A DNA stretch of 64,000 nucleotides, from assembly GCF_000337775.1 (NCBI RefSeq), contig NZ_AOLQ01000054.1, positions 62,001 to 126,000 of the forward strand. Direction: 5' to 3'. Source of the stretch: Haloarcula vallismortis ATCC 29715 (GTDB lineage: Archaea; Halobacteriota; Halobacteria; Halobacteriales; Haloarculaceae). Every line of letters starts with the position of its first letter. The stretch's first letter is position 1. This document shows, piece by piece, positions 1 to 64,000 of the stretch. The notes under the pieces were generated by a model. It saw nothing but the letters and a program-made list of their open reading frames with translations, made no database searches and was not told the DNA's origin. The translations under genes were made by a program, and so were the position numbers.

Positions 1-582
1 TTTCAGGAACAGGCCCGCTACGAGGCGCTGGCGGCGATTCACGACGAGATGCGCGCGACTATCGACGCGAACCTGCCGCCCGAGTCGGAGCGCCCGTCGG
101 CAGTGATGCTCGCCGCGGCCGACCTTGACGAAATCTACGCCTATACGCTTGACAGTCCCGGATTCCTGACCGCCCATACCCGCCCCTTTGGCGCGCGGGA
201 CGCCTTCGAGGGGTCGGTCGAGACGAACTCCGTGGTCGACTTCGAGACACTACTTGATGCCGACCCGGATGTAATCTTGCATCTCGGCGGGTTCGAACCG
301 AGTACGAGCCTTCCGGAGCGACGGGACGCGTTCAAATCCGACCCGGTCGGGTCGGAAATCACGGCCGTACAGAACGACCGGATTTACCCACAGGGGGCGA
401 GATATCAGGGCCCGATACTGCATCTCTTCCAGTTGGAGATGACCGCAAAGCAACTGTACCCCGAGCAGTTTGGCGAGTGGCCGACCTACACTGACGGACC
501 GTATCCTGAGATTCCTGCCGAAGAACAGCTGTTCGACCGCCAGCGGGTCGCGGACATCATCAACGGGACGTTCGAGCCATAA
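1..582 (+). CDS. ABC transporter substrate-binding protein (iron-siderophore/cobalamin type), 3' part only
   Basis: The reading frame is already open at base 1, so this is the C-terminal 193 residues of a longer protein. The fragment looks like the C-terminal lobe of a FepB/BtuF-type periplasmic-binding protein. It has the DPDVILHLGGF segment (about residues 84-94 of the fragment), typical of the hinge-to-lobe region where a bound ligand's absence or presence is sensed, and ends with a helix-rich tail. In haloarchaea such proteins are Tat-exported lipoproteins that deliver ferric siderophores or cobamides to an ABC permease. The signal peptide and partner genes lie outside the window, so the ligand cannot be assigned. 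Confidence 0.7.
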   Translation, partial: FQEQARYEALAAIHDEMRATIDANLPPESERPSAVMLAAADLDEIYAYTLDSPGFLTAHTRPFGARDAFEGSVETNSVVDFETLLDADPDVILHLGGFEPSTSLPERRDAFKSDPVGSEITAVQNDRIYPQGARYQGPILHLFQLEMTAKQLYPEQFGEWPTYTDGPYPEIPAEEQLFDRQRVADIINGTFEP

Positions 583-748
583 GCGACAACGACACGACAA
601 CCGAGACACGGACACCCGATCCATACCGCCTAACAAGACGAATGTTCTGATTGGTCCATTAAATATGGATAAATAGGTTTTTATAGGGCTCTCTATTGGC
701 AGTATATATGGAATATAAGGACATAGCGGTTTATTTGTCCAGAAAGAA

Positions 749-754
749 TTTATA
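749..754 (+). promoter_or_regulatory. TATA-like element for the small zinc protein
   Basis: TTTATA lies 23-28 bases before the ATG at 777. This is the spacing expected of an archaeal promoter driving a leaderless transcript, and it favours the ATG at 777 over the longer in-frame GTG-type start at 696. Confidence 0.45.
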
Positions 755-776
755 CTATCGTGTCATCTCCTCTCAT

Positions 777-914
777 ATGTTAGTACACGAAGGAAACCCG
801 CACTCGTACACCACCGGCTCCGACCGATACTGCCGTCACTGCAACGACGTTGCGTTAGCTTACGACCCGTCGGCTGACCGCCCTCGCTGTCGGTCGTGCG
901 GAAAGCTAGTGTAG
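777..914 (+). CDS. Small zinc-ribbon protein, 45 aa
   Basis: A 45-residue protein with two CxxC knuckles, CRHC at about residues 19-22 and CRSC at about 38-41, which together should bind one zinc ion. Tiny zinc proteins of this kind are abundant in haloarchaea and mostly uncharacterised. I chose the ATG at 777 because a TATA-like element lies 23-28 bases upstream, suggesting a leaderless message. The longer start at 696 would add a non-acidic AT-rich stretch that does not look coding. The gene stands alone between the binding-protein gene and the convergent alcohol dehydrogenase. Function unknown; a nucleic-acid or protein adaptor role is only a guess. Confidence 0.6.
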   Translation: MLVHEGNPHSYTTGSDRYCRHCNDVALAYDPSADRPRCRSCGKLV

Positions 915-1058
915 CAGCGCCGCTGGCTTTTAGTTGAACCGCGCTGAACCCCAGCATCGACCGATCCAGCCTGGCCTCTGGGAGTTCTCCAGAACTAGTC
1001 GCAGAACGCGTACCGAGCTACATCGTGGGTTGCCTGATTGACAGCCAGTCCAGACCAG

Positions 1059-2099
1059 CTACAGCTTGACGAGCACTTTGATCGCTTCGCGCTCGTCCAT
1101 TGCCTGATACCCCTCTGGAACGCCGTCGAGATCGACTGTTTTCGTGAATATCGGTGACGGGTCGAGTGTCCCCTGCAACACGTCGGCCAACAGTTCGTCG
1201 GCGTAAGCACGAACCGGCGCGACGCCGCCGTTGAGCGCGATGTTGTCGCCAAACAGCGAGAACACGTCCAGTCCGGAGTCGTCGACGCCATGCGGGACAC
1301 CGACGTAGCCGACGGTCCCGCCCGGCCGACAGACGTCGATAGCGGTCTCCATCGCCGAGGCCGCACCGACACATTCCAGGACGTGGTTCGCACCGCCGTT
1401 GGTCAGATCGTTTGCCGCATCCACGGCGTCCTGACCACGGGCCGCGATGGTCTCGGTCGCGCCGAACGACTCAGCGAGTTCAAGCCGGTCCTCGTGGTGG
1501 CCCATCGCGATAATCCGCTCCGCTCCGAGACGGCGGGCCGCGAGTACGCCACACAGTCCGACAGCGCCGTCGCCGACGACGATACAGGTGTCTCCCTCGC
1601 TGACGCCGGCGCTGACCGCCGCGTGGTGACCGGTCCCCATCACGTCCGTCAGCGGGAGAATCGCCTCCAGCGTGTCCTCGTCGTCGGCGTGACGGTCGGG
1701 AACGCGGACGAGCGTCCCGTCGGCTTCCGTCGCTCTGACGTACTCGCCCTGGCCGCCGCCGTTGTCGCCGCCCCACGAGTCGCCGTTGACACAGGACGTG
1801 TGCAGTCCTTTCCGGCAGAACTCACACCGGCCACAGCTGATGACGAACGGGGCGAACACTCGGTCGCCGGGCTCGACTGAGCGCACGTCGTCGCCGACTT
1901 CCTCGACGATACCCATCGGTTCGTGGCCGACACGGGACCCCTCTTCGCGGTCGCTCTGACCACGATAGAACCACAGGTCGGAGCCACAGACAGCGGTGTG
2001 GGTCACGCGTACAATTGCGTCGGTTGACGATTCGATTTCCGGTCGGGGGACCTCTTCGACGGTGATCTCACCGGGGCCGCGGTAGATGGCTGCGCGCAT
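1059..2099 (-). CDS. Zinc-dependent medium-chain alcohol dehydrogenase
   Basis: A 346-residue MDR-family dehydrogenase, catalysing NAD(P)-dependent oxidation of an alcohol or polyol. The GroES-like half carries catalytic zinc ligands at Cys38 and His59-Glu60 and a structural zinc set at Cys89, Cys92, Cys95 and Cys103. The Rossmann half has a GDGAVGL nucleotide loop near residue 172 followed by a GATE segment. The start at 2099 (ATRAAIY-like N-terminus, MRAAIYRGPGE) is preferred over the longer frame to 2201, whose extra 34 residues are not family-like. It is divergent from the flavoprotein gene at 2212, leaving a 112-base shared promoter region. Substrate is unknown; threonine/sorbitol dehydrogenase-like and formaldehyde dehydrogenase-like alternatives remain open. 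Confidence 0.88.
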   Translation of the reverse strand: MRAAIYRGPGEITVEEVPRPEIESSTDAIVRVTHTAVCGSDLWFYRGQSDREEGSRVGHEPMGIVEEVGDDVRSVEPGDRVFAPFVISCGRCEFCRKGLHTSCVNGDSWGGDNGGGQGEYVRATEADGTLVRVPDRHADDEDTLEAILPLTDVMGTGHHAAVSAGVSEGDTCIVVGDGAVGLCGVLAARRLGAERIIAMGHHEDRLELAESFGATETIAARGQDAVDAANDLTNGGANHVLECVGAASAMETAIDVCRPGGTVGYVGVPHGVDDSGLDVFSLFGDNIALNGGVAPVRAYADELLADVLQGTLDPSPIFTKTVDLDGVPEGYQAMDEREAIKVLVKL

Positions 2100-2211
2100 A
2101 GATTTACTTCGAATCGATTGTGGAAAACCGTTCTCATGCCGTCCGTCACATTTGCTCGGCTGTTTTATCGGATGAAAACAATTACCAGTGGTGGGACACA
2201 ATTACAGGAAC

Positions 2212-2790
2212 ATGACAGACGTTCTCGTCGTCGGCGGCGGCCCCGCCGGCCTGAGTGCGGCGCTGTTCGCCCAGAAAAACGGCCTGGAAACGACAGTCTT
2301 CGACACTGACGGGACCTGGATGCACAAAGCGCACCTGTTCAATTACCTCGGGGTGGGCTCCCAGGATGGGTCCGCGTTCATGGAGACTGCTCGTACACAA
2401 GTCGACAGCTTCGGCGTCGACCGAAAGCAGGGCACCGAAGTGACCGACGTGGGGCAAACCGACGGTGGATTCGAGGTTACGACCGAGGACGGCACGCACG
2501 AAGCAACATATCTCGTCCTCGCGACGGGGGCGAACCGTGATCTCGCTGCATCCCTGGGCTGTGACATGACTGACGAGGAGGTCGTCGACGTGGACGTGAC
2601 GATGGAGACGAGTGTCGACGACGCCTACGCGACGGGGGGTATGGTCAGAGCCGAGGAGTGGCAGGCGGTCATCTCCGCCGGCGACGGCGCGGCCGCGGCG
2701 CTGAACATCCTCACGAAGGAGAAAGGAGAGCACTTCCACGACTTCGATACGCCCGCCGACGCGGACGAGATGTTCGGCCCCGAACCGTAG
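2212..2790 (+). CDS. Short FAD-binding thioredoxin-reductase-like protein
   Basis: 192 residues. The N-terminus carries the dinucleotide-binding GGGPAG motif at residues 8-13 and the C-terminal half has an ATG motif (LATGANRD) and an aspartate-containing segment resembling the second FAD-contact motif of thioredoxin reductases. Compared with thioredoxin reductase (about 310-330 residues) the NADPH-binding domain and the redox-active CxxC pair are missing. It may bind FAD as a compact module and exchange electrons with a partner, or be a structural flavoprotein. Start at the ATG 2212; the alternative GTG-type start at 2188 adds eight residues without family likeness. It is transcribed divergently from the alcohol dehydrogenase. 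Confidence 0.72.
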   Translation: MTDVLVVGGGPAGLSAALFAQKNGLETTVFDTDGTWMHKAHLFNYLGVGSQDGSAFMETARTQVDSFGVDRKQGTEVTDVGQTDGGFEVTTEDGTHEATYLVLATGANRDLAASLGCDMTDEEVVDVDVTMETSVDDAYATGGMVRAEEWQAVISAGDGAAAALNILTKEKGEHFHDFDTPADADEMFGPEP

Positions 2791-3243
2791 CTTCGAAGCG
2801 AGCCCGAACGGGCCTATCTCACCACTAACCGCTGAGCGCTGCTGTTTTGAGACGCGAGAATATCAGGGACTCGACCGCCGATCCGCGAGCAAGGCGGGAT
2901 ATACGTATCACGCACGAGCAGGCCGGTGTGGTGCCGTGCCCGCTGTCGTCACCGACTCTATTGGCGACGGCGTCGTCTTCGAGTCGGAACGCACCGGGGC
3001 GCGTATCGATGGCGAGTGCTGTCGCCGGTCGAGCTGTCGCTTGGTCCGCTGTTTGACCGTCTCGAATCACCACCTCGGACAGACGGAACGTTCGATGTAG
3101 ACCACTTCGGAAGCGCTGAACGATGGTGAGAAAGCACACAGCCGTCCCGGAGTGACTACATCGAGTCAATCGCTGTGCGTATTCAATGTAATAGGATGTA
3201 AACACGCTTCTATTACATACGATTCAACTGTACTGCACTGAAA
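2791..3243. other. Gene-poor 453-base gap, possible decayed ORF
   Basis: No convincing intact gene. On the plus strand bases 2940-3050 have haloarchaeal-like codon use (a segment reading VVFESERTGARIDGE) that shifts frame and then continues as a segment reading SPVELSLGPLFD at about 3022-3060. This could be a short decayed gene, but no family is recognised. The right end carries an inverted repeat described separately. Confidence 0.3.
3186..3218. repeat. Inverted repeat downstream of thuA-like gene
   Basis: ATGTAATAG (3186-3194) and CTATTACAT (3210-3218) form a perfect 9-base inverted repeat with a 15-base spacer. It lies 26 bases beyond the stop of the minus-strand ThuA gene and could fold as a 3' hairpin. 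Its right arm belongs to a 14-base string shared exactly with the operator-like site at 12328-12341. Confidence 0.5.
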
Positions 3244-3984
3244 TCAGTGGACCGACCGCTCATCACTTTCGTCGATGTCTTCGATAGGGTCGGCGTTGCC
3301 AAACGACGGTTCCGGACCGTCTCCGGCCGCAGCCCACTCGCAGGCGTTCGCGAGGACCTGCTGGATCTCCTCGTTGTGGTAGATGGGGTACGTCTCGTGG
3401 CCCGGCCGGAAGTAGAATATTCGGCCCGCCCCACGGCGGTAGCAACATCCTGACCGGAACACTTCGCCGCCCTCGAACCAGGAGTTGAACACGAGCGTGT
3501 CCGGCGCGGGGATGTCGAAGCGCTCGCCGTACATCTCGGTCTCCGGGAGTTCGATGTACTCGTCGACGCCGTCGGCGATGGGGTGGCCGGGTTCGACGAC
3601 CCACAACCGCTCTGTTTCGGCGGCTTCGCGCCATTTCAGACTGCAGGTCGTCCCCATCAGTTCGCGGAATATCTTCGAGTAGTGACCCGAGTGGAGAACG
3701 ATGAGGCCCATGCCGTCGAGGACCCGCTCTTTCACCCGGTCGACCACCGCGTCCTCGACTTGGTCGTGTGCTGCGTGCCCCCACCAGGTCAGAACGTCCG
3801 TCTCTGCCAGTACATCCTCAGTGAGGCCGTGCTCGGGTTCCTGGAGCGTCGCGGTTTCCGCGTCGAATCCGCGCTCCTCCAGAGCCGAGGCGATAGCGCC
3901 GTGAATTCCCCCGGGATACAGGTCTGCGACCGCCTCGTGTTCCTGCTCGTGGACGTTCTCGTTCCAGACTGTGACACGCGTCAT
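3244..3984 (-). CDS. ThuA-like domain protein (trehalose-utilisation family)
   Basis: 246 residues forming a single ThuA/glutamine-amidotransferase-like fold. Visible family features are the VWNE start strand, LHSGHYSK near the centre (the position of the nucleophile elbow in class I amidotransferases, here without cysteine), and FRPGHE near the C-terminus. In rhizobia ThuA takes part in trehalose/sucrose utilisation by forming 3-keto sugars, but the exact activity of this archaeal branch is not known. Start at 3984 gives the family-like [10 protein letters not shown]; the frame upstream to 4050 lies in the non-coding control region. No ThuB-type dehydrogenase is adjacent, so a role in sugar metabolism is inferred only from the family. 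Confidence 0.8.
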
Positions 3985-4270
3985 ACTCGTGGTTTCCACT
4001 TCCGCCGTAACGGCGTTCGCCAAGCGGCAATTTGTACGGTAGGAGAACACGACACGGTCTCGGATTCGCGGCTGTTCGTTGAGGACCTTCTACAGCACCT
4101 TTTTTGACCTCAGGTATCGCGTCGTGTAGTTCTGCGTTGCCTGCCCGATTCCCGCTGGCGCGCGCCAGCGCCGCTCGACGGTGGCTATGACAGCCGTGAC
4201 GGTGAAGGCCAATACGACCCGAATTTCGGCCCCATCCACAGGACCCCGAAATTCGCTCTGAAAGCGTCAA

Positions 4271-4286
4271 ATGCAGACGACTGTAT
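4271..4286. promoter_or_regulatory. Operator-like site D, ATGCA-N6-TGTAT
   Basis: ATGCA GACGAC TGTAT, a 5-base inverted repeat with one mismatch. It has the same spacer length and nearly the same spacer as the perfect site at 4344-4361. Located 370 bases before lctP and 287 bases before the thuA-like start. Confidence 0.35.
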
Positions 4287-4343
4287 AGCGTTTCAGCAGG
4301 AGTACAGTCGAGTGAAATTGCCGGGTAAAGGACTGCTATACCG

Positions 4344-4361
4344 GATACACACGACTGTATC
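4344..4361. promoter_or_regulatory. Operator-like site B, GATACA-N6-TGTATC
   Basis: GATACA CACGAC TGTATC is a perfect 6-base inverted repeat with a 6-base spacer. The architecture and the spacer (nACGAC) match the site upstream of the winged-helix regulator at 12321-12338 read on the opposite strand. Probable binding site of a dimeric regulator of the lactate genes; the regulator is not identified. Confidence 0.4.
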
Positions 4362-4469
4362 CCATCCCGTTGGTTCGTACAAAATAATCCCTGATTTTCG
4401 TTGTGTCAACGCTTCTCGCTCCTGTTCTGCCGAAATTCTGGGCAGACTATAATGTAAACAGTAGATAGG

Positions 4470-4477
4470 TATAAATA
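4470..4477 (+). promoter_or_regulatory. TATA-like element upstream of lctP
   Basis: TATAAATA in an AT-rich stretch, predicting a transcript start near 4500 and therefore a 5' leader of about 155 bases before the lactate permease. A purine-rich ribosome-binding sequence GGGGTGA at 4644-4650, seven bases before the ATG, fits a leadered message. Confidence 0.35.
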
Positions 4478-4656
4478 CTCCCTGCCAAACGACGTGACTG
4501 ATGCATCCCATCAAAAACCACTGTATCGGATGGTTTCGAGCGATAGAGCTACGTACCGAGGTGGTTCCGAAATGAGAGTACAACATCGTATCCCGGAGTG
4601 GACTGTCGGTGAGAGTGCGACCTGTCTGGACGAACGTATCTTTGGGGTGAGTCTCA

Positions 4657-6435
4657 ATGTCTGAGCACACACTGGTGCTGATGGCGCTGCTGCCGCTGGC
4701 GACGATTGCGGTGTTGATGGTCGGGCTGTACCAGCCTGCGACACGGACAATGCCTATCGCGTGGGCGGTGGCGGCTATCGCCGCCTTCGTCGGCTGGCAG
4801 ATGTCGCCCCGGCTCATCGCCGCCGCGTCGATACGCGGCGCGCTGACAGCGACCAGAATCCTCGTCATCGTCTTCGGGGCGATACTCCTGCTATACACGC
4901 TGAAACAGTCCGGCGCGTTCGAGGTCATCAATGCCGGGTTCTCCTCGATTAGCGACGACCGGCGCGTGCAGGTCATCCTGCTCGTGTTCCTCATGGGGTC
5001 GTTCATCGAGGGCGCAGCCGGCTTCGGGACGCCCGCGGCGATTGTCGGTCCGCTGCTGGTCGGCCTGGGCTTCCCGCCGCTGGCCGCTGTGGTCGTCGCG
5101 CTCACGGGGAACATTCTGGCAATCACATTCGGAGCGGTCGGCACGCCGCTGATCATCGGACTCCGTGACGTGGTGTTCGCGGAGGGGACCGGGGCGTCAC
5201 AGCAGGTGCTCCAGCAGGGTGGCTTCGAGAGTGTCGGCGCATACGTCGCCCAGATCGGCGTGTGGGCGGCGGTCATCCACGCCATCGTTGGCATCGCTAT
5301 CCCGTTCATCGGTGTGGCGATGATGACCCGCTTCTTCGGCGAGGAGCGGTCTCTCAAGCCGGCGCTCGAAGTCCTGCCGCTGTGCCTGTTCGCATGGGCC
5401 TCCTTTGCGATTCCGTACGTCGCCACCGCGTACTTCCTCGGCCCGACGTTCCCTGGCCTGCTGGGGGCGATGGTCGGCCTGCTCGTGGTCACGACCACGC
5501 TTCGTGCCGGCTACTTCCTCCCGGACAACGAGTGGGACTTCGGCCCACAGGACCAGTGGCCGGACCACTGGATCGGTAGCATCGAGCCCGGAGAGGGCGT
5601 CGGCACCACGTCGGGCGGGAGCCGAGAGGGGACTGTTGCGGCCGACGGCGGGACGGCGTCGTTCGAGGAATCCCACTCGCAGGATATGTCGCTGGGCATG
5701 GCCTGGCTGCCGTACCTCCTCGTCGCCGCGTTGCTCGTCGTGACTCGCGTTGTTTCTCCGGTTCAGGAGTTCCTGGCGACAAACGGCGTTCTCATGTGGA
5801 ACAACATCCTCGGGACGCCGTTCTCGGAAGGCGTCGAGATGCTCTATCTCCCCGGGAGTCTCTTCGTTCTCGTGGCCGTCATCACCTACGCGCTTCACGG
5901 GATGGACACTGACGGAATCAAAGCTTCGTGGAGCGAGGCGCTTCGAAACATCGCACCGGCCGTCGTCGCGCTGTGGTTCGCTGTCGCTACGGTCATGATC
6001 ATGCAACGGACCGGCAGTGCCGTCGTGCTGGAGACCGCGCCGATCAACTCCGGGATGCTCGGCCTGCTGTCTGAGATCACGGCCGATGGGACCGGCCAGA
6101 TGTTCCCGTTCTTCTCGGGCTTCATTGGTGCGTTCGGTGCGTTCATTGCCGGCTCGAACACGGTCAGCGACATCCTGTTCGGGCTGTTCCAGTTCCAGGC
6201 AGCCCAGCAGATCGGTGCGCCGACCCAGATTATCGTCGCCGCACAGGCGGTCGGTGGCGCAATCGGCAACCTCATCGCGATTCACAACGTCGTGGCCGCC
6301 CTCACAGTGGTCGGCCTCATCGGCGAGGAGGGACGCGTCATCCGTCTCGAACTGATACCGGTGCTGTACTACGGCGTGTTCACGGGCATACTGACGCTCA
6401 TCCTGGCGTACGTCGTGGCACCGGCTGCGTTCTAA
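4657..6435 (+). CDS. lctP: L-lactate permease, LctP family
   Basis: 592 residues, very hydrophobic, about 13-14 membrane segments. The family-defining region FIEGAAGFGTPAAIVGP (about residues 113-129) and the C-terminal PFFSGFIGAFGAFIAGSNTV segment are both present. LctP proteins import lactate (and glycolate) with protons. A hydrophilic loop at about residues 295-345, rich in Gly, Ser and Glu, is longer than in most bacteria and typical of halophilic versions. The ATG at 4657 follows a GGGGTGA ribosome-binding site. The next gene, 25 bases downstream on the same strand, is a lactate/glycolate-type dehydrogenase, so the two probably form a lactate import and oxidation operon controlled from the repeat-rich region upstream. 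Confidence 0.93.
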   Translation: MSEHTLVLMALLPLATIAVLMVGLYQPATRTMPIAWAVAAIAAFVGWQMSPRLIAAASIRGALTATRILVIVFGAILLLYTLKQSGAFEVINAGFSSISDDRRVQVILLVFLMGSFIEGAAGFGTPAAIVGPLLVGLGFPPLAAVVVALTGNILAITFGAVGTPLIIGLRDVVFAEGTGASQQVLQQGGFESVGAYVAQIGVWAAVIHAIVGIAIPFIGVAMMTRFFGEERSLKPALEVLPLCLFAWASFAIPYVATAYFLGPTFPGLLGAMVGLLVVTTTLRAGYFLPDNEWDFGPQDQWPDHWIGSIEPGEGVGTTSGGSREGTVAADGGTASFEESHSQDMSLGMAWLPYLLVAALLVVTRVVSPVQEFLATNGVLMWNNILGTPFSEGVEMLYLPGSLFVLVAVITYALHGMDTDGIKASWSEALRNIAPAVVALWFAVATVMIMQRTGSAVVLETAPINSGMLGLLSEITADGTGQMFPFFSGFIGAFGAFIAGSNTVSDILFGLFQFQAAQQIGAPTQIIVAAQAVGGAIGNLIAIHNVVAALTVVGLIGEEGRVIRLELIPVLYYGVFTGILTLILAYVVAPAAF

Positions 6436-6460
6436 CTCGACCTACCTTCCTCTCTCACTC

Positions 6461-9400
6461 ATGGCATACGAATCCCGACCCCCCAAACAACACGACCCGG
6501 CGACAGACCCGAGCGCGAACTACGATTACCAGGGCGACAGCGTCAACCGGCCGGACCTCGTTGCGGCTCTGGAGCGTCGCGTGGACGGCGACGTACGCTT
6601 CGATACGTACACCCGGGAACTGTTCGCGACCGACGCGAGCGCCTACGAACAGCTCCCTATCGGCGTCGTCTCGCCGGTTTCGACCGACGATGTGGTCGCG
6701 GTGATGGAGTACTGCGCCGACGAGGGCATTCCTGTGCTCCCTCGGGGCGGCGGGACAAGTCTCGCCGGGCAGGCAGTCAACGAAGCGGTTGTCCTCGATT
6801 TCAAACGGCACATGGACGAACCGCTGTCGGTCGACCCGGAGGCCGGTCGGGCCCGTGCGCAGGTTGGCATCACCATCGCCCGCCTCAACGACCGCCTCGA
6901 ACCGCATGGCCTGAAGTTCGCGCCGGACCCCGCGTGGGGCGATAAGAGCGTCCTCGGCGGTGCAATCGGAAACAACACGACCGGCGCACATTCGCTGAAA
7001 TACGGCAAGACGGACGCCTACATCGAGGAATGCGAGGTCGTCCTCGCGGACGGGACCCGGACGACCTTCGGCTGGGTCGATGTCGACGCCCTCGAAGCAC
7101 GGGCGGCCGAGGCCGGTCCGGACGCAGACCTCGAAACGCGAATCTACGCCGAAGTCGCCAAGATCCTCGCAGAAGACGCCGAAGAGATCGACGCGAGATA
7201 TCCGGATCTCAAACGCAACGTCTCCGGGTACAATCTGGACGAACTGGTCGACAGCGCCAGGGAGCGCGGCGAGGTAAACCTCGCCCGACTGTTCGCCGGG
7301 AGCGAGGGGACGCTGGCCGTCGTGACTGAAGCGACGGTCTCGCTTGAACCCGTCCCCGAGGCCACGGCCGTAGCCATGCTGACCTACGACAATATCATCT
7401 CGGCGATGGAGGACGTCGCCCCGATTCTCGACCACGACCCCTCGGCCGTCGAGGTGATGGACGACGTGTTGCTTGACCTCGCTGCGGAGACGCCGGAGTT
7501 CGCCGATGTCGTCGGCATGCTTCCCGAGGAGACGGACTCGACACTGCTCGTCGAGTTCTACGCGGATTCGGCCGAGGACGGCGCACAGAAGGTCGCCGAC
7601 CTGCTCGCCGACCGGCTCCCGGACTACGACGCCAGAGAGTCGCCGAGTGACGGGGCGGGTTCGGTCACTGACGCCCCCGTCAACGCCGTCGACGCGCTGG
7701 AGGCCTACGACGCGGACCGGCAGGCAAAGTTCTGGAAGATGCGCAAGGCCGGGCTGCCGATTCTGCTGTCGCGGACCGGCGACGACAAGCACTGGCCGTT
7801 CGTCGAGGACACAGCGGTCCCGGCCGAGAACCTCCCGGAGTACATTGCAGACATCCGGGAGCTGTTCGACGAGCACGACACCTTTGCCTCCTACTATGCT
7901 CACGCCGGCCCCGGCGTCCTGCATATCAGGCCGCTGTTGAACCTGAAATCCGGGGACGGCATCGAGACGATGGAAGCAATTTCCGACGCCATCACAGACC
8001 TCGTCGTCCAGTACGACGGGTCGGTGTCGGGGGAACACGGCGACGGTCGCGCTCGGACCCAGTGGAACCGCAAACTGTACGGCGACGACCTCTGGGAGAC
8101 GTTTCGGGACCTGAAGTCGGCGTTCGACCCGGACTGGCGGCTGAACCCGGGCAACATCTGCGGCGAGCACGACCCGGCCGAAAATCTCCGGTACGACCCG
8201 GACTACGAGTTCGACGCGGGATTCGAGCCCGCGCTCGACTGGGGCAACGAGAACGGGTTCCAGGGGATGGTCGAACTCTGTCACGGCTGTGCGGGCTGTA
8301 CCGGTCATCAGGAAACCACGGGCGGGGTGATGTGTCCCACCTACCGCGCCGCCGAAGAGGAAATCACCAGTACTCGCGGCCGGGCGAATATGCTCCGGTC
8401 TGCGATGGACGGTGACCTCCCCGACGACCCCTTCGAGGAGGGGTTCGTTACCGAAGTGCTGGACCTCTGTATCGGCTGTAAAGGCTGCAAGAAGGACTGT
8501 CCGAGCGGCGTCGACATGGCGAAGCTCAAGGCCGAAGTGGTCCACGAACACCACCAGCGTGAAGGTATCTCGCTGCGGGACAAACTGTTCGCCAATGTCG
8601 AGACGGTGCTCTCGCTCGGGAGCACGTTCGCCCCGGTGTCGAACTGGCTGATGGACCTGCCGGGCTCAGGGTTCCTCATGGAGAAAACGGTCGGCATCAC
8701 GGAGGAGCGGACGCTGCCCGCTTTCCACCGGACCACGTTCCGGGACTGGTGGGCCGACCGCGGCGGGGCGCTGGTCGCGGCGAACAAAGCCGACCGGAAG
8801 GCGCTCCTGCTCGCCGACCCATATACGAACTACAGCCACCCCGATGTCGGGAAAGCGGCTGTAACAGTTCTGGAGGCGGCGGGCGTCCACGTGGTCGTCC
8901 CTGACGCCGTGACTGACAGCGGTCGTCCCGCGTTCTCCAAGAGTATGCTGGACCACGCTCGCGAGACGGCACGGACGAACGTAGACGCGCTCGCACCGCG
9001 AATCCGCGACGGCTGGGACGTTGTCACTATCGAACCCTCGGACGCGGTGATGTACCAAGTCGACTACCGGGACCTGCTGTCGGGTGACGACGTCGAAACC
9101 GTCGCGGCGAACACATACGGTATCTGCGAGTACCTCGATACATACCGGCTGGGGGAGGCGATTCCCTTCAAGGAACCGGGCGACTCGCTGGCGTACCACG
9201 GCCACTGCCACCAGAAGGCGACGAAGAAGGACCACCACGCTGTCGGCATCCTTCGGCGCGCCGGCTACGACGTGGACCCGCTCGATTCTGGCTGTTGTGG
9301 CATGGCCGGGAGTTTCGGCTACGAGGCAGAACACTACTCGATGAGCGAGGGGATCGCGGCGCTCCTCTTGGGACAGATCGACGACTCGCCTGCCGAGCAG

Positions 9401-9505
9401 GTCGTCGCGCCCGGCGCATCCTGTCGGTCTCAGATCGACGACTTCGGCGATGGCAACGAGGAGCCGCCACATCCAATCGAGATGGTCGCGGCAGCAATCA
9501 GGTAG
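6461..9505 (+). CDS. FAD-linked oxidase / Fe-S fusion, D-lactate or glycolate dehydrogenase type
   Basis: A 1014-residue fusion of GlcD-like and GlcF-like halves. Residues about 45-270 are a PCMH-type FAD domain with the PRGGGTSLAGQ motif, followed by the FAD-oxidase C-terminal domain ending with the GEHGDG motif near residue 525. Two ferredoxin-like clusters follow, CHGCAGC...CP at about 607 and CIGCKGCKKDCP at about 669. Two CCG-type domain elements, GHCHQKA near 914 and DSGCCGMAG near 944, close the protein. Such enzymes oxidise D-lactate or 2-hydroxyacids and pass electrons through Fe-S centres to the respiratory chain at the inner membrane face. Position directly after lctP supports lactate as substrate. 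2-Hydroxyglutarate is a possible alternative, since YdiJ-type fusions use it. Confidence 0.9.
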   Translation: MAYESRPPKQHDPATDPSANYDYQGDSVNRPDLVAALERRVDGDVRFDTYTRELFATDASAYEQLPIGVVSPVSTDDVVAVMEYCADEGIPVLPRGGGTSLAGQAVNEAVVLDFKRHMDEPLSVDPEAGRARAQVGITIARLNDRLEPHGLKFAPDPAWGDKSVLGGAIGNNTTGAHSLKYGKTDAYIEECEVVLADGTRTTFGWVDVDALEARAAEAGPDADLETRIYAEVAKILAEDAEEIDARYPDLKRNVSGYNLDELVDSARERGEVNLARLFAGSEGTLAVVTEATVSLEPVPEATAVAMLTYDNIISAMEDVAPILDHDPSAVEVMDDVLLDLAAETPEFADVVGMLPEETDSTLLVEFYADSAEDGAQKVADLLADRLPDYDARESPSDGAGSVTDAPVNAVDALEAYDADRQAKFWKMRKAGLPILLSRTGDDKHWPFVEDTAVPAENLPEYIADIRELFDEHDTFASYYAHAGPGVLHIRPLLNLKSGDGIETMEAISDAITDLVVQYDGSVSGEHGDGRARTQWNRKLYGDDLWETFRDLKSAFDPDWRLNPGNICGEHDPAENLRYDPDYEFDAGFEPALDWGNENGFQGMVELCHGCAGCTGHQETTGGVMCPTYRAAEEEITSTRGRANMLRSAMDGDLPDDPFEEGFVTEVLDLCIGCKGCKKDCPSGVDMAKLKAEVVHEHHQREGISLRDKLFANVETVLSLGSTFAPVSNWLMDLPGSGFLMEKTVGITEERTLPAFHRTTFRDWWADRGGALVAANKADRKALLLADPYTNYSHPDVGKAAVTVLEAAGVHVVVPDAVTDSGRPAFSKSMLDHARETARTNVDALAPRIRDGWDVVTIEPSDAVMYQVDYRDLLSGDDVETVAANTYGICEYLDTYRLGEAIPFKEPGDSLAYHGHCHQKATKKDHHAVGILRRAGYDVDPLDSGCCGMAGSFGYEAEHYSMSEGIAALLLGQIDDSPAEQVVAPGASCRSQIDDFGDGNEEPPHPIEMVAAAIR

Positions 9506-9542
9506 CCAGAGTGTCGGGCAGCGGATGCTGCCGGGACCGGGA

Positions 9543-9989
9543 TCAGAACCCGATACCGTCCCGCTGTCTGACCGCAACGTCGTATCCGTCCACTGTCGAC
9601 CGAAGCGCCTGTGTGAACGGTTCTGCGTCGAACTGGCCGTGCACTCGAACCGTCGTTGCGGAGGCTGTCTGGGGCTGTGCTGTGACTTTCGGCCGACCGA
9701 CTCGGCCACCGGTGTGGATATCGACACTGTCGAGTGTGTCGTATGACTGTGTTTCGACCTGTTCGGCTGTCTCGATAGCCGCGGGGACGCCCTCCTCGAC
9801 CACCTGTGACGCGAACGCGGCGGCCCGCTGGTCCGGCGATCCGAACAGCAGGTCGACGGGGGTCAGATAGTCGTACTCGACGAAGTAGGCCCGCTCCGTA
9901 CAGAACAACACGTCGACCAGCCGGAGTGGGTACGACCCTCGCATCGTATAATGCAAGTGGACGCGGAGTTCGTCGGTCACGAGAACCAC
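9543..9989 (-). CDS. Conserved haloarchaeal protein of unknown function, third gene of Nramp operon
   Basis: 148 residues, soluble and acidic, no membrane segment and no motif I recognise. The N-terminal 60 residues contain a hydrophobic-aromatic strand pattern (RLVDVLFCTERAYFVEYDYL) followed by an LFGSPDQRAAAFA helix, and the C-terminal part alternates short strands with threonines. Its start overlaps the end of the upstream Nramp-like gene by 13 bases, so the two are almost certainly co-translated, which suggests a role linked to that transporter such as a cytoplasmic accessory or sensor. It ends 37 bases from the convergent dehydrogenase gene. Confidence 0.65.
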   Translation of the reverse strand: MVLVTDELRVHLHYTMRGSYPLRLVDVLFCTERAYFVEYDYLTPVDLLFGSPDQRAAAFASQVVEEGVPAAIETAEQVETQSYDTLDSVDIHTGGRVGRPKVTAQPQTASATTVRVHGQFDAEPFTQALRSTVDGYDVAVRQRDGIGF

Positions 9990-11743
9990 CCTTTCGCAGT
10001 GGCCGCGTCAGCGACCGTTCCGTCTGCCGCAACCTTCGCACGTCCCACCCGATACATCGTATACACCTGGACGAGCAGGAAGACCGCCCAGAGGGCGTAC
10101 CCCCCCGGTGCACTGCCGAGTACGGTCGTCTGGACGGCAAACGCCTGCAACCCCAGCCGTGTCGTCAGCCCAGTCCCGATCAAGAGGACGCTGAAATAGC
10201 CGAAAAACGCGGCGGCGACCCACATCGCGGCGACGCGGCCCCAGCCCGGCATCGTGTGTTCCGGGAGTCGGACTGTGTTGACGAGTTGGACGATGACGAT
10301 GTAGGGCCACATCAGGAGCCCGGACATCGCCGCCCCAACGACCAAGAGTCCGAACGGGTCAGATATCGATATCGGCAGGGTGAGGATGAGCACGCCCCAG
10401 CCACAGAAGACGGTCAGCAGCCCCCAGAACAGTCGCGGCAGGCTCCAGCCCGCTTCCCGCCCGTACAGCTCGTAGATGATGTCGGAGCTGTTCCGGACGA
10501 ACGATTCGATGATCGCGTATTCGGTCGTAAACAGGGCGAGAAACAGCGTGACGTAGATGACGCTCGTCGTGACCCCGCCGACGGACGGCGCAATCTCGAT
10601 GAGCCACATATCTACTGCGTCACTCGTCGTCCCCGGTGCTTGCGACACCGCGATGACGACCAGTATTGTCGTGACTAGCAGGAGGCCCAGCAGGAAGGTC
10701 AAGAGGTGTTCGAGCTGTGTCACGCGCCACCAGCCCCGCCACCGTTTGAGGTTTTGCGTGTCCGGAGTGAACGTGAACCCGTCTTCGTGAACGGTTTCGG
10801 GGTCATCGCCGGCGAAGGGATTCTTGATTCGGCCCTGATACCGGCCCATTCCGTAGCCTTTCTCGCGTATCCAGAGGCTCTGTGAGAGGTTGAGGTACCC
10901 GCCAGCCCCGGCATATGCTAGCGCGCCGACCAGCACGGCGATGGTCCCGACCGGCGAGTAGTCACCGACTTCTGTCAGACTTCCCGGAACGCTAAACAGC
11001 ACGTCCACCGACCCGATGAGAACGAACAGCAGCAGTGCGAATGCGATGGACAGCGCCACCAGAATAAGCTGGAGGCTCTCGACGACGTTGTACATCAGCG
11101 GCGTCACCTGATAGGTAATCCAGATGAACACCATGAGCGCGATGCCGAACAGTCGCCAGCCGACGATGTCGACGCCGGCAACGTCGTACGTGCCGAGTGC
11201 GAGCCCTTCCGCCCCGATTCGCGCGGCGCTTGCGGCCCAGCCCGGCCAGCCCAGACTGACGAACCCGCCCAGTAGCATGGCCAGCGGAAGGACCGGATGG
11301 ACCCGTTCGAATGCCCGAAACACGCTCTCACCGGTCGCGAGTGTCCACCGCTGTATCTCGGTGTTGATGATAAAGTGGAGACTGACAGCCACGAGGAACA
11401 GCCAGTACAGTCCCCACCCGTAGCTGGCGACCAGATGTGGCCAGAACAGCGTCTCACCGCTCCCGAGTGATGCCCCGAGCATGATTGCGCTGGGACCGAC
11501 GACGTGGCGGAGCTTCGGCACTTTCGGCAACGAGAGTTCTCTGAACCGCCCGCCCGTTCCCGTGTCTGGATGAGCATCGCTCTCTGGTGCCACTTCGAGA
11601 TTGTCATACGCGACCGGGGTGTACGACGAGATGGGATACCGCTGCTCTTTACGAGAGGCGTACACCTCCGATGTCTCTGCCTCACCCTCTTGCGCTACGT
11701 CCGACTGTTCCGTCGGCTTTTCCTCTGGCATCGATGAACTCAC
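9977..11743 (-). CDS. Nramp (SLC11)-related transporter lacking canonical metal motifs
   Basis: 588 residues: a hydrophilic, acidic N-terminus of about 90 residues, then about 11-12 membrane segments of the LeuT-like SLC11 family. The first segment reads GASLGSGETLFWP where canonical Mn/Fe transporters have the DPGN metal-binding motif, and the sixth reads AYAGAGGYLNLSQ where they have MPH. The metal-coordinating residues are thus absent, so manganese transport should not be assumed. The GTG at 11743 overlaps the TGA of the regulator gene (GTGA), favouring this start by translational coupling; the ATG at 11731 is the alternative. It is the middle gene of a regulator-transporter-unknown operon. 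Confidence 0.8.
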   Translation of the reverse strand: MSSSMPEEKPTEQSDVAQEGEAETSEVYASRKEQRYPISSYTPVAYDNLEVAPESDAHPDTGTGGRFRELSLPKVPKLRHVVGPSAIMLGASLGSGETLFWPHLVASYGWGLYWLFLVAVSLHFIINTEIQRWTLATGESVFRAFERVHPVLPLAMLLGGFVSLGWPGWAASAARIGAEGLALGTYDVAGVDIVGWRLFGIALMVFIWITYQVTPLMYNVVESLQLILVALSIAFALLLFVLIGSVDVLFSVPGSLTEVGDYSPVGTIAVLVGALAYAGAGGYLNLSQSLWIREKGYGMGRYQGRIKNPFAGDDPETVHEDGFTFTPDTQNLKRWRGWWRVTQLEHLLTFLLGLLLVTTILVVIAVSQAPGTTSDAVDMWLIEIAPSVGGVTTSVIYVTLFLALFTTEYAIIESFVRNSSDIIYELYGREAGWSLPRLFWGLLTVFCGWGVLILTLPISISDPFGLLVVGAAMSGLLMWPYIVIVQLVNTVRLPEHTMPGWGRVAAMWVAAAFFGYFSVLLIGTGLTTRLGLQAFAVQTTVLGSAPGGYALWAVFLLVQVYTMYRVGRAKVAADGTVADAATAKGWFS

Positions 11744-12312
11744 CCACCAACGTAGTGCCAGACGTGCTCGTGGTCGGCAGCCAGGTCAACCTGTGGGAGG
11801 TCTTCTAAGGCGGGCCCGATAGCATCCCACCACTCGTCAGCGGTCTTGTAGCCCGCCGGATGTTCCTGAAACACCTCAGTAATGAGTTCCCCGGCATCGG
11901 TATCGGGATTTTCACGAAGATAATCGTACGCGGCTCTCAACGCCGAACGCCGGTCGTCGAGTACCGCACCTGTCCCCGGCAGGTCCGCATCGGCGATACT
12001 GTGTTCGACTGGTGGCTCTCGGTCCTGTTGCGGTTCCGTGCTCGGGCCGACGAGCTGGGAGAACGGGATCCACCAGACCCGGCTCCGCGCGCCGACCTTT
12101 CGCGTTTCCAGCTTCCCTCGTTCCACGAGTATGTCGAGCTTGTTGTGTGCCGTCTTCCGGGAACAACCGAGTGCGTCCATTACGTCAGTTGCGGTCAACG
12201 GCTTCGCTTGATCCGTCCGATCTTGAAACACCGAGAGCACCCGCTCTGGTGTGAACTCTGCCGTGGACGGTGGTGACCCGTCAGCCCGACCATCGTCCGC
12301 GGTATTGCTCAT
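11740..12312 (-). CDS. Winged-helix transcriptional regulator, first gene of the Nramp-like operon
   Basis: 190 residues. Residues about 15-80 form a winged helix: TPERVLSVF, a recognition region DVMDALGCSRKTAHNKLDIL, and a basic wing RKVGARSRVWW. The C-terminal 90 residues form a second acidic helical domain, probably for dimerisation or ligand sensing. The ATG at 12312 is chosen because an operator-like inverted repeat (12321-12338) lies just upstream, where a leaderless transcript would start; a start at 12321 would put the repeat inside the gene boundary. The 4-base overlap with the transporter gene and the upstream repeat suggest autoregulated control of the transporter. Confidence 0.8.
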   Translation of the reverse strand: MSNTADDGRADGSPPSTAEFTPERVLSVFQDRTDQAKPLTATDVMDALGCSRKTAHNKLDILVERGKLETRKVGARSRVWWIPFSQLVGPSTEPQQDREPPVEHSIADADLPGTGAVLDDRRSALRAAYDYLRENPDTDAGELITEVFQEHPAGYKTADEWWDAIGPALEDLPQVDLAADHEHVWHYVGG

Positions 12313-12320
12313 ACGTAGCA

Positions 12321-12338
12321 ATTACAGTCGTATGTAAT
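12321..12338. promoter_or_regulatory. Operator-like inverted repeat ATTACA-N6-TGTAAT
   Basis: A perfect 6-base inverted repeat with a 6-base spacer (GTCGTA), starting nine bases before the regulator's ATG. Repressor binding here would cover the transcription start. A 14-base part (12328-12341) recurs exactly at 3209-3222, and the same arm-spacer design recurs before lctP. Confidence 0.5.
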
Positions 12339-12527
12339 AGACTTTTCTGCACGAATCTCTGTTTCGGGAGCAAACGCTTTCGCTCCGTCTGACGCTCGAT
12401 AGGTCTCAATCACACACGAAGGTATGAATAGACTCTCTCAGTGGACACACCAATAATGGGGTAGGAAAAACCCTCCTCAATCGGTTCCCCCCGCTAGCGA
12501 TCACGCTCCGCTGGAGTAGTCTGACTC

Positions 12528-13862
12528 TCACTCAGCCGGCTCCGACGCAGGCACTGACTGCTTGGTTTCCACGACTGCACGCTCTGGAAGTTCGATGTTT
12601 GGTTTCCGACCGACCGTCAGCAGGCGCTCGGTGAGCGTCAACTCCTCCGGACTGGGACTTGGCTTCTGCACTTCCTCGTAGTCGACAACCACTTGCTCGT
12701 TTTTTGCGGTGATGCGCACGGCACAGAGCTGGTAGGAGGGGTAAAACACCGGGGGCAGAAGCCCGATGATGCCGTCCCGACGGTGGAGGCGTTTGAGCCA
12801 GGTCCCGCTGTTGACGACCAGCCCGCCGTCGACCGACTGCACGCTCGGCCGGTGGGTGTGGCCGTAGCAGAAGACAACTACGTCGTCCTTTTCATCGAAC
12901 ACTTCCTGAGCGGCTTCCTTGTACGGTGTCTGGGTATCGACAGTGAGGTCGGTTTCGAAGACCCCGAAGCGGTTGATGGTCTTCTTGATGTCCCGGCGCA
13001 GCAGATACAACGGTATGCCAACGAGCAACAGGAGCCCGGCCAGTGACGCATTCACGACAAGCAGTACCCAGATGGCGGTGCCGACTGTGCCGAACTGTCC
13101 CAGAAACGACGTCGTCGTTTCGACCGGTGCGGACCAGACGCCGAGGAGGTTCAGCGCCGCCAGAATCGCCAAGATAGCGCTCACATTGAACAGCAACAGG
13201 AACGGCACCAGTGCATACCGAAGCAGCGGGTTCATCTCCCGATAGAAGTACTTCGAAAGCATCCACACTGGAACCCGCTCTGTCGGCGTTACAGCCTGGA
13301 CATCCTTGAGCCAGTTGTACCGACCCCGGTCTGAGAGCTGACCGGCTCGGCTCGTGACAAGTGTGTTATAGTAGTAGCCAAGCGGCGTCACGTTGGCGTC
13401 GCCCCAGTCCTCGATGCGGTTATTCGGGTCCTGCTGATTGCCGTGTTCGAGGTGGATGGCCTTGTCTCCAACCGGACGGGTAATCGACTTCGCCTGGACG
13501 AGATTGACGTTGTACGCCGCGAACCGCTCCACGTACTCGTCATAGGCTGCGAGCTCGTGGTCGTGGTTCCCCGGAATCAGGGTTATTTCGATGTTCTCGC
13601 CGGTCTTTCGCAACTGCTCGAACAGGGTCGGATAGGTCTCTTCGAGGGCGTCGAACTTCTCCAGTCCCGACATACCGGTAAACTCCCATAGCCCAAAGGC
13701 GTCACCGTTAATGAGCAACTCGGCGTCCTCGTCGGTGGTTTCTAACCGGGTCAGAAAATCGAGCAGCTCGTCGAGAAATTCCACCTCCTCTAGCTGTTCG
13801 TCGCCGCCGATGTGAAGATCGCTGATGACGTAGTAGACGCGGTCGTCGGCGGTGCCGTCCAT
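12528..13862 (-). CDS. Membrane-inserted calcineurin-like metallophosphoesterase
   Basis: 444 residues. All metallophosphatase signatures are visible: SDLHIGG with Asp15 and His17, NGDAF with Asp54, PGNHDHE (residues 97-103), HLEHG near 137-141 and GHTH at 334-337. The enzyme should hold two metal ions and hydrolyse a phosphoester. Unusually, two strong membrane helices (about 218-242 and 262-287) sit inside the catalytic domain, between the HLEHG and GHTH motifs, joined by a short outside loop. The active site would then face the cytoplasm at the membrane surface, suggesting a lipid- or membrane-bound substrate (UDP-diacylglucosamine hydrolase relatives act on lipids). Neighbours give no further clue. 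Confidence 0.82.
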   Translation of the reverse strand: MDGTADDRVYYVISDLHIGGDEQLEEVEFLDELLDFLTRLETTDEDAELLINGDAFGLWEFTGMSGLEKFDALEETYPTLFEQLRKTGENIEITLIPGNHDHELAAYDEYVERFAAYNVNLVQAKSITRPVGDKAIHLEHGNQQDPNNRIEDWGDANVTPLGYYYNTLVTSRAGQLSDRGRYNWLKDVQAVTPTERVPVWMLSKYFYREMNPLLRYALVPFLLLFNVSAILAILAALNLLGVWSAPVETTTSFLGQFGTVGTAIWVLLVVNASLAGLLLLVGIPLYLLRRDIKKTINRFGVFETDLTVDTQTPYKEAAQEVFDEKDDVVVFCYGHTHRPSVQSVDGGLVVNSGTWLKRLHRRDGIIGLLPPVFYPSYQLCAVRITAKNEQVVVDYEEVQKPSPSPEELTLTERLLTVGRKPNIELPERAVVETKQSVPASEPAE

Positions 13863-13986
13863 TGAATACGGGTTCCTGACCCACAGACAAAGGCGTTGCT
13901 CTCCGGGAAATCACGACGGAAAATTGTGGTGGCGGCCGGGAATGTGGCTTATAGACGCGTTCTCGCCGATATCGAGAGCTGCTCGA

Positions 13987-15003
13987 TTACAGTTCAAGCA
14001 CGGCTCGGAACCGCGCTTCGTTGTCGATCATCTGGCCGTACGCCTCACTGACATCTTCGAGCGGGTAGGTCTCGATCTCCGGTTCGATGTCACGGAGCGA
14101 ACTGAACTCCAGCGTGTCCTGTGAGTCGCGTCCGTGTCCCGAGGCCCAGCCCTCCACTGCGCCCCGGTTCTGGACGAGCTGCTGTGCGCTCACTTCCACT
14201 GGCTCGCCGGGGACACCGACGACGACGACAGAGCCGTCGACACCGATTCCGCTGACGATAGAACTGATCGCGTCACTCGATGGTGCTGTCGCAAGCACCA
14301 CGTCGGCCCCACCAAGCTCCTGTAGTCGCTGACCAGCATCTGTCTCCGCCGCGTTGATGAAGTGGTCAGCACCCAGTTCTTGTGCCAGTGACTCTTTCTC
14401 CGGTGTTCGGGAGATAGCGGCCGTCTCGAAGCCAGCCGCGTGTGCATACTGGATGCCGAGGTGGCCGAGGCCGCCGACGCCCTGCACGGCGACGAGGTCT
14501 CCGACGTTCGCGTCGCTGTTCCGGAGCGCGTTGAACGTCGTTACACCCGCACAGAGCAGCGGTGCCGCGGCCGCCGCGTCAAGTGACTCCGGAATCTTCG
14601 CGAGCGCCTCCGATGGTGCGGTCATGTACTCCGCGTACCCGCCATCGTAGCTCAGCCCGGTGATTTCGCCGTTTTCACACTGGAGGAAGTTCCCCCGGCG
14701 ACACTGGTCACACGTCGAACAGTGGCCGCCGTGCCAGCCGACGCCGACCCTGTCGCCCACGTCCCAGGTGTCGACAGCGTCGCCGACGGCGTCGACGCGG
14801 CCCGCTACCTCGTGGCCCGGAACCCGCGGATAGGAGACGACCGGATTGGTCCCCTCTTTCGCGTACACGTCGCTGTGACAGATACCACAGGCGTCCACTG
14901 CGACCCGTACCTCGCCGGCGTCCGGCTCGGGCACGTCCCGTTCGACGACCTCGAAGTCCGCTCCCGCTTCGGGTACGACCGCCGCTCGCATCGTGTCTGA
15001 CAT
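13987..15003 (-). CDS. Zinc-dependent alcohol dehydrogenase (CGICHSD type)
   Basis: 338 residues, MDR superfamily of the YjgB/cinnamyl-alcohol or yeast ADH-like branch. Catalytic zinc ligands are Cys39 in ACGICHSD and His64 in PGHE; structural zinc cysteines are at 95, 98, 101 and 109. The nucleotide loop is GVGGLGHLG near residues 174-182. It interconverts primary alcohols and aldehydes with NAD(P)H. The substrate cannot be read from sequence. It is a single gene; the region upstream contains a protease pseudogene rather than an operon partner. Confidence 0.9.
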   Translation of the reverse strand: MSDTMRAAVVPEAGADFEVVERDVPEPDAGEVRVAVDACGICHSDVYAKEGTNPVVSYPRVPGHEVAGRVDAVGDAVDTWDVGDRVGVGWHGGHCSTCDQCRRGNFLQCENGEITGLSYDGGYAEYMTAPSEALAKIPESLDAAAAAPLLCAGVTTFNALRNSDANVGDLVAVQGVGGLGHLGIQYAHAAGFETAAISRTPEKESLAQELGADHFINAAETDAGQRLQELGGADVVLATAPSSDAISSIVSGIGVDGSVVVVGVPGEPVEVSAQQLVQNRGAVEGWASGHGRDSQDTLEFSSLRDIEPEIETYPLEDVSEAYGQMIDNEARFRAVLEL

Positions 15004-15115
15004 AGCAGTACTTCCGGCTCGACGCTGATAAACGGCCAGTTAGCAGATATCCTTACGGGGGCTACAGGGCCGGCAGGGCCACAAAATATCGCCGGGGGAC
15101 AGTCCGGCCGTCGGC

Positions 15116-15330
15116 TCAGGACCGGAGCCGCTGGATGCGCTTCTCTGTCGGCGGATGTGTCGAAACAGCTCCTCGAACAGCACTTTGCCGGCGTTGCAGA
15201 TACAGTGGGCGCGCATGTTGCTCTCGACCGTCGATTCACGTTCTTCAGCACCACGGGAGACTCGTCCGAGTGCACGAGCCAGTGGCCCGACGGTGCCAAT
15301 AGTGCGTCTCGTCTGCGAGGACCTGCGACA
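15116..15330 (-). pseudogene. Remnant of an HtpX-type M48 metalloprotease gene (C-terminus only, frameshifted)
   Basis: Read on the minus strand, the last codons give STHPPTEKRIQRLRS and a stop at 15116-15118, the hallmark C-terminus of HtpX membrane proteases. Upstream, in the neighbouring frame, the sequence reads PLARALGRVSRGAEE...CNAGKVLFEELF, matching the helix that precedes this tail in the family. The two frames meet at a TTT run (15163-15165): one extra T would restore LFSTHPPTEK. The zinc-binding HExxH half and the membrane segments are absent and the space is occupied by the divergent start of the next gene. This is a decayed 3' fragment. The boundary at 15330 is approximate. Confidence 0.7.
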
Positions 15331-15408
15331 GAACCGAAGAGAACGGCGACACCCCCCTTCCGTTGGGGAGCCGAAACCCTATCAACGTGGGTCCGAAACG
15401 GCACTGAC

Positions 15409-16008
15409 ATGTCTCTCTCCCGCTTTGCTGGGTGGTTCCGACCCTACTCCGTTCCGATCTGTCTGTTTGTCGTCGTGGCGGCTACCGTGTTGTTCGTGCC
15501 GCCGCTGGTGCTTGGGGAAGTGACCGGCCGCACGTACGCCCTGACGATAGCAGTGCTCATCGTCGCTGTCTCGTCGGTCCTCCCGTACGCTGTCGCCGTT
15601 GCCATTTTGACTGTTCCGGTCCCCTACGCTGGACTGGGAAGCTACGCGGCTCCGGCCGCTGTCGAGTCGTTCTCGCCGACCGCGGCGCTCCGACACGTTG
15701 TCGCTGGCGTCTCCTATGCCGTCGCGGCCACCGCCGTCGGCGGTGTCAGCGTCGGCATCGACTTCGCGGTTTCGAGCGGCTCGAGCCCGCTACAGGCGGT
15801 GCGGTTTCCGGCGCTTGGGGTTCCGCCGTTCCTGACGCTCGGCGGCGCGGCCGTCGCCGCCGTCTACGTCGCCGTCCAGCTGTGGCGATACGACAGCCCG
15901 CTCGCCGAGATCGGGCTGGACACGGTCCTCGGAACGGTGGGCCTCGGTGTTCTCCTCGCCGCGTCGCCCGTCGCCGCGCTCTGGCTGTTCGGGGCCTTCG
16001 GTTTCTGA
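15409..16008 (+). CDS. Haloarchaeal integral membrane protein of unknown function
   Basis: 199 residues, about five or six membrane segments separated by short loops, with almost no soluble part. No enzyme or transporter motif is recognised. The ATG at 15409 gives a typical membrane-protein start (MSLSRFAGWFRPYS followed by a hydrophobic helix). A longer in-frame version from 15157 would run through the antisense of the HtpX remnant and is rejected. It lies 81 bases before the aldo/keto reductase gene on the same strand; a functional link is not evident. Confidence 0.65.
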   Translation: MSLSRFAGWFRPYSVPICLFVVVAATVLFVPPLVLGEVTGRTYALTIAVLIVAVSSVLPYAVAVAILTVPVPYAGLGSYAAPAAVESFSPTAALRHVVAGVSYAVAATAVGGVSVGIDFAVSSGSSPLQAVRFPALGVPPFLTLGGAAVAAVYVAVQLWRYDSPLAEIGLDTVLGTVGLGVLLAASPVAALWLFGAFGF

Positions 16009-16089
16009 ACGCCCGAGCCCCCCGTCGCACACCCGGTCCTACCCGCCGGCTTCAAAACGTCTTAAAGTCGCAAGCACCCGCTGTCGGAT

Positions 16090-16926
16090 ATGACAAAGCA
16101 ACAGTCCCAGACAGGCGGCCCGCGAGCGAGTGGAATGCCGATGCTCGGGCTCGGAACCTGGCAGAACGACGACGAGGCGCAGTGCACCGAGAGCGTTCGG
16201 ACGGCGCTGGAGGCCGGCTACCGGCATATCGACACCGCACAGGCCTACGAGAACGAGAGCGCCGTGGGCGACGGTATCGCCGCGGCCGATGTGGACCGCG
16301 ACGACATCTTCCTGGCGACCAAGGTCTGGATTTCGAACCTCTCACACGACGATGTCATCGAGACGACCGAGGAGAGCCTCGACAAACTCGGCGTCGATTC
16401 GGTGGACCTGCTGTACGTCCACTGGGCGGCGGGCGAGTACGAGCCCGAGGAGACACTCCCGGCGTTCGACGAACTCGTCGACCGCGGCCTGATCGACAAC
16501 GTCGGCGTCTCGAACTTCGAACCACACCACGTCGAGACCGCGATGGACGTGCTCGATGCGCCGGTGTTCGCAAACCAGGTCGAGGTTCATCCGTTCCTCC
16601 AGCAGTCGGAACTGCGTGAGCACGCGGCCGAACAGGACTACGAACTGGTCGCGTACTCGCCGCTTGCCCGCGGGGAAGTGTTCGGTCACGACGTCATCGA
16701 AGCTATCGCCGACGCCCACGACGCCAGCGAGGCACAGGTCAGCCTCGCGTGGCTCCGCGAGAAGGGTGTGACGGCGATTCCGAAAGCCACGAGCGAAGCC
16801 CACATTACGGACAACCTGGCGAGCCTCGACCTGTCGCTTTCCGACGCTGAAATCGACCGTATCGACGGCATCGAGACCGTCGACCGGCGCGTCGATCCGG
16901 ACTTCGCGCCGGCCGCCTGGGAGTAG
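16090..16926 (+). CDS. Aldo/keto reductase
   Basis: 278 residues, full-length for the family. The catalytic tetrad is complete: Asp48, Tyr53, Lys78 and His111 (in GYRHIDTAQAY, LATKVW and LLYVHW). The C-terminal NADPH-binding segment IPKATSEAHITDN is present. It reduces aldehydes or ketones, probably small sugars, methylglyoxal or 2,5-diketogluconate-like compounds, in the cytoplasm with NADPH. A TATA-like CTTAAA about 28 bases upstream suits a leaderless message. Confidence 0.92.
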   Translation: MTKQQSQTGGPRASGMPMLGLGTWQNDDEAQCTESVRTALEAGYRHIDTAQAYENESAVGDGIAAADVDRDDIFLATKVWISNLSHDDVIETTEESLDKLGVDSVDLLYVHWAAGEYEPEETLPAFDELVDRGLIDNVGVSNFEPHHVETAMDVLDAPVFANQVEVHPFLQQSELREHAAEQDYELVAYSPLARGEVFGHDVIEAIADAHDASEAQVSLAWLREKGVTAIPKATSEAHITDNLASLDLSLSDAEIDRIDGIETVDRRVDPDFAPAAWE

Positions 16927-17071
16927 GGCGGTTCAGGGCGTCATTGGTAGATTCTGCCACTCGGCTGTCGGGCCGTGACACCACGTCTCCCACAGCCCTC
17001 TTCACATTTCGACTCCTTGACCCACTAATGAGATATTTTCGCTCTAACGGGTGGTCCAACTGACTTGGCCT

Positions 17072-18067
17072 ATGTTCCGGTCCGCATTCACTGATCGGCC
17101 CTCACTCCCGGCTCGCTACCGAGACAGCGCGCTGTTCGTCCTGCTTGCCATGTTGTTCGGTGGCTCGTTCGTCGCAATCAAAACCGGGCTTCGCGAGCTT
17201 CCGCCGGTGCTGTTTGCCGGCCTCCGGTTCGACCTGGCTGCAGTGACGCTGCTTGGCTACATCGTCATTACTCGGCCGCGGTCGACGTGGCTGCCGCGGA
17301 CTCGCGGGGACGTCGTAGGTATCGGAATGGCGGCGCTGTTCCTGATCGCGCTCAACAACGGATTGCTGTTCCTCGGTCAGGGATCGACGACGCCCGCTGC
17401 AGCGTCCGTAATGTACGGCCTGAATCCGATACTCGCACCCGTGTTCGCTTGGTGGCTGCTGGGCGACCGGCTCTCGTGGCTCGGCGCGGTCGGTATCGGT
17501 ATCGCGCTGAGCGGCGTTATCATCATCGTGCAGCCGTCACCGTCGACGTTCACAGATGCGAGTGCTATCGGGCAACTTCTGGTTCTCGGTGCGGCCGCGG
17601 CTGTTGCTCTGGGAAGTGTCCTCCTCCAGCGAGTCAGCCCGCAGATGGATAGTACACCGCTGACTGCGTGGGCGATGGCGGTCGGCGCAGTGCTCCTCCA
17701 CGTTGCGAGCCTGCTGGTCGGAGAGCCACCCACAGCCGTGATCGGCATCGGGCCTGAAACGATTGTGAGCATCATCGCTGTGGGCATCCCGTCGACGGCA
17801 GTCGCGTACGCTATCTACTTCGGCCTCATCAAGCGCATCGGTCCGGTTCGCGCGAATCTGGTCGCGTATGTCGTGCCGATATTTGCCGCGCTCATGGGCT
17901 GGATACTGCTCGGCTCGTCGGTGTCTCTGTGGACGTTCGTCGGCTTCCTCGTCGTCGTTGCGGGCTTTGCCCTCATCGAGCGTGTGACGATTCGGATGGA
18001 ACTGCGCAGGCTCTATCGTCGGTTCGAAGACACCCCGCCGAAGCAGACGCCGCCGTGTGACGACTAA
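17072..18067 (+). CDS. DMT-superfamily (EamA) transporter
   Basis: 331 residues with about ten membrane segments in two EamA repeats (about 25-150 and 165-300). Each repeat begins with the usual small-residue helix (LFGGSFVAIKTGLRELPPVL in the first). Such proteins export amino acids, purines or other metabolites. Start at the ATG 17072; a GTG seven codons upstream adds nothing family-like. It stands between the aldo/keto reductase and the SDR gene. The substrate is unknown. Confidence 0.85.
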   Translation: MFRSAFTDRPSLPARYRDSALFVLLAMLFGGSFVAIKTGLRELPPVLFAGLRFDLAAVTLLGYIVITRPRSTWLPRTRGDVVGIGMAALFLIALNNGLLFLGQGSTTPAAASVMYGLNPILAPVFAWWLLGDRLSWLGAVGIGIALSGVIIIVQPSPSTFTDASAIGQLLVLGAAAAVALGSVLLQRVSPQMDSTPLTAWAMAVGAVLLHVASLLVGEPPTAVIGIGPETIVSIIAVGIPSTAVAYAIYFGLIKRIGPVRANLVAYVVPIFAALMGWILLGSSVSLWTFVGFLVVVAGFALIERVTIRMELRRLYRRFEDTPPKQTPPCDD

Positions 18068-18181
18068 AGCACCAACTGCTGTGATCTGAGCCGGGTTTGT
18101 CGCGTTCTCCGGGCATATCAGTGCTCCACTGGCTGGTACACTGGCCCAGCCAATCATGTATCGCCAGCCCCAAGCACCAGT

Positions 18182-18925
18182 ATGGACCCTTCTGACGTGG
18201 AGACAGTGTTCGTTGCCGGAGCCAGCGGCGGGACCGGTCGGGCGGCTCTCCGACTGCTCAGTTCGCGCGTGTCGACCGTCCGGGCACTCACCAGTACGCC
18301 GTCGAAGACCGATGACCTGCGGGCGGCCGGCGCTGACGAGGTTGTCGTCGACGACTTGCTGAACCCGACCGCGTTGACCGATGCGTTGTCGGACGTTGAT
18401 GTCGTCCTGAGCGCTGTCGGCTCGAACATCACGGATGTCTGGTCTCAGAACGAGTACGTCGACGGCGCGGGAACGATCAACCTCCTCGATGCGGCCGTCG
18501 ACGCCGGTGTCGAGGCCTTTGTCATGGAATCCGCTATCGGCGTGGGTGAGGAGCCGGCCAGTCCGCTCGCGGCGGCCTTTGACATCGTCATCCAGCCGAT
18601 ACAGCGTGCGAAAGCAGAAGCCGAGACCGCAATCCGCGAGGCTCCGGTTCGACACACGATTCTCCGCCCGGGCGTGCTCACGAACGGACCACGGACTGAC
18701 ACCGTCTCCGCCGCCGAGCCCGGAGCGAAGCTCTGGGGGAGTGTTTCGCGAGCCGACGTGGCCCGACTGATGATCGCAGCACCCGTCACGCCGGCGGCCG
18801 AAGACCGGACATTAGAAGTCGTCTCGAAGCCGTCGTTCCCGAACCGTGCGCTGGATATCGAGTGGCAGCTGCCCCGTGGTGGGGGAAAAACTTTGTCAGT
18901 CGAAACTCCGGACGATGTCTCATAG
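18182..18925 (+). CDS. NAD(P)H-binding atypical short-chain dehydrogenase (NmrA-like)
   Basis: 247 residues. A Rossmann start with the GASGGTGR nucleotide motif at about residues 14-21 is followed by an NmrA/SDR_a5-like layout with VVDDLLNPTAL and VVLSAVGSNIT segments. The classical YxxxK pair is not clearly present, so it may be a redox sensor or an isomerase/reductase of the atypical class. The C-terminal segment RPGVLTNGP is typical of the family. It precedes the LLM flavin oxidoreductase gene by 80 bases on the same strand, which could mean a shared reductive function. Confidence 0.82.
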   Translation: MDPSDVETVFVAGASGGTGRAALRLLSSRVSTVRALTSTPSKTDDLRAAGADEVVVDDLLNPTALTDALSDVDVVLSAVGSNITDVWSQNEYVDGAGTINLLDAAVDAGVEAFVMESAIGVGEEPASPLAAAFDIVIQPIQRAKAEAETAIREAPVRHTILRPGVLTNGPRTDTVSAAEPGAKLWGSVSRADVARLMIAAPVTPAAEDRTLEVVSKPSFPNRALDIEWQLPRGGGKTLSVETPDDVS

Positions 18926-19005
18926 CGGGACACTCATTGATTTCCCGTTCCGGCGGCGATGTCGCTACCCGTGTCCACATACGCTTCCAGCGGGAAAACA
19001 TCGTG

Positions 19006-19929
19006 ATGACTGCTGTGGACCACGCAAACGCCGGCTATCGGCGGCTGTTCGAGGGGGATGGACTCTCGTTCGGTCTCGGATTCCCGCTCACCGGTGAAAA
19101 GGAATCGACGCCGGATATCGACGCGGAACTCCGGCTCGCAAGCCACGCCGAGACAGTCGGCTTCGACGCCCTCTGGGCCCGAGACGTGCCGACGTACTGG
19201 CCCCGGTTCGGGGACGCCGGCGGGGCCTTCGACCCGTGGGGGCTGCTGTCCCACGTCGCCGCCCACACCGAGTCGGTGGCACTTGGCACTGCGAGCATCG
19301 TTCTCCCGCTGCGCCATCCCATCCATGTGGCGAAGTCGGCTGCGACTGTCGACCGACTCTCCGACGGCCGTCTCGTGCTGGGCATCGCCTCCGGTGACCG
19401 CGACCCGGAGTATCCGGCGTTCGGCGTCGACCCCGAGAACAGGGGCCACCTCGTCCGAGAAAGCGTCGACGCGCTTCGTGCGCTCTGGCGTGAGGAGTAT
19501 CCGACACTCGACGGCTCCTGGGGCCGCATCGACGGTGAACTCGATGTCCTCCCGAAACCGACGACGGACACGCTCCCGCTGTTTCCGACCGGGAACGCCA
19601 GACAGTCGACGGAGTGGATCGCCGAGAACGGCGACGGCTGGATATTCTACCACCTTCCCGAGTCGACGCTACAGTCGTATCTCGACACGTGGCGGAGTCA
19701 CGCACCCGAGAAACCGTTCACGATTGCCGTTCAGGTCGAGTTCGCCGACGACCCGGCGGCCGAGCCCGAACCGCTTCACCTGGGCTATCGAGCCGGCGTC
19801 GAATGGTTCCGGGAGTATTTCAGGCAACTCGATGACTACGGCCTCAACCACGTTATCGTCGGACTCCGGTCGACGGAGCCGGCGGCGGCGATGACGACGT
19901 TCGCCAGTGAAATCATAGACGAACTGTGA
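19006..19929 (+). CDS. LLM-class flavin-dependent oxidoreductase
   Basis: 307 residues of the bacterial luciferase-like monooxygenase fold (a TIM barrel binding FMN or F420). Family marks are the SFGLGFPLTG start, the ALWARDVPTY segment, TASIVLPLRHP and the long AKSAATVDRLSDGRLVLGIASGDR region, which is the classical LLM core. Haloarchaea make F420, so an F420-dependent reaction is possible. The ATG at 19006 begins just upstream of the first strand; the earlier in-frame codons overlap the preceding gene and are not family-like. The substrate is unknown. Confidence 0.88.
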   Translation: MTAVDHANAGYRRLFEGDGLSFGLGFPLTGEKESTPDIDAELRLASHAETVGFDALWARDVPTYWPRFGDAGGAFDPWGLLSHVAAHTESVALGTASIVLPLRHPIHVAKSAATVDRLSDGRLVLGIASGDRDPEYPAFGVDPENRGHLVRESVDALRALWREEYPTLDGSWGRIDGELDVLPKPTTDTLPLFPTGNARQSTEWIAENGDGWIFYHLPESTLQSYLDTWRSHAPEKPFTIAVQVEFADDPAAEPEPLHLGYRAGVEWFREYFRQLDDYGLNHVIVGLRSTEPAAAMTTFASEIIDEL

Positions 19930-19989
19930 CTCTCGGGAGGGAGATGTTCGCAGGCACGGCTTTCGACGTGGCGGACCTACTGAGTCTCG

Positions 19990-20295
19990 ATGACTGACCG
20001 GCAGGCGGAACTCCGAACCTTGTCTGGGGAGCTGACCGATTCTGAGGGGATTACCGACGCGTTTCTCGCAAAGAGCTTCACAGACCAGCTACTCATCGTC
20101 GATGTCCGCGACGGGGAGCCGCTTCCCACCGCTGTCGCCGACCAGGTCGCTGACCGCGACCTGCTCCCGGCGGACGAGGTCTACGGTGAAGCTGCCGCGA
20201 ATCAGTCCGCCATCGGCAACGTGGGTGACGCGACGCGCCATCACTTCGTCGACGTGCGAACCCGGGGCTCACACCGCTCCTACGTCGTCGAGTGA
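19990..20295 (+). CDS. Conserved haloarchaeal protein, unknown function
   Basis: 101 residues, acidic and soluble. The N-terminal half is helical, followed by LLIVDVRDGEPLP, which looks like a strand-turn element. The C-terminus has HHFVDVRTRGSH. No known domain is recognised. It starts 60 bases after the flavin oxidoreductase on the same strand and could be its operon partner. It converges with the cupin gene 42 bases away. Confidence 0.6.
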   Translation: MTDRQAELRTLSGELTDSEGITDAFLAKSFTDQLLIVDVRDGEPLPTAVADQVADRDLLPADEVYGEAAANQSAIGNVGDATRHHFVDVRTRGSHRSYVVE

Positions 20296-20336
20296 TGGTG
20301 GCTGTTGTCGACTACGAAACTAACTTCGACTCGGGC

Positions 20337-20708
20337 CTACGGGTCGAACTCGTTTTGCTTGAGCCCTCTCCGGACCGGATCGTGTTCGGCGTCGGTCGGC
20401 GGCGGTGCGGTCACCAGTAGTGCTTCCAGCCGCCCATCCTCGTCCGCTTTGACACCGCGGTCGGTATCAGCCTCGACGACCACCACGTCGCCCGGTTCGA
20501 CCGCCCGTTTCGTGTCCCCGTCACGGACGATACCGGTCCCGGACTGGACGTGTATCGCTACGTCGCTTGCGGGCGCATGCACCGGGATGAACTGTCCGGG
20601 CTCGAAGTAGCCACAGACGACTCTCATCCGGTCGCTGCGGAACACTTCGACCGCCGAGAACTGGTCGGCGTCGTACGCCCGGGCGGCGTCGAAGTCAGTC
20701 GCCGTCAT
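20337..20708 (-). CDS. Single cupin-domain protein
   Basis: 123 residues forming one cupin barrel. The first metal motif is recognisable as FIPVHAPASDVAIHVQSGTG, with His in PVH and in AIH. The second motif, PGDVVVVEADTDRGVKA, lacks its usual histidine, so metal binding may be weak. Cupins of this size serve as sugar isomerases, dioxygenases or ligand sensors. Here a ligand-binding or regulatory role is as likely as catalysis. Start at the ATG 20708; the alternative six codons upstream has no support. Confidence 0.8.
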   Translation of the reverse strand: MTATDFDAARAYDADQFSAVEVFRSDRMRVVCGYFEPGQFIPVHAPASDVAIHVQSGTGIVRDGDTKRAVEPGDVVVVEADTDRGVKADEDGRLEALLVTAPPPTDAEHDPVRRGLKQNEFDP

Positions 20709-20960
20709 CGTTGCCCTCCCCAGCACTGCAGTCGTGCATGCCTATGGCCGTGATATCGAGTCGGCTCGGGCGCGTCCGATTCGGTCGCTGTCGGCTGAGC
20801 GACCACACTCCCTGTTGACTCCGGGACTTTGAATCCATGCTAACGCCTCAGACTGCACCGGGGATAGTCTCGGCCCCGAACCGCTTCGCCACTAGCCGCT
20901 TCTGATCGCTACTGCTACTGGGGATACCCCCCAGCTCCATCCCGACGAACCACGGCGCTA

Positions 20961-21563
20961 TTACTCCGAGATATCTGGATACGACTGCCGGCCGCCCTGT
21001 GATTTTCTGGCGACCAGCTGGGCGGTGGCTGCGGTCGTCCCGTCCGTCGTTGTGGTGCGCTCGTCGTAGTGCAACACAGTCAGCCCGAGTCCGGCCCTGA
21101 GCAGTTCGTTCGAAGCGAACCGATACCGGTCCCCGGAGGGGCCGCCGTCCACGTCGTCGCTCGTCCGGAGGTGGTGCTGGATGAACAGACAGCCGCCGTC
21201 GGCCAGGGCCTCGATTATGTCGGGGAGGCGGTCGACGGGACGATAGAAGCTACTCGTAATGAGGTCGTACGTGGACGCCGGATACGTAAACGAGTCGAGG
21301 TCTGCCTGTACCCACTCGATATCGTTCTCGACACCCGCTGTGCGTGCGTTCTCACGGGCAATAGTTAGTCCGACACGCGATTGGTCGACTGCATCGACGC
21401 GGTACCCGGCCGCTGCGACCGGAAGCGCGTTCCGTCCGGTCCCGGTTGCGATGTCCAGCGCCCGTCCCTCCGGGAAGGTCGGCAGGTATCGTTTTAGAAC
21501 TGGATGTGGGTCCGGGTGCTGTGGGTACGTACCTGTCCGGTATCGCTCGTCCCAAGTTGTCAT
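20961..21563 (-). CDS. Class I SAM-dependent methyltransferase (TehB-like)
   Basis: 200 residues. The start MTTWDERYRTG and the SAM-binding motif I, ALDIATGTGRNALPVA (about residues 34-49), are typical of TehB/thiopurine-methyltransferase-like enzymes. The acidic post-I residue is in VDAVDQS, and motif II is in EWVQADLDSF. The substrate may be a chalcogen oxyanion or a small molecule; it cannot be assigned. The ATG at 21563 fits the family length; the longer frame to 21665 is basic and unlike the rest. Confidence 0.85.
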   Translation of the reverse strand: MTTWDERYRTGTYPQHPDPHPVLKRYLPTFPEGRALDIATGTGRNALPVAAAGYRVDAVDQSRVGLTIARENARTAGVENDIEWVQADLDSFTYPASTYDLITSSFYRPVDRLPDIIEALADGGCLFIQHHLRTSDDVDGGPSGDRYRFASNELLRAGLGLTVLHYDERTTTTDGTTAATAQLVARKSQGGRQSYPDISE

Positions 21564-21694
21564 GGCTCCGATGACTGTCCGCCGGGACATGAGCCTGTGG
21601 GCTGTGGCACAGCTCTTGCGTTGCTTCCCGGTTCTAAACGACAACCTCAATTGACTTATCGCCACACCTGTGACCTACCCACAAGCTACCAGCC

Positions 21695-22540
21695 ATGGAC
21701 AGTCAAAACGGCGTGACCAGACGGCGGCTGCTCATCGCTCTCGGAAGTGGACTCGGTCTGCTTGGGGGCGGCGCTGCCTACGTGTACTTCTCGCTGCAGG
21801 GCGACTCCGGCGGGTACAGTGCACCGGATGCCCAACCGGTCGTCACTACGCGCGGGCTCCTCGACACAGCGGACGAGCCGGCCTTCAAAACCGGGGGTAC
21901 GTGGTCGTTCGGCGACGCGTCGGCCGTGTTCCTGTTCGTCCACGGATTCAGTACCGACGCCGAGACGGCGCGTGACAACGCCTATACGGCTCAGGTAGCG
22001 CTCGACGGGACATGGTCTGCACCCGTCGTCGCACACAGCTGGGATTCAGACGTCGACTGGGAGCAGGCGAAGGCCAACGCCGAGGCGAACAGTCGGCCCC
22101 TCGCACAGTGGCTGGTCGAGTGGGCTGAAACCGATGGCCGGCCCGTCCATCTGCTCGCACATTCGCTGGGCGCGCGGGTGACCGGCGAGACGCTTCGGGT
22201 GCTTGCCGGGCAAGGGGCGACAGACGCGCTTGCTTCGGTGTCACTGCTCGGGGGTGCCATCCCATACAATAGCGTGGTACAGGGCGGTCGCTACGGCGAC
22301 GCTATCGGAACTGTCGACGCCCCGGTGTCGAACTTCTACAGCCAGAACGACAAGGTCCTATCGTGGATTTACCGGGCGTCGGACCAGACACACGCGGTCG
22401 GCCACGCTGGTACTCGTGACGCGGGAACGCTTCCCGACGGCTATCAGGACGTGAATATCTCTGACCTCGTTGCCGACCACTACTCGTACTTCGAACCGGG
22501 TGAGGGCTGTCTGGCGCGTGTCGGTGCCGAAATCGAGTGA
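21695..22540 (+). CDS. Tat-exported alpha/beta hydrolase
   Basis: 281 residues. The N-terminus VTRRRLLIALGSGLGLLGGGAAY is a twin-arginine signal followed by a hydrophobic helix, so the protein should be exported and possibly stay anchored. The hydrolase core shows VFLFVHGFSTD (oxyanion-hole strand) and the nucleophile elbow AHSLGAR. Acid and base residues lie in the C-terminal third, with a histidine in VADHYSYF as the likely base. Similar haloarchaeal proteins are called DUF900-like esterases/lipases. It probably cleaves an ester outside the cell. Single gene. Confidence 0.8.
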   Translation: MDSQNGVTRRRLLIALGSGLGLLGGGAAYVYFSLQGDSGGYSAPDAQPVVTTRGLLDTADEPAFKTGGTWSFGDASAVFLFVHGFSTDAETARDNAYTAQVALDGTWSAPVVAHSWDSDVDWEQAKANAEANSRPLAQWLVEWAETDGRPVHLLAHSLGARVTGETLRVLAGQGATDALASVSLLGGAIPYNSVVQGGRYGDAIGTVDAPVSNFYSQNDKVLSWIYRASDQTHAVGHAGTRDAGTLPDGYQDVNISDLVADHYSYFEPGEGCLARVGAEIE

Positions 22541-22727
22541 CCGGCGCTGTGTTCCCCGATCGGAATGATACCAATTGCACCGAGTTACACACTGACTGCC
22601 CCGCTGTCGTGCGGTCGGATGGGCGTTGCATTTCCGGCAACTGTCGTAGAACTAAATACGGCGGAAGTGTTGCGTTCTCTATGGAAACGGCTGCCAGATC
22701 GACGGATGCTATCCGCTGGAGCGGGAA

Positions 22728-22973
22728 ATGAGCCTCTTCACTGCTGTTGTCATCTTCGTGGTGGGGCTGCTCTCAGGTTTCGTGGTTCGATGGGTGGCCG
22801 GTCTCGCTGCCGTCGTCGCGCTCGTCCTGGTGCTGTTGGGTGCGACCACGCCGGATATCGGCATCGTCAACTTCGTGATCGAACAGTATTATCAGGGCAA
22901 CGAGCTGCTGTTTCTCGCCGGACTGTTGTTCGGACTGGACGCCGAACACACCAGAGATGCCGTCGAGCGGTGA
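22728..22973 (+). CDS. Small membrane protein, unknown function
   Basis: 81 residues with two or three membrane helices (about 3-22, 24-40 and a weaker one near 60-74) and a short acidic C-terminal tail. No known family is recognised. The start codon follows a purine-rich GGAGCGGGAAATG context. It converges with the protease-like gene at 23094. Confidence 0.5.
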   Translation: MSLFTAVVIFVVGLLSGFVVRWVAGLAAVVALVLVLLGATTPDIGIVNFVIEQYYQGNELLFLAGLLFGLDAEHTRDAVER

Positions 22974-23093
22974 CTCGCCGCTCTCGGACTCGGTAATCGT
23001 ACTGAACCGAAGCCCACGGCGGGGTGTCTCCCGCAGTCGACTGACTCCCATCGACTGCGTTGCTACGCCACCGTCGGTACAGCTAGGACGTGG

Positions 23094-23732
23094 CTACATC
23101 TCGGGATAGAAAATATACGAATGACGGATGTCGCTGTCGTACATGAGCGACCCGGCAGGTGTCCGGAGTAACATTGCGACCAGGTAGAGGTCACCGGCCG
23201 CCCCGGCGGTGTTGAACAGCAGGGCCACGAAGGCTGCGAACGCGACCAGCGGACTCGGAACGAACAGCACCGGGAGAAGTACCGCGTTGAGCGCGACGAC
23301 GGGAGCGATGCCGACGATAAGGTTGTGATTCCGGGCCTGGAACTGGTGGAACGTCGCCGCGTAGAACGCGCCGAGTTGCGGTGCCACGCCGTAGGAGACC
23401 CGGTACCCGTACCATCGATAGACCAGTCCGTGGACGAGTTCGTGGAGAACAGTCACGATACCGATAGCGCCGACACAGGCGACCGCGACCAGGCCGGACG
23501 CGAACGTGAACGTGACACTCGTCGCGGTTTCGTCGACCGAAAAAACGGCATCGAGAGCGGGCCCCTGAGCGTACCAGAGTAGCCACCCGAACACCACCGC
23601 AGCGACCGGCAACAGTACGACTACGAGGCCGAGTAATACCACCAGCGAGTAGCGAAACGGTTGCGGCGGCTGATAGCCCACCGGCGTTGCCGGTTGCAGT
23701 GTGTCGGTTGGCGCATACTCGCTCGTTGGCAT
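23094..23732 (-). CDS. DUF3267-type putative membrane zinc metalloprotease
   Basis: 212 residues with about four or five membrane helices. A HELVHGLVYRW motif (about residues 91-101) matches the HExxH zinc site of DUF3267 proteins, a family related to intramembrane site-2-type proteases. The following YGVAPQLGAFYA and VGIAPVVALN segments match the family. No substrate is known. It would act within the cytoplasmic membrane. Neighbouring genes do not hint at a target. Confidence 0.8.
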   Translation of the reverse strand: MPTSEYAPTDTLQPATPVGYQPPQPFRYSLVVLLGLVVVLLPVAAVVFGWLLWYAQGPALDAVFSVDETATSVTFTFASGLVAVACVGAIGIVTVLHELVHGLVYRWYGYRVSYGVAPQLGAFYAATFHQFQARNHNLIVGIAPVVALNAVLLPVLFVPSPLVAFAAFVALLFNTAGAAGDLYLVAMLLRTPAGSLMYDSDIRHSYIFYPEM

Positions 23733-23924
23733 ATCGGTGTTTCAGATGCGTAACTGAAAAAGAAGGCGGCGCTGCGAAGAGTTGTGGTGGCCGTCTGGTA
23801 GCGTATCGCCGCCGTAGGTTCGACGGCCTCCAGTGTGTATACGTTCGGTCTCATATTTCTATATACCACTAATATAAAACGCCTATAGTGAATTCGCCGA
23901 CGTATCACCAACAGCCTCACATAG

Positions 23925-24635
23925 ATGGTCGCACCACCGACGTTTAATCCAGCAATCGACGCATCACACCGACGAATCCACAGCAACGAATGGGAGGACA
24001 TCTATGTTGTCGGCGATGTCCACGGGTGTCGGGCGACGCTCGAAGGACTCCTGAGTCGCCTGGACCCCACTCCAGAAGAACTGGTCGTTTTCGTCGGTGA
24101 CCTTGTCCGCAAAGGGCCTGATAGCGCCGGTGTCGTCGACATCGTCCGGCGAACGCCAAATTTCATTACGGTCCGAGGAAACAACGAACAGAAACTCATC
24201 GACGGCCGCAAATCGATTCCCTCGCTGACCGACGACGACCTTTCTTGGATCGCGTCGCTCCCGGTTGCGATATCGTGGGACGACTCGCTGGTCGTCCACG
24301 GCGGCGTCGATCACCGAAAGCCCATCGCGGAACACGAACTGACTGAACTGCTGAACATGCGTTCCCTTGTCCCCGACGGGAGCTACGACCGCCCGTACTG
24401 GTTCGAAACGCGTCGTGACGCCCCTCGTATCTTCTTCGGTCACACGGTGCTCTCAGAGCCCTTTGAGACATCCAGTGCGGTCGGTCTGGACACCGGTTGC
24501 GTGTACGGCGGGCAACTGACGGCGTACCGGTGTTCCACAGGAAAATTCATAACTGTCGACCCAGGGACAACTCACGAAGACCGCTCGGCCGACAGTATCG
24601 TGGATCCGGAACGCGCCCCACCTACGTCTATCTAA
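23925..24635 (+). CDS. PPP-family metallophosphatase (PrpE/Ap4A-hydrolase-like)
   Basis: 236 residues with the PPP core in order: GDVHGC (Asp31, His33), VGDLVRKGPDS (Asp59), RGNNEQK (Asn86), HGGVDHRK and FGHTVL. The lineage includes bacterial Ser/Thr phosphatases and PrpE/ApaH-type hydrolases of dinucleoside tetraphosphates. Its stop lies four bases before the polyphosphate kinase start, so the two are cotranscribed and probably coupled. A role in nucleotide or polyphosphate turnover, or in dephosphorylating kinase-linked targets, is inferred from that pairing. An AT-rich TATA-like stretch occurs about 45-50 bases upstream. Confidence 0.85.
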   Translation: MVAPPTFNPAIDASHRRIHSNEWEDIYVVGDVHGCRATLEGLLSRLDPTPEELVVFVGDLVRKGPDSAGVVDIVRRTPNFITVRGNNEQKLIDGRKSIPSLTDDDLSWIASLPVAISWDDSLVVHGGVDHRKPIAEHELTELLNMRSLVPDGSYDRPYWFETRRDAPRIFFGHTVLSEPFETSSAVGLDTGCVYGGQLTAYRCSTGKFITVDPGTTHEDRSADSIVDPERAPPTSI

Positions 24636-24639
24636 TCCA

Positions 24640-27153
24640 ATGGACTTGGATTCAGGATCGAATCTTCCCGCCTACGAGCCGGCCGATGTCGACCTGACCG
24701 ACTCGTCGTTGTATCTCAACCGCGAACTGAGTGCCCTCGCCTTCCAGCGGCGTGTGCTCCACGAGGCACTGGACGAACGGAATCCGCTGCTGGAACGGGT
24801 CAGATTCCTCGCTATCGTCACGCGTAATCTTGACGAGTTCACGATGAAACGTATCGGCGGGCTTAAACAACAGATAGAGGCCGACGTTACCGAGACAGCG
24901 CCAGACGGGCGGACGCCACGGGAGCAGTGGGAGGAGGTCCACGAGACGCTCCGACCAATGCTTGCAACGCAGGCCCGTTGCTACCGCGATGCGATTCGCC
25001 CCGCGCTTGCAGCGGAAGGTGTCGAAATTCTTGACTACGATGACGCGACAGAAACGGAGCAGTCGGAGCTGCGAACCTACTTCGAGGGGTCTGTGCTACC
25101 GACACTGACCCCGCTTTCGTTCGACCCGGCGCACCCGTTCCCGTTTATTTCAAATCGGTCGCTGTCACTCGCTGTTCTCACCAGACAGCCAGACGCCGAT
25201 GACCCGACGTTCACCCGGATCAAGATTCCGCCGAACAGGCCTCGTTTAGTCCAGCTTGGGGACGAAGCGCGGTATGTTCCACTGGAAGAGGTCATCCGCG
25301 CGAACCTCGATTTGCTGTTACCCAACGTTGAAATCGTCGACACGGCCCTGTTTCGACTGACTCGCAACGCGGAGGTCCGCCGAAATCAGGAGATTGCCGA
25401 GGACCTCATCGACATGGTCGAAGATGTCATCGAACAGCGGCGCTTCGCGTCGGTCGTCAGAATGGAAATCTCCGAGGACGCGGACCCCCGGATTCGCTCG
25501 ACACTTGCCACACAACTCGGTCTCGACGAACGCGAAATATACGATCTCCCGGGGCCACTAGATTATCGAGACTTCGCGGAGTTGACCGACCTTGAGCGCC
25601 CGGACCTCTCGCTTGACGAGTGGACACCGCAGCCACATCCTCGACTTGACAGCCATCGACAGCAACCGAGGAATCCGTCCGAGTCGAGCAGTGCGAGCGT
25701 CTTCAGCCGTATTCGCGACGGGGATATCCTGCTCCATCACCCGTATCACGATTTTACCGACACCGTCCAGCGATTCATCTCGGAAGCGGCCGAAGACCCC
25801 GATGTTCTGGCAGTGAAAGCGGCTATCTACCGGACAGCAAGCGACTCACAGATAATCCAGTCGCTGATAACGGCAGCCGAAAACGGGAAGCAGGTCGCGG
25901 TGATGGTCGAATTGAAGGCTCGCTTCGACGAACAGAACAACCTCGAATGGGTGCGGAAGCTTGAGGAAAACGGCATCCACGTCGCCTACGGGACGGTTGG
26001 TCTGAAAACACACACGAAGACTGCGCTCGTGGTTCGGGAGGAAGATGACGGCGTCCAACTGTACTCCCACATCGGGACCGGGAACTACCACTCAGAAACT
26101 GCGAAGGGCTACGTCGACCTCGGGCTGTTGACTGCTGACCGGGACATCGGCCGCGACCTGACGAAAGTGTTCAACTTCTTCACCGGCCCTTCACTGGACG
26201 AGGAGTTTCGAGAACTCCTCATTGCGCCGGTGACGATGCGCCGGGAGTTCACCCGGTGTATCCGCCGAGAGGCCCAGCATGCACAGGCCGGTCGCCCTGC
26301 GCGCATCGTTGCAAAGGTCAACGGTCTCGAAGACCCTGCCATCGTTGCCGAGCTGTACCGCGCGTCGATGGCCGGCGTCGACATCGACCTCATCGTCCGC
26401 GACATCTGTCGCCTCCGACCCGGACTGGAGGGGATTAGCGAAAACGTCTCTGTCTACTCACTCGTGGGCCGATTCTTGGAGCATTCCCGTCTCTTCTACT
26501 TCGAGAACGGTGCACGGGCGGACCCCAGCCCGGAAGACGACTGGGGCGAGCCGGAGTACTACATCGGTAGTGCCGACTGGATGACTCGCAATCTCGATTA
26601 TCGGGTCGAAGCCGTCACACCTGTCACGAGTCCCGAAATCCAGCGACAGCTCCGCTTCACTCTCGAACTCGCTCTCGCGGACAACCGCAAGCTGTGGGAG
26701 ATGGACAGCGACGGCGAGTACCACCAGCGCTATCCGGCTGACGGTGAGCGAGTGATAAGCGCGCAAGATATCCTGATGCGAGAGGCGCTGAAGGCCGGTC
26801 GGTCGGAGGACCACGCTGCCGGGATGCCCGGTGACTATCCACTATCCAGCAACCTCTGTATTGCAGGCGAAAGTACTGGACAGACGGCGGCGGAAACTCC
26901 GTCTGAATCTGAAACCGAAACTCAGGGTCAGTCCGTGGCCCCCAGTGAAGATACAGCCAACGGCGACCTGTCCGAAGTCACAGACGGCGGCGAGATCGAC
27001 GGGGTACTTTCGAAGTACAGTGACCGGTGGTACGTCCCGGACAGCGTCGTGTACGACTACGCTGTCCGGATGCCCGATGGCGAGCGGCGCTATCTCAAAA
27101 CCAAAGCCGGCGTCACTGACCTCCTCGAACGAGCATATAGCGATACAGAATAG
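24640..27153 (+). CDS. ppk1: Polyphosphate kinase 1
   Basis: 837 residues, longer than the usual 690-720. It transfers the gamma-phosphate of ATP to inorganic polyphosphate reversibly. The N-domain shows LYLNRELSALAF and VTRNLDEFTMKR. The catalytic phospholipase-D-like domains carry the HxK histidine in GLKTHTKTALVV, the SHIGTGNYHSETAKGY block, LEHSRLFYF and GSADWMTRNLDYRVE. The extra length is an acidic Ser/Thr/Glu-rich linker and a C-terminal domain (about residues 740-837) found in halophilic versions, ending in a KTKAGVTDLL helix. Directly downstream of a PPP phosphatase. A 6-base hairpin overlaps the stop codon. Confidence 0.95.
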   Translation: MDLDSGSNLPAYEPADVDLTDSSLYLNRELSALAFQRRVLHEALDERNPLLERVRFLAIVTRNLDEFTMKRIGGLKQQIEADVTETAPDGRTPREQWEEVHETLRPMLATQARCYRDAIRPALAAEGVEILDYDDATETEQSELRTYFEGSVLPTLTPLSFDPAHPFPFISNRSLSLAVLTRQPDADDPTFTRIKIPPNRPRLVQLGDEARYVPLEEVIRANLDLLLPNVEIVDTALFRLTRNAEVRRNQEIAEDLIDMVEDVIEQRRFASVVRMEISEDADPRIRSTLATQLGLDEREIYDLPGPLDYRDFAELTDLERPDLSLDEWTPQPHPRLDSHRQQPRNPSESSSASVFSRIRDGDILLHHPYHDFTDTVQRFISEAAEDPDVLAVKAAIYRTASDSQIIQSLITAAENGKQVAVMVELKARFDEQNNLEWVRKLEENGIHVAYGTVGLKTHTKTALVVREEDDGVQLYSHIGTGNYHSETAKGYVDLGLLTADRDIGRDLTKVFNFFTGPSLDEEFRELLIAPVTMRREFTRCIRREAQHAQAGRPARIVAKVNGLEDPAIVAELYRASMAGVDIDLIVRDICRLRPGLEGISENVSVYSLVGRFLEHSRLFYFENGARADPSPEDDWGEPEYYIGSADWMTRNLDYRVEAVTPVTSPEIQRQLRFTLELALADNRKLWEMDSDGEYHQRYPADGERVISAQDILMREALKAGRSEDHAAGMPGDYPLSSNLCIAGESTGQTAAETPSESETETQGQSVAPSEDTANGDLSEVTDGGEIDGVLSKYSDRWYVPDSVVYDYAVRMPDGERRYLKTKAGVTDLLERAYSDTE

Positions 27154-27165
27154 CTATTCAGCTAT
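27150..27165 (+). terminator. Hairpin at the end of ppk1
   Basis: ATAGCT-ATTC-AGCTAT, a perfect 6-base stem with a 4-base loop overlapping the stop codon, followed by AT-rich sequence. Candidate 3'-end signal of the phosphatase-ppk1 transcript. The remainder of the 255-base gap to 27409 shows no gene. Confidence 0.35.
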
Positions 27166-27408
27166 ACTATTGTTCGATCAATCCCTACGAAGTGCGATGT
27201 GGCCATCTCTATGTGTTATCTTCTCACACAAACTGCGTTTTACTCTTTCAGGAAGCTTATGAGCGTGGCTTATACAGTATCTCGACGTAGCTATCGATTT
27301 ACAGGAATCCGTCCGCTCTAGAGCTCTTGCAGACAGCGACGACGGGTCGTCGTTATCCTGCCCCGAGGAATGGTCCGTCACACAGAGCAAAAATTGGTCG
27401 CCGCCGAA

Positions 27409-28077
27409 TTACCGCGCTGGAGATACCGAGCGCTTGCGGAGCCGTCCCCGAACGAACGGACGGACCGGTGTCACGCCGAGATTGCGTCGCTCGATTTCGA
27501 CGACATCGAACGACGAGGCAGCGGCGAGCCGCGACCCCGTCTGCCGGGTCAGGTGGCACCCGCCGGCGAGCCGCTTCCAGAGCGGTGCGAGGGCCGACTG
27601 TACCCGGGCGCGCCAGCCGTCGTCGATGACGTGCTCGAAGAACCGCAGTTCGCCGCCGGGCGTGAGTACGCGAGCGATCTCGCTCATTGCGGCCTCGATA
27701 TCCGGAATCGTACAAAAGACCATCGAGGCGATGACGACGTCGAACGTGTTCTCGTCGTACGGGAGGGCTTCCGCCGGTGCCGACTCGATACGCATCGGCG
27801 TGGCCTGCGCGCTCGCCTTCTCCGCTGCCTGCCGCCGCATATGTGGGTCCGGTTCGATAGCGTGAAACTCCGTCGACGCGTCCGCAACGCTATCGAAATA
27901 CGGAAACATCGCACCGGTTCCAGCGCCGAGGTCCAGAACTGTGCCATCCAAATTTGCCACCAGATACTCACGATGTGGCCGTAAGAGCGTCCGCTCGACG
28001 AGCGTCGTGGCTGGATCGTAAATAGCTGCAAACAGCGGCGACGAGGGCTCCTGACTGGGATTCGATGCATCGGGCAT
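27409..28077 (-). CDS. Class I SAM-dependent methyltransferase (UbiE-like)
   Basis: 222 residues. Motif I is LDLGAGTGAMFPYF (about residues 50-63), the acidic residue after strand 2 is in HAIEPDPHM, and the post-motif FDVVIASMVFCTIPD is typical of the Methyltransferase_11 group. The central region LTPGGELRFFEHV matches the UbiE/COQ5 layout. The basic C-terminal 40 residues resemble phospholipid or quinone methyltransferases. The substrate could be a lipid, quinone or thiol; nothing adjacent decides it. Confidence 0.87.
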   Translation of the reverse strand: MPDASNPSQEPSSPLFAAIYDPATTLVERTLLRPHREYLVANLDGTVLDLGAGTGAMFPYFDSVADASTEFHAIEPDPHMRRQAAEKASAQATPMRIESAPAEALPYDENTFDVVIASMVFCTIPDIEAAMSEIARVLTPGGELRFFEHVIDDGWRARVQSALAPLWKRLAGGCHLTRQTGSRLAAASSFDVVEIERRNLGVTPVRPFVRGRLRKRSVSPAR

Positions 28078-28153
28078 AGCAGTAGTAACGATAGCCCCCC
28101 TGAAAGCCTTGGTTCACTTGCGGGGTGTCACACACGCTCGTCACCTGTCGCTG

Positions 28154-29623
28154 CTAGTCACCCTCTGCTGACACCTCGACGCCTGCCTCGTCAACGTCGA
28201 CTTTGGCCTCGGTGAGGTTGCTGTCTCGCCAGGTCCCGCGTCGATACCAGCCGTAGGCGATGAGCGCCCCTGCGACGTTCGAGACGGCGAACGACAGCCA
28301 GATTCCGGATTCACCCAACGGTTCGGCGGCGAACCACGCAATCGGGAAGCGGATGATACCGAGCATCAACACCGAGATTGCCGCGGCAGTGAGCGTCTTT
28401 CCGGCACCGCGGAAGCTCCCGGTGTAGGCCCGCATAATTCCGATGAATCCGAATGACAGAGCCACGTATCGCAGAAACTGCGTCGTGATACCGACGACCT
28501 CGGGGTTCGTCGTGAACAGGTCAGCTATCGGCGCGGCGATGAACCAGACGAGGATGCCAGCCAGAGTGAGCACGCCGAACAGCACCGTCGCCGCGAGGCC
28601 GGCCGCTTTCGCTGCCCGGTCTGGCTTGTCAGCCCCCATGTTCTGACCGGTCATCGTCTCGACGCCACGGGCAACCGCGATAGCTGGCAGGAAGACGACC
28701 GAGAACACGCGCGTCCCGATACCGTAGGCGGCCACGACCGTGTCCGGGAACATCGCCACGATGACCAGCAACAGGTTCATCGACAGCGCACGACCTGTTC
28801 CCTCGATGGAAGCGGGGAGACCGATGCGGACGAGACGCCGGAGATAGGACAGGTCCGGTGCCATATCGCGGAGGTGAATCTGGACACCACGCGTCCCCCG
28901 AAACATGATCGCAAGCCCCACCACCAGCGCCAGCGCCCGAGAGAACACGGTCGCAATAGCGGCCCCTTCGATTCCGAGTTCAGGGAACGAGACTGTGCCG
29001 ACCAGTGGCGCGTTCTTGACGACCGTCCAGCCGAATATCAGGAACGGGTCGATGATGATGTTGAGCACGACCGAGCCGAACATAACGAGCATCGGCGTTA
29101 TCGTATCGCCGTAGCCCCGCATGAGCGCGACGAACACGAAGAAGCCGAACATGAACAGCAGGCCAAGCGAAATGACTTCCATGTAGCTGGTCGCCATCGG
29201 GAGGACGTCTTCGGACGCGCCCATCAGGCTGAGAAACGTATCGACGCCGACGTATCCCACCAGACCGAGGACGAACGAGACGATTACGGCGAACGTGACC
29301 GTCTGTGAGGCGGCGTACTCGGCCTCGCGCTCCTCGCCTGCGCCGGTAAACTGAGCGACGAGTACGCTGCCGGCAACGGAGATACCCATCCCGAGCGAGA
29401 TAAGGAGAAACACCATCGGGAACGCGAAGCTGATCGCCGCCAGCGCGTCCGTGCTGTACTGGCCGAGCCAGAACGTGTCCGCAAGGTTGTACGCGGTCTG
29501 GAAGAGGTTGGTGATGACAATCGGCATCGAGAGGAAGAACAGCGGCTTGCCGATGCCACCCGACGTGAGGTCGAACTCCTCAGGCCCTTTGAACAGAGCA
29601 CTCACACGACTTCGAACACCCAT
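28154..29623 (-). CDS. MATE-family multidrug efflux transporter
   Basis: 489 residues with about 12 membrane helices in two homologous halves. The first helix carries PIVITNLFQTAYNLADTFWLG, with the usual buried asparagine/aspartate of NorM-like transporters. It exports cationic drugs or metabolites using a sodium or proton gradient. Its ATG shares one base with the TGA of the TetR gene upstream (TGATG), so both are translated from one message and the TetR protein is the likely repressor of this pump. Confidence 0.93.
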   Translation of the reverse strand: MGVRSRVSALFKGPEEFDLTSGGIGKPLFFLSMPIVITNLFQTAYNLADTFWLGQYSTDALAAISFAFPMVFLLISLGMGISVAGSVLVAQFTGAGEEREAEYAASQTVTFAVIVSFVLGLVGYVGVDTFLSLMGASEDVLPMATSYMEVISLGLLFMFGFFVFVALMRGYGDTITPMLVMFGSVVLNIIIDPFLIFGWTVVKNAPLVGTVSFPELGIEGAAIATVFSRALALVVGLAIMFRGTRGVQIHLRDMAPDLSYLRRLVRIGLPASIEGTGRALSMNLLLVIVAMFPDTVVAAYGIGTRVFSVVFLPAIAVARGVETMTGQNMGADKPDRAAKAAGLAATVLFGVLTLAGILVWFIAAPIADLFTTNPEVVGITTQFLRYVALSFGFIGIMRAYTGSFRGAGKTLTAAAISVLMLGIIRFPIAWFAAEPLGESGIWLSFAVSNVAGALIAYGWYRRGTWRDSNLTEAKVDVDEAGVEVSAEGD

Positions 29624-30222
29624 CAGCGGGTCGCCTCCGCTGGCGCGTCTGTCAGGAGATGGGTTTCAGCGTATCGCGTAACCGTCTCGTTGAATCGGTT
29701 AATCGAACGCTCAGTGGTGATGTGTCGGGCATGAGCACCGGTTATGGTCGTTACGAGGAACTCCGCTGCGACGGCCGGTTCGACTGCGTCATCGAACTCC
29801 CCAGCTTCGACGCCGGCCACGATGATGTTCTGCAGCTGGTCGAAGAGGGCAGCATCGAACTTAGCGAGCTGTGTCCGGAAAGTGTCGTTGTACGGGGCTT
29901 GTGCCTGTAGTTCGAGAAAGACTGTTCTGAAACTCTTGTCGGGCGTCGGACGCCCGTCGATGAGCACCGCGTTCAATAGCGACTCAAGCTCTTCCCGGGG
30001 TGTGTTCCCGTCGATGGCCGTTATCTTTGCAGTGAACCGCTCGTATAAGAACTCCAGAAACTCGGTAAAGAGGTTCTCTTTGCTGTCGTAGTAGTAGTGA
30101 ATAGACGCTTTGCTCCGGTCTGCCTCGGCGGCGATGTCTTTGACCGTGAGTGCGGCGTATCCGTGCTGACAGAGGGCGCGGTACGTCGCCTCAAGAATTT
30201 CGGTCGCTGTCTCGTCATCCAT
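29623..30222 (-). CDS. TetR/AcrR-family regulator of the MATE pump
   Basis: 199 residues. The N-terminal helix-turn-helix reads ILEATYRALCQHGYAALTVKDIAAEADRSKASIHYYYDSKENLF, with the classical YYYDSKENL end. The rest is a helical ligand domain. The ATG at 30222 is preferred; a few codons upstream is an alternative. An ACTAA-N4-TTAGT palindrome lies 20-33 bases before the start, a plausible operator for autoregulation. Together with the following gene it forms a drug-sensing repressor-pump pair. Confidence 0.9.
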   Translation of the reverse strand: MDDETATEILEATYRALCQHGYAALTVKDIAAEADRSKASIHYYYDSKENLFTEFLEFLYERFTAKITAIDGNTPREELESLLNAVLIDGRPTPDKSFRTVFLELQAQAPYNDTFRTQLAKFDAALFDQLQNIIVAGVEAGEFDDAVEPAVAAEFLVTTITGAHARHITTERSINRFNETVTRYAETHLLTDAPAEATR

Positions 30223-30241
30223 GGCGGCTGTGACAGAACTT

Positions 30242-30255
30242 ACTAACCGATTAGT
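30242..30255. promoter_or_regulatory. Palindrome ACTAA-N4-TTAGT, probable TetR operator
   Basis: ACTAACCGATTAGT has perfect 5-base arms around a 4-base centre and lies upstream of the TetR-MATE operon. A related half-site ACTAACTGA occurs at 30322-30330, nearer the second TetR gene, so the 178-base divergent region may be shared by the two regulators. Confidence 0.5.
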
Positions 30256-30400
30256 CAAAAACGCTTTGAAGCACGAAACTAGGGAAAAATACTATTTTAC
30301 GAACTATGAGGCGATACTCAAACTAACTGACTAATAATTCATCTGCGCAATAGTCTACGGGTCATAACGGTTATCCAACCATGGGTGAAACCCTTACACA

Positions 30401-30991
30401 ATGGCTGGACCATCGGATCGTACCTTCTCGGACCAGACCGAGGAGATAATGCAAGCGACCTACCGGGCGTTGCGAGAACACGGGTACGCTGACCTCACGA
30501 TACAACGGATCGCGGACGAGTACGGCAAATCGACGGCTGCAGTGCACTACTACTACGACACGAAAGACGACCTTCTCGCGGCCTTTCTCGATTATCTGCT
30601 GGAGCGGTTCGTCGATTCGATTCACGCCGTCGAGACAACAGACCCCGAAGCACGACTGGATCTCTTGCTCGATGAACTACTCGTCAAACCGCAGGAAAAC
30701 CCCGATCTCTCGGTCGCCCTGCTAGAGATGCGGAGTCAAGCACCGTACAAGGAGGCGTTCAGCGACCGGTTCCGCCAGAACGACGAGTATATTCGGTACC
30801 TGCTCAAGGCGGTTATCAATCACGGCATCGACGAAGGCGTGTTCAACGATGTCGACGCAGAACACGTTACCCGTTCGCTGCTGACGATAATCGACGGTGC
30901 CCGGACCCGCGCCGTGATGCTAGATGATACTGACGAACTCGAAACGGCCCGCCAGACGGCGAGTGAGTACGCCGACGCGATGTTACAGTGA
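30401..30991 (+). CDS. TetR/AcrR-family transcriptional regulator, divergent from the MATE operon
   Basis: 196 residues. The DNA-binding domain IMQATYRALREHGYADLTIQRIADEYGKSTAAVHYYYDTKDDLL is complete. It is clearly homologous to the first TetR protein on the other side of the intergenic region, most likely an old duplication. The ligand domain is helical with no readable specificity. It is not followed by an obvious target gene on its own strand; the divergent MATE pump or its own expression are the likeliest targets. Confidence 0.9.
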   Translation: MAGPSDRTFSDQTEEIMQATYRALREHGYADLTIQRIADEYGKSTAAVHYYYDTKDDLLAAFLDYLLERFVDSIHAVETTDPEARLDLLLDELLVKPQENPDLSVALLEMRSQAPYKEAFSDRFRQNDEYIRYLLKAVINHGIDEGVFNDVDAEHVTRSLLTIIDGARTRAVMLDDTDELETARQTASEYADAMLQ

Positions 30992-31014
30992 CCGGTCGCC
31001 TGTCGCATCGGTGT

Positions 31015-31195
31015 TCAGTCGCCATGCGTAGCATCGCTGACTACCCAGTCTTTCGAAGTACAGCACAGGCGTTCTGCACTCACAAAAGTCACTTTCCAGT
31101 CCTGTAGCCACTCGTACCCATCAGCCAACGACAACTGAATACACTCAGCTAACAACGGCAGCCGTTCCGGCTTGTTTGCACAGCCAACGGGGTGC
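31015..31195 (-). other. Possible small open frame, probably not coding
   Basis: An open frame (reading CANKPERLPLLAECIQLSLADGY at its centre) lies in a stretch with lower GC content than its surroundings. No family is recognised and the frame overlaps the end of the PRC-barrel gene. It may be a remnant of a lost gene. Listed only to account for the sequence. Confidence 0.2.
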
Positions 31196-31474
31196 CTACG
31201 AGTCCACAGTATCGCTACCTGCGACACTCTGTTCTGCAGGCGGCTGAATAATCAGATGATCCCGCATCGATTCGATGAGGGACGCTGGCAATCGAACGTC
31301 GCCGTCGTGATCCCGTTCAACGCCGAATATCTCTTGAACGTCGCTGTTGATGATAATTGTCTGAAGTTCTCCCGTTGCTGTATCGAGCGTAATGTTTTGC
31401 AGTGTGCCGACTTCGCGGCCATCGGTACTTACGACTCGGACGTTGGAGAGCTGGTTTGCGAGGACCGTTCGCAT
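31196..31474 (-). CDS. PRC-barrel domain protein
   Basis: 92 residues consisting of one PRC-barrel: LSNVRVVSTDGREVGTLQNI followed by LDTATGELQTIIIN and a VRLPASLI strand. PRC-barrel proteins act as small beta-barrel adaptors in RNA processing (as in RimM) or photosynthetic complexes; in haloarchaea they are common and include the cell-division factors CdpB1/B2, which interact with SepF. This copy could be a paralogue of such adaptors, but the link is not shown. Start at the ATG 31474 fits the family; upstream residues do not. Confidence 0.85.
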   Translation of the reverse strand: MRTVLANQLSNVRVVSTDGREVGTLQNITLDTATGELQTIIINSDVQEIFGVERDHDGDVRLPASLIESMRDHLIIQPPAEQSVAGSDTVDS

Positions 31475-31823
31475 ACTGGTCAGTACTACCGAAATTACCA
31501 TAAAAATACTGAATCAATCCGAACTCTCCGCGTCCTGCCGTCTCGTAGTACAGAACCAGCGCGTACGTGGATACCACACAAACTTGACCGCTGAAACACT
31601 ATCACAGATATTACTGTTCGTATCAAGACGGACGCGATGGTCCACCGGTCCGGAGTAGCACTGCCGAATTCAACGCAGTTTTAACCTATCGCAGGCGGTT
31701 TTTCAGCCCCACCCTAACTGCCATTCGTATGGCAGCGAATTGCCCTCCACCTACGATGCGGTATTGTTGGCAGCGTCGCTCTCAAACGTACGTAGAGATG
31801 CCCACGCCCCGGGAGGTGATTTT
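31475..31823. promoter_or_regulatory. Control region before the surface protein
   Basis: 349 bases containing a TATA-like TTTTAA at 31679-31684, a 7-base perfect hairpin at 31718-31735 (described separately) and a strong ribosome-binding sequence GGGAGGTGAT at 31811-31820, three bases before the chosen GTG start. No gene is seen. Confidence 0.45.
31718..31735 (+). promoter_or_regulatory. 5'-leader hairpin CTGCCAT-TCGT-ATGGCAG
   Basis: A perfect 7-base stem with a 4-base loop. It lies about 35 bases after the TATA-like element and about 90 bases before the GTG start, so it would sit near the 5' end of the surface-protein mRNA. Confidence 0.45.
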
Positions 31824-33182
31824 GTGAGCGTCCGGTCGGTGGCGCTGGCCGCGATGCTTATCGCCGTAGCGGCGACGGGTCCGGGACTTACCGCTGCGGA
31901 GCAGCAAGCCACTGTCTCAGAAGACAGTCTTCCGCTGCACGCCGACGAACAACAGGTCGTCACTGGGGAGACCACGCTGGACTCCGGGACGGAGATGACG
32001 GTCAGAATCAAGTCAGCCAACGCATCGAACCCGTTCCTTCACCAGAGACAGGTCAGAGTGCAACCCAACGGAACGTTCGTCGCCCAGTTCGATCTGTCGG
32101 ACCTGCCAGCGAACATATCCTACGAACTGTCCGCTCATGTCGACGGCGACACGCTGTTTGAACGTACCGAGACCATCGCCCAGTGTGACGGCGACTGCAC
32201 CGACACGGTACCGGAAACAGAGACCCCGAAAGAGACTGACGACAGCGATAACGTCGTCACCGTCTCTCAGGGTGAGACCGCCGAAATTCCGGTTTCGATG
32301 ACTGACGGCGGGAAGAAAACGCTGTCCGTCGGCAGCGAGGCAGTCAATTACCAGATCAACGCCACCGTCAGTGACGACGACGATGACGGTGAGGTGCTGG
32401 TTCTGTTCGACACTGCGGCTGCCGGCACGGACTCGGAGACGCTCAGTGTTGCGGACGACGGCGACTCAGTGAGCGTGACTGCGCCAGAGCCTGACCTCCC
32501 GTCGACGCTTGATCCTGCCGCGTACACCTACCGTGTGTTCGACGACCCCGCAACTGATGACAAGCCGACTGTCGGCACCCTTGTCATCGAAGCAAATGGG
32601 ACGGCAAGCGAGGAGTTCGAGGTTGAGGAGACGAACGACTTCGGTTTCGAGGAGACGGTGTCCCGAGTTACACAGGGCGACACTGGTCGGATTCCCATCG
32701 TCCTCGCAACTGCTGACGCGGCCACTGTGTCCATCGGGAGCCCGGATACCAACTACGAGATTAATGCGACTGTTCGCGACGGGAACGGCGATTCCCGTGT
32801 GGTTCTCCTGTTCGACACCACGGCAGCTGGACACGACGAACCCACGCTCGAAACTGCGGCGGATGCCGACGCTGTGACGGTTGCATCCGGCTCGGAGGTC
32901 GCGCTGGATTCGCAACTCGCTGCAGCTAACTACGACCTGTCGCTGTTTCGTGGGACCGAAGCAGCCGGTCAGCCTGATGATATCGGAACGCTGGTGGTTA
33001 TAGATAGCAACACCACGTCCCCGGGTTCGGCTTCCGATGGTGTTGATTCAGTGACCGGCGAAACACCGGCCACACAGCAGCCACAGACCGGTGACTTCGG
33101 AATCGGTACTGGCGCTCTTGTCTTCGGTGGGGTCCTCGCTATCGCTGGTGTGGGGATCTGCCTGCGGTCTATCATGAACTGA
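31824..33182 (+). CDS. Secreted, membrane-anchored BGTF-type surface protein
   Basis: 452 residues from the GTG at 31824, chosen because GGGAGGTGAT ends three bases upstream and because it gives a clean signal peptide (VALAAMLIAVAATGPGLTAAEQQ). Two tandem homologous domains follow, about residues 143-260 and 278-398. Each contains an IPxxL/M strand, a VxxVSIGS-like strand, xYxINATV and a VLLFDTxAAG strand, which resembles the haloarchaeal BGTF surface domain (DUF7827). A Thr/Ser/Gln-rich linker and a C-terminal membrane helix (GALVFGGVLAIAGVGIC) anchor the protein. It is likely part of the cell envelope. Convergent with the membrane-tethered HTH gene. Confidence 0.8.
   Translation: MSVRSVALAAMLIAVAATGPGLTAAEQQATVSEDSLPLHADEQQVVTGETTLDSGTEMTVRIKSANASNPFLHQRQVRVQPNGTFVAQFDLSDLPANISYELSAHVDGDTLFERTETIAQCDGDCTDTVPETETPKETDDSDNVVTVSQGETAEIPVSMTDGGKKTLSVGSEAVNYQINATVSDDDDDGEVLVLFDTAAAGTDSETLSVADDGDSVSVTAPEPDLPSTLDPAAYTYRVFDDPATDDKPTVGTLVIEANGTASEEFEVEETNDFGFEETVSRVTQGDTGRIPIVLATADAATVSIGSPDTNYEINATVRDGNGDSRVVLLFDTTAAGHDEPTLETAADADAVTVASGSEVALDSQLAAANYDLSLFRGTEAAGQPDDIGTLVVIDSNTTSPGSASDGVDSVTGETPATQQPQTGDFGIGTGALVFGGVLAIAGVGICLRSIMN
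32250..33017 (+). repeat. Two tandem domain repeats within the surface protein
   Basis: Bases 32250-32603 and 32655-33017 encode the two BGTF-like domains, clearly homologous at the protein level (NYQINATV against NYEINATV; VLFDTAAAG against LLFDTTAAG). They have diverged in DNA, so this is an old internal duplication. Confidence 0.7.
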
Positions 33183-33327
33183 CGCTGTGACAGTCGTCTA
33201 CCCGTGCGGTTTCGAAACGCGACCGAGACTGTTCGGCTCCCTTTCTGGTCGGATACCCGTTCTCTCCGGGGTAGCTACGACGGGAGTGTCCATATCCTAT
33301 GTGCTCCTGCGTTCAGGTCGACCACAG

Positions 33328-33352
33328 CAGGTGTGAACTTCTTTCACACCTG
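33328..33352. terminator. Bidirectional hairpin between convergent genes
   Basis: CAGGTGTGAA (33328-33337), a 5-base loop CTTCT, and TTCACACCTG (33343-33352) form a perfect 10-base stem exactly between the ends of the surface protein (33182) and the HTH gene (33360). It is the strongest terminator-like structure in the window and would serve both strands. Confidence 0.6.
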
Positions 33353-33359
33353 TCCAGCG

Positions 33360-33971
33360 TTAATCGTCAGCCAGCACGGCAGCGATGCCGAGCACGGTGA
33401 GGCAGAGACAGAAAAACAGCACGCCCGGCTCGATGACCTCGAAAACGAACCATGCGAGCGTGCTGGTTCCACTGATTGGCCCCGCATTCGGACTTGCAGG
33501 AGCCAAGACCTCGGCTCCGGCGGCTGTGTCTGCCAATCTTTCTGCGCCCCACTGGACGAACAGGCTCGCCAAGCCGATCAGCCCTACCCCCGTAACAACA
33601 TTGCTCATCGACTGCTGGATGCGCGGCGCAAGGTCGTGGTCGCCAACTAACACAATTGGATCGCTTGCGGGACCGTACACGGTCATCTCGTTGCCTTTCG
33701 AGGAATAGACCGTTTCGACCGGTTCGATAAGCTCTGCGTCTTCGAGGTTCGAGACGTGATAGTGGACGTTCTGGACCGACGTGTCACACCGGTCCGCTAT
33801 CTCGGACGGTGTCCCGGGTTCGTCGTACAGCGTGCGGAACAGCGACCGGCTGGTGTCCGAGGCGAGCGCATCGAGTACGTCGTCGGTTTCGTTCTCCGCA
33901 ACATCGAGTACCAGCGGTGACTCGTCGGCTGTTCCGGTCCGTTCCTGTATTCTTTCGATGAGGCTCGACAT
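33360..33971 (-). CDS. Membrane-tethered HTH transcriptional regulator
   Basis: 203 residues. Residues about 25-100 form an ArsR-type winged helix: LDALASDTSRSLFRTLYDEPGTPSEI, the recognition region CDTSVQNVHYHVSNLEDAEL, and a wing with KGNEMTVYGP. The C-terminal half carries two membrane helices (about 118-136 and 175-200), so the DNA-binding domain is held at the inner membrane face. The subtilisin-like protease gene ends 65 bases upstream on the same strand, so both may be cotranscribed. Release of the HTH domain by proteolysis, or sensing of envelope state, is an inference. Confidence 0.82.
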   Translation of the reverse strand: MSSLIERIQERTGTADESPLVLDVAENETDDVLDALASDTSRSLFRTLYDEPGTPSEIADRCDTSVQNVHYHVSNLEDAELIEPVETVYSSKGNEMTVYGPASDPIVLVGDHDLAPRIQQSMSNVVTGVGLIGLASLFVQWGAERLADTAAGAEVLAPASPNAGPISGTSTLAWFVFEVIEPGVLFFCLCLTVLGIAAVLADD

Positions 33972-34035
33972 AGCGTCACTGTCGGATACATGATACGGGA
34001 CTCCCCAAAGGCCTGTGGCTGGGTTAAAACGATAT

Positions 34036-35337
34036 TTAACCGTCAGTGCGGTTCTGTGCAGTCCGGACTGCACGGGCTGGACGGACCGCCCCGTGGCCAG
34101 TTTGGTTGTCGAGGCCTGGTCGTCCCACGTCTCTCGTGGTCCGTTCGAGCAGGCGTTCTGTTTCGTGGGGCGTCAACGACTCGTTTGCCTCTAGCAGCAG
34201 GGCCACGGTTCCGCCGACATATGGGACTGCGGCCGAAGAGCCGACGAAGCCGTCAGGTGCGGCAGCGGCGAACTTCCTGTCCGGCGCCACGATGTCGACA
34301 CCGGTCCGCTCATCGACTGTCGGGCCTCGCGAACTGAACGGTTCGAGCTGCTCGACACGGCTGTTGTATGCCCCGACAGTAATCCCCCTGCGGGCTGTTC
34401 CCGGAGCGACGATGCTATTTCGAGCAGCCGTGTACTGGAGCTCGTGGGTCGGTGAGACAAGCCGTAACCGTGCGCCAGTCGGCGACGCCGGCCCGCGAAC
34501 CACGAGATAGTAGTCGCCGGGTCTGACATCGGCAACGATTCGCTCGTTTGGCACGTCGTCGCCGCGGTAGGGCTGTGAGCGGGCGACGAGGCGGGCGTCG
34601 GTGCCGTTCGTTCGATACAGTTCGACCGTGTAATCCTCGTCTGCGTGGGCCTGTTCCCACGAGAGCCAGACCGTGATTTCGGTCCCACCCCGGATGTAAT
34701 TCCGTCTGCTTCCGTTGGTAAACGCGACTGTCCGATTGTGGACGGTATCGGTGCCGTACCGTCCTGACCAGTGGGATTGTGCGAGATTACCGGCTGGGGC
34801 GATGAACACTGACCCGCGCTCTGTTGCTCGCGTCGCGCTCCGGGCGACCGGGCCGCTCCCATCACCCGGCTGTCCGTAAAATGAAACAGGTGCAACGACC
34901 ACATCGACGTCCTCTCGGACCAGCCAGTCGACCGCCTGTTGATAGCTGTCGACGCTGTCGATCCGAGCGAGATACAGGTCGGCGTCTGGTGCAGTCCGTG
35001 ACACCACGGCGGCCGTTGCGGTCCCATGAGCTTCGCCGGTTTCGTCTGCGGGACCGACACCGAAGGCCCGCGTCTCGGCGACCTGTCCGGCAATCGCTTT
35101 CGACTCCGTATCAAATCCTGTTGGGTCGACGATGCCGACAGAGACGTTCGAACCCGTGATACCGGCTGCATGCAACTCGGCGAACTGGCCGGCCGTTCCG
35201 TTTGACACCGATACCGACCTGAGAGTGTCCCCGTTCGGCCGGGAGTCCGCTGGCCCTGTTACTGCGAGTATCGCGATGCCACCAGTAAGTGACGCGATTG
35301 CGACGACGGCCAGCAGCACTACAGTCCGGTCACGCAT
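34036..35337 (-). CDS. Secreted subtilisin-like (S8) serine protease, divergent
   Basis: 433 residues. An N-terminal helix (TVVLLAVVAIASLTGGIAILAVT) serves as signal or anchor. The catalytic triad is readable but divergent: Asp in SVGIVDPTGFD (Pro instead of the usual Thr/Ser after Asp), His in GEAHGTATAAV and Ser in GSSAAVPYVGG. The oxyanion Asn is in APAGNLAQS. A prodomain is not evident, and an inserted jelly-roll-like region at about 215-290 (proprotein-convertase-like P domain or pre-peptidase C-like) is present. It probably acts outside the cell. It sits next to a membrane-tethered regulator and a membrane-anchored surface protein. Confidence 0.82.
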   Translation of the reverse strand: MRDRTVVLLAVVAIASLTGGIAILAVTGPADSRPNGDTLRSVSVSNGTAGQFAELHAAGITGSNVSVGIVDPTGFDTESKAIAGQVAETRAFGVGPADETGEAHGTATAAVVSRTAPDADLYLARIDSVDSYQQAVDWLVREDVDVVVAPVSFYGQPGDGSGPVARSATRATERGSVFIAPAGNLAQSHWSGRYGTDTVHNRTVAFTNGSRRNYIRGGTEITVWLSWEQAHADEDYTVELYRTNGTDARLVARSQPYRGDDVPNERIVADVRPGDYYLVVRGPASPTGARLRLVSPTHELQYTAARNSIVAPGTARRGITVGAYNSRVEQLEPFSSRGPTVDERTGVDIVAPDRKFAAAAPDGFVGSSAAVPYVGGTVALLLEANESLTPHETERLLERTTRDVGRPGLDNQTGHGAVRPARAVRTAQNRTDG

Positions 35338-35868
35338 CGCTACCTACCTGCCGTGACACTACCGCGGACACGCGGAAAGCGGGTCTCATAGCGAACACTG
35401 GTCCAATATCGAGCGCCGTCGGGAAATGCTCGGCTACTCGGCGAGACACATCACAGAATACGTCGACCGCAAAAACCGACAGACACACTTTCACACAGAA
35501 ACAGTCGAACCGGCGTACACGTCGTTTCATGATTACGTTTGGTCTGTGGTGTGGCTCCGAACTGTACTACAAGCGCACAGGTATTGCGCAATCGACAACG
35601 GGGCGGGCGGATCACCGGACTGAGATGGATTCCGATTCTGGAAACTGATGCGGGGAGGGCGCTGGCAGCCGGGACCAGTTTCAGGCGGTCGCCGGCGTTT
35701 GACCTGTCGGAGGGGTGCATACTAAAGCTATCAGAGACTAAAAAATAGTTTTAAACGTCAGCCCTGGTGGCTGTGCCCCATTCACACAGTGAACCTTTGT
35801 CTTCGACAGCTTCGCACCGAAATGCGAGATAGAAGATAATTTTGGACCAGCCGTCGGATTCCGATCTG
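35338..35868. other. 531-base intergenic region without a recognised gene
   Basis: Several short open frames exist on both strands, but none has family likeness or consistent coding bias. The right part is AT-rich (AAAAAATAGTTTTAAA at about 35740-35755). AGATAATTTT at about 35833-35842 lies about 30 bases before the CPBP start and is its likely promoter. Confidence 0.4.
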
Positions 35869-36720
35869 ATGTTACGCCCTGCTACTGGTCTGCCGAGATT
35901 CAGCGGCGGTCCGTTGATTCCCGTTGTAACGTACCTCCTTGTGATGCTCGTCCTCGCCGGACTGGTGACCATCTCCCCTGGCACGTCGCCGCCGCCCGTC
36001 TTGGGAATGATATGGGGTGCCTTTCTCGTTGCACTCACGGCCGGTGCGCTCAGAATCGAGAACGTCTCACTTCGCTCTCTGTTCCCGCCTGTTCGCACAC
36101 TCGGTCCCGTAGTTGGGGTCGTCGCCGCGTTCTGGGGACTGTACAATCTCGTCGCGGTCGCGCTCGCGATAGGTGGTGTCTCGGGGTTCGATGCCTCGCT
36201 GTCGAGAACTGCTGCCCACCCGCTGCTGTATCTCGCGGCACTTTTCAGTTCGCTTCTGTTCACTGCTATCCCGGAAGAGTTTCTCTTCCGTACGTACCTG
36301 CAACAGAGATTCACGAGGCTGGTGGGTGAGACGACTCCGCGTGCGGTGCTCTCTGGCATCGGCATTGTCGCGGTCCTGTTCGCCCTGTTTCACCTCCCGC
36401 GGTGGTTCCTCGCATCGGGGCACGGCGTTAACTCAGCGCTTGCAGGCAGACTCATTGGATTGACGCTCATGGGTCTGGCCTACGGGAGTGTGTACGTACT
36501 CTCGGGTAACCTCTGGCTTGTCGCACTGTTCCATGCTTCGATGAATCACCCGCCGTTTTTCATCACCGTGAGCATCCCGTCCGAGCTACATCTGGTGGTC
36601 AGCGTGATCGAGTGCGCTGCCATCGTCTCGCTGGTCGCCATTTCCGTTCGGCTGGGAGCGGCTACCGGAACACCGCTTCTCTGGTCACAGCGGACTCCCT
36701 CCGCCTCGGCTGGGGACTGA
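35869..36720 (+). CDS. CPBP-family intramembrane metalloprotease
   Basis: 283 residues with about eight membrane helices. The family (Abi/CAAX protease) signature is EEFLFRTYLQQRF (about residues 139-151), then LFHLPRW (about 175) and LVALFHASMNH (about 217-227), supplying the Glu-Glu-Arg and two His residues of the active site. Family members process prenylated or bacteriocin-type peptides, or act as immunity proteins; the target here is unknown. The ATG at 35869 is preferred because a TATA-like stretch at about 35835 would make it leaderless; a TTG nine codons upstream is less likely. Confidence 0.87.
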   Translation: MLRPATGLPRFSGGPLIPVVTYLLVMLVLAGLVTISPGTSPPPVLGMIWGAFLVALTAGALRIENVSLRSLFPPVRTLGPVVGVVAAFWGLYNLVAVALAIGGVSGFDASLSRTAAHPLLYLAALFSSLLFTAIPEEFLFRTYLQQRFTRLVGETTPRAVLSGIGIVAVLFALFHLPRWFLASGHGVNSALAGRLIGLTLMGLAYGSVYVLSGNLWLVALFHASMNHPPFFITVSIPSELHLVVSVIECAAIVSLVAISVRLGAATGTPLLWSQRTPSASAGD

Positions 36721-36818
36721 CCGGTCTCTCCGCGTTTGAGATGGGTTCTGGACCATGCGTGTGTATTCGATTACGTGGCTAAATAGCAGTTACCCGTAAC
36801 ACGCAAGAAGGGACTGGG

Positions 36819-36825
36819 CTTTATT
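36819..36825 (+). promoter_or_regulatory. TATA-like element before the creatininase-family gene
   Basis: CTTTATT lies 24-30 bases before the ATG at 36849, giving a leaderless transcript. Confidence 0.4.
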
Positions 36826-36848
36826 CCGTCCCGTACAGAGATTTCACT

Positions 36849-37580
36849 ATGGATCTGCAGACGGAGACGTGGACCGATATGGCCGACGTCGAGACGGACT
36901 TGGCGCTGCTCCCAGTCGGGAGTACGGAGCAACACGGCCCACACGCACCGCTCGGGACGGACACGCTCGACGCCGAGGCGGTCGCCGAACGCGGGGCCGA
37001 GCGCTATGATGATGCCGTTGTCGTCGCGCCGGCAGTCCCCGTCGGGGTGGCCGAGGAACACCGGGCCTTTTCAGGGACGCTGTGGACCTCCGAGTCGACC
37101 TTTCGGGCCTACGTCCGGGACATCGTCGGGAGCCTCGCGAGTCACGGCTGGGACCACGTGGTGCTGGTCAACGGCCACGGCGGCAACATCGACGCGCTGC
37201 GGGAAGTGTCAGGCACGATAACCCGGCACGACGAAGCCTTCGCTGTCCCGTTCACATGGTTCAACGCGGTCGGTGACCACAGCGCAGATATGGGCCACGG
37301 CGGACCGCTGGAAACGTCGCTGCTCCAGCACACGAACCCGGAGACTGTCCACGAAGACCGACTGGACGAGGCCGCAGACGGCGGCAGTGACGGCTGGGGG
37401 GAGTGGCAAAGCGGCGTCAACCTCGCGTTCGACTCCGATGAGTTCACCGAGAACGGTGTCGTCGGCGACCCACGAGCGGGGAGCGCCGAACGTGGAGAGA
37501 CACTGCTGGAGTTGGCAACCGACTCGCTCGTCGAGCTTCTTGACGAAATCGCCGACCGTCCGGTCGGACCGCGGGACTGA
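36849..37580 (+). CDS. Creatininase-family amidohydrolase, candidate ArfB
   Basis: 243 residues. The family motifs PVGSTEQHGPHAPLGTD (residues about 22-38), a conserved EEHR..SGT and VLVNGHGGN (about 107-115) supply the Zn/Fe ligands Glu-His, Asp, His and Glu. In archaea a creatininase-family enzyme, ArfB, deformylates 2-amino-5-formylamino-6-ribosylaminopyrimidinone phosphate in flavin and F420 biosynthesis; the length and compact sequence fit that group. Creatininase or another amidase remains possible. It is a distant paralogue of the creatininase-family gene at 62512, which lies in a catabolic cluster. Confidence 0.78.
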   Translation: MDLQTETWTDMADVETDLALLPVGSTEQHGPHAPLGTDTLDAEAVAERGAERYDDAVVVAPAVPVGVAEEHRAFSGTLWTSESTFRAYVRDIVGSLASHGWDHVVLVNGHGGNIDALREVSGTITRHDEAFAVPFTWFNAVGDHSADMGHGGPLETSLLQHTNPETVHEDRLDEAADGGSDGWGEWQSGVNLAFDSDEFTENGVVGDPRAGSAERGETLLELATDSLVELLDEIADRPVGPRD

Positions 37581-37640
37581 GTTGCGGCGGTCGAATTTAT
37601 CGATATGGAACATACTTTTCACCTCTATTCATGCCAATTT

Positions 37641-37665
37641 CCTATTTGTATAGGCCCATTATGGG
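37641..37665. terminator. Two short hairpins in a convergent gap
   Basis: CCTAT-TTGT-ATAGG (37641-37654) is followed directly by CCCA-TTA-TGGG (37655-37665). They lie 60 bases after the creatininase-family stop in an AT-rich gap of 226 bases and are weak terminator candidates. Confidence 0.3.
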
Positions 37666-37806
37666 TCTGAAATGAGATGTTGGAAAAAGAAAACGCAAAA
37701 ACGTCAGTATCTGAAGCCAATCACCGACATATTAGGTCGAACTCGGAGCTAGTATGTGTTCGCCTCAAGTAGAACTGCGGAATCGCGGCCGACTGTCCGG
37801 GCCAAC

Positions 37807-40800
37807 TCAGTCGTCGCCAGCGCCCCGTTTTCGGACCTGTTTTCCGCCAGCATCTGGCGTCCGCAGCACCGCCTCGTCCGTCTCCGGTCCCAGCACTTCC
37901 ACGCGGACGCTCGACACTTTGTACTCGGGGATACCAGCGGTCGGGTCGAACGTCTCCCCGGTGAGCTTGTTGACCGCGCCGGCCGCGAAGTGCATCGGGA
38001 TGAACAGCGTTCCCGGACCAACTCGGTCGGTGACCTGCGCCTTGACGACGATGTCGCCCCGCCTGGACTCGACGCGGACGTACTCGCCGTCTGCGATGCC
38101 GAGCTTCTCGGCCGTCTCGGGATGCACCTCGACGAAGCTTTCGCCGACGTGGCTCATCAGCCCCTCGACGCGGCGGGTAATCTGGCCCGTGTGCCAGTGA
38201 TACAATACGCGGCCCGAGGTGAGCGTCAGCGGGTACTCCTCGTCGGGAATCTCGCCGGGGTGGCCGCCGTCGGCGGGCACGAAGCGGGCTTTCCCGTCCT
38301 CGAAGTTGAAGTTCCCCTCCTCGTAGTCGTACAGGAACGGCGTGCCCTCGTGGTCCTCGTCCCAGCAGGGCCACTGCAGGCCGTGCTGGTCGCCGGATTC
38401 GAGCCGGTCGTAGGTGACGCCGCCGTAGATGGGCACAAGGGAGTTGATTTCGTCCATGACCTCCCGCGGGTGGTCGTAGTCCCAGTCGTAGCCCAGCCGT
38501 CGAGCCAGCGCCTGCGTAATCTCCCAGTCCTGACGGGCTTCGCCCGGCGGCTCGGACGTGGGGCGGACCCGCTGGATGCGTCGCTCGGTGTTGGTGAACG
38601 TGCCGTGTTTCTCCGGCGAGGTGGCCGCCGGCAGTACCACGTCGGCGTAGTCCGCCGTCTCGGTCATGAAGATGTCCTGCACCACGAGGAACTCCATGTC
38701 CGCCAGCGCCTCGGCGGCGTGCTGGATGTCTGGCTCTGAGAGAGCGGGGTTCTCGCCAACCACGTACATCCCGCGGAGGTTCCCCGCGTGGGCCTCGGCG
38801 AGCATCTCCGGCACCTTCAGACCGGGTTCCTCGGGCGGGCGCTCGCCCCACGCGTCGGCGAACTTCTCACCGACCTCGTCGTCCGCCGGGTTTTGATAGC
38901 CCGGCAGGCTTCCGGGCAGGGTGCCCATGTCCCCACCGCCGCCCTGAACGTTGTTCTGCCCGCGGAACGGCGAGAGACCGGCGCCGGGCTTGCCGACCTG
39001 GCCAAGCACGAGCGCGAGGTCGGCCATCGCGATGAGGTTCTCCGTGCCGTGGCTTTGCTGGGTCATCCCCATCGCCCAGCCGAACACGACGCTGTCAGCT
39101 TCGGCAAGTGTCTCGGCCGCCGAAGCGAGTTCTTCCGGCGACACGCCCGCCAGGTCTTCGACTTTCTCGGGCGTGAACGCCTGGACCTTCTCTCTAACTT
39201 CCTCGAAGTCCCTCGTGTTTCGCTCGATGAACGCCTCGTCGTGAAGGTCGTGTTCGATGATGTACCGGATGAGGCCGTTGAGCCAGGCCACGTCGTAGCC
39301 GGGGTTGGTCCGGGTGTACTGGTCGGCGTGCTCGGCGATGCCGATTTTCCGGGGATCGAACACGACAAGGTCGGCCCCCTCGCGGACGTTCTGCTTGATG
39401 CGCGTAGCGAGCACCGGATGGGACTCCGTGGTGTTGGAGCCGCTGATAAGGTAGGCGTCGGCTTCCCCGATGTCCTCGTTGATGCGGTTGGTCATCGCGC
39501 CGTAGCCGAGCGTCTGCTGGAGCGCCGCGACCGTCGAGGAGTGACACAGTCGGGCGCAGTTGTCGATGTTCTTCGTCCCCAGCACTTGCCGGGCGAACTT
39601 CTGGACGAGATAGGCCTCCTCGTTGCTCCCTTTCGAGGAAGCGAGACAGCCCAGCGAGTCGATGCCGTGTTCGTCCTGAATCTCGGCGAAGCGCTCGGCG
39701 ACGTACTCCAGTGCTTCGTCCCAGCTCGTCGGTTCTAGGTCGCCGTCGTCGTTGCGGACCATCGGTTCGGTAACCCGCTGTTCGCTGTTGGCGAACTCGT
39801 GGCCGAACTTCCCTTTGACGCAGGTCGAGAAGTTGTTTGCGGGCGCGTCGTTGGGGTCGTCGACCGGGACGACGCCCAGTGAGTCGCCGTCCTTGCCCCA
39901 CATCTCGAACCGGCAGCCGACAGCACAGAAGCCACAGGTCGTCTCCTGCTTGTCGATTTTCGAGAGGCGGTAGTCGCTGACCTTGTCAGCGATGTCGAAC
40001 AGTCGGCCCTCGGGCATCGTGTTCGCCGCAATGCTCTCGGCGGTGTGTTCACCGGCGAGGAAGGCCTTCTTGCCGTAGTCCTTGGCGATGTCGCCGGCGC
40101 GACGTTTCGCCGCCGACGCGAACTTGGCGAGGCCTTTCTTCCCCTTCGCCGCTCTCGGATCGCCGGGTTCGAAGCCACGATTCGGGGCAGTGGTGTCGTC
40201 GATAGTTTCGACGTCCTCGTGTTCGATGACCTTCCCGATGGAGTTTCGCTGAGTGAAGCCCGGCAGCGGAAGCGTCGCTTGGCCGCCGATTCCCTTCTCG
40301 GTGAGCGAGCCAGTCGGACACACCGTCGCGCAGTGGCCACAGGAGACACACTCCGAGTCGTGCATCGTCTCGGCGTCGGACTGGAAGCCGATGCGGGTAT
40401 CCTCGCCATGGCCCTCGACCCTGAGGACGCCCTCGACCTGCACGTCGTTGCAGGCGTCGACACAGCGGTTACAGAGGATGCACTTGTTGCGGTCGATCTG
40501 GATGAACGAGGAGGTGTCGTCGATGGGTTCGTACTGGTCGCGCTCGTCGAAGACGCCGTATCGGGGGTGGTCGACGCCCTCGCTGATGGCGGCGTCCTGC
40601 AGTTCACAGCGGCCGTTGCCGTTGCAGGTGGTACATCGCAGATTGTGGTTCGACAGCACGAGGTCGAGATTAACGCTGCGGGCCTCCTCGGCGTCTGGGG
40701 TGTCGGTCGAGACAGACAGCCCGTCCTCGGCGGGGAACGAACACGACGGCACGAGGCCGTGCTCGTCCGTCTCGACCATGCAGGTCCGGCACTCGCTGCG

Positions 40801-41118
40801 CGGGCCGATCTCGTCGCTGCAGTCGCCGTCGCGGTCGTAGTAACACAGCGCCGGCACGTCGGCGTCGTCTTCGACGCCCTCTGCGCCGGGGTCGACGCTG
40901 ACAATGTCGTCGTCGAGGTCCTGTAAGGCGTCGATGATGGTCGAGCCCGGGGCGACGGTGACCGGTTCACCGTCGACGGTGAGTGTCGTCGGCTCGTCCG
41001 CATCGGTCCCCACGTCGGGGTCGTTTGCAGTGCCGGTCTCGAACTCGCGGGTGACGGGTGTCTCAGGCTGTGGGTCGTGTAGGTCGGGAACTCGTGGAAT
41101 CGATTTGTCTGTGCTCAT
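37807..41118 (-). CDS. fdhF: Formate dehydrogenase, large (molybdopterin) subunit with NuoG-like N-terminus
   Basis: 1103 residues. The order of cofactor sites is: a 2Fe-2S ferredoxin domain (cysteines at about 89-125), a His-Cys3 cluster (SNHNLRCTTCNGNGRC, about 150-166), two 4Fe-4S clusters (about 210 and 258), a spacer of about 120 residues, then the molybdopterin domain starting with CGFCAVGCRFEMWG near 393. The active-site residue is Cys in ARLCHSS near 525, encoded by TGT, so this is not a selenoprotein. Predicted reaction: formate to CO2 with electrons passed down the clusters. The ATG overlaps the stop of the NuoF-like gene by four bases (41115-41118). Confidence 0.92.
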   Translation of the reverse strand: MSTDKSIPRVPDLHDPQPETPVTREFETGTANDPDVGTDADEPTTLTVDGEPVTVAPGSTIIDALQDLDDDIVSVDPGAEGVEDDADVPALCYYDRDGDCSDEIGPRSECRTCMVETDEHGLVPSCSFPAEDGLSVSTDTPDAEEARSVNLDLVLSNHNLRCTTCNGNGRCELQDAAISEGVDHPRYGVFDERDQYEPIDDTSSFIQIDRNKCILCNRCVDACNDVQVEGVLRVEGHGEDTRIGFQSDAETMHDSECVSCGHCATVCPTGSLTEKGIGGQATLPLPGFTQRNSIGKVIEHEDVETIDDTTAPNRGFEPGDPRAAKGKKGLAKFASAAKRRAGDIAKDYGKKAFLAGEHTAESIAANTMPEGRLFDIADKVSDYRLSKIDKQETTCGFCAVGCRFEMWGKDGDSLGVVPVDDPNDAPANNFSTCVKGKFGHEFANSEQRVTEPMVRNDDGDLEPTSWDEALEYVAERFAEIQDEHGIDSLGCLASSKGSNEEAYLVQKFARQVLGTKNIDNCARLCHSSTVAALQQTLGYGAMTNRINEDIGEADAYLISGSNTTESHPVLATRIKQNVREGADLVVFDPRKIGIAEHADQYTRTNPGYDVAWLNGLIRYIIEHDLHDEAFIERNTRDFEEVREKVQAFTPEKVEDLAGVSPEELASAAETLAEADSVVFGWAMGMTQQSHGTENLIAMADLALVLGQVGKPGAGLSPFRGQNNVQGGGGDMGTLPGSLPGYQNPADDEVGEKFADAWGERPPEEPGLKVPEMLAEAHAGNLRGMYVVGENPALSEPDIQHAAEALADMEFLVVQDIFMTETADYADVVLPAATSPEKHGTFTNTERRIQRVRPTSEPPGEARQDWEITQALARRLGYDWDYDHPREVMDEINSLVPIYGGVTYDRLESGDQHGLQWPCWDEDHEGTPFLYDYEEGNFNFEDGKARFVPADGGHPGEIPDEEYPLTLTSGRVLYHWHTGQITRRVEGLMSHVGESFVEVHPETAEKLGIADGEYVRVESRRGDIVVKAQVTDRVGPGTLFIPMHFAAGAVNKLTGETFDPTAGIPEYKVSSVRVEVLGPETDEAVLRTPDAGGKQVRKRGAGDD

Positions 41119-42638
41119 AGTTTCTCCGTGCAGGTACCGCTGGGACAGTGGCCGTCTGTGTGGGCCCGGAACTCCGGCTCGAACTCGTCGATGGCGGTGG
41201 TCACCGGCCGCGGCGCGTGCGCGCCGGTCTGGCAGTTACTCGACTGTCGCATCACGCGGCCGAGTTCACGTATCTTGTCGCTCTCGAACGACCCGTCGTA
41301 TATGTCGCGCAGGAGTTCAGCGAGCTGTTTCGTCCCTTCGCGACCGGGAACGCATCGGCCGCTGTTCTCCGTCGACGCGAACCGGGCCCGTCTCCCCACC
41401 GTCTCGACGGCACAGCGGTCGGTGTCGAACAGTTCGACGATGCCGTCGGTTCCGAGGCCAGCCGCTCGAAGCGACTGGGCGGTCGGTGCCATGTCGAGGG
41501 TTCGAGAGATGCCACCGAGGACACCGCCGACACAGGCCATCTTGAACGAGCCATCCATCTCGACCGCCTCGCGAACCGCCCCCAGACTGGCGCTGGAACC
41601 GAGTTCGACGGTCGCTGGGCCGGACACGTCGCCGGTGACGGTGACGATTCGCGTTCCGGGGTCCGCGGCGTCAGCGTCGACACTATCCGGCTGAGCGACG
41701 GCCCGCTGGACGTGTGCGAACGTCCGCGGCGTGTGGATGACTGTCGGGCGGCCGTACAGGCCGCGTTTGGCCGGCGCGGGCGGCTGGAGCCGCGGTTCGA
41801 TGCGGTCGGCCCCTTCCAGCGCTTCGAGCGCTGCCGTCGGCTCGCCGGCGCGGAACTCATCCGGGCCGGCCACCAGTTGCGGAACGACGGGCAGGATGTC
41901 GGCAGCCGCGTCGATGGCCTCCCGGAGGTGCGTCTGCAGGCCGGTTTTGGACTCGTTGACGTACACGACGGCGTCATCGGCGTCCACGTACTCGGCGACC
42001 GTCGCCATTCCGTCCAGAACCGCCATCGGTGCGCCAGAGAGGAGCGTGTCGTCACCCGATGGGAGGTCACTGGCCTCGTTGGCGTTGCAGACGACCACCG
42101 GGTCACCGTCCGTCCCGATTGCCGTTTCCCACGTTTCGGCAACCAGTTCGTCAGTGGCGGCGTCCCCGCGGCCCCTGCCCAGCAGCCCGACCGCTCCTGC
42201 AGCGTCGGGTGTCTGCTCAGCCGAGACGAACGACCAGTCGGCCGGTTCCAGCGGAGCCACCCAGCCGCAGGGACCCAGTACGTCGCGGCGACCGACGGAG
42301 AGCGAGCCACGCTCCGGAACTGGAAGTGACGCCGTATCCGGGTCGTGCTCGACGACGGCGTCCGCGTCAGCTGTCGGTACTGTCCCCGATTCCAGTTCAT
42401 CGACGAGATCACGGACGGCCGCCGGTGACGGATCACCGTAGAAGGCCGTCCGTCCATCGCTTGAAATCATCACCAGCGGCGTGGCCGCTGTGATGCCTGT
42501 CGGCCCCGTTCTGACGACCGGGACCGAGCCCGCCGCTGCCCGTGCCGCGGAGCGGACCCGGTCCCCGCTCTGTGACCGTCCGTCAGTCGACACGCGGACG
42601 GCGGTCGAATGGGCGAGGGCCGTGGTTTCCTGTGTCAT
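41115..42638 (-). CDS. Degenerate NuoF/FdsB-like partner subunit of formate dehydrogenase
   Basis: 507 residues. Residues about 10-85 resemble the thioredoxin-like 2Fe-2S domain (NuoE/HndC type) but all ligand cysteines are replaced (TGPTGITAATPLV where TGCxGxC is usual). Residues about 145-320 match the NuoF flavin/NADH region (VCNANEAS, KRGLYGRPTVIHTPRTFAHV), yet the glycine-rich GRGGxGFP loop is reduced to GRGRGDAAT. An SLBB domain spans about 330-375. The final 4Fe-4S motif reads SGRCVPGREG and SSNCQTG, keeping two of four cysteines. The ATG at 42638 has a TATA-like element 23-30 bases upstream. A structural or alternative-acceptor role is inferred. Confidence 0.8.
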   Translation of the reverse strand: MTQETTALAHSTAVRVSTDGRSQSGDRVRSAARAAAGSVPVVRTGPTGITAATPLVMISSDGRTAFYGDPSPAAVRDLVDELESGTVPTADADAVVEHDPDTASLPVPERGSLSVGRRDVLGPCGWVAPLEPADWSFVSAEQTPDAAGAVGLLGRGRGDAATDELVAETWETAIGTDGDPVVVCNANEASDLPSGDDTLLSGAPMAVLDGMATVAEYVDADDAVVYVNESKTGLQTHLREAIDAAADILPVVPQLVAGPDEFRAGEPTAALEALEGADRIEPRLQPPAPAKRGLYGRPTVIHTPRTFAHVQRAVAQPDSVDADAADPGTRIVTVTGDVSGPATVELGSSASLGAVREAVEMDGSFKMACVGGVLGGISRTLDMAPTAQSLRAAGLGTDGIVELFDTDRCAVETVGRRARFASTENSGRCVPGREGTKQLAELLRDIYDGSFESDKIRELGRVMRQSSNCQTGAHAPRPVTTAIDEFEPEFRAHTDGHCPSGTCTEKL

Positions 42639-42660
42639 ACTCTGTGCGTCGTGCTGAACG

Positions 42661-42668
42661 ATTAAAAA
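42661..42668 (-). promoter_or_regulatory. TATA-like element for the formate dehydrogenase operon
   Basis: ATTAAAAA on the plus strand (TTTTTAAT on the minus) 23-30 bases before the ATG at 42638. It supports this start and a leaderless two-gene transcript. Confidence 0.45.
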
Positions 42669-42803
42669 CCCCGGCCGAGGCGTCCCCAATTACGGCCGCG
42701 GTCGACCGCCTCCACAACGTATCACTCGTTGGGAGACTGGTGGAACGGCACTGACGGGTCCGTTCCGTCGAAACAATGAGGCAGCGGAACGTTCCCCCAA
42801 ACG

Positions 42804-43073
42804 ATGAATCCGCGATTCGAGGAAGTCAAGACGGAAGCGTCGGCCGCGATAACCGAGGGAGACCTGCGTTCGGTGTACACCGGAATCATCCACGAGGATG
42901 GCCGTCACGAGTACTATTTCGGTAACGACACCGAGGAGGCGGCCGAACTCCGTGAGGCAGCGGCGATACAGCTTGGTATGTTGCTTCGTGTCCTCGCGGA
43001 CCGTTCGGACAGTAGCGTCGACGAACTGACGACGCTTGCCGCGGAGCGCGCCGATGGGATGGAACTACGATAA
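42804..43073 (+). CDS. Small conserved haloarchaeal protein, unknown function
   Basis: 89 residues, acidic, predicted mostly helical with a short central strand pair (GIIHEDGRHEYYFGN). No known domain is recognised. The N-terminus MNPRFEEVKTEAS is a typical haloarchaeal start. It converges with RidA 22 bases away and is divergent from the formate dehydrogenase operon. Confidence 0.6.
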   Translation: MNPRFEEVKTEASAAITEGDLRSVYTGIIHEDGRHEYYFGNDTEEAAELREAAAIQLGMLLRVLADRSDSSVDELTTLAAERADGMELR

Positions 43074-43094
43074 AAGCCGGAACAGCCCCACTCG

Positions 43095-43475
43095 CTAGTC
43101 GGTGGTGGCGATAGCTTCTATCTCGACGGCTGCGCCTTTCGGGACCGCACCCACGCCGACGGCACTCCGGGCTGGCGGTTCCGATTCGAAGAATTCGCTG
43201 TAGGCCTCGTTGAACGCGTCGAAGTCGTCGATGTCGTCGAGGTAGACAGTTGTCTTGAGCACATCGTCGAGCGAGAGCCCGTCCGACTCCAGAATCGCCT
43301 CGACGTTGTGGAGACACTGCCGTGTTTGGTCAGCGACTGTTTCGTCGTCGAGTAGTTCGCCGTCTGTCGTTAGCGGGAGCTGTCCGGCGGTGATTAGGAG
43401 ACTGCCGTTCGACGTGGCCTGACTGTACGCGCCCACTGCGGCCGGTGCGTCGTCGGTGCTGATCACGCGCTTCAT
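43095..43475 (-). CDS. ridA: RidA-family enamine/imine deaminase
   Basis: 126 residues, full-length. The family core is visible: DAPAAVGAYSQATSNG near the N-terminus, GQTRQCLHNVEAIL in the middle, and the C-terminal PARSAVGVGAVPKGAAVEIEAIA with the substrate-binding arginine and glutamate. RidA hydrolyses reactive 2-aminoacrylate and related enamines made by PLP enzymes, to keto acid plus ammonia. Start at the ATG 43475; an ATAAAT element 26-31 bases upstream suggests a leaderless message. A second RidA sits at 55631 in the catabolic cluster. Confidence 0.92.
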   Translation of the reverse strand: MKRVISTDDAPAAVGAYSQATSNGSLLITAGQLPLTTDGELLDDETVADQTRQCLHNVEAILESDGLSLDDVLKTTVYLDDIDDFDAFNEAYSEFFESEPPARSAVGVGAVPKGAAVEIEAIATTD

Positions 43476-43500
43476 ACCCGGACAGACCTGCCCTCGGTGC

Positions 43501-43506
43501 ATAAAT
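43501..43506 (-). promoter_or_regulatory. TATA-like element for ridA
   Basis: ATAAAT (ATTTAT on the coding strand) lies 26-31 bases before the ATG at 43475. Confidence 0.4.
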
Positions 43507-43565
43507 CCCAGCCGTGGCGGGCCACACTTACACAACGTTCCCGGCAGCTTACCAGTTGTGTCCAG

Positions 43566-43976
43566 TCATTGATTGATGACGACAATCGCGGTCAGCGCCA
43601 GCCCGATGCCCGCGGCTTTTGTCAGCGTCATCGACTCCCCGAAGGCGATGACGCCGATGACCGCGGCAGTGATGAAGTACATCCCGCCGATGGTAGAGAC
43701 CACCGACGTCGACCCCACAGTGACGCCAACGAACGTCGAAACCACGCCGACGGCTGCCGCGACACCGGCCGCGCCCGCGAACAACAGGCCTCTATTCGTG
43801 ACGACGAGTGACGCGTCAGAGACAGCGACGTACAGGCCCGTGACGACAGTCGCGGCTGCATACGACACGAACGCCGCGGTTTCCGGGTCCATTGTACTCG
43901 AAGCGACGTTGCCAAACGCGATCCAGAACCCCCAGGCTATCATCGTCCCCAGTCCGAACAGGACCGCGGCGTTCAT
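43566..43976 (-). CDS. Half-size EamA/DMT-type membrane protein
   Basis: 136 residues with four or five membrane helices, corresponding to one EamA repeat instead of the usual two. The start VLFGLGTMIAWGFWIAFGNVAS and the closing GESMTLTKAAGIGLALTAIVVI are typical of the second half-repeat pattern of the family. A half-size DMT protein should work as a dimer, as EmrE-type proteins do. Substrate is unknown. Start at the ATG 43976; ten upstream codons are possible but not needed. Confidence 0.75.
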   Translation of the reverse strand: MNAAVLFGLGTMIAWGFWIAFGNVASSTMDPETAAFVSYAAATVVTGLYVAVSDASLVVTNRGLLFAGAAGVAAAVGVVSTFVGVTVGSTSVVSTIGGMYFITAAVIGVIAFGESMTLTKAAGIGLALTAIVVINQ

Positions 43977-44118
43977 CTGTTTGGCCTCCGCGCAAGTCGG
44001 TTCCAACGCTCTCTAATCCCCCATAGTGAACAGCGACATCTGTGACCGTACAATCGACGCATTGACGACATCGTACGGGGCCTGCTGTCTTGAGTGCGGT
44101 GCCGGCTCGCCGCGTGTT

Positions 44119-44124
44119 TTTTAT
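44119..44124 (+). promoter_or_regulatory. TATA-like element for the potassium channel gene
   Basis: TTTATA within TTTTTTTATATT lies 25-30 bases before the ATG at 44149. It supports the shorter start over the in-frame ATG at 44026. Confidence 0.45.
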
Positions 44125-44148
44125 ATTGACTCCGACAACAGTGTGATA

Positions 44149-45393
44149 ATGGCTAACGTCCCAGAAGACCCGTCGGACCGGACACTGGAGGACGTGTTCT
44201 ATCCGGCCGACAGGATTCCGTTTGTCGAGTGGGACGAGCTATCCGGTGCGAAGCCGACGGTCGTCCTGACTGGCGGCGTCGCGCTCTTGGCGTTCGTGAC
44301 CGGCCTTTCGAACCTCAGCCAGGCCTCGCTTGCGCTCAACGGTCCACTGACCGCTGTGGTCGACCTTCCGTTAGCCGTCGTCCGGTTCGGCGGAGTGTTG
44401 TTCGCGTTCATACTCGGTATCGTGACAGTTGGACTCCAGCGCCGCAAACGGCTCGCTTGGCGTGTGGCGGTCGTCGTGGCGCTCGGACTGGTGCTCTTGC
44501 CGCTTGCCACGTTTCAGCCAACCGACATCCCCCTGCTGGTGATGACGCTGGTCACGTATCCGCTGTTAGTCCGAAACCGACACCGGTTCGACCAGTCGCT
44601 CGACCTCTCGCCGATTCAGATTGCGTCGCTGTCAGCGATTTTCGGGGTCATTCTCTACGGAACTGTGGGTGCCTATGGGCTACGGGGCCAGTTTCTCGAA
44701 CTCGACAGCTGGGGTGATGCTGTGTACTACGTCGTCGTCACTATCGCGACGGTCGGCTACGGCGATATCACTCCCGTAACGGCGGAGGCACGGTGGTTTT
44801 CGCTCTCGATTATCTTGTTCGGGACCGGCGCGTTCACCGTTGCCGTGGGTGCGCTCATCGGGCCGGCTATCGAATCCAGGATGGCAACAGCGTTCGGAGT
44901 CATGACTGCATCAGACCTGACACTCCTTGAGGACCACGTCGTGGTTCTCGGGTACGGAGACGTTACGGCATCGCTGCTTGAGGAACTGGGCGAGGAGACT
45001 GCGGTCGTCGTCGTTACGCCCGACGAGGAGACGGTCGCGTCGCTGAAGGACGAGGGCGTGAACCTGCTTACCGGTGATCCCACCGACGAGGATGTTCTCA
45101 GAGATGCCCGCGTCGGAACTGCAAGTGGTGTTGTGGTGGGGAGTAACGACGACGCACGCGATGTACTGGCCGTCATCGCGACCAAGAACGTCAATCCGGA
45201 CATCCGCACAGTTGCGGCGGCGACTGACCAGAAACACGTCGAAAAGTTCCGTGCAGTCGGCGCGGACGAGGTTATCAATCCTCGTTCCATCGGCGGACGG
45301 CTTCTGGGACAGTCGGTGCTTGGCCGTGGGTCAACGGAATCGTTGCTGACCGGAATCGGGACTGACAACGGCGACCCTGACAACTCCGAGTGA
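44149..45393 (+). CDS. Potassium channel with cytoplasmic RCK (TrkA-N) domain
   Basis: 414 residues. About six membrane segments precede a pore loop with the TVGYGD selectivity filter (VTIATVGYGDITPVT, about residues 198-212). After the last helix comes an RCK domain, DHVVVLGYGDVTASLLEELG, a Rossmann fold with GxGxxx binding site, followed by a C-terminal part rich in acidic residues. It resembles two-state K+ channels of the MthK/Kch type that open on ligand binding to the RCK ring. Function: selective K+ flux at the cell membrane, important for salt balance. The next gene downstream is a BCCT osmolyte transporter, which fits osmotic adaptation. Confidence 0.88.
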   Translation: MANVPEDPSDRTLEDVFYPADRIPFVEWDELSGAKPTVVLTGGVALLAFVTGLSNLSQASLALNGPLTAVVDLPLAVVRFGGVLFAFILGIVTVGLQRRKRLAWRVAVVVALGLVLLPLATFQPTDIPLLVMTLVTYPLLVRNRHRFDQSLDLSPIQIASLSAIFGVILYGTVGAYGLRGQFLELDSWGDAVYYVVVTIATVGYGDITPVTAEARWFSLSIILFGTGAFTVAVGALIGPAIESRMATAFGVMTASDLTLLEDHVVVLGYGDVTASLLEELGEETAVVVVTPDEETVASLKDEGVNLLTGDPTDEDVLRDARVGTASGVVVGSNDDARDVLAVIATKNVNPDIRTVAAATDQKHVEKFRAVGADEVINPRSIGGRLLGQSVLGRGSTESLLTGIGTDNGDPDNSE

Positions 45394-45463
45394 CCCGACC
45401 ACCACTCCACCGACGATGGTTTCGACCGCTGTAGTCGCCAGCTTCAATGGCATTCTGGGATAG

Positions 45464-45471
45464 TAATATAT
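45464..45471 (+). promoter_or_regulatory. TATA-like element for the BCCT gene
   Basis: TAATATAT lies 25-32 bases before the ATG at 45496 in an AT-rich stretch, giving a leaderless transcript separate from the channel gene. Confidence 0.4.
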
Positions 45472-45495
45472 GTTTCCGATACTGAATATAGAGGC

Positions 45496-47352
45496 ATGGC
45501 CACCTCCGATGCAAGTGGCATTGCAGAGACTGTCGGCCGGCTACTGGCCCCACTGTGTGCCGCGTCTGGAGCGCTCGTGCTCGCGGGCTTTTTCTTTCCG
45601 ACGCTCGTCGGCGAGGCCGTCACCGGCCCGGCGTGGCTGACCGTCGCCCTCGTGTTCTTCAGTTCCGGTCTCTGTTATATCGCGCTGTTGCCCTATTCAG
45701 AGGACAGCACCGGACCGGCCGCGGCCGATGTCTTCCTCCGCGTCCGGCGGACCAATGTCCGAAGAGCTGTCCGCGAGTTTCTCACACAGCACGAGCCGAC
45801 TATCCTCGCGTTCCCGGTGCTCGTATTCGCCGCGTTCTTTGCGCTCCAGATGGCATTCCCGACCCGGACTACGAGCGCTGTAGACGCCGCAGCGGCCACA
45901 GTCCTGACTGCTGGTGGCCCGTTGTTTCTCGCCGCCGTTTTTCTCTCGGTCTGTTACTGCCTGTTCCTGTTGGTGGGACCCTGGGGCGACATCAAGCTGG
46001 GCGGTCCGGACACGGAACCCAGCTACACGTACCCGACGTACTTTACGCTCGTGTTTACCGCCGGCATCGCGGCTGGACTGGTGTTTTGGGGCCCCACTGA
46101 GGCCCTGTTTCACTACGATCAGCCGCCGCCCTACGTCGGTGCTCCCGCTCAATCGGTGGCCGCGATCAACGGCGCACTGGTGTACACGCTTTTTCACTGG
46201 GGCATCTCGGCCTGGAGCGCGTACGCCGTCATCGGCGTCCCCATAGCGTATTTCGCATTCACGCGGGGCGCACCCCTCCGAGTGTCGACGGTACTGGCAC
46301 CGGTGCTCGGCGTTGATGGACTGGATTCGGTGTGGGCCAAAATCGTCGATACGCTGGCCGTCTTCGCTACCATCGGCGGTATCGCCACTTCAGTCGCACT
46401 CGTCAGTGAGCAGTTCCTCGCCGGTATCAATTACCAGTGGGACGTGGCAGCCGGTGAAATCGGACCAGTCCTGGTTGTCGGCGGCCTGACGCTGATATTC
46501 GTTGTCTCCAGCGCAACGGGGATTCACCGCGGTATCCGTCGCATCGCCGGTCTCAACGTCGTCCTCTTCGGTCTGTTCGCGCTCCTCATTGTCGCGGTTG
46601 GCCCTCGGTCGTTTATTCTCCAGCGGGGGACGCAGGCAGTCGGGACCTACGCTCTGGAGTTCGTCCCGTTGAGTCTCCACATGGGCGGACAGTGGGTCGC
46701 GGAGTGGACCGTCTGGAACTGGTCGTGGTGGTTCTCCTGGGCTCCCTTCGCGGGGCTGTTCGTCGCCGCACTCTCCCGCGGTCGGCGGGTCAGGACCGTC
46801 GTGTTCACGAGCGTTGTCGCGACCTCGGCGGCGACGATAGTCTGGTTCCTGTTGCTCGGTGGCACGTCGTTGTTCATCCAGCACACGGGGCAAGCCGATA
46901 TCCTCGCCGCTATCGCACAGCGCGGGGGGTCAGAAGCCGTCGTCGGATTCCCGCTGTTGTCGTCGCTCCCGTTGGGTCAGCTCCTGTTGTTCCTGTTTCT
47001 CGCGCTTATCATCGTGTTCATGGCTACGTCAGCGGACACCTCGACGCTCGTCGTCTCAGTGCTGGCGACGCGACGAGGCGTGGCACCGTCAGCGACGCAT
47101 ATCGTCTTCTGGGGCGTTTTCCAGGGTGCAGTCGCCGTCTCGGTGCTGCTTGTTGGTGGCGCTGAGACGCTTCAGGCACTGGCTGTCCTGACCGGCGGCC
47201 CGTTCGCCGTGATCTCGCTCGTGGCGGCCGGCGGGTTGACTGTGACCTGGCTCCGCAACGAGCGAGGCCACACGTCACTCGTCAGGCGTGCCGTCAGGAA
47301 ACTGCCTGACATTCAGACCCATCACGACGTGGACCCACCCGAAGAGAAGTAG
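45496..47352 (+). CDS. BCCT-family betaine/choline/carnitine transporter
   Basis: 618 residues, about 12-14 membrane helices. The diagnostic segment reads WTVWNWSWWFSWAPFAGLF (about residues 402-420), with the aromatic cage residues that hold the trimethylammonium group. An extra N-terminal membrane pair of about 75 residues precedes the core. BCCT carriers take up glycine betaine or related osmolytes with sodium or protons, often activated by osmotic stress. It follows the potassium channel gene by about 100 bases on the same strand and ends convergent with trpG. Confidence 0.92.
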   Translation: MATSDASGIAETVGRLLAPLCAASGALVLAGFFFPTLVGEAVTGPAWLTVALVFFSSGLCYIALLPYSEDSTGPAAADVFLRVRRTNVRRAVREFLTQHEPTILAFPVLVFAAFFALQMAFPTRTTSAVDAAAATVLTAGGPLFLAAVFLSVCYCLFLLVGPWGDIKLGGPDTEPSYTYPTYFTLVFTAGIAAGLVFWGPTEALFHYDQPPPYVGAPAQSVAAINGALVYTLFHWGISAWSAYAVIGVPIAYFAFTRGAPLRVSTVLAPVLGVDGLDSVWAKIVDTLAVFATIGGIATSVALVSEQFLAGINYQWDVAAGEIGPVLVVGGLTLIFVVSSATGIHRGIRRIAGLNVVLFGLFALLIVAVGPRSFILQRGTQAVGTYALEFVPLSLHMGGQWVAEWTVWNWSWWFSWAPFAGLFVAALSRGRRVRTVVFTSVVATSAATIVWFLLLGGTSLFIQHTGQADILAAIAQRGGSEAVVGFPLLSSLPLGQLLLFLFLALIIVFMATSADTSTLVVSVLATRRGVAPSATHIVFWGVFQGAVAVSVLLVGGAETLQALAVLTGGPFAVISLVAAGGLTVTWLRNERGHTSLVRRAVRKLPDIQTHHDVDPPEEK

Positions 47353-47372
47353 GCCCTGCTCGCGCTGTGTGG

Positions 47373-47945
47373 TCAGGCCTCAGCGATCCCGGTACAGAAG
47401 TTCTTGACCAGCTGTTTCCCCGCGTCGGTGAGGATACTTTCCGGGTGGAACTGGACGCCGATGTGTGGCTTTTCGCTGTGCTGGACACCCATCACGATAC
47501 CCTGCTCGTCGTTGGTGTGTGCCGTTTCTTCCAGTTCGTCCGGGAGCGCGGCGGCTTCGACGGCCAGCGAATGATATCGCCCGACCTCGAACGGGTCGTC
47601 GACCCCGTCGTACAGCTCTGTCCCGTCGTGGCGGACTTCCGAGGGTTTCCCGTGGACCACACTCGGTGCGTGGCCGACGGGGGTTCCGTGGGCTGCACAG
47701 AGCGCCTGATGGCCCAGACAGACGCCCAGGGCCGGGTACTCTGTCTCAGCGAACACGTCGATTGACACGCCGGCTTCCGCCGGCGTCCCGGGGCCCGGTG
47801 AGACGACGATGCCGCTCGGGTCGAGGTCGCGGATGCCGTCCACGTCGATAGCGTCGTTTCGCCGCACGGTCACATCGTCGAACTCGCCGACGTACTGGAC
47901 GAGGTTGTAGGCGAAGGAATCGTAGTTGTCGATGATGAGTATCAT
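47373..47945 (-). CDS. trpG: Anthranilate synthase glutamine amidotransferase subunit
   Basis: 190 residues. Class I amidotransferase marks are LIIDNYDSFAYNL at the N-terminus, the nucleophile in LGVCLGHQAL, and the HPES motif in GVQFHPESIL. It releases ammonia from glutamine for the TrpE subunit. The ATG overlaps the trpE stop by one base (TGATG), so translation is coupled. PabA is an indistinguishable alternative by sequence alone, but the partner TrpE carries anthranilate-type residues. Confidence 0.93.
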   Translation of the reverse strand: MILIIDNYDSFAYNLVQYVGEFDDVTVRRNDAIDVDGIRDLDPSGIVVSPGPGTPAEAGVSIDVFAETEYPALGVCLGHQALCAAHGTPVGHAPSVVHGKPSEVRHDGTELYDGVDDPFEVGRYHSLAVEAAALPDELEETAHTNDEQGIVMGVQHSEKPHIGVQFHPESILTDAGKQLVKNFCTGIAEA

Positions 47946-49453
47946 CAGGTACCCTCCATTGGTTCGGTCCCGGACTCGACCGCAAACGACCCCTGTTCGC
48001 CAAGTGCCTCGTCGACAGCAGTGACGAGCGCTCGGGCCTTGTCCAGCGTCTCGCGGTACTCGGCCTCTGGGACGGAGTCGTGCACGATACCGCTCCCGAC
48101 GCGGAGTCGGTACTCGCCGTCGTAACGGACTAGCGTCCTGATCGTGATGTTCAGCGTCGCCCGGTCATCGAAGCCAAATACCCCAATACTGCCGGTGTAG
48201 GGTCCCCGTCGAGTCTGTTCCACCTCGTCGATAATCTCCATTGTCCGCGGTTTCGGCGCACCAGTGATCGTCCCGCCGGGGAACACCGCAGCGACCGCGT
48301 CGGCGATACTGACGTCGTCGCGCAGTTCCCCTTCGATGAGAGAGACGAGGTGCATCACCTCAGAATAGCGGTCGACGCGGCGGTACTCGGCGACGTCCAC
48401 GGTCCCGTACTCACTGACCTTCCCGAGGTCGTTCCGTTCGAGGTCGACCAGCATCGCGTGCTCGGCCCGTTCTTTCTCGTCGCTGCAGAGGTCCGCCTCG
48501 AGTTCTTCGTCTTCAGCCGGCGTCTCCCCACGTGGGCGTGTGCCGGCAATCGGTTCGGTGAGCAGCTCGCCGTCATCGACGTCCAGCAACAGCTCGGGGC
48601 TGGCGCTGACGAGGTCGAGGCCGGGAAACTCAAGCAGGGCCGAGTACGGAGCCGGGTTCACCCGGCGAACGGCGTCGAAGGTGTCAACCGGGTGGACCGC
48701 CGCCGGGGCAGTCAACCGGTGCGAGACGTTCGTCTGGAACGTGTCGCCGTCTCTGACGTACTGCTTTATTTGCCGAACGCGGTCGGCGAACGCCGCCTCA
48801 CCGCACTCGCTCTCGAAGGTGGCCTGATTTGCGGCTGTTGGCTCGGACTGGACGTGCCGCTCGCCGTGGACGGCGTTCTCGGCCAGTTCGCGGGCCATCT
48901 CACGGCCGTGCTCGAACGCCACCTCAGGCGCTCCGTCAACGACAGGACACGCTGTCACGTGTAGCTCGACCGGCCCGTCGTGTGGCTCCTCCCACGCGAC
49001 GACGCAGTCGAACACACCCAGCTGAAGCCGTGGGAGCCCGTCTGGAACGGTCGTCTCCGGGATATCCTCGAGCTCCCGTGCGACGTCGTACGACAGCCAG
49101 CCGAACGCGCCGCACGGATATGGAACCGTACAGTCGCCCCGCTCCAGGTGTTCTCGGTCGAGCAGGTCGTCGATGGCTTCGATGCTTGGGCTACCGCTTT
49201 CCTGTGCCGGTGTCGCCCCCGGAGAGACCTCGATTTCTTCGACCGGGTCGACGCCGAAGTACCCCCAGCCCGATTGCCCGCCGGTCGTTTCGAGGTAGAA
49301 CCCGTCTGTGTTCCCGTCTCGGGCGCGGCGATACGCCTCGAACGGATCGGTAACTGTGAGGCGCGCTTCGACCGGCACGCGAGCGCCGTCGGGGGCCCGT
49401 TGTGCAGTTTCGAGGAACGATTCTCTGTCGGTGCTGAACCGGATGTCAGTCAT
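47945..49453 (-). CDS. trpE: Anthranilate synthase component I
   Basis: 502 residues, making anthranilate from chorismate, first step of tryptophan synthesis. The motif PIAGTRPRG (about residues 302-310) is anthranilate-type; PabB enzymes have lysine in place of the alanine (PIKGT). Also visible are the ATIRTL-like [21 protein letters not shown] and [13 protein letters not shown] blocks. No trpD, trpC or trpF is adjacent, so this is a stand-alone EG pair. The ATG at 49453 is preferred over the upstream frame. A hairpin (49495-49513) lies 40-60 bases before the start. folD is divergent. Confidence 0.9.
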
Positions 49454-49769
49454 AGTGCAGTTGCTCCCGGATGAGAGGCTCACGCCTCCCGGTATGGTTG
49501 TGTAGTCCAACCACGGGTTCGGACAAAAACCTTCGGTCCCCCAGCCCTTTGCCTGATATACTGTCGAATCGTCGACCGATTGTGGTTGCTCGCTGGACGA
49601 ATAGCCGACGGCATTTCAACGGATGGACTATTCCACATCACCCACTATACCCGCTGGGTTTGAGACGGATATCGAATGCTTGCCCGGCCCCGACTGCTGA
49701 CTGACAGCAGCGGTTACACTCTCGAACAGCTTCTCGGGAGGTCCCGGGCCGAGAACGAAAACAGCAATA
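49454..49769. promoter_or_regulatory. Divergent control region trpE-folD
   Basis: 316 bases without a gene. Contains TGGTTG-TGTAGTC-CAACCA (49495-49513, 6-base arms), near the trpE side, and CTGCTG-ACTGA-CAGCAG (49694-49710, perfect 6-base arms) near the folD side. Either could be an operator or leader hairpin. No archaeal TrpY-type TGTACA box is seen. Confidence 0.4.
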
Positions 49770-50663
49770 ATGACAACGATAATCGACGGTAACGAGATTG
49801 GCGACCAGATCACAGAGGGCGTTGCGGCGTGTACGGACACGCTCGTCAGCGAGGGCGTCACACCGGGGCTAGCGACTGTGCTGATGAGCGACGACGGCGC
49901 GAGTGAGACGTACGTCTCGATGAAACAACAGGCCTGTGAGGAGATCGGCATCGAGGGGTTTCATTACGAAATCGGCGCGGACGAACCGGCTGAGACACTG
50001 TTTGCGACCATCGACGAACTGAACGCGGACCCGACCGTCCACGGTATCCTCGTACAGATGCCGGTCCCCGACCACGTGAACAAGCGTGACGTACTGGAGC
50101 GCATCGACCCGATGAAAGACGTCGATGGATTCCATCCCGAAAACGTCGGTCGACTCGTCGCAGGGAACGCGCGATACAAACCTTGTACGCCCCACGGAAT
50201 ACAGAAAATACTGGCCGAAACTGGTGTTGAGACGGAGGGGAAAGACGCTGTCGTCGTCGGCCGCTCAGACATCGTCGGCAAACCGATGGCAAACCTGTTG
50301 ATTCAGTACGGGCCCGGCGGGAACGCGACGACGACCGTGTGTCACTCACGGACTGATGACCTCGCCGAAAAGACCCGCAACGCGGACATCGTGATCGCCG
50401 CCGCCGGGGTTCCGGAAATGATAGACGGGTCGATGCTCTCGGACGGCACCACGGTCATCGACGTGGGTATCAACCGAGTCGATGCGGACACGGACAAGGG
50501 GTACGAACTCGTCGGGGACGTGGACTTCGAGAGCGCGAAAGCGAAGGCGGACGCTATCACTCCGGTCCCTGGTGGGGTCGGACCGCTAACCATTGCGATG
50601 CTGATGTACAATACAGTAAAAGCGGCTAGCCTGCAGTCCGGCGTCGATATTTCGCTCCCATAG
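49770..50663 (+). CDS. folD: Methylenetetrahydrofolate dehydrogenase / cyclohydrolase
   Basis: 297 residues, full-length. Active-site motifs are TYVSMKQQACEEIGI (with the catalytic Lys), PMKDVDGFHPENVGRL, and the NADP-loop GRSDIVGKPMANLL. PGGVGPLTIAML closes the protein. It interconverts methylene-, methenyl- and formyl-tetrahydrofolate in one-carbon metabolism. Haloarchaea use tetrahydrofolate, so the assignment is straightforward. A hairpin follows the stop. Confidence 0.95.
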   Translation: MTTIIDGNEIGDQITEGVAACTDTLVSEGVTPGLATVLMSDDGASETYVSMKQQACEEIGIEGFHYEIGADEPAETLFATIDELNADPTVHGILVQMPVPDHVNKRDVLERIDPMKDVDGFHPENVGRLVAGNARYKPCTPHGIQKILAETGVETEGKDAVVVGRSDIVGKPMANLLIQYGPGGNATTTVCHSRTDDLAEKTRNADIVIAAAGVPEMIDGSMLSDGTTVIDVGINRVDADTDKGYELVGDVDFESAKAKADAITPVPGGVGPLTIAMLMYNTVKAASLQSGVDISLP

Positions 50664-50682
50664 GACGGGGCCACGGCCCGTC
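50664..50682. terminator. Hairpin after folD
   Basis: GACGGGGCC-AC-GGCCCGTC: eight base pairs with one bulged G right after the folD stop. It would serve folD and possibly the convergent zinc protein gene. Confidence 0.4.
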
Positions 50683-50705
50683 CGCAGGGCTGCCTGCGTG
50701 TATTG

Positions 50706-50906
50706 CTACACGGTTTCGACTTCGCCGCATTCCGGGCACGTAATCAGGAGTTCACCCGTTGAGTCCTGTTCTCTCTCTATGACGTTGTGACCGCTAGCAC
50801 ACTGTTCGTGCATATACACCTCGTGGCTGTCGTGCTCGGTCAGCCAGATATGGTCCTCCTCCGGTGCGGAGACGATGCCGTGACAGAAGTAACACTCGCC
50901 GTTCAT
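50706..50906 (-). CDS. Small zinc-binding protein with HxxC-type sites, 66 aa
   Basis: 66 residues. CYFC at about residues 5-8 and CPEC at about 57-60 form two CxxC knuckles, with a His-Cys pair (HEQCASGH) in the middle that may add a second site. The C-terminus is acidic. It looks like a haloarchaeal zinc-finger protein of unknown function. Start at the ATG 50906; upstream residues to 50996 are not family-like. It is divergent from cysE, with AT-rich DNA between. Confidence 0.65.
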   Translation of the reverse strand: MNGECYFCHGIVSAPEEDHIWLTEHDSHEVYMHEQCASGHNVIEREQDSTGELLITCPECGEVETV

Positions 50907-51033
50907 ACAGACTCGATGACAGGCCAGTATCAAATAGCTACCTCTCAACGTGGGATTCTGCCCGTTTGTAGTTCTACTACGCCAGCGAGAACACAAAATA
51001 TTGACAAAGTGATAGCTGTTGTTTCAGAACTAA

Positions 51034-51053
51034 GATGGTTCAGCCCAACCATC
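51034..51053 (+). promoter_or_regulatory. Perfect inverted repeat directly before cysE
   Basis: GATGGTT-CAGCCC-AACCATC, a perfect 7-base stem ending four bases before the ATG. An AT-rich AAAATATTG stretch at about 50996-51004 is the likely promoter, so the repeat would lie in the short mRNA leader, or form an operator over the transcription start. Confidence 0.5.
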
Positions 51054-51057
51054 CGAT

Positions 51058-51921
51058 ATGGACTACTGTTACACGGGCGACGCACACGAGAAACTGTTCG
51101 CAGCGTACCGGGCAGATGAAGAGCCGTTCCCGACCCAGACACAGATGGAGTTCCCGCGACGGGAACACCGAAGGCCGGAAGTCGACATCCTCAAACGACT
51201 ATTCTTCCCGACCTGCTGGAACGCCGCTGAACTGGTCAGGGACGAACTCGCCGTTCTGGACCGTCTCGACACCTTGGGCGGCCTCTTCTTTGCTGGTATC
51301 AGGCCGTACTCCGGATCGGATCCCGCTGCAACAGTCGATGCCGTCATCGATCAACTCCCAGCGGTTCGCAGGCGACTGAAAAAAGATGTCGAGGCTGCAT
51401 TCAAAGGCGACCCGGCGGCGAAGACGTACATGGAGATCATCCGGTCCTATCCGGGGTTCATGGCGATACTCGTACAGCGGGTCGCACACACCCTCTACGA
51501 GGCCGAGGCCTCCGAGTACGCTCGCGAACTCACCGAATACGCCAAGACTGAGACCGGCATCGACATCCACCCCGGCGCCGAAATCGGTGACCACTTTTTT
51601 ATCGACCACGGAACCGGTGTCGTCATCGGTGAAACCACTATCGTGGGGGAGTGGGTCCGCCTCTATCAGGATGTGACCCTCGGCGCGCTGCACTTCGAGG
51701 CCGACGAGAGCGACGAACACAGACTGAAAAAGGGATACAAACGACACCCTGACATCGGCGACCACGTCGTCATCGGCGCGGGCACGAAAGTTCTGGGCGC
51801 CATCACCGTCGGTGACCACGTCAGCATCGGGGCGAATTCCTGGGTCACCGACGACATACCGGACGATACGAAAGTGTACGTCACTGACCACCCAACTCAG
51901 GAACGGAAACGAACAAAGTGA
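51058..51921 (+). CDS. cysE: Serine O-acetyltransferase
   Basis: 287 residues. The C-terminal half is a left-handed beta-helix: HPGAEIGDHFFIDHGTGVVIG with the catalytic His-Asp, then IGDHVVIGAGTKVLG and IGANSWV repeats. The N-terminal helical domain is longer than in bacterial CysE. It acetylates L-serine for cysteine synthesis. No cysteine synthase is adjacent. The C-terminus is very basic (TQERKRTK). A hairpin covers the region just before the start. Confidence 0.88.
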   Translation: MDYCYTGDAHEKLFAAYRADEEPFPTQTQMEFPRREHRRPEVDILKRLFFPTCWNAAELVRDELAVLDRLDTLGGLFFAGIRPYSGSDPAATVDAVIDQLPAVRRRLKKDVEAAFKGDPAAKTYMEIIRSYPGFMAILVQRVAHTLYEAEASEYARELTEYAKTETGIDIHPGAEIGDHFFIDHGTGVVIGETTIVGEWVRLYQDVTLGALHFEADESDEHRLKKGYKRHPDIGDHVVIGAGTKVLGAITVGDHVSIGANSWVTDDIPDDTKVYVTDHPTQERKRTK

Positions 51922-52124
51922 ACTGAAACTGATACTACGGCGGTTCTGAGACTGCAGTGGTACTACGAACCGGTCGGACGAACGGTTCTGATATGTGTAC
52001 CACCTGGAGGACCACTCGTACTGCTGTGGTCAGTTCAGCCGCAAGATGTATTCCTGAGCTTATAGATTAGAATAACAACTGTACCAGCATTAGGTTCTGT
52101 TTCACTCGCTCTCGCCGTTCCCTT
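51922..52124. other. Convergent gap, no gene seen
   Basis: 203 bases between cysE and the dicarboxylate symporter. A moderately AT-rich right part; no tRNA or strong hairpin is evident. Confidence 0.3.
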
Positions 52125-53429
52125 CTAATCGCCGCCGGGAGCGAACTCTGTGACTCCGCTCAGCTTTCGTGACCAGACGCCCGCACCACGGTCGAGTCCG
52201 TCGTTCCACTTCCCCACAACGGTCGAAACTGCGAGGTCGCCAGTGACGTTGTTCATCGTCGCAATCCGTCCAAGAATCGGGTCCACGCCGGCGACGAATC
52301 CAACGACCTCCAGCGGGAGGCCGACCTGTGTGAGAATCACAGTGAGCATGACGATGCCCGCTCCCGGAACGCCAGCGGTTCCGATACTAATGAGGACGGC
52401 CACGATCAAGACAAAGACCTGTTCAGTAAGTACCAGTGGTTGTCCGACGACGTTTGCAGCGAACATCACGGTGACTGCCTGTCGGATGGCGGCGCCATCC
52501 ATATTCGCCGTTGCACCGACTGGGAGCGTGAACGAATACACTTGCTCGGAAATCTGTAGGTCTTCGTCCGCATTACGCATCGTGACAGGGAGCGTTCCGC
52601 TCGACGACCGAGTTGCGAACGCAGTCACCATCGCATCTTTCGCCCCGCTGAGGAACGCAATCGGGGAGACATCGGCCACTACGCCCATCAAGAAAACGAG
52701 ATAGGTGAAGCCGATGTGAATGACGATTGCGACAGTGACTGCCAGCACGAGTTCGCCCAGCGAGGAAAACAGGCCGATACCTTCAGTGCCGATTCCGGAC
52801 GCCATCAACGCGAACACACCAAGGACACCGAATTCGAGCACCCCTCGAACGATGACGAACATCGCTTCAGCACCTACTTCGAAGGCCTCGAACACTGAAT
52901 CGACACTCTCTGCGAGCGCGTCTTGCTGTGAGCGGACGTACGTCAGCGCGATTCCGAACACGATGACGAAAAAAACCGTCGCCAGCAGATTCCCCTCTGC
53001 GAGCGCCGCGACGGGATTGTTCGGCACGATACCGAGCACTACATCCAGTAACGACGGTGGCGCTTTCGACTGCGCTTCGCCGCCGCCGAATTCGAGCCCG
53101 CGGCCCGGCTGAAGCACGTTTGCAACCGCAAGCCCAATGATGCCTGCGAAGGTTGTCGTCAGGGCGTAGAGGCCCACTGTCGCACCACCGATCTTCCCAA
53201 GCTTAGCGGGGGAAAGCTGCCGAATCCCGGTCAGCAGTGTGAAGACGATAATCGGGACAATCAGCATATTGAGCAGCCGAAGGAAGAGATCGCCCACTGG
53301 TTTGACCACGACCATCTGCTCCCCGAACGCGATACCGGCACCTGTGCCCAGTACGAAGGCGACGAAGATACGCCAGATGAGTGGAATAGACCGATACCGA
53401 CTCCATAGCGTGCGAATTGGTTGTATCAT
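52125..53429 (-). CDS. Dicarboxylate/amino acid:cation symporter (DAACS)
   Basis: 434 residues, about eight membrane helices plus two re-entrant hairpins. GltP/DctA marks are SSSGTLPVTMRNA (HP1), TANMDGAAIRQAV (the NMDG motif of TM7) and GVPGAGIVMLTVIL (HP2). It imports glutamate, aspartate or C4-dicarboxylates with Na+ or H+. Start at the ATG 53429; TTATAAAA lies 22-29 bases upstream, so the transcript is probably leaderless. Two inverted repeats occur further upstream. Confidence 0.93.
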   Translation of the reverse strand: MIQPIRTLWSRYRSIPLIWRIFVAFVLGTGAGIAFGEQMVVVKPVGDLFLRLLNMLIVPIIVFTLLTGIRQLSPAKLGKIGGATVGLYALTTTFAGIIGLAVANVLQPGRGLEFGGGEAQSKAPPSLLDVVLGIVPNNPVAALAEGNLLATVFFVIVFGIALTYVRSQQDALAESVDSVFEAFEVGAEAMFVIVRGVLEFGVLGVFALMASGIGTEGIGLFSSLGELVLAVTVAIVIHIGFTYLVFLMGVVADVSPIAFLSGAKDAMVTAFATRSSSGTLPVTMRNADEDLQISEQVYSFTLPVGATANMDGAAIRQAVTVMFAANVVGQPLVLTEQVFVLIVAVLISIGTAGVPGAGIVMLTVILTQVGLPLEVVGFVAGVDPILGRIATMNNVTGDLAVSTVVGKWNDGLDRGAGVWSRKLSGVTEFAPGGD

Positions 53430-53450
53430 ACTACACAGCAACGGGTAGTC

Positions 53451-53458
53451 TTATAAAA
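53451..53458 (-). promoter_or_regulatory. TATA-like element for the DAACS symporter
   Basis: TTATAAAA 22-29 bases before the ATG at 53429, the clearest TATA box in the window. Confidence 0.5.
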
Positions 53459-53520
53459 ACCCGTCAGCCCCGCCAGTATGTGCACGCGGCTATGATACGG
53501 TCTTCGCTTACAAGATTCTG

Positions 53521-53544
53521 TTTGCTGACGTGTTTGTCGGCAAA
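53521..53544. repeat. Inverted repeat TTTGCTGAC-N6-GTCGGCAAA
   Basis: Nine-base arms with one mismatch, 92-115 bases before the DAACS start in an otherwise empty 302-base gap. A possible operator for the symporter gene. Confidence 0.4.
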
Positions 53545-53590
53545 CGATGAATGTTGCCGGTGAGACGCTGAAAAGATGGTATAATACCGG

Positions 53591-53611
53591 CTGCAATTTG
53601 TTTATTTGCAG
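53591..53611 (-). terminator. Hairpin CTGCAA-N9-TTGCAG downstream of the DMT gene
   Basis: Perfect 6-base arms with an AT-rich loop, about 120 bases after the stop of the DMT transporter gene on the same strand. It may end that transcript. Confidence 0.35.
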
Positions 53612-53731
53612 AAGCCTGATGCCGCTGTCACTCCTGCTTGACGGTCATTCTTACCGTTTCCAGCTTCGCTGTCGATTCTCTCGAATCTAACAGTCCGATT
53701 CAGTCAGTGATGGTCAGCAAATCGGTCCCGG

Positions 53732-54664
53732 TCAGTCGGCCGGCGGACTGGTTTTCGGTTCGACGACCCGACGTAGTTCCGCTCGCAACGCCGTCCACTT
53801 CGCTGCCATGAACCCCAGAAGAATGCACACGAACCCGCTGACGGTGGCGAGCGTGACCTGCTGGCCGAGTACGAGCCAGCCCGCGAGCGCGGCGAACAGT
53901 GGAATCACGTACTCGATGAAGCTCATCTCGATAGGGCCCAGCTGATCAAGTAGCCGGAAGTACAGCAGGAAACCGCCGATACCGGCGACGACAGCCAGAT
54001 ACAACAGCGCCGCAAACGCGGAGGGCGTCCACGATGCGTCTGCAAACGACTGTCCGGGGAGCACAAGCACGGTGACATGGAGGACAACCGCCCCGATAGC
54101 CATCAACCACGCCTGTGTGGCCAGAAACGACATCGACGGGCTGGTGTCGTGCGTGACGACGGCCGGGATGGCAAACGCCAGCGCCGACGCGAACACGAGC
54201 GCGATTCCGATGGTGCTGCTGAGGATATTCGCCGGGTCAGGGTTAGCAATCACAACGACGCCGGTGAATCCGAGTACCACGCCAACACCAGTATTTGCAG
54301 TGAACGTGTCATCGCTGGATGCGAGTTTCGTGAGTGCGGGCGTCACGACTGGCACGAGACCGAGCAGCACCGCGGCGACGGCCCCGGTGACGTACTGCTG
54401 CCCGGTGAACAGGAATACGTGGTGTATTCCGATCATAAGCGTCCCGCCAGCGAGGACGTACACGTAATCGTCGCGGGTCTGTGGCCGTTCTAATGAACCT
54501 GTGACAGCTAACGCGGTAAACAGGAGAACGGAAGCGATGTCGAAGCGTGCGGCGGCGAACGGGACCGGCGGCAGGTCAGCGAGGCCGACATCCGTCGCCA
54601 TGAATGCAGTACCCCAGATCGCAGCCAGAAGGAGAAAACAACCGGTCGTTCGATAGCGACTCAT
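53732..54664 (-). CDS. DMT-superfamily (EamA) transporter
   Basis: 310 residues, about ten membrane helices in two EamA repeats. The first helix FLLLAAIWGTAFMATDVGLADLPPV-like pattern and the second-repeat LDQLGPIEMSFIEYVIPLFAA match metabolite exporters such as RhaT/YdcZ relatives. It is a paralogue of the exporter at 17072. Substrate unknown; a role in exporting amino acids or drugs is only the family default. Confidence 0.87.
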   Translation of the reverse strand: MSRYRTTGCFLLLAAIWGTAFMATDVGLADLPPVPFAAARFDIASVLLFTALAVTGSLERPQTRDDYVYVLAGGTLMIGIHHVFLFTGQQYVTGAVAAVLLGLVPVVTPALTKLASSDDTFTANTGVGVVLGFTGVVVIANPDPANILSSTIGIALVFASALAFAIPAVVTHDTSPSMSFLATQAWLMAIGAVVLHVTVLVLPGQSFADASWTPSAFAALLYLAVVAGIGGFLLYFRLLDQLGPIEMSFIEYVIPLFAALAGWLVLGQQVTLATVSGFVCILLGFMAAKWTALRAELRRVVEPKTSPPAD

Positions 54665-54990
54665 TCAGCCGCCGATAACCACCCGACGGTAAAAGGACCG
54701 TCGAAGCTCGTTGCAAATTGCTAGATGTTGCCACTGCGACAGCGACCGCTCGATGCAGTGTGAATGGCTGGGTGGTATCTGTCCGCGATATACTCGGGCA
54801 AAGTACGCCAGTGAGTACCGTCGACAGCGGTCCAGTTATCGCACCGAATGCTACGTTTTCTTTGGTATAGCTATCTCGATGTATTATGTGGCATGTGGAA
54901 CAATTTATCGAAGCTATGAAAACATTTGCCGCAAAATTATCAGCAAATGCCTATATCTGGAGTCATATTCTCTTACTAACCGATTTATGA
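54665..54990. other. AT-rich gap between DMT gene and the catabolic cluster
   Basis: 326 bases without a supported gene. Holds the terminator-like hairpin at 54923-54949. Confidence 0.35.
54923..54949 (-). terminator. Terminator-like hairpin at the end of the catabolic cluster
   Basis: On the minus strand, CATTTGC, a 13-base loop and GCAAATG form a perfect 7-base stem followed by TTTTC, about 42 bases after the HAD phosphatase stop. It is the probable end of the long minus-strand operon. Confidence 0.5.
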
Positions 54991-55629
54991 CTACACTTTG
55001 GGAATATATTTCTGCACCTCTCTCATATCTGAACTTTCGAGCATTGTATCTGCTGCGTCGGCTGCCGTTTCGGGAACGCGTTCGTCAGGATCGAACAACA
55101 CCGCGGTATCTGCCTCGATAAACGCCTCCGTGTCAGTGTGTGAATCACCGATGTAAGTGATTGACGCAGGGTCGTGTTCGGCTCGAATTTTTCTCAGTAC
55201 TTCGCCCTTCTGATTCGGGCCGACACCGACATCGATGCCCGACACCCGGCTATCTTCGAACTGAATCCAGTTTCCGTGAACGAACGCTGGATCGTATGGC
55301 TCGAACTGTGTGGCGAGGTTAGCAACGCCGGCACTGAGAATGCCGAATCGGATTTCTGCTTGCTGGAGGTGTTCGAGGAGCTCGACTGCTCCTGCTTTCG
55401 GCTTGACAGCCCGGGTCGCACAAGTGATATCGGACTGAGTAACATCGTTCGCACGCCACACGTCGACCGCCCCGCGACACCACTCTGCAAACGAAATCTG
55501 ACCCGCCTCGAACCGGTCCATCAGCGCCTCGGCTTCCGATGTCGTGCCGTAGAGGGTGTGCAATAGCTCGAACCCACCGCGCTGTCGAGTGAGCGTCCCG
55601 TCGAGGTCGAACACTACCAGATGCGACAT
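54991..55629 (-). CDS. HAD-superfamily phosphatase (phosphoserine-phosphatase-like)
   Basis: 212 residues. HAD motifs in order: VFDLDGTLT (nucleophile Asp8 and Asp10), SAGVANLA (motif II Ser), KGEVLRK (motif III Lys) and YIGDSHTDTEAF (motif IV Asp pair). A helical cap domain lies after motif I, as in the SerB/HAD-IB group. It hydrolyses a phosphoester of a small metabolite. Start at 55629, one base apart from the RidA stop at 55631, so translation is coupled. The last gene of the catabolic cluster; removal of a phosphate from a degradation intermediate is the inference. Confidence 0.87.
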   Translation of the reverse strand: MSHLVVFDLDGTLTRQRGGFELLHTLYGTTSEAEALMDRFEAGQISFAEWCRGAVDVWRANDVTQSDITCATRAVKPKAGAVELLEHLQQAEIRFGILSAGVANLATQFEPYDPAFVHGNWIQFEDSRVSGIDVGVGPNQKGEVLRKIRAEHDPASITYIGDSHTDTEAFIEADTAVLFDPDERVPETAADAADTMLESSDMREVQKYIPKV

Positions 55630-55630
55630 A

Positions 55631-56005
55631 CTATTGTTCCGCAACGACTTCTATCTCGACGTCGATATCGACCGGCAACTTAACGACCTCTACCGCACTG
55701 CGTGCGGGATAGGGAGGTGACATGAGTTCACCGTACACCTCGTTCACCTCGTCGTAGTACCGCATATCCTTCACGAAAACCGTCGCTTTCACGACATCGT
55801 CGAGCGAAGCGCCACCGGCCTCCAGAACGGCTGCGACGTTCCGTAGCGTGCGTCGAGTCTGTTCAGCGGGCGTCCCTTGGATTACTTCGCCGGTGTCCGG
55901 GTCGACTGGCCCCTGTCCGGAAACGTAAATACGGTCGCCGCTTGCGATTCCCTGTGAGTACGGGCCGATACTATCCGGTGCGTCGTCAGTTGTTAGTTCT
56001 TCCAT
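55631..56005 (-). CDS. RidA-family enamine/imine deaminase in the catabolic cluster
   Basis: 124 residues. Full family core: DAPDSIGPYSQGI, EQTRRTLRNVAAVLEAGG and the C-terminal PARSAVEVVKLPVDIDVEIEVVA, with the arginine and glutamate that hold the substrate. It differs from the RidA at 43095 and is embedded between an SDR and a HAD phosphatase. In a catabolic setting it would hydrolyse an imine or enamine produced by the dehydratase or dehydrogenase next to it. It begins 10 bases downstream of the SDR stop. Confidence 0.9.
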   Translation of the reverse strand: MEELTTDDAPDSIGPYSQGIASGDRIYVSGQGPVDPDTGEVIQGTPAEQTRRTLRNVAAVLEAGGASLDDVVKATVFVKDMRYYDEVNEVYGELMSPPYPARSAVEVVKLPVDIDVEIEVVAEQ

Positions 56006-56015
56006 GGGTATCGGG

Positions 56016-56858
56016 TTAATTAGTCGTCGGCTGATCGTCCGCGTCGTAGATCTCGTTGATGAACGATGTCGGCAGGCTCGTCGTCAATCCGCCGTCAAGC
56101 ACCAGGTTCTCACCGGTGACGAAACTCGACAATTCGGAGGCAAGGAACAGGGTGGTATCGGCGACTTCTCTCGGCGTACCGAACCGGCCGAGCGGGTACT
56201 GGTCGAGCCAGCGCTCCCGTGCACTTGTCTCTCCGGTCCGCTCCTCAGTGTTTTCCATCTCTGCACGCCTGTTTGCCGTTTCGATGGTTGCCGCTGAAAT
56301 AACGTTCGAGCGGATTCCATGCTGCCCGTAGTGGGCGGCAATGTTTCGGGAGAGTGCTAGCAATCCGCTTTTGGCCTCAGAGTAGCCCGAGAGCCCGATG
56401 CCGAACAGGCCGTTGACCGAGCCCATATGGATTATCGACCCGCCGCCAGTGGCGACCATCGCCGGCAGTACCTCCTTGCTCAGGAGGAACTGACTCTTTA
56501 GATTCAGGTCGAGCATTGACTCGAAAGTGTCCTCGCCACAGCGGTGTAACAGATTGGCGGACTCGTCTGCGCCACCAGCGTTGTTCACGAGCACCCGAAT
56601 ATCTCCGAATTCTTCGATGGTTGTGTCGACGAGGTCCTGTACCGCATCTCGATCCGTAACGTCACATTCCACCGGGACAACACGACCGTCATGTATGTCG
56701 GTTAGTTCCGTCGCAACCGCTTCGACGTCCTCGTAGGTGCGCGAGCAGACGACGACATCGCCACCTGCTTCGGCGAATCGGGCCGCGATTTCTCGCCCGA
56801 TACCCCGCGACGCGCCAGTCACAATGGCCGGCCGGTCAGCTAATGATAGCTCTACCAT
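56016..56858 (-). CDS. Short-chain dehydrogenase/reductase (classical SDR)
   Basis: 280 residues. NAD(P) site TGASRGIG (residues 14-21), the NNAG motif in LVNNAGGA, and the catalytic Ser-Tyr-Lys as HMGSVNG and YSEAK. Similar to gluconate 5-dehydrogenase and 3-oxoacyl reductase. In this cluster it most likely oxidises a sugar or sugar acid hydroxyl. The longer in-frame start to 57125 is rejected because it would overlap the upstream enolase gene; the ATG at 56858 starts the Rossmann strand. It lies 49 bases after the enolase-superfamily gene. Confidence 0.9.
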   Translation of the reverse strand: MVELSLADRPAIVTGASRGIGREIAARFAEAGGDVVVCSRTYEDVEAVATELTDIHDGRVVPVECDVTDRDAVQDLVDTTIEEFGDIRVLVNNAGGADESANLLHRCGEDTFESMLDLNLKSQFLLSKEVLPAMVATGGGSIIHMGSVNGLFGIGLSGYSEAKSGLLALSRNIAAHYGQHGIRSNVISAATIETANRRAEMENTEERTGETSARERWLDQYPLGRFGTPREVADTTLFLASELSSFVTGENLVLDGGLTTSLPTSFINEIYDADDQPTTN

Positions 56859-56907
56859 GACACGAGCACCCACGTTAGCTGCCCTCTTGAAAGTTGCTCT
56901 TGTCCCC

Positions 56908-58077
56908 TCATGTGATTCGATACTCCTCGACGGCGGCCATGTCCACAGTGACACCGAGACCAGGACCGTCCGGGGCCGGGAGACAGCCGTCGCTGACCTC
57001 GAACGGCGTCTCGATGATGTCTGCCTCCCAGCCGTAGTACGTCGAATCCGGGGGCAAGGAAAAGCCCGGGATGCCGGTGAACGCATGAAGAATCGCCGCA
57101 GTCCGAATCCCAAGGTCGAACGCACAGTGGTGCGTGAAGGGAACTCCGGCGTCTTCGAGGATTGCGGCTTGCTGTCGAATCCCGCTGATACCGCCGGCCG
57201 GAGTCAGGTCGATAACGCCGACATCCATCGCGCCAGCTTCCACAAGCGACTGCAGATTATGCGAGATATAGGTGTCCTCGTTCGGTGCGATTGGCTGGCG
57301 GAGGCGTTGTCGAAGCCGAGCTAGCGACGTGTGTGAATCGACTCGAATCGGCTGTTCCATGTACTGCAGGTAAATATTCTCGTCTTCGAGCATCGCGCCG
57401 ACCCGAACTGCTTGGTCGAGCGTCCAGCCCTGATTCGGGTCGAGTCGAAACTCCAGCTGCCCGTTGACTTCGTCGTGCATAGCTTTGATCCGCTCGACAT
57501 CCTGTCGCCAGTCCCGACCGGCTTTCGTCTTGAGGACAGTGAAGCCAGCTTCGAGCGCTTTTCGGGCCTTGATTCGGGACTCTTCGGGCGAGAGGATACC
57601 AAGGCAGAACGCAACCGGGACAGCAGCGGGTGCAGCACTGTTGCCGTCGACGTTTTGCCGGTGTTGCTGAGCACCCTGTGTCGGTGCCGTCCACCCGCCG
57701 AGAAGCTCGTACACCGGTCTGTCGAGGGCCTTCCCGACGATGTCCCAGCAGGCTGTTTCCACAGCCGCGAAGAACATATCCACGTTCGCGTACTCGACGA
57801 ACACCTGTCGGCGGAGCCGCTCGATTTCGAACGGCGACTGGCCTTCAATCATCGGTCCAACGCCGTCTTCGATAATCGACTCAGTGGCCGCTGGTGACAG
57901 GAAGACACGCATCTCGCCCCAGCCAGTAATCCCCTCATCTGTGTCGACACGGACGAGGACGCGCTCCATCGAATGTAGCTTCCCGTGATTGGTCACGTAC
58001 GGCCCGATTCCGAGATGCGCATCTAGGTCGGCCAACGGTACGTCTACAGTTACCGCTGACACACCGGTTATCTCCAT
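56908..58077 (-). CDS. Enolase-superfamily enzyme, mandelate racemase/sugar acid dehydratase type
   Basis: 389 residues. Capping domain about 1-125, then a modified TIM barrel with the KxK pair KTK (183-185), metal ligands Asp213, Glu241 and Glu267, and an Asp290-His316/317 dyad in the VIDLTPAGG and FTHHCAFD segments. The KxK plus His-Asp arrangement is that of the mandelate racemase subgroup, not muconate lactonising enzyme (which has Lys in place of the dyad). Such enzymes dehydrate aldonic or aldaric acids or racemise hydroxyacids. Start at the ATG 58077; the frame upstream to 58158 has no family match. Confidence 0.88.
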   Translation of the reverse strand: MEITGVSAVTVDVPLADLDAHLGIGPYVTNHGKLHSMERVLVRVDTDEGITGWGEMRVFLSPAATESIIEDGVGPMIEGQSPFEIERLRRQVFVEYANVDMFFAAVETACWDIVGKALDRPVYELLGGWTAPTQGAQQHRQNVDGNSAAPAAVPVAFCLGILSPEESRIKARKALEAGFTVLKTKAGRDWRQDVERIKAMHDEVNGQLEFRLDPNQGWTLDQAVRVGAMLEDENIYLQYMEQPIRVDSHTSLARLRQRLRQPIAPNEDTYISHNLQSLVEAGAMDVGVIDLTPAGGISGIRQQAAILEDAGVPFTHHCAFDLGIRTAAILHAFTGIPGFSLPPDSTYYGWEADIIETPFEVSDGCLPAPDGPGLGVTVDMAAVEEYRIT

Positions 58078-58124
58078 GCAATCCTGTCGTTCGTGAACCG
58101 ATATCAAACTACCGCTTCCCCCTC

Positions 58125-59270
58125 TCAGCTCACTGCATCGATGGCCGTGCCAACCCACTCCAGTGACTGCTCCGGAAGCAGTCCGTAGTTATAAAACGAG
58201 AGTCGTGGCACCCCCTTCGAGTCGAGGGTCTGCACGATATCAACCACAGTCGCTTCGTCGTCGATAGCCGGATGACCCGGCAGGAGACCAATGTGCAGTG
58301 GTACATCGGTCACTGCTGCAACGGCGTTATACGCCTCCCTGACCGCATCACTCGACCCCTCATAAGCCGGAAGGCAGTAGTAATCGACGTGGTCCGACAG
58401 CGCTTGCAGGTCGGCCCCGACGATCCACTCGCGGCCGGGTTCGGGCGCGCCGACGTAGTAGCCAAGCGGCGTCGTTCCAGCGGCGTCAGCCAGTGTGGCG
58501 TACAGTGACGCCAGCGTCCGTTCGCGGACATCGACGTATGCGGCGACGGTCTCGTGCTCCGCGAGCCAGTCCTCCGGTGAATGGTCGTGTGCTACATCGC
58601 CGGCAACAATCTCATCCAGCGTGTCAGCGACAGTCGCGCGTGCCCGTTCAGTGTCGACACCTGCGGCCGTCGCATTTTCACAACACTGTGGACAGAAACA
58701 CAGCCCAAGCAAGAACTCGCCGAGTGTGCCCAACTGCGCGTGAATCTTCTGGTGGTGCCATCCAAAGCCCGTTCCGTAGAAGTAATCGAACGTCTCCAGT
58801 TCGATACGACCGAATTCGTCGCGGGACGCCAGATCCGAAACCAGTGTTGAGAGATACGTCTGGACCGCTGGCTGGGAGGGGCACAGGCCGAAGAGCAGGT
58901 CGTCACCGTGTGCCGATTCCAGCGTATACTCTGGGCTGGCCATCCCGAGCCGTGAGTTGTGGCAGCCGACTGTCCATGAGTTGAGTGTCAGTTCCGACAG
59001 GCCGTCGGCGACGTCTGTGACCCAGTCGCCGTCCATCCGTTCGTACGGCACTGGTTCGAGGTCGCCGTACTCCGGGCCGGGCTCGAAATACGAACTCGCG
59101 CGGGCAAACAGTGTCCGCCGCTCCGGATTGTGCGGCGTGAACGCCTGCACAGTGTGATAGTTCGTCGCGAGATTCAGTTCGTCGATGCCGATGTCACGCA
59201 ATCGCCGTTCCACTGTGGCCGGCCCTTCATCTAGCAGGTCCCACGGGTACGCCCACATCGCGAATTCCAT
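58125..59270 (-). CDS. Unrecognised probable TIM-barrel enzyme, glycoside-hydrolase-like
   Basis: 381 residues with alternating hydrophobic strands and amphipathic helices. It begins MEFAMWAYPWDLLDEGP, near-identical in style to the first strand of TIM-barrel glycosidases, then LNLATNYHTVQAF (an N-Y-H catalytic-loop style) and a cysteine cluster CFCPQCC at about residues 195-201. WxxH- and D-containing loops are frequent. I do not recognise a characterised family; similar haloarchaeal or actinobacterial proteins are described only as hypothetical or glycosidase-like. An own TATA-like element is at 59292-59300. Position within a sugar-uptake cluster suggests it acts on the imported glycoside. 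Confidence 0.6.
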   Translation of the reverse strand: MEFAMWAYPWDLLDEGPATVERRLRDIGIDELNLATNYHTVQAFTPHNPERRTLFARASSYFEPGPEYGDLEPVPYERMDGDWVTDVADGLSELTLNSWTVGCHNSRLGMASPEYTLESAHGDDLLFGLCPSQPAVQTYLSTLVSDLASRDEFGRIELETFDYFYGTGFGWHHQKIHAQLGTLGEFLLGLCFCPQCCENATAAGVDTERARATVADTLDEIVAGDVAHDHSPEDWLAEHETVAAYVDVRERTLASLYATLADAAGTTPLGYYVGAPEPGREWIVGADLQALSDHVDYYCLPAYEGSSDAVREAYNAVAAVTDVPLHIGLLPGHPAIDDEATVVDIVQTLDSKGVPRLSFYNYGLLPEQSLEWVGTAIDAVS

Positions 59271-59291
59271 ACGCAACCAACTATCGCGGCG

Positions 59292-59300
59292 ATAATAAAA
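59292..59300 (-). promoter_or_regulatory. Internal promoter before the TIM-barrel gene
   Basis: ATAATAAAA on the plus strand (TTTTATTAT on the minus) lies 22-30 bases before the ATG at 59270, inside the 40-base gap after the permease gene. It would let the enzyme genes be transcribed separately from the transporter. Confidence 0.4.
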
Positions 59301-59310
59301 GTAGAGGCGG

Positions 59311-60156
59311 CTACTCCTTGACCGCGCCAGCAGTCATCCCAGCCACAATATACTCTTCGAGGAAGGCGAATAAAATCAAGAGTGGGATGATACCGATCAC
59401 AGACACGGTGAGCATCATCCGCCAGTCGGTCTGCAGCGCGCCGACCATCGAGAAGACCCCCCGTGGGATGTTGTACTTCGCGCTGTCAGTGAGGAAGGTG
59501 AGCACGAACAGTAGCCGATTCCACGCGTAGAGGAAGGTGTAGGTGATACTGGCGACCAGCGCTGGCTTCGTCAGCGGGAGCACGATTTTCGTGAGGATCT
59601 GCAGTTGGCTCGCGCCGTCGATACGCGCCGATTCTTCGAGCGCGACGGGAATCGTCTTGAAATACCCGTACAGCATCCAGACGTTGAACGGCAACGTGAA
59701 CGCCGCCGCCGGGACGATCACAGCGAGATAGGTGTTGAACAGTCCCATCTGGGTGATGACGTCGAAGAGACCGACAATCAACACGACCGGTGCGAACATC
59801 TGGACGACTAGCACGGAGAGGAGGAAGGTCCGCTTCCCCACGAAGTCGTTCCGGGCACACGAGTACGCGGCCGGTATCGCCAACAGTAGCGTCAGGACGA
59901 CCGTTCCCACCGAGATGATGAAGCTATTCCCGACCCAGAGCAACACGTCGGTCTGTGTCCAGACCTGCAGGTACGCCTGGACGCTGGGGTCGCTGGGGAC
60001 CAGCGTCGCTGGCGCGGCGAAAATCTCTGACTCCGGCTTGAGCGTGCTCGAGAACATCGCGTAGAACGGCAACATCATCAGCCCGAGCAGCGCTATCAGT
60101 ACGCCATAGAGGCGGACTTTGCGGAGGCTGCTCCGGTCATGGCCTGCCATCGTCAT
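59311..60156 (-). CDS. Sugar ABC transporter permease (MalG type)
   Basis: 281 residues, six membrane helices. The EAA loop is recognisable as ALEESARIDGASQLQILTKIVLPLTKPAL (about residues 173-201), which contacts the ATPase, and the C-terminal region follows the MalG pattern. It starts ATGA-overlapped with the end of the first permease, forming a co-translated pair. CUT1-type importers carry oligosaccharides, polyols or glycerol-phosphodiesters. Confidence 0.92.
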   Translation of the reverse strand: MTMAGHDRSSLRKVRLYGVLIALLGLMMLPFYAMFSSTLKPESEIFAAPATLVPSDPSVQAYLQVWTQTDVLLWVGNSFIISVGTVVLTLLLAIPAAYSCARNDFVGKRTFLLSVLVVQMFAPVVLIVGLFDVITQMGLFNTYLAVIVPAAAFTLPFNVWMLYGYFKTIPVALEESARIDGASQLQILTKIVLPLTKPALVASITYTFLYAWNRLLFVLTFLTDSAKYNIPRGVFSMVGALQTDWRMMLTVSVIGIIPLLILFAFLEEYIVAGMTAGAVKE

Positions 60157-61091
60157 AGCTCATCACCGCCACGCGTGTAGATACGCAGGTAGATGATAGC
60201 GAAGACGAACAGGAACAGGAACCCGATGACGCTGTAGGCGGCTCCGCGTCCGAGATTCCCGTTCTGGAGCCCGACCTGATAGATGTGGATGACGAGCGTT
60301 GCCGTCGAGCTAATCGGCCCGCCGCCGGTCATCGTCCAGATGACGTCGAAACTGACGAACGTCCATATCGTCGACAGTAGCGTGGCGATCAGGACAACGC
60401 TCTTGAGCTGTGGGAGCGTGATGTACCGGAACTGATGCCACTTCTCGGCACCGTCGATGGCGGCTGCTTCGTACAGTTCCTGCGGTATCGACTGCAGGCC
60501 TGCGAGGAAGATAATCGCCATGAACGGCGTCCCGATCCAGATGTCGGCCACGACGACGCCAAGCCACGCGATGCTCGGGTTCCCGAGGATACCGACTCCC
60601 TGTTCGATGATACCGAGTTTTAACAGAATCGCGTTGAGATAGCCAAACTGCGGGTGCTCTATCCACCGGAACACTACCGCGGAGATTGCATAGGGGATCC
60701 CCCACGGGATGAGAAACGCCGTGCGGAAGAACTTCCGACCACGGATGTCTCCCTTGAGGTGAATGGCTATCAGCAGTCCAAGCAGTGTCTTGCCCGCGAC
60801 GCCGACGACGACCCAGCGGCCGGTCTGCCAGAGCAGACGATAAAAGATGTCGCTGTTGAATATCTCGACGTAATGCTGGAGCCCCACGAACGTCTCGATG
60901 TTCGAGTCAGCGGGAGACTGATACAGCGATAGCCGAAACGTCTCGATAATCGGGTATCCGACGACGGCTAGCAGGAACACCGCTGCCGGAGCGATGAGGA
61001 GGTACGCCCGGCTGTTGTGCTGGATGTACGCCACCCCCTGTTCAAGCCGTGAGCCCTCGGATGTCTCGGTGTACTCCTCTGCCAGGCTCAT
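60153..61091 (-). CDS. Sugar ABC transporter permease (MalF/UgpA type)
   Basis: 312 residues with six membrane helices and the EAA loop PQELYEAAAIDGAEKWHQFRYITLPQLK (about residues 210-237). The N-terminus is cytoplasmic and acidic. It pairs with the MalG-type subunit through a 4-base ATGA overlap. The gene begins 9 bases after the binding-protein stop, so the transporter genes form one transcript. Confidence 0.92.
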   Translation of the reverse strand: MSLAEEYTETSEGSRLEQGVAYIQHNSRAYLLIAPAAVFLLAVVGYPIIETFRLSLYQSPADSNIETFVGLQHYVEIFNSDIFYRLLWQTGRWVVVGVAGKTLLGLLIAIHLKGDIRGRKFFRTAFLIPWGIPYAISAVVFRWIEHPQFGYLNAILLKLGIIEQGVGILGNPSIAWLGVVVADIWIGTPFMAIIFLAGLQSIPQELYEAAAIDGAEKWHQFRYITLPQLKSVVLIATLLSTIWTFVSFDVIWTMTGGGPISSTATLVIHIYQVGLQNGNLGRGAAYSVIGFLFLFVFAIIYLRIYTRGGDEL

Positions 61092-61100
61092 CCCTGTCTG

Positions 61101-62456
61101 TCACTCCATGGCATCTTCGAGATCACTCTGGGCATCATTGAGCGCTTTCTGCGGTGACTTCCGGTCCGCCAGTGCTTCCTGAATGGCCTGGACCATCCGG
61201 TCGTTAAACTCACTAAAGTTACCGAGCTTCGGCCGGGCACGAGCGTACTGTCCAGCCTCGACGAACGGTCCCCAGTTCTCCGAGTCTGAAAAGTACGAGC
61301 GCTCGCCGACGGCTTCAACAACGGGGAGGAACCCTTTCTGCTTCGAGTACTGGAACCGCCGTTCCTCGTCGAAGTAGAACCGGATCAGGTCCCGTGCGAG
61401 GTCTTTGTGCTCGCTTTGACTCAGGATGGCGAGTGTGTCGATGGTGAAGAGGCTGTACCGTCCCTCTGGTCCACGCGGCACCTGAACGATACCGTAGTCG
61501 AAGTCGACCTCATCGTTTTCCTTTGCGGCGGTGATATTGAGTCCCGTGTACACGTGCCCGATAACCATCCCGAGATCGCCGTTCTCGAACAGCTGTCGGA
61601 TGTCCTGCCGGGTCGAGGAGAGCGGTGAGGACTGTGTGACGTTGTGTTCGAGGTGGAGGTCGGTGTACAACGAGAGGGCGTCGACAGCGCCACTGGAGTT
61701 CACGACTGGCATTCCTTCGTCATCGACGAGGTCTGCGCCATGTGACCAGTGGTAGTGGTAGTACTGTGACCCTGTCTCGATTGCGTCGGCCCCCGCTAGC
61801 CCAAGTGCTGGAACGCTCGCATCACTGTCGCGGATCTGCGTTGCGGCATCCACCATGTCCTGCCACGAGTCGAGCGACGGATTCTCTGGGTCGAGCCCCG
61901 CCGTCTCGAAGACATCCTTGTTGTAGTACAGGCACTTGTTTGAAGCGGCCCACGGCACACCGTAGTGTGAGCCGTTGTACATCGTTCCTTCGGCCACGCC
62001 GTCGTAGAACTGCTCACCGAACTCCCCGTCCATCATGTCGTCGAGCGGTTCGAGCGCGTCCTTGCCCACGAGCTGGGGGATCCAGCGCGCCGGCCACCGA
62101 CTGACATCGGGTGCTTCCCCGCCGTCGACACGGTTGTTCACGGTCTGCCGTGCGTTGTCCCACGTCACGCTGGTGAACTCTACGTCCACGTCGTGTTCGT
62201 CCTCGAAGGCCGTGTTGTTCTCCTCGAAGAACTGCTTGATGTTGTCCCCAACACCCATCGTGAGGAACTGCACGCTCTGGGTACTGCCGTCGCTGCCGTC
62301 ACCACTGCTCTCACCGTCACTGTCACCGTCACCGCCGCTCCCGCCGTCGCCGCTACACCCCGCGATGGCAATAGCGCCGCCTGCCCCAAGTGCTTGAAGG
62401 AGTTGCCGGCGGTCGATACTGTCCTCGACAGACCTGTCGTTGTTATCGGGCTGCAT
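61101..62456 (-). CDS. Tat-exported solute-binding lipoprotein of a sugar ABC transporter
   Basis: 451 residues. The N-terminus has twin arginines (DRRQLLQALGAGGAIAIAGC) and a lipobox with Cys34, so it is a Tat-exported lipoprotein. A Gly/Asp/Ser-rich linker of about 30 residues follows, then a bacterial-type extracellular sugar-binding fold (SBP_bac_1), with FLTMGVGDNIKQF at the start and a long ligand lobe. It captures the substrate for the MalF/MalG permeases. The ATG at 62456 is the start; a GTG 4 codons upstream is not needed. The substrate cannot be read from sequence. Confidence 0.9.
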   Translation of the reverse strand: MQPDNNDRSVEDSIDRRQLLQALGAGGAIAIAGCSGDGGSGGDGDSDGESSGDGSDGSTQSVQFLTMGVGDNIKQFFEENNTAFEDEHDVDVEFTSVTWDNARQTVNNRVDGGEAPDVSRWPARWIPQLVGKDALEPLDDMMDGEFGEQFYDGVAEGTMYNGSHYGVPWAASNKCLYYNKDVFETAGLDPENPSLDSWQDMVDAATQIRDSDASVPALGLAGADAIETGSQYYHYHWSHGADLVDDEGMPVVNSSGAVDALSLYTDLHLEHNVTQSSPLSSTRQDIRQLFENGDLGMVIGHVYTGLNITAAKENDEVDFDYGIVQVPRGPEGRYSLFTIDTLAILSQSEHKDLARDLIRFYFDEERRFQYSKQKGFLPVVEAVGERSYFSDSENWGPFVEAGQYARARPKLGNFSEFNDRMVQAIQEALADRKSPQKALNDAQSDLEDAME

Positions 62457-62511
62457 CGTTTCTATCACCTATTTCCATGTACATAATTCTTTGTGTCGTG
62501 TCGATCATTGG

Positions 62512-63312
62512 TCACGCATTGTGCTCGTGAATTGCAGTTATAAGCGCCGCGAGTTCCTCACCGATGACAGAGCAGATTCGTTCGCCTGTCTCCGCGCTCG
62601 CCTGCTTCGGCGTCCCGATGGCTCCGGACGTGGAATACTCGTCGAACGAACGATAGACGGAGACGTTGCCCCCGTCGAGCAGGTCCTGTCCGCCCCATCT
62701 GTAGTGTTCGTCAAGTGGTTCGCCGTCGCGGACCGCCGGGTCGCCCACGAGGTCTGGTCGGAGCGAAAGCATGAGGGATGTCTCGAACTCACCGCCGTGA
62801 GCCATTCCTCCCGTCTCGGTCGTTCGGAGTTCCTCGATTCTTTCTGATGCCAGATGGAAGTACGTCGTTCCGAGTACTTCCGCATCAGTATCGACGCCCA
62901 CGGTACTCACGACGGCATCGATGAGTGCACTGTTCCCGCCGTGGCCATTGACGAACAGCACTGCATCGAATCCGTTCTGGATGCCAGCGTGCGCGATGTC
63001 CTCAAGTGTGGCTCGTAAGTGTGCAAATTCGAGCGACAGAGTCCCACCGAACGACAGGTGATGCGGCGAGAAGCCGCTCCAGACTGGCGGTGTCACGACG
63101 ACAGGAACGTCCTCCAGTCGCTCGATAGCAGTGTCGACCATCGCCTCGACCAGCAGCGTGTCAGTGATGACCGGGAGGTGGTTTCCGTGCTGTTCGACGC
63201 TGCCAACGGGAATAACGAGAACAGAGCCCGACTGTTCGCCCACGTCTCGGATCTGATTCGCAGTCATCCCAGCCCACTCGCTTTCCTTCCGGCCGATAGT
63301 ATCGTACAACAT
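62512..63312 (-). CDS. Creatininase-family amidohydrolase in the catabolic cluster
   Basis: 266 residues. Family motifs PVGSVEQHGNHLPVITD (about residues 35-51), FSPHHLSFGGT and VLFVNGHGGN (about 118-127) supply two metal sites. The GHGGE/MAHGGEFETS region is complete. Characterised relatives open creatinine, deformylate a pyrimidine precursor, or cleave small amides; the substrate here is not known. It begins one base after the ATPase stop (63312/63313) and precedes the binding-protein gene, so it is an integral cluster member. It suggests that the imported compound contains an amide or lactam bond. Confidence 0.85.
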   Translation of the reverse strand: MLYDTIGRKESEWAGMTANQIRDVGEQSGSVLVIPVGSVEQHGNHLPVITDTLLVEAMVDTAIERLEDVPVVVTPPVWSGFSPHHLSFGGTLSLEFAHLRATLEDIAHAGIQNGFDAVLFVNGHGGNSALIDAVVSTVGVDTDAEVLGTTYFHLASERIEELRTTETGGMAHGGEFETSLMLSLRPDLVGDPAVRDGEPLDEHYRWGGQDLLDGGNVSVYRSFDEYSTSGAIGTPKQASAETGERICSVIGEELAALITAIHEHNA

Positions 63313-64000
63313 TTATACTGATTCTGTCCGCTGTATCTGGTTCAGTTCCACTCGCTTCCCATCGGGACCGAACAGATGCATGTCCTCTGTATGAAACCCT
63401 AACGCGATTTCGTCGCCGCGTTTCGGACGGTATTCGCTGTCGACCCGGGCTACGACTTCTTTCGAACCGTTTGCTGTCTCCAGATAGAGGAAGTTGTCAG
63501 ACCCCATGGGTTCTACGACGTCGACGACTGTCTCGATGTACGCCCCGGCATCCTCGGCGACGAAATCCTCTGGCCGGACGCCAAGCGTGTACTCTCCCTC
63601 GGGAATGTCGGCGTCAAGCGTAAACTCAACAGCTGCTGATTGGAACGTCGCACGCCCGCCGCTGTTGGTCACACTCACTTCGAAGAAGTTCATCGATGGT
63701 GACCCGATGAACCCCGCGACAAATTTGTTGTTGGGCTTGTCGTAGCAGCGTTCCGGTGGCGCAACCTGCTGAAGCTCACCATGATTGAGGATTACGATCC
63801 GGTCGGCCATCGTCATCGCTTCTGTCTGATCGTGCGTGACGTAGATCGTCGTTACGTCCAGCTCCTCTTGGATGCGCTGGATTTCCGTGCGCATCTGTGT
63901 CCGAAGCTTGGCGTCGAGGTTCGACAAGGGTTCGTCCATCAGAAACACGTCCGGGTCGCGGACGATAGCCCGTCCGAGCGCAACACGCTGTTGCTGGCCA
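63313..64000 (-). CDS. Sugar ABC transporter ATP-binding protein (MalK/UgpC type), 5' end outside window
   Basis: The window holds the C-terminal 228 codons; the start lies beyond base 64000. Visible are the ABC signature GQQQRVALGRAI, Walker B VFLMDEPLSNLD, the H-loop YVTHDQTEAMTMADR, and a MalK-type C-terminal regulatory (TOBE) region starting about 110 residues further on. It powers the CUT1 permeases of this cluster. Its stop touches the creatininase start. Confidence 0.92.
   Translation of the reverse strand, partial: GQQQRVALGRAIVRDPDVFLMDEPLSNLDAKLRTQMRTEIQRIQEELDVTTIYVTHDQTEAMTMADRIVILNHGELQQVAPPERCYDKPNNKFVAGFIGSPSMNFFEVSVTNSGGRATFQSAAVEFTLDADIPEGEYTLGVRPEDFVAEDAGAYIETVVDVVEPMGSDNFLYLETANGSKEVVARVDSEYRPKRGDEIALGFHTEDMHLFGPDGKRVELNQIQRTESV

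Follow-up and report, generated by a model that had tools for sequence, protein, structure and literature searches.

Relatives of Nramp that lie outside the SLC11 metal transporters, including one example linked to a carboxylate, have already been published (PMC4072509, PMC9606685, PMC10606218, PMC8806188, PMC8305020, PMC11349517, PMC13274462, PMC10448178, PMC5809530, PMC10998858, and PMC3924224; these reports underlie the comparisons made throughout). PxpT/YcsG (MntG), found in 5-oxoproline operons, is an Nramp relative encoded together with genes of carboxylate catabolism, and PxpT is reported to be required for growth on 5-oxoproline. The NRMT magnesium carriers are likewise Nramp relatives outside the transition-metal carriers and are described as keeping the helix 1 Asp (DxxG - TxxA/T). 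Cellier's orphan Nramp outgroup is reported to be without the SLC11 metal and proton residues. Among the SLC7/APC amino acid carriers, a G-S-G motif in the middle of helix 1 is reported to recognize the carboxylate.

Here, a stretch of 64,000 nucleotides from Haloarcula vallismortis ATCC 29715 (contig NZ_AOLQ01000054.1; referred to as the window) was analyzed, and the gene of a distant Nramp relative, here called the carrier, was studied together with its neighbors (Table 1). On the basis of sequence comparisons and gene context, we lean toward the reading that the carrier has the LeuT fold and imports lactate or a related 2-hydroxyacid. The original prediction had described this ORF as an Nramp-like transporter with a clear family fold and with altered metal motifs, linked in an operon to a winged-helix regulator and a soluble protein. 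The position and strand of the ORF were as claimed, and both operon partners are present and overlap the carrier gene. The ORF starts with GTG, and the alternative ATG located four codons further corresponds to the start annotated in H. hispanica.

Table 1. Features of the window discussed in the text (positions are those of the window)
Feature	Positions	Strand	Remarks
L-lactate permease (PF02652)	4657..6435	+	Same strand as the dehydrogenase gene; 25 bp separate the two
FAD-binding and Fe-S 2-hydroxyacid (D-lactate type) dehydrogenase	6461..9505	+	Convergent; separated from s5 by 37 bp
Small soluble protein s5, 148 aa	9543..9989	-	13 bp overlap with the carrier gene, downstream
Nramp-related carrier	9977..11743	-	588 aa if started at GTG, 584 aa if started at ATG 11731; lactate/2-hydroxyacid import is proposed
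Helix 6 motif AYAGAGGYLNLSQ	10880..10918	-	Residues 276-288; glycine-rich versus A-T-V-M-P-H in MntH
Helix 1 motif GASLGSGETLFWP	11438..11476	-	Residues 90-102; G94-S95-G96-E97 aligned to DPGN of MntH
Winged-helix regulator gene	11740..12321	-	4 bp overlap with the carrier gene, upstream

Small protein s5 had no match in Pfam, NCBIfam, or PHROG, and its homologues are encoded downstream of other carrier copies. The small partners s5 and s6 were also considered as degenerate LUD proteins, and this was answered in the negative. The window genome is Haloarcula-like, with Haloarcula species as the closest named relatives (91 to 95% identity). In Haloarcula marismortui, H. hispanica (locus tag HAH_RS18625), and H. 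sinaiiensis, the carrier orthologues are located on large plasmids, where they are annotated as "Nramp family divalent metal transporter." The Haloferax volcanii carrier is, by gene order, presumably HVO_1694, a locus tag of which we are unsure. No mention of HVO_1694, and no published link of the haloarchaeal branch to lactate, was found in the open-licence literature. One paper calls HVO_1695 a putative iron-sulfur protein, a description at odds with a regulator at that position.

Helices 1 and 6 read GASLGSGETLFWP and AYAGAGGYLNLSQ, respectively, just as originally predicted. In an alignment of 34 rows, YMDPGNW in helix 1 of haloarchaeal MntH is replaced by SLGSGET in the carrier branch, and ATVMPH in helix 6 is replaced by AYAGAGG; no soft metal ligand was aligned in helix 6 in the joint alignment with MntH. 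Intact DPGN and MPH motifs were also searched for elsewhere in the sequence. Neither was found anywhere in the window protein or in any of the 61 distinct relatives, so the claim that the carrier is without them withstood this check. SGE is present in helix 1 of 60 of the 61 relatives (the remaining row is truncated) and AGAGG is present in helix 6 of all 61. The residues at least 98% identical in 60 rows, a count that excludes the truncated or split copy L118, include S95, G96, E97, N127, E129, R132, E139, A278-G282, N285, Q288, R293, K295, and R305 (locus L050 is a duplicate of L100). In a class-level sample of 292 haloarchaeal genomes, the carrier-branch profile detected members in 48, representing 13 of 77 genera. 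The bacterial members seen were from Rubrobacter, Aureimonas, and Nonomuraea, and the motif replacement extends to these as well.

Profile searches indicate that the Nramp homology of the carrier is real but distant. NCBIfam model NF037982 matched residues 83 to 492 of the window protein over model positions 1 to 403 of 404 (232 bits) and scored 487 and 548 bits with bacterial members of the carrier branch. Pfam PF01566 and the MntH models NF001923 and TIGR01197 gave no match to the window protein at E values up to 1, and PF01566 did not match the tested Rubrobacter and Nonomuraea members either, so that the carrier branch, unlike the orphan Nramp outgroup, is below PF01566 detection. In profile comparisons, the carrier branch matched the haloarchaeal and Rubrobacter proteins with GAGD or GSGE in helix 1 (99.2% probability; E value, 7e-20); the comparison with the GPGT-type relatives gave 77%, and there was no significant match with four haloarchaeal MntH proteins and no match with LctP, the negative control. 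In a tree of 34 rows, for which the program warned of long branches, the 18 family rows grouped together (support, 100/99), and a second 100/99 branch, subject to the same warning, split the family and the GAGD/GSGE-type relatives from MntH and the others. Viral contigs were scanned four times to diversify the rows, and no relatives turned up.

Compared with SLC11/MntH, the carrier thus has distant homology over the whole core, with helices 1 and 6 alignable, but it differs in its metal motifs, in its profile matches, in its position across a well-supported branch, and in its gene context. Membership in SLC11 is, as far as it was tested, not borne out; the tree and the profiles place the carrier with Nramp relatives outside that family. 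It combines Nramp homology with the absence of the SLC11-specific residues, as do the orphan relatives of the Nramp outgroup. NRMT carriers retain the helix 1 Asp, whereas the carrier has Gly-Ser-Gly-Glu. The statement that the family fold is clear found no support as far as it was tested: AlphaFold2 run on the window protein and 11 relatives (12 rows) reached a pLDDT of 35.8 and a pTM of 0.25, and PDB sequences searched with the window protein and then with a 15-row profile gave no match.

The gene context of the carrier is not random. A lactate permease gene is located within 5 kb of 38 of the 67 carrier copies (38 of 58 genomes and 9 of 16 genera), compared to a chance expectation of ~0.23 copies calculated for uniform placement and uncorrected for common descent, and within 10 kb of 44 copies. 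For LUD, the count was at least 29 of the 67 copies. Context was followed further at 48 loci hand-picked for spread, drawn from haloarchaeal copies and plasmid records and including three bacterial copies. At least one of the dehydrogenase, LutB-type, LUD, and permease genes lies within 5 kb at 39 of the 48 loci. Among 15 comparison loci from other Nramp branches, where some stretches reach only ~3 kb to one side, the same is true of 1; this contrast ignores common descent. Since the dehydrogenase and LutB-type profiles cross-match via shared Fe-S parts, their counts (36 and 37 of the 48 loci) are interdependent. In the genome sample, the permease co-occurs with the carrier in 42 of 48 carrier genomes and is found in 114 of the 244 others (Fisher P value, 8e-8, kinship ignored). 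LctP shares with the carrier a gene cluster and the proposed substrate but, by profile comparison, no relationship.

The gene immediately upstream of the carrier encodes a homologue of the winged-helix regulator of the window at 24 of the 48 loci, a dehydrogenase on the same strand at 7, and a permease on the opposite strand at 6. Immediately downstream, 9 of the 48 loci have a LUD (LutC type) gene on the same strand, followed by a LutB-type gene for a 733-aa protein. At loci such as L092 to L095, the dehydrogenase and the permease are encoded on one strand and the regulator, the carrier, the LutC-type protein, and the 733-aa LutB-type LUD/Fe-S protein on the other, the last two genes overlapping by 8 bp. 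These downstream proteins have LUD and Fe-S domains. The 733-aa protein scored 462 bits with the LdhH model (cut-off, 800) and 359 bits with the LutB/LldF model (cut-off, 444.8), below the cut-off in both cases, and the pair resembles LudC and LudB (733 aa) of H. volcanii, in which a ludBC deletion is reported to impair growth on rhamnose, from which lactate is formed. The Rubrobacter member adjoins LutB and Lar_N lactate racemase genes. The 5-oxoprolinase genes pxpABC, which form the operon of PxpT/YcsG, were not among the window neighbors or the recurrent neighbor families of the 48 loci; the operon of the carrier is a different one.

In many genomes, LctP is encoded in the cluster of the carrier, which could also suit a carrier that works outward, either as an overflow carrier for lactate or pyruvate or as an exchanger paired with LctP. 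We consider this very improbable. Among the 48 carrier genomes of the 292-genome sample, 6 have no lactate permease, and in all of these a dehydrogenase gene is located immediately upstream of the carrier on the same strand (one is a fragment at the end of the locus). Genome G040 (60% complete), which is from outside the sample, has the carrier and no permease, and its upstream gene on the same strand encodes a 289-aa protein of the D-isomer 2-hydroxyacid dehydrogenase cluster. As a gene for an oxidizing enzyme directly adjoins the carrier in the sampled genomes without LctP, uptake fits better than export.

Some observations do not favor lactate as the substrate. LctP is already encoded beside many carrier copies, which would make a second lactate carrier partly redundant, and ludBC is on a different contig from the carrier in the window genome. 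Furthermore, the 5 kb around the carrier are free of lactate genes at 9 of the 48 loci, and a cluster for a branched-chain-amino-acid-type ABC transporter adjoins 8 of the 48. In those eight loci (including L075, L079, L080, L100, L106, and L118), the ABC cluster is divergent from the carrier operon. It is conceivable, although on balance unlikely, that lactate is left to LctP and others and that the carrier takes up some other organic acid belonging to the same catabolic setting (malate, sugar acids, or oxo acids). Some loci include genes for a D-isomer 2-hydroxyacid dehydrogenase, a fumarylacetoacetate hydrolase-type protein, an HpcH/HpaI aldolase, or a biotin carboxylase; the Rubrobacter plasmid also has genes for a UxaA-type dehydratase, an acid-sugar kinase, and PdxA; and the Aureimonas copy comes after isocitrate lyase. 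However, these neighbors differ between loci, whereas the flavin/Fe-S dehydrogenase, the LUD proteins, and the permease recur.

A further alternative, which we regard as improbable, is that the carrier still moves a divalent metal (Mn, Fe, or Mg) through a rebuilt site and supplies the co-encoded Fe-S dehydrogenases with iron or another metal. Those dehydrogenases do hold Fe-S clusters, which makes an iron link thinkable, and the acidic E97 in helix 1 could bind a cation. In the published reports, an Acidobacterium protein of the Nramp outgroup behaved as an Mn carrier, and MntH with an NRMT-type site keeps Mn transport. The NCBI name also points to a metal, as it is assigned via NF037982. However, this equivalog model has a cut-off of 50 bits and admits several DPGN-less branches and MntH alike (232 bits for a true haloarchaeal MntH), so the name "divalent metal transporter" carries little weight and is unsafe. 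The helix 1 Asp, reported as "universally conserved" in SLC11 and as needed in EleNRMT, is Gly in the carrier, in line with the motif and ligand survey described above. While a DtxR/FeoA-type regulator adjoins a canonical MntH locus, no metal regulator directly adjoins the carrier, and no DtxR/FeoA-like regulator was found at the carrier loci except for two weak, short matches ~6 kb away. The original suggestion of a substrate other than a divalent metal gains two independent supports: the metal motifs are replaced completely throughout the lineage, and the carrier is repeatedly linked to genes for lactate oxidation and lactate permease. It stands in part, as YcsG, another Nramp relative encoded with genes of carboxylate catabolism, has been reported to import Mn and to raise cellular Mn, which also counts against a lactate importer.

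In the reading that we prefer, lactate import, the carrier would be a secondary carrier among the Nramp relatives outside SLC11, and its candidate substrates are lactate or a close short 2-hydroxycarboxylate (glycolate, glycerate, or 2-hydroxybutyrate). The imported acid would be oxidized by the adjacent flavin/Fe-S dehydrogenase or by the LudBC (LutBC-type) lactate oxidase. Like other LeuT-fold carriers, the carrier is predicted to have unwound helices 1 and 6. The backbone amides of G94-S95-G96 could hold the carboxylate, like the GSG motif of SLC7 carriers, and E97 together with the glycine-rich A278-G282 may shape a pocket that accommodates the hydroxyacid together with H+ or Na+ as the coupling ion. 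We infer this putative role of the GSG motif from its resemblance to the SLC7 motif and from the gene context; the likeness to SLC7/APC carriers, seen at the level of the motif, serves as a lead. The winged-helix gene probably regulates the operon.

Two other Nramp relatives were noticed in the window genome. The first (L119, contig C15; 1549 to 6383) is also without DPGN, has GPGT in helix 1, and matches PF01566 with 347 bits. At all three loci of this type (L119, L124, and L126), the gene is directly upstream of genes for hydantoinase/oxoprolinase A and B in an operon, which suggests a carrier for 5-oxoproline or hydantoin and fits the reported link between PxpT and 5-oxoproline. Gene context separates the known cases, with MntH next to DtxR/FeoA and the GPGT type next to hydantoinase/oxoprolinase. 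The second relative (L120, contig C38; 5285 to 6703) has GPAT in helix 1, and its neighbors give no obvious clue to function. In Rubrobacter indicoceani (L046; 2563 to 6703), a gene for a UxaA-type sugar acid dehydratase follows that of another Nramp relative, whose helix 1 contains GSGEL; this is a further link to an organic acid. At L131 to L134, the helix 1 motif of the Nramp relatives is GSGS or GAGS; a TauE/SafE gene is located beside the relative at L133 and a similar-looking gene beside that at L134.

A broader idea, which we put forward tentatively and with less confidence than lactate import by the carrier itself, is that the whole GSGE/GAGD side of the Nramp superfamily may consist of carboxylate carriers in which the acid is bound by an unwound GSG backbone, in the manner of amino acid carriers, with the haloarchaeal members being dedicated lactate/2-hydroxyacid importers. 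The SLC11 metal carriers might then have arisen from such organic-anion carriers, with Asp, Asn, Met, and His replacing the glycine-rich site, and the label "divalent metal transporter" would be wrong for many proteins that now have it. If the proposed function of the carrier is true, an automatic label in wide use ("Nramp family divalent metal transporter") would be incorrect for the carrier lineage, and the carrier would join PxpT as a second Nramp relative serving carbon metabolism. Haloarchaea would then have a second route of lactate uptake, and they would offer a genetically tractable archaeal system for the switch of the LeuT fold between organic acids and metal ions.

Follow-up and report, generated by a model that had tools for sequence, protein, structure and literature searches.

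Local regulators of catabolism are often repressors that their substrate releases, and LldR, a regulator of this local kind, is a GntR-type protein. Its gene in Escherichia coli (lldPRD) adjoins the lactate permease and lactate dehydrogenase genes that it controls, as described in the available part of PMC10272880. Among haloarchaea, TrmB of Haloarcula hispanica and Halobacterium is a winged-helix regulator of carbon metabolism with a partly palindromic operator. The position of a site relative to the TATA box predicts the sign of control: TrmB-type archaeal regulators activate when bound upstream of this element and inhibit when bound downstream (PMC10817205). TrmB serves a genome-wide regulon with gluconeogenic targets and is not autoregulated in vivo in Har. 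hispanica (PMC10817205). A bicistronic operon for a lactate permease and an FAD-dependent oxidoreductase, homologous to the one analysed here, is found in Haloferax volcanii (HVO_1696-HVO_1697), and deletion of ludBC (HVO_1692-HVO_1693) in the same organism impairs rhamnose use through lactate (available parts of PMC7714728 and PMC8305020). No regulator of this lctP operon is named in the literature searched, the available parts of these two papers included, and the searchable literature, to which most subscription papers and preprints do not belong, gave no description of a haloarchaeal lactate regulator.

The stretch of DNA analysed here, referred to as the window, comprises 64,000 nucleotides from Haloarcula vallismortis ATCC 29715. 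Its plus strand carries lctP (4657-6435), coding for a lactate permease family transporter (Pfam PF02652, E 3.6e-99; TIGR00795, E 6.1e-99, slightly under its cut-off), followed by a gene for a GlcD/DLD-GlcF type fusion oxidoreductase with FAD and Fe-S domains (6461-9505; Pfam FAD_binding_4, FAD-oxidase_C, Fer4 and CCG), a probable 2-hydroxyacid dehydrogenase. This pair, lctP-dld, runs rightward from 4657, and a minus-strand operon of three genes converges on it from the right. The first of the three, with an ATG start, codes for a winged-helix regulator of 190 amino acids (11740-12312). The second is a gene for an Nramp-family transporter (9977-11743; NCBIfam NF037982, E 1.4e-68), overlapping the regulator stop, and the third codes for a 148-aa protein (9543-9989) without a match in Pfam or NCBIfam, whose gene adjoins the Nramp gene in several genera.

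The regulator belongs to a family unnamed in both Pfam and NCBIfam and spread over about 30 genus-level groups in Halobacteria; the named relatives whose regulators are 93-96% identical to the window protein are Haloarcula species. HTH_20 (PF12840, an ArsR-like winged helix) matches the window regulator weakly, with 22.0 bits against a gathering cut-off of 27, and matches 22 of 22 relatives at E up to 0.01. The TrmB domain (PF01978) gives no match in the window protein at E 0.01 and weak ones in 4 of the 22 relatives (best E 0.001). Neither GntR nor FCD, the domains of a GntR/FadR-type LldR, is matched in Pfam or NCBIfam, a PDB sequence search with the regulator profile returned no matches, and a fold search with the whole chain gave no match at E up to 0.001. 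An AlphaFold2 model, with low overall confidence (pTM 0.42), contains a confident winged helix at about residues 22-81 and a helical C-terminal domain. The regulator appears to share the HTH_20 fold and is of no named family.

We propose, with a probability of roughly 0.8, that this protein recognises four operators, O1 to O4, through which it would autorepress its own operon and control lctP-dld, most likely as an activator. The operators are copies of a palindrome of approximately TACANTCGANTGTA, which is the best symmetric description of the motif; its length can be given as 14-18 bases. O1 (ATTACAGTCGTATGTAAT, 12321-12338) lies at -9 to -26 from the regulator ATG; ATTACA-GTCGTA-TGTAAT is present there and, in agreement with the initial annotation, starts nine bases before this codon (A at 12312, minus strand). 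The other three are located upstream of lctP: O2 (AATGCAGACGACTGTATA, 4270-4287, 20.8 bits), O3 (AGTACAGTCGAGTGAAAT, 4301-4318, 22.9 bits) and O4 (GATACACACGACTGTATC, 4344-4361, 27.3 bits), with spacings of 31 bp for O2-O3 and 43 bp for O3-O4, or about three and four helical turns. The quoted GATACA-CACGAC-TGTATC is indeed present at 4344-4361, as is ATGCA-GACGAC-TGTAT at 4271-4286. In that earlier list of sites, the members at 12321-12338, 4344-4361 and 4271-4286 hold good, O3 was overlooked, and the one at 3209-3222 falls away.

The initial annotation had described the sites as half-sites around a free spacer, NNTACA-N6-TGTANN, and would itself have abandoned this pattern at chance frequency. 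The core TACA-N6-TGTA occurs at 23 places genome-wide versus 26 for the reversed control, and it was therefore rejected as a definition of the regulon. The spacer is part of the informative motif, with TCGA, TCGT or ACGA at its centre, and the two perfect sites, one of them reverse-complemented, have it in common (TACAGTCGTATGTA and TACAGTCGTGTGTA). The more specific sequence TACAGTCGTNTGTA has two exact matches in the genome of 3.92 Mb, both in this locus, and four places at up to one mismatch, three of them here; for TACANTCGANTGTA, six sites are found at up to one mismatch versus one for the control, and three of the six belong to this locus. A matrix trained on Haloarcula sites, the four window sites included, scores the four operators at 20.8-27.3 bits and the next best position of the window at 9.8. 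The three TACANTCGANTGTA matches outside the locus are isolated, and we rejected each as a member of the regulon: the C12 site falls within a long ORF, which we read as aglB, the C7 site stands alone, and the C69 site precedes an NhaC-like antiporter ORF by about 340 bp. The last (G000:C69:404525-404538, L227:5526), an operator-like site with one mismatch, is the sole other genome match with a plausible promoter position. In this genome, the regulon looks local, consisting of four operators and two operons.

Within Haloarcula the operators are conserved. O1 is invariant in 13 of 13 regulator promoters and forms part of a block (-37 to -1) in which 36 of 37 bases do not vary, versus 5 of 53 at -90 to -38. 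Each of the 12 aligned genomes retains O2, O3 and O4 at the same distances of 31 and 43 bp; 13 of 18 bases are invariant in O2, 13 of 18 in O3 and 14 of 18 in O4, versus 30 of 211 in the interval 4050-4260.

The same sites are found in other genera, where regulator orthologs of about 44-65% identity mostly adjoin lctP, the oxidoreductase gene and/or the Nramp gene. When a Haloarcula-only matrix was applied to 52 other loci, 49 of them, which represent 30 of 32 genus-level groups, had their best site in the 500 bp preceding the regulator gene or lctP; 1.9 of 52 are expected by area, and 200 column-shuffled matrices average 8.8, a single one of them reaching 43. With a threshold of 15 bits, these upstream regions contain 62 sites and the remaining sequence one, counts that are not independent across loci, the genomes sharing descent. 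Two loci, L143 and L154, contain no convincing operator site. Array sites are mostly 20-23 or 41-43 bp apart across loci, and the Haloarcula arrangement of 31 and 43 bp has close parallels (28-29 and 42-43 bp) in Halobellus, Halomicroarcula and a Haloarculaceae archaeon. Helical phasing of the operators is suggestive (R 0.54 for a period of 10.5 bp, 0.66 for one of 11 bp), with a 7-bp period fitting as well (R 0.69). Together with the co-occurrence described below, this conservation in and beyond the genus bears out the linkage of the regulator-Nramp operon to the lactate genes by common sites, as first suggested in the initial annotation.

A mechanism can be put forward from the placement of the sites. 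In Haloferax volcanii, 72% of protein-coding transcripts are leaderless (PMC4983044), and the regulator transcript is probably leaderless as well. O1, at -9 to -26 of such a gene, would therefore overlap both the TATA element and the start region; the putative TATA-like element of the regulator promoter (TATTACATA, 12331-12339, minus strand) lies in the invariant block at -19 to -27 from the ATG and is overlapped by O1. The regulator, bound to the pseudo-palindrome TACANTCGANTGTA probably as a dimer, would at O1 block TBP/TFB and polymerase at the promoter of the regulator-Nramp-DUF operon and so repress its own synthesis. Repression by overlap of this kind follows established archaeal promoter logic. 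The same protein would bind O2, O3 and O4 and control lctP-dld. Gene context suggests that the C-terminal domain probably senses lactate, or another 2-hydroxyacid related to it, as the signal.

The sign of control at lctP is the part of this scheme held with less assurance. The likely core promoter of lctP is a block GGTATAAATACTCC (4468-4481, plus strand), conserved with few changes in 12 of 12 genomes, and O2-O4 are situated about 107-198 bp upstream of its TATA box without overlapping it. Activation is favoured because O2-O4 lie upstream of the core promoter, and we lean towards it, together with autorepression, by a modest degree. Activation by recruitment is not the sole reading, given the long distance between the array and the lctP TATA box. 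The same regulator could, through the same sites, also repress lctP-dld: from the upstream array it would assemble cooperatively or form a loop, and lactate would release it, a logic like that of bacterial LldR. The overlap of O1 with a core promoter implies that the protein can repress, several in-register sites at lctP would suit cooperative assembly, and substrate release is, as said above, common among local regulators of catabolism. We nevertheless regard repression of lctP as appreciably less probable, given that O2-O4 leave the core promoter free and that upstream sites accompany activation in TrmB-type archaeal regulators (PMC10817205).

Which protein recognises the sites can be judged from their distribution. 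When the regulator gene is present in the locus, 48 of 59 lctP genes have a site that scores 11 bits or more and is no further than 600 bp away; the 11 below this score are mostly extra lctP copies. When the regulator is missing from the locus, 34 of 35 lctP genes are without a site. The sole exception, L194, has its regulator about 0.5 Mb away in the same genome, where it possesses four operators of its own, 21 bp apart within pairs. Conversely, the regulator sites are still present in four loci (L126, L135, L147 and L149) with the regulator present and lctP not in view. The Fisher value for this co-occurrence, 7e-15, overstates the independent evidence because the loci are related by descent. 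Sites that accompany the regulator without lctP, and are absent at lctP without the regulator, suggest that the cognate factor is the regulator itself, and for the adjacent winged-helix protein this role is very probable. A different protein could in principle bind the sites, the neighbouring winged-helix gene being merely another of its targets, and the same genomes do have other regulators with similar N-terminal HTH domains; this is improbable, since the sites track the regulator in both directions and are present in trans where it sits elsewhere. One further locus (L200, genome G171) may represent a switch in decay: a regulator fragment with in-frame stops adjoins lctP there, and operator-like sites persist upstream of the permease gene.

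The initial annotation had also counted a site at 3.2 kb as a member of the regulon. The shared sequence TCTATTACATACGA does occur at 12328-12341 (minus strand) and 3209-3222 (plus strand) as quoted. The latter was rejected as an operator: it contains one half-site, scores 9.1 bits and is not conserved across the genus, where relatives mostly have TTAAATACGA or similar at this position and just two close ones a similar half-site. Nearby, TGTAATAG at 3187-3194 is partly conserved, with no conserved gene recognised next to it. The FAD-reductase-like and thuA-like genes are separated by 456 bp here (2790-3244), by 200 bp in one relative and by about 880 bp in most Haloarcula genomes, possibly the trace of a lost or decayed gene. 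Chance resemblance of inverted repeats in A+T-rich promoter DNA is the best explanation of the 3209-3222 match and agrees with the chance-level count of the loose pattern, yet for the four operators it is contradicted by the conservation results already given, the specific motif being enriched, conserved in the genus and across genera and co-occurring with the regulator, and it deserves hardly any credence there. The observation behind the initial annotation is real and partly confirmed, with its motif and membership to be corrected.

A further feature precedes lctP itself. Its leader (4501-4664, plus strand) contains two chained small ORFs, 4501-4575 (24 aa) and 4572-4664 (30 aa), the first beginning about 32 nt after the start of the TATA block; they are joined by an ATGA overlap, and the second ends over the lctP start codon in ATGTCTGA. 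All 12 of the 12 Haloarcula genomes preserve both frames. Among 89 haloarchaeal lctP loci (upstream of lctP in L109-L161 and L184-L223), 66 have a leader ORF that terminates at the lctP start, versus about 16 in shuffled leaders, and it occurs with or without the regulator. Variable columns of the first ORF in Haloarcula are even over codon positions (10, 11 and 9), with no sign of selection on its peptide, and coupling, rather than the peptide, may be what is kept. Upstream ORFs in long haloarchaeal leaders (PMC4983044) and termination-reinitiation in archaea (available part of PMC6728339) are already known. We tentatively suggest, at somewhat short of even odds, a combined picture in which a nameless archaeal regulator family and a phased operator array control lactate uptake, and a second, independent layer acts on lctP: a leaderless small ORF would end on the lctP start, so that permease synthesis needs leader translation (termination-reinitiation), with a two-ORF relay in Haloarcula and, in a number of other genera, an ATGCC...GGCAT repeat where the leader ORF begins. 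This ATGCC-N-GGCAT inverted repeat is absent from the window; it was observed in the lctP leader of 17 of 94 loci (among them L109, L112, L113, L120, L129, L130, L137, L138 and L156), often at the leader ORF start codon, with 0.4 expected by shuffling and 3 in control stretches inside lctP. It is a candidate 5'-end hairpin or second operator.

Our results assign a likely function, together with an operator and a regulon of two operons, to a nameless regulator family, and they propose a dedicated regulator of haloarchaeal lctP-dld; we found none published. The proposed switch is a compact one of two operons and is testable; if true, it would be a dedicated archaeal lactate/2-hydroxyacid switch with a defined operator, open to direct experiment in both Haloarcula and Haloferax, and might be put to use as an inducible promoter system. 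The regulator has the sequence features of a local autoregulated operon regulator, with a conserved palindromic operator both at its promoter and at an adjacent target operon. It resembles TrmB as a haloarchaeal winged-helix protein with a partly palindromic operator, and differs from it in the missing TrmB-domain match and in a predicted regulon that is local; by Pfam's own cut-offs it stands outside both TrmB and HTH_20. Compared with LldR, it has no GntR-type domain match, and its response to lactate is putative. As judged from gene order and sites, it would act in the manner of LldR, as a local and autoregulated regulator of catabolism, from outside that family.
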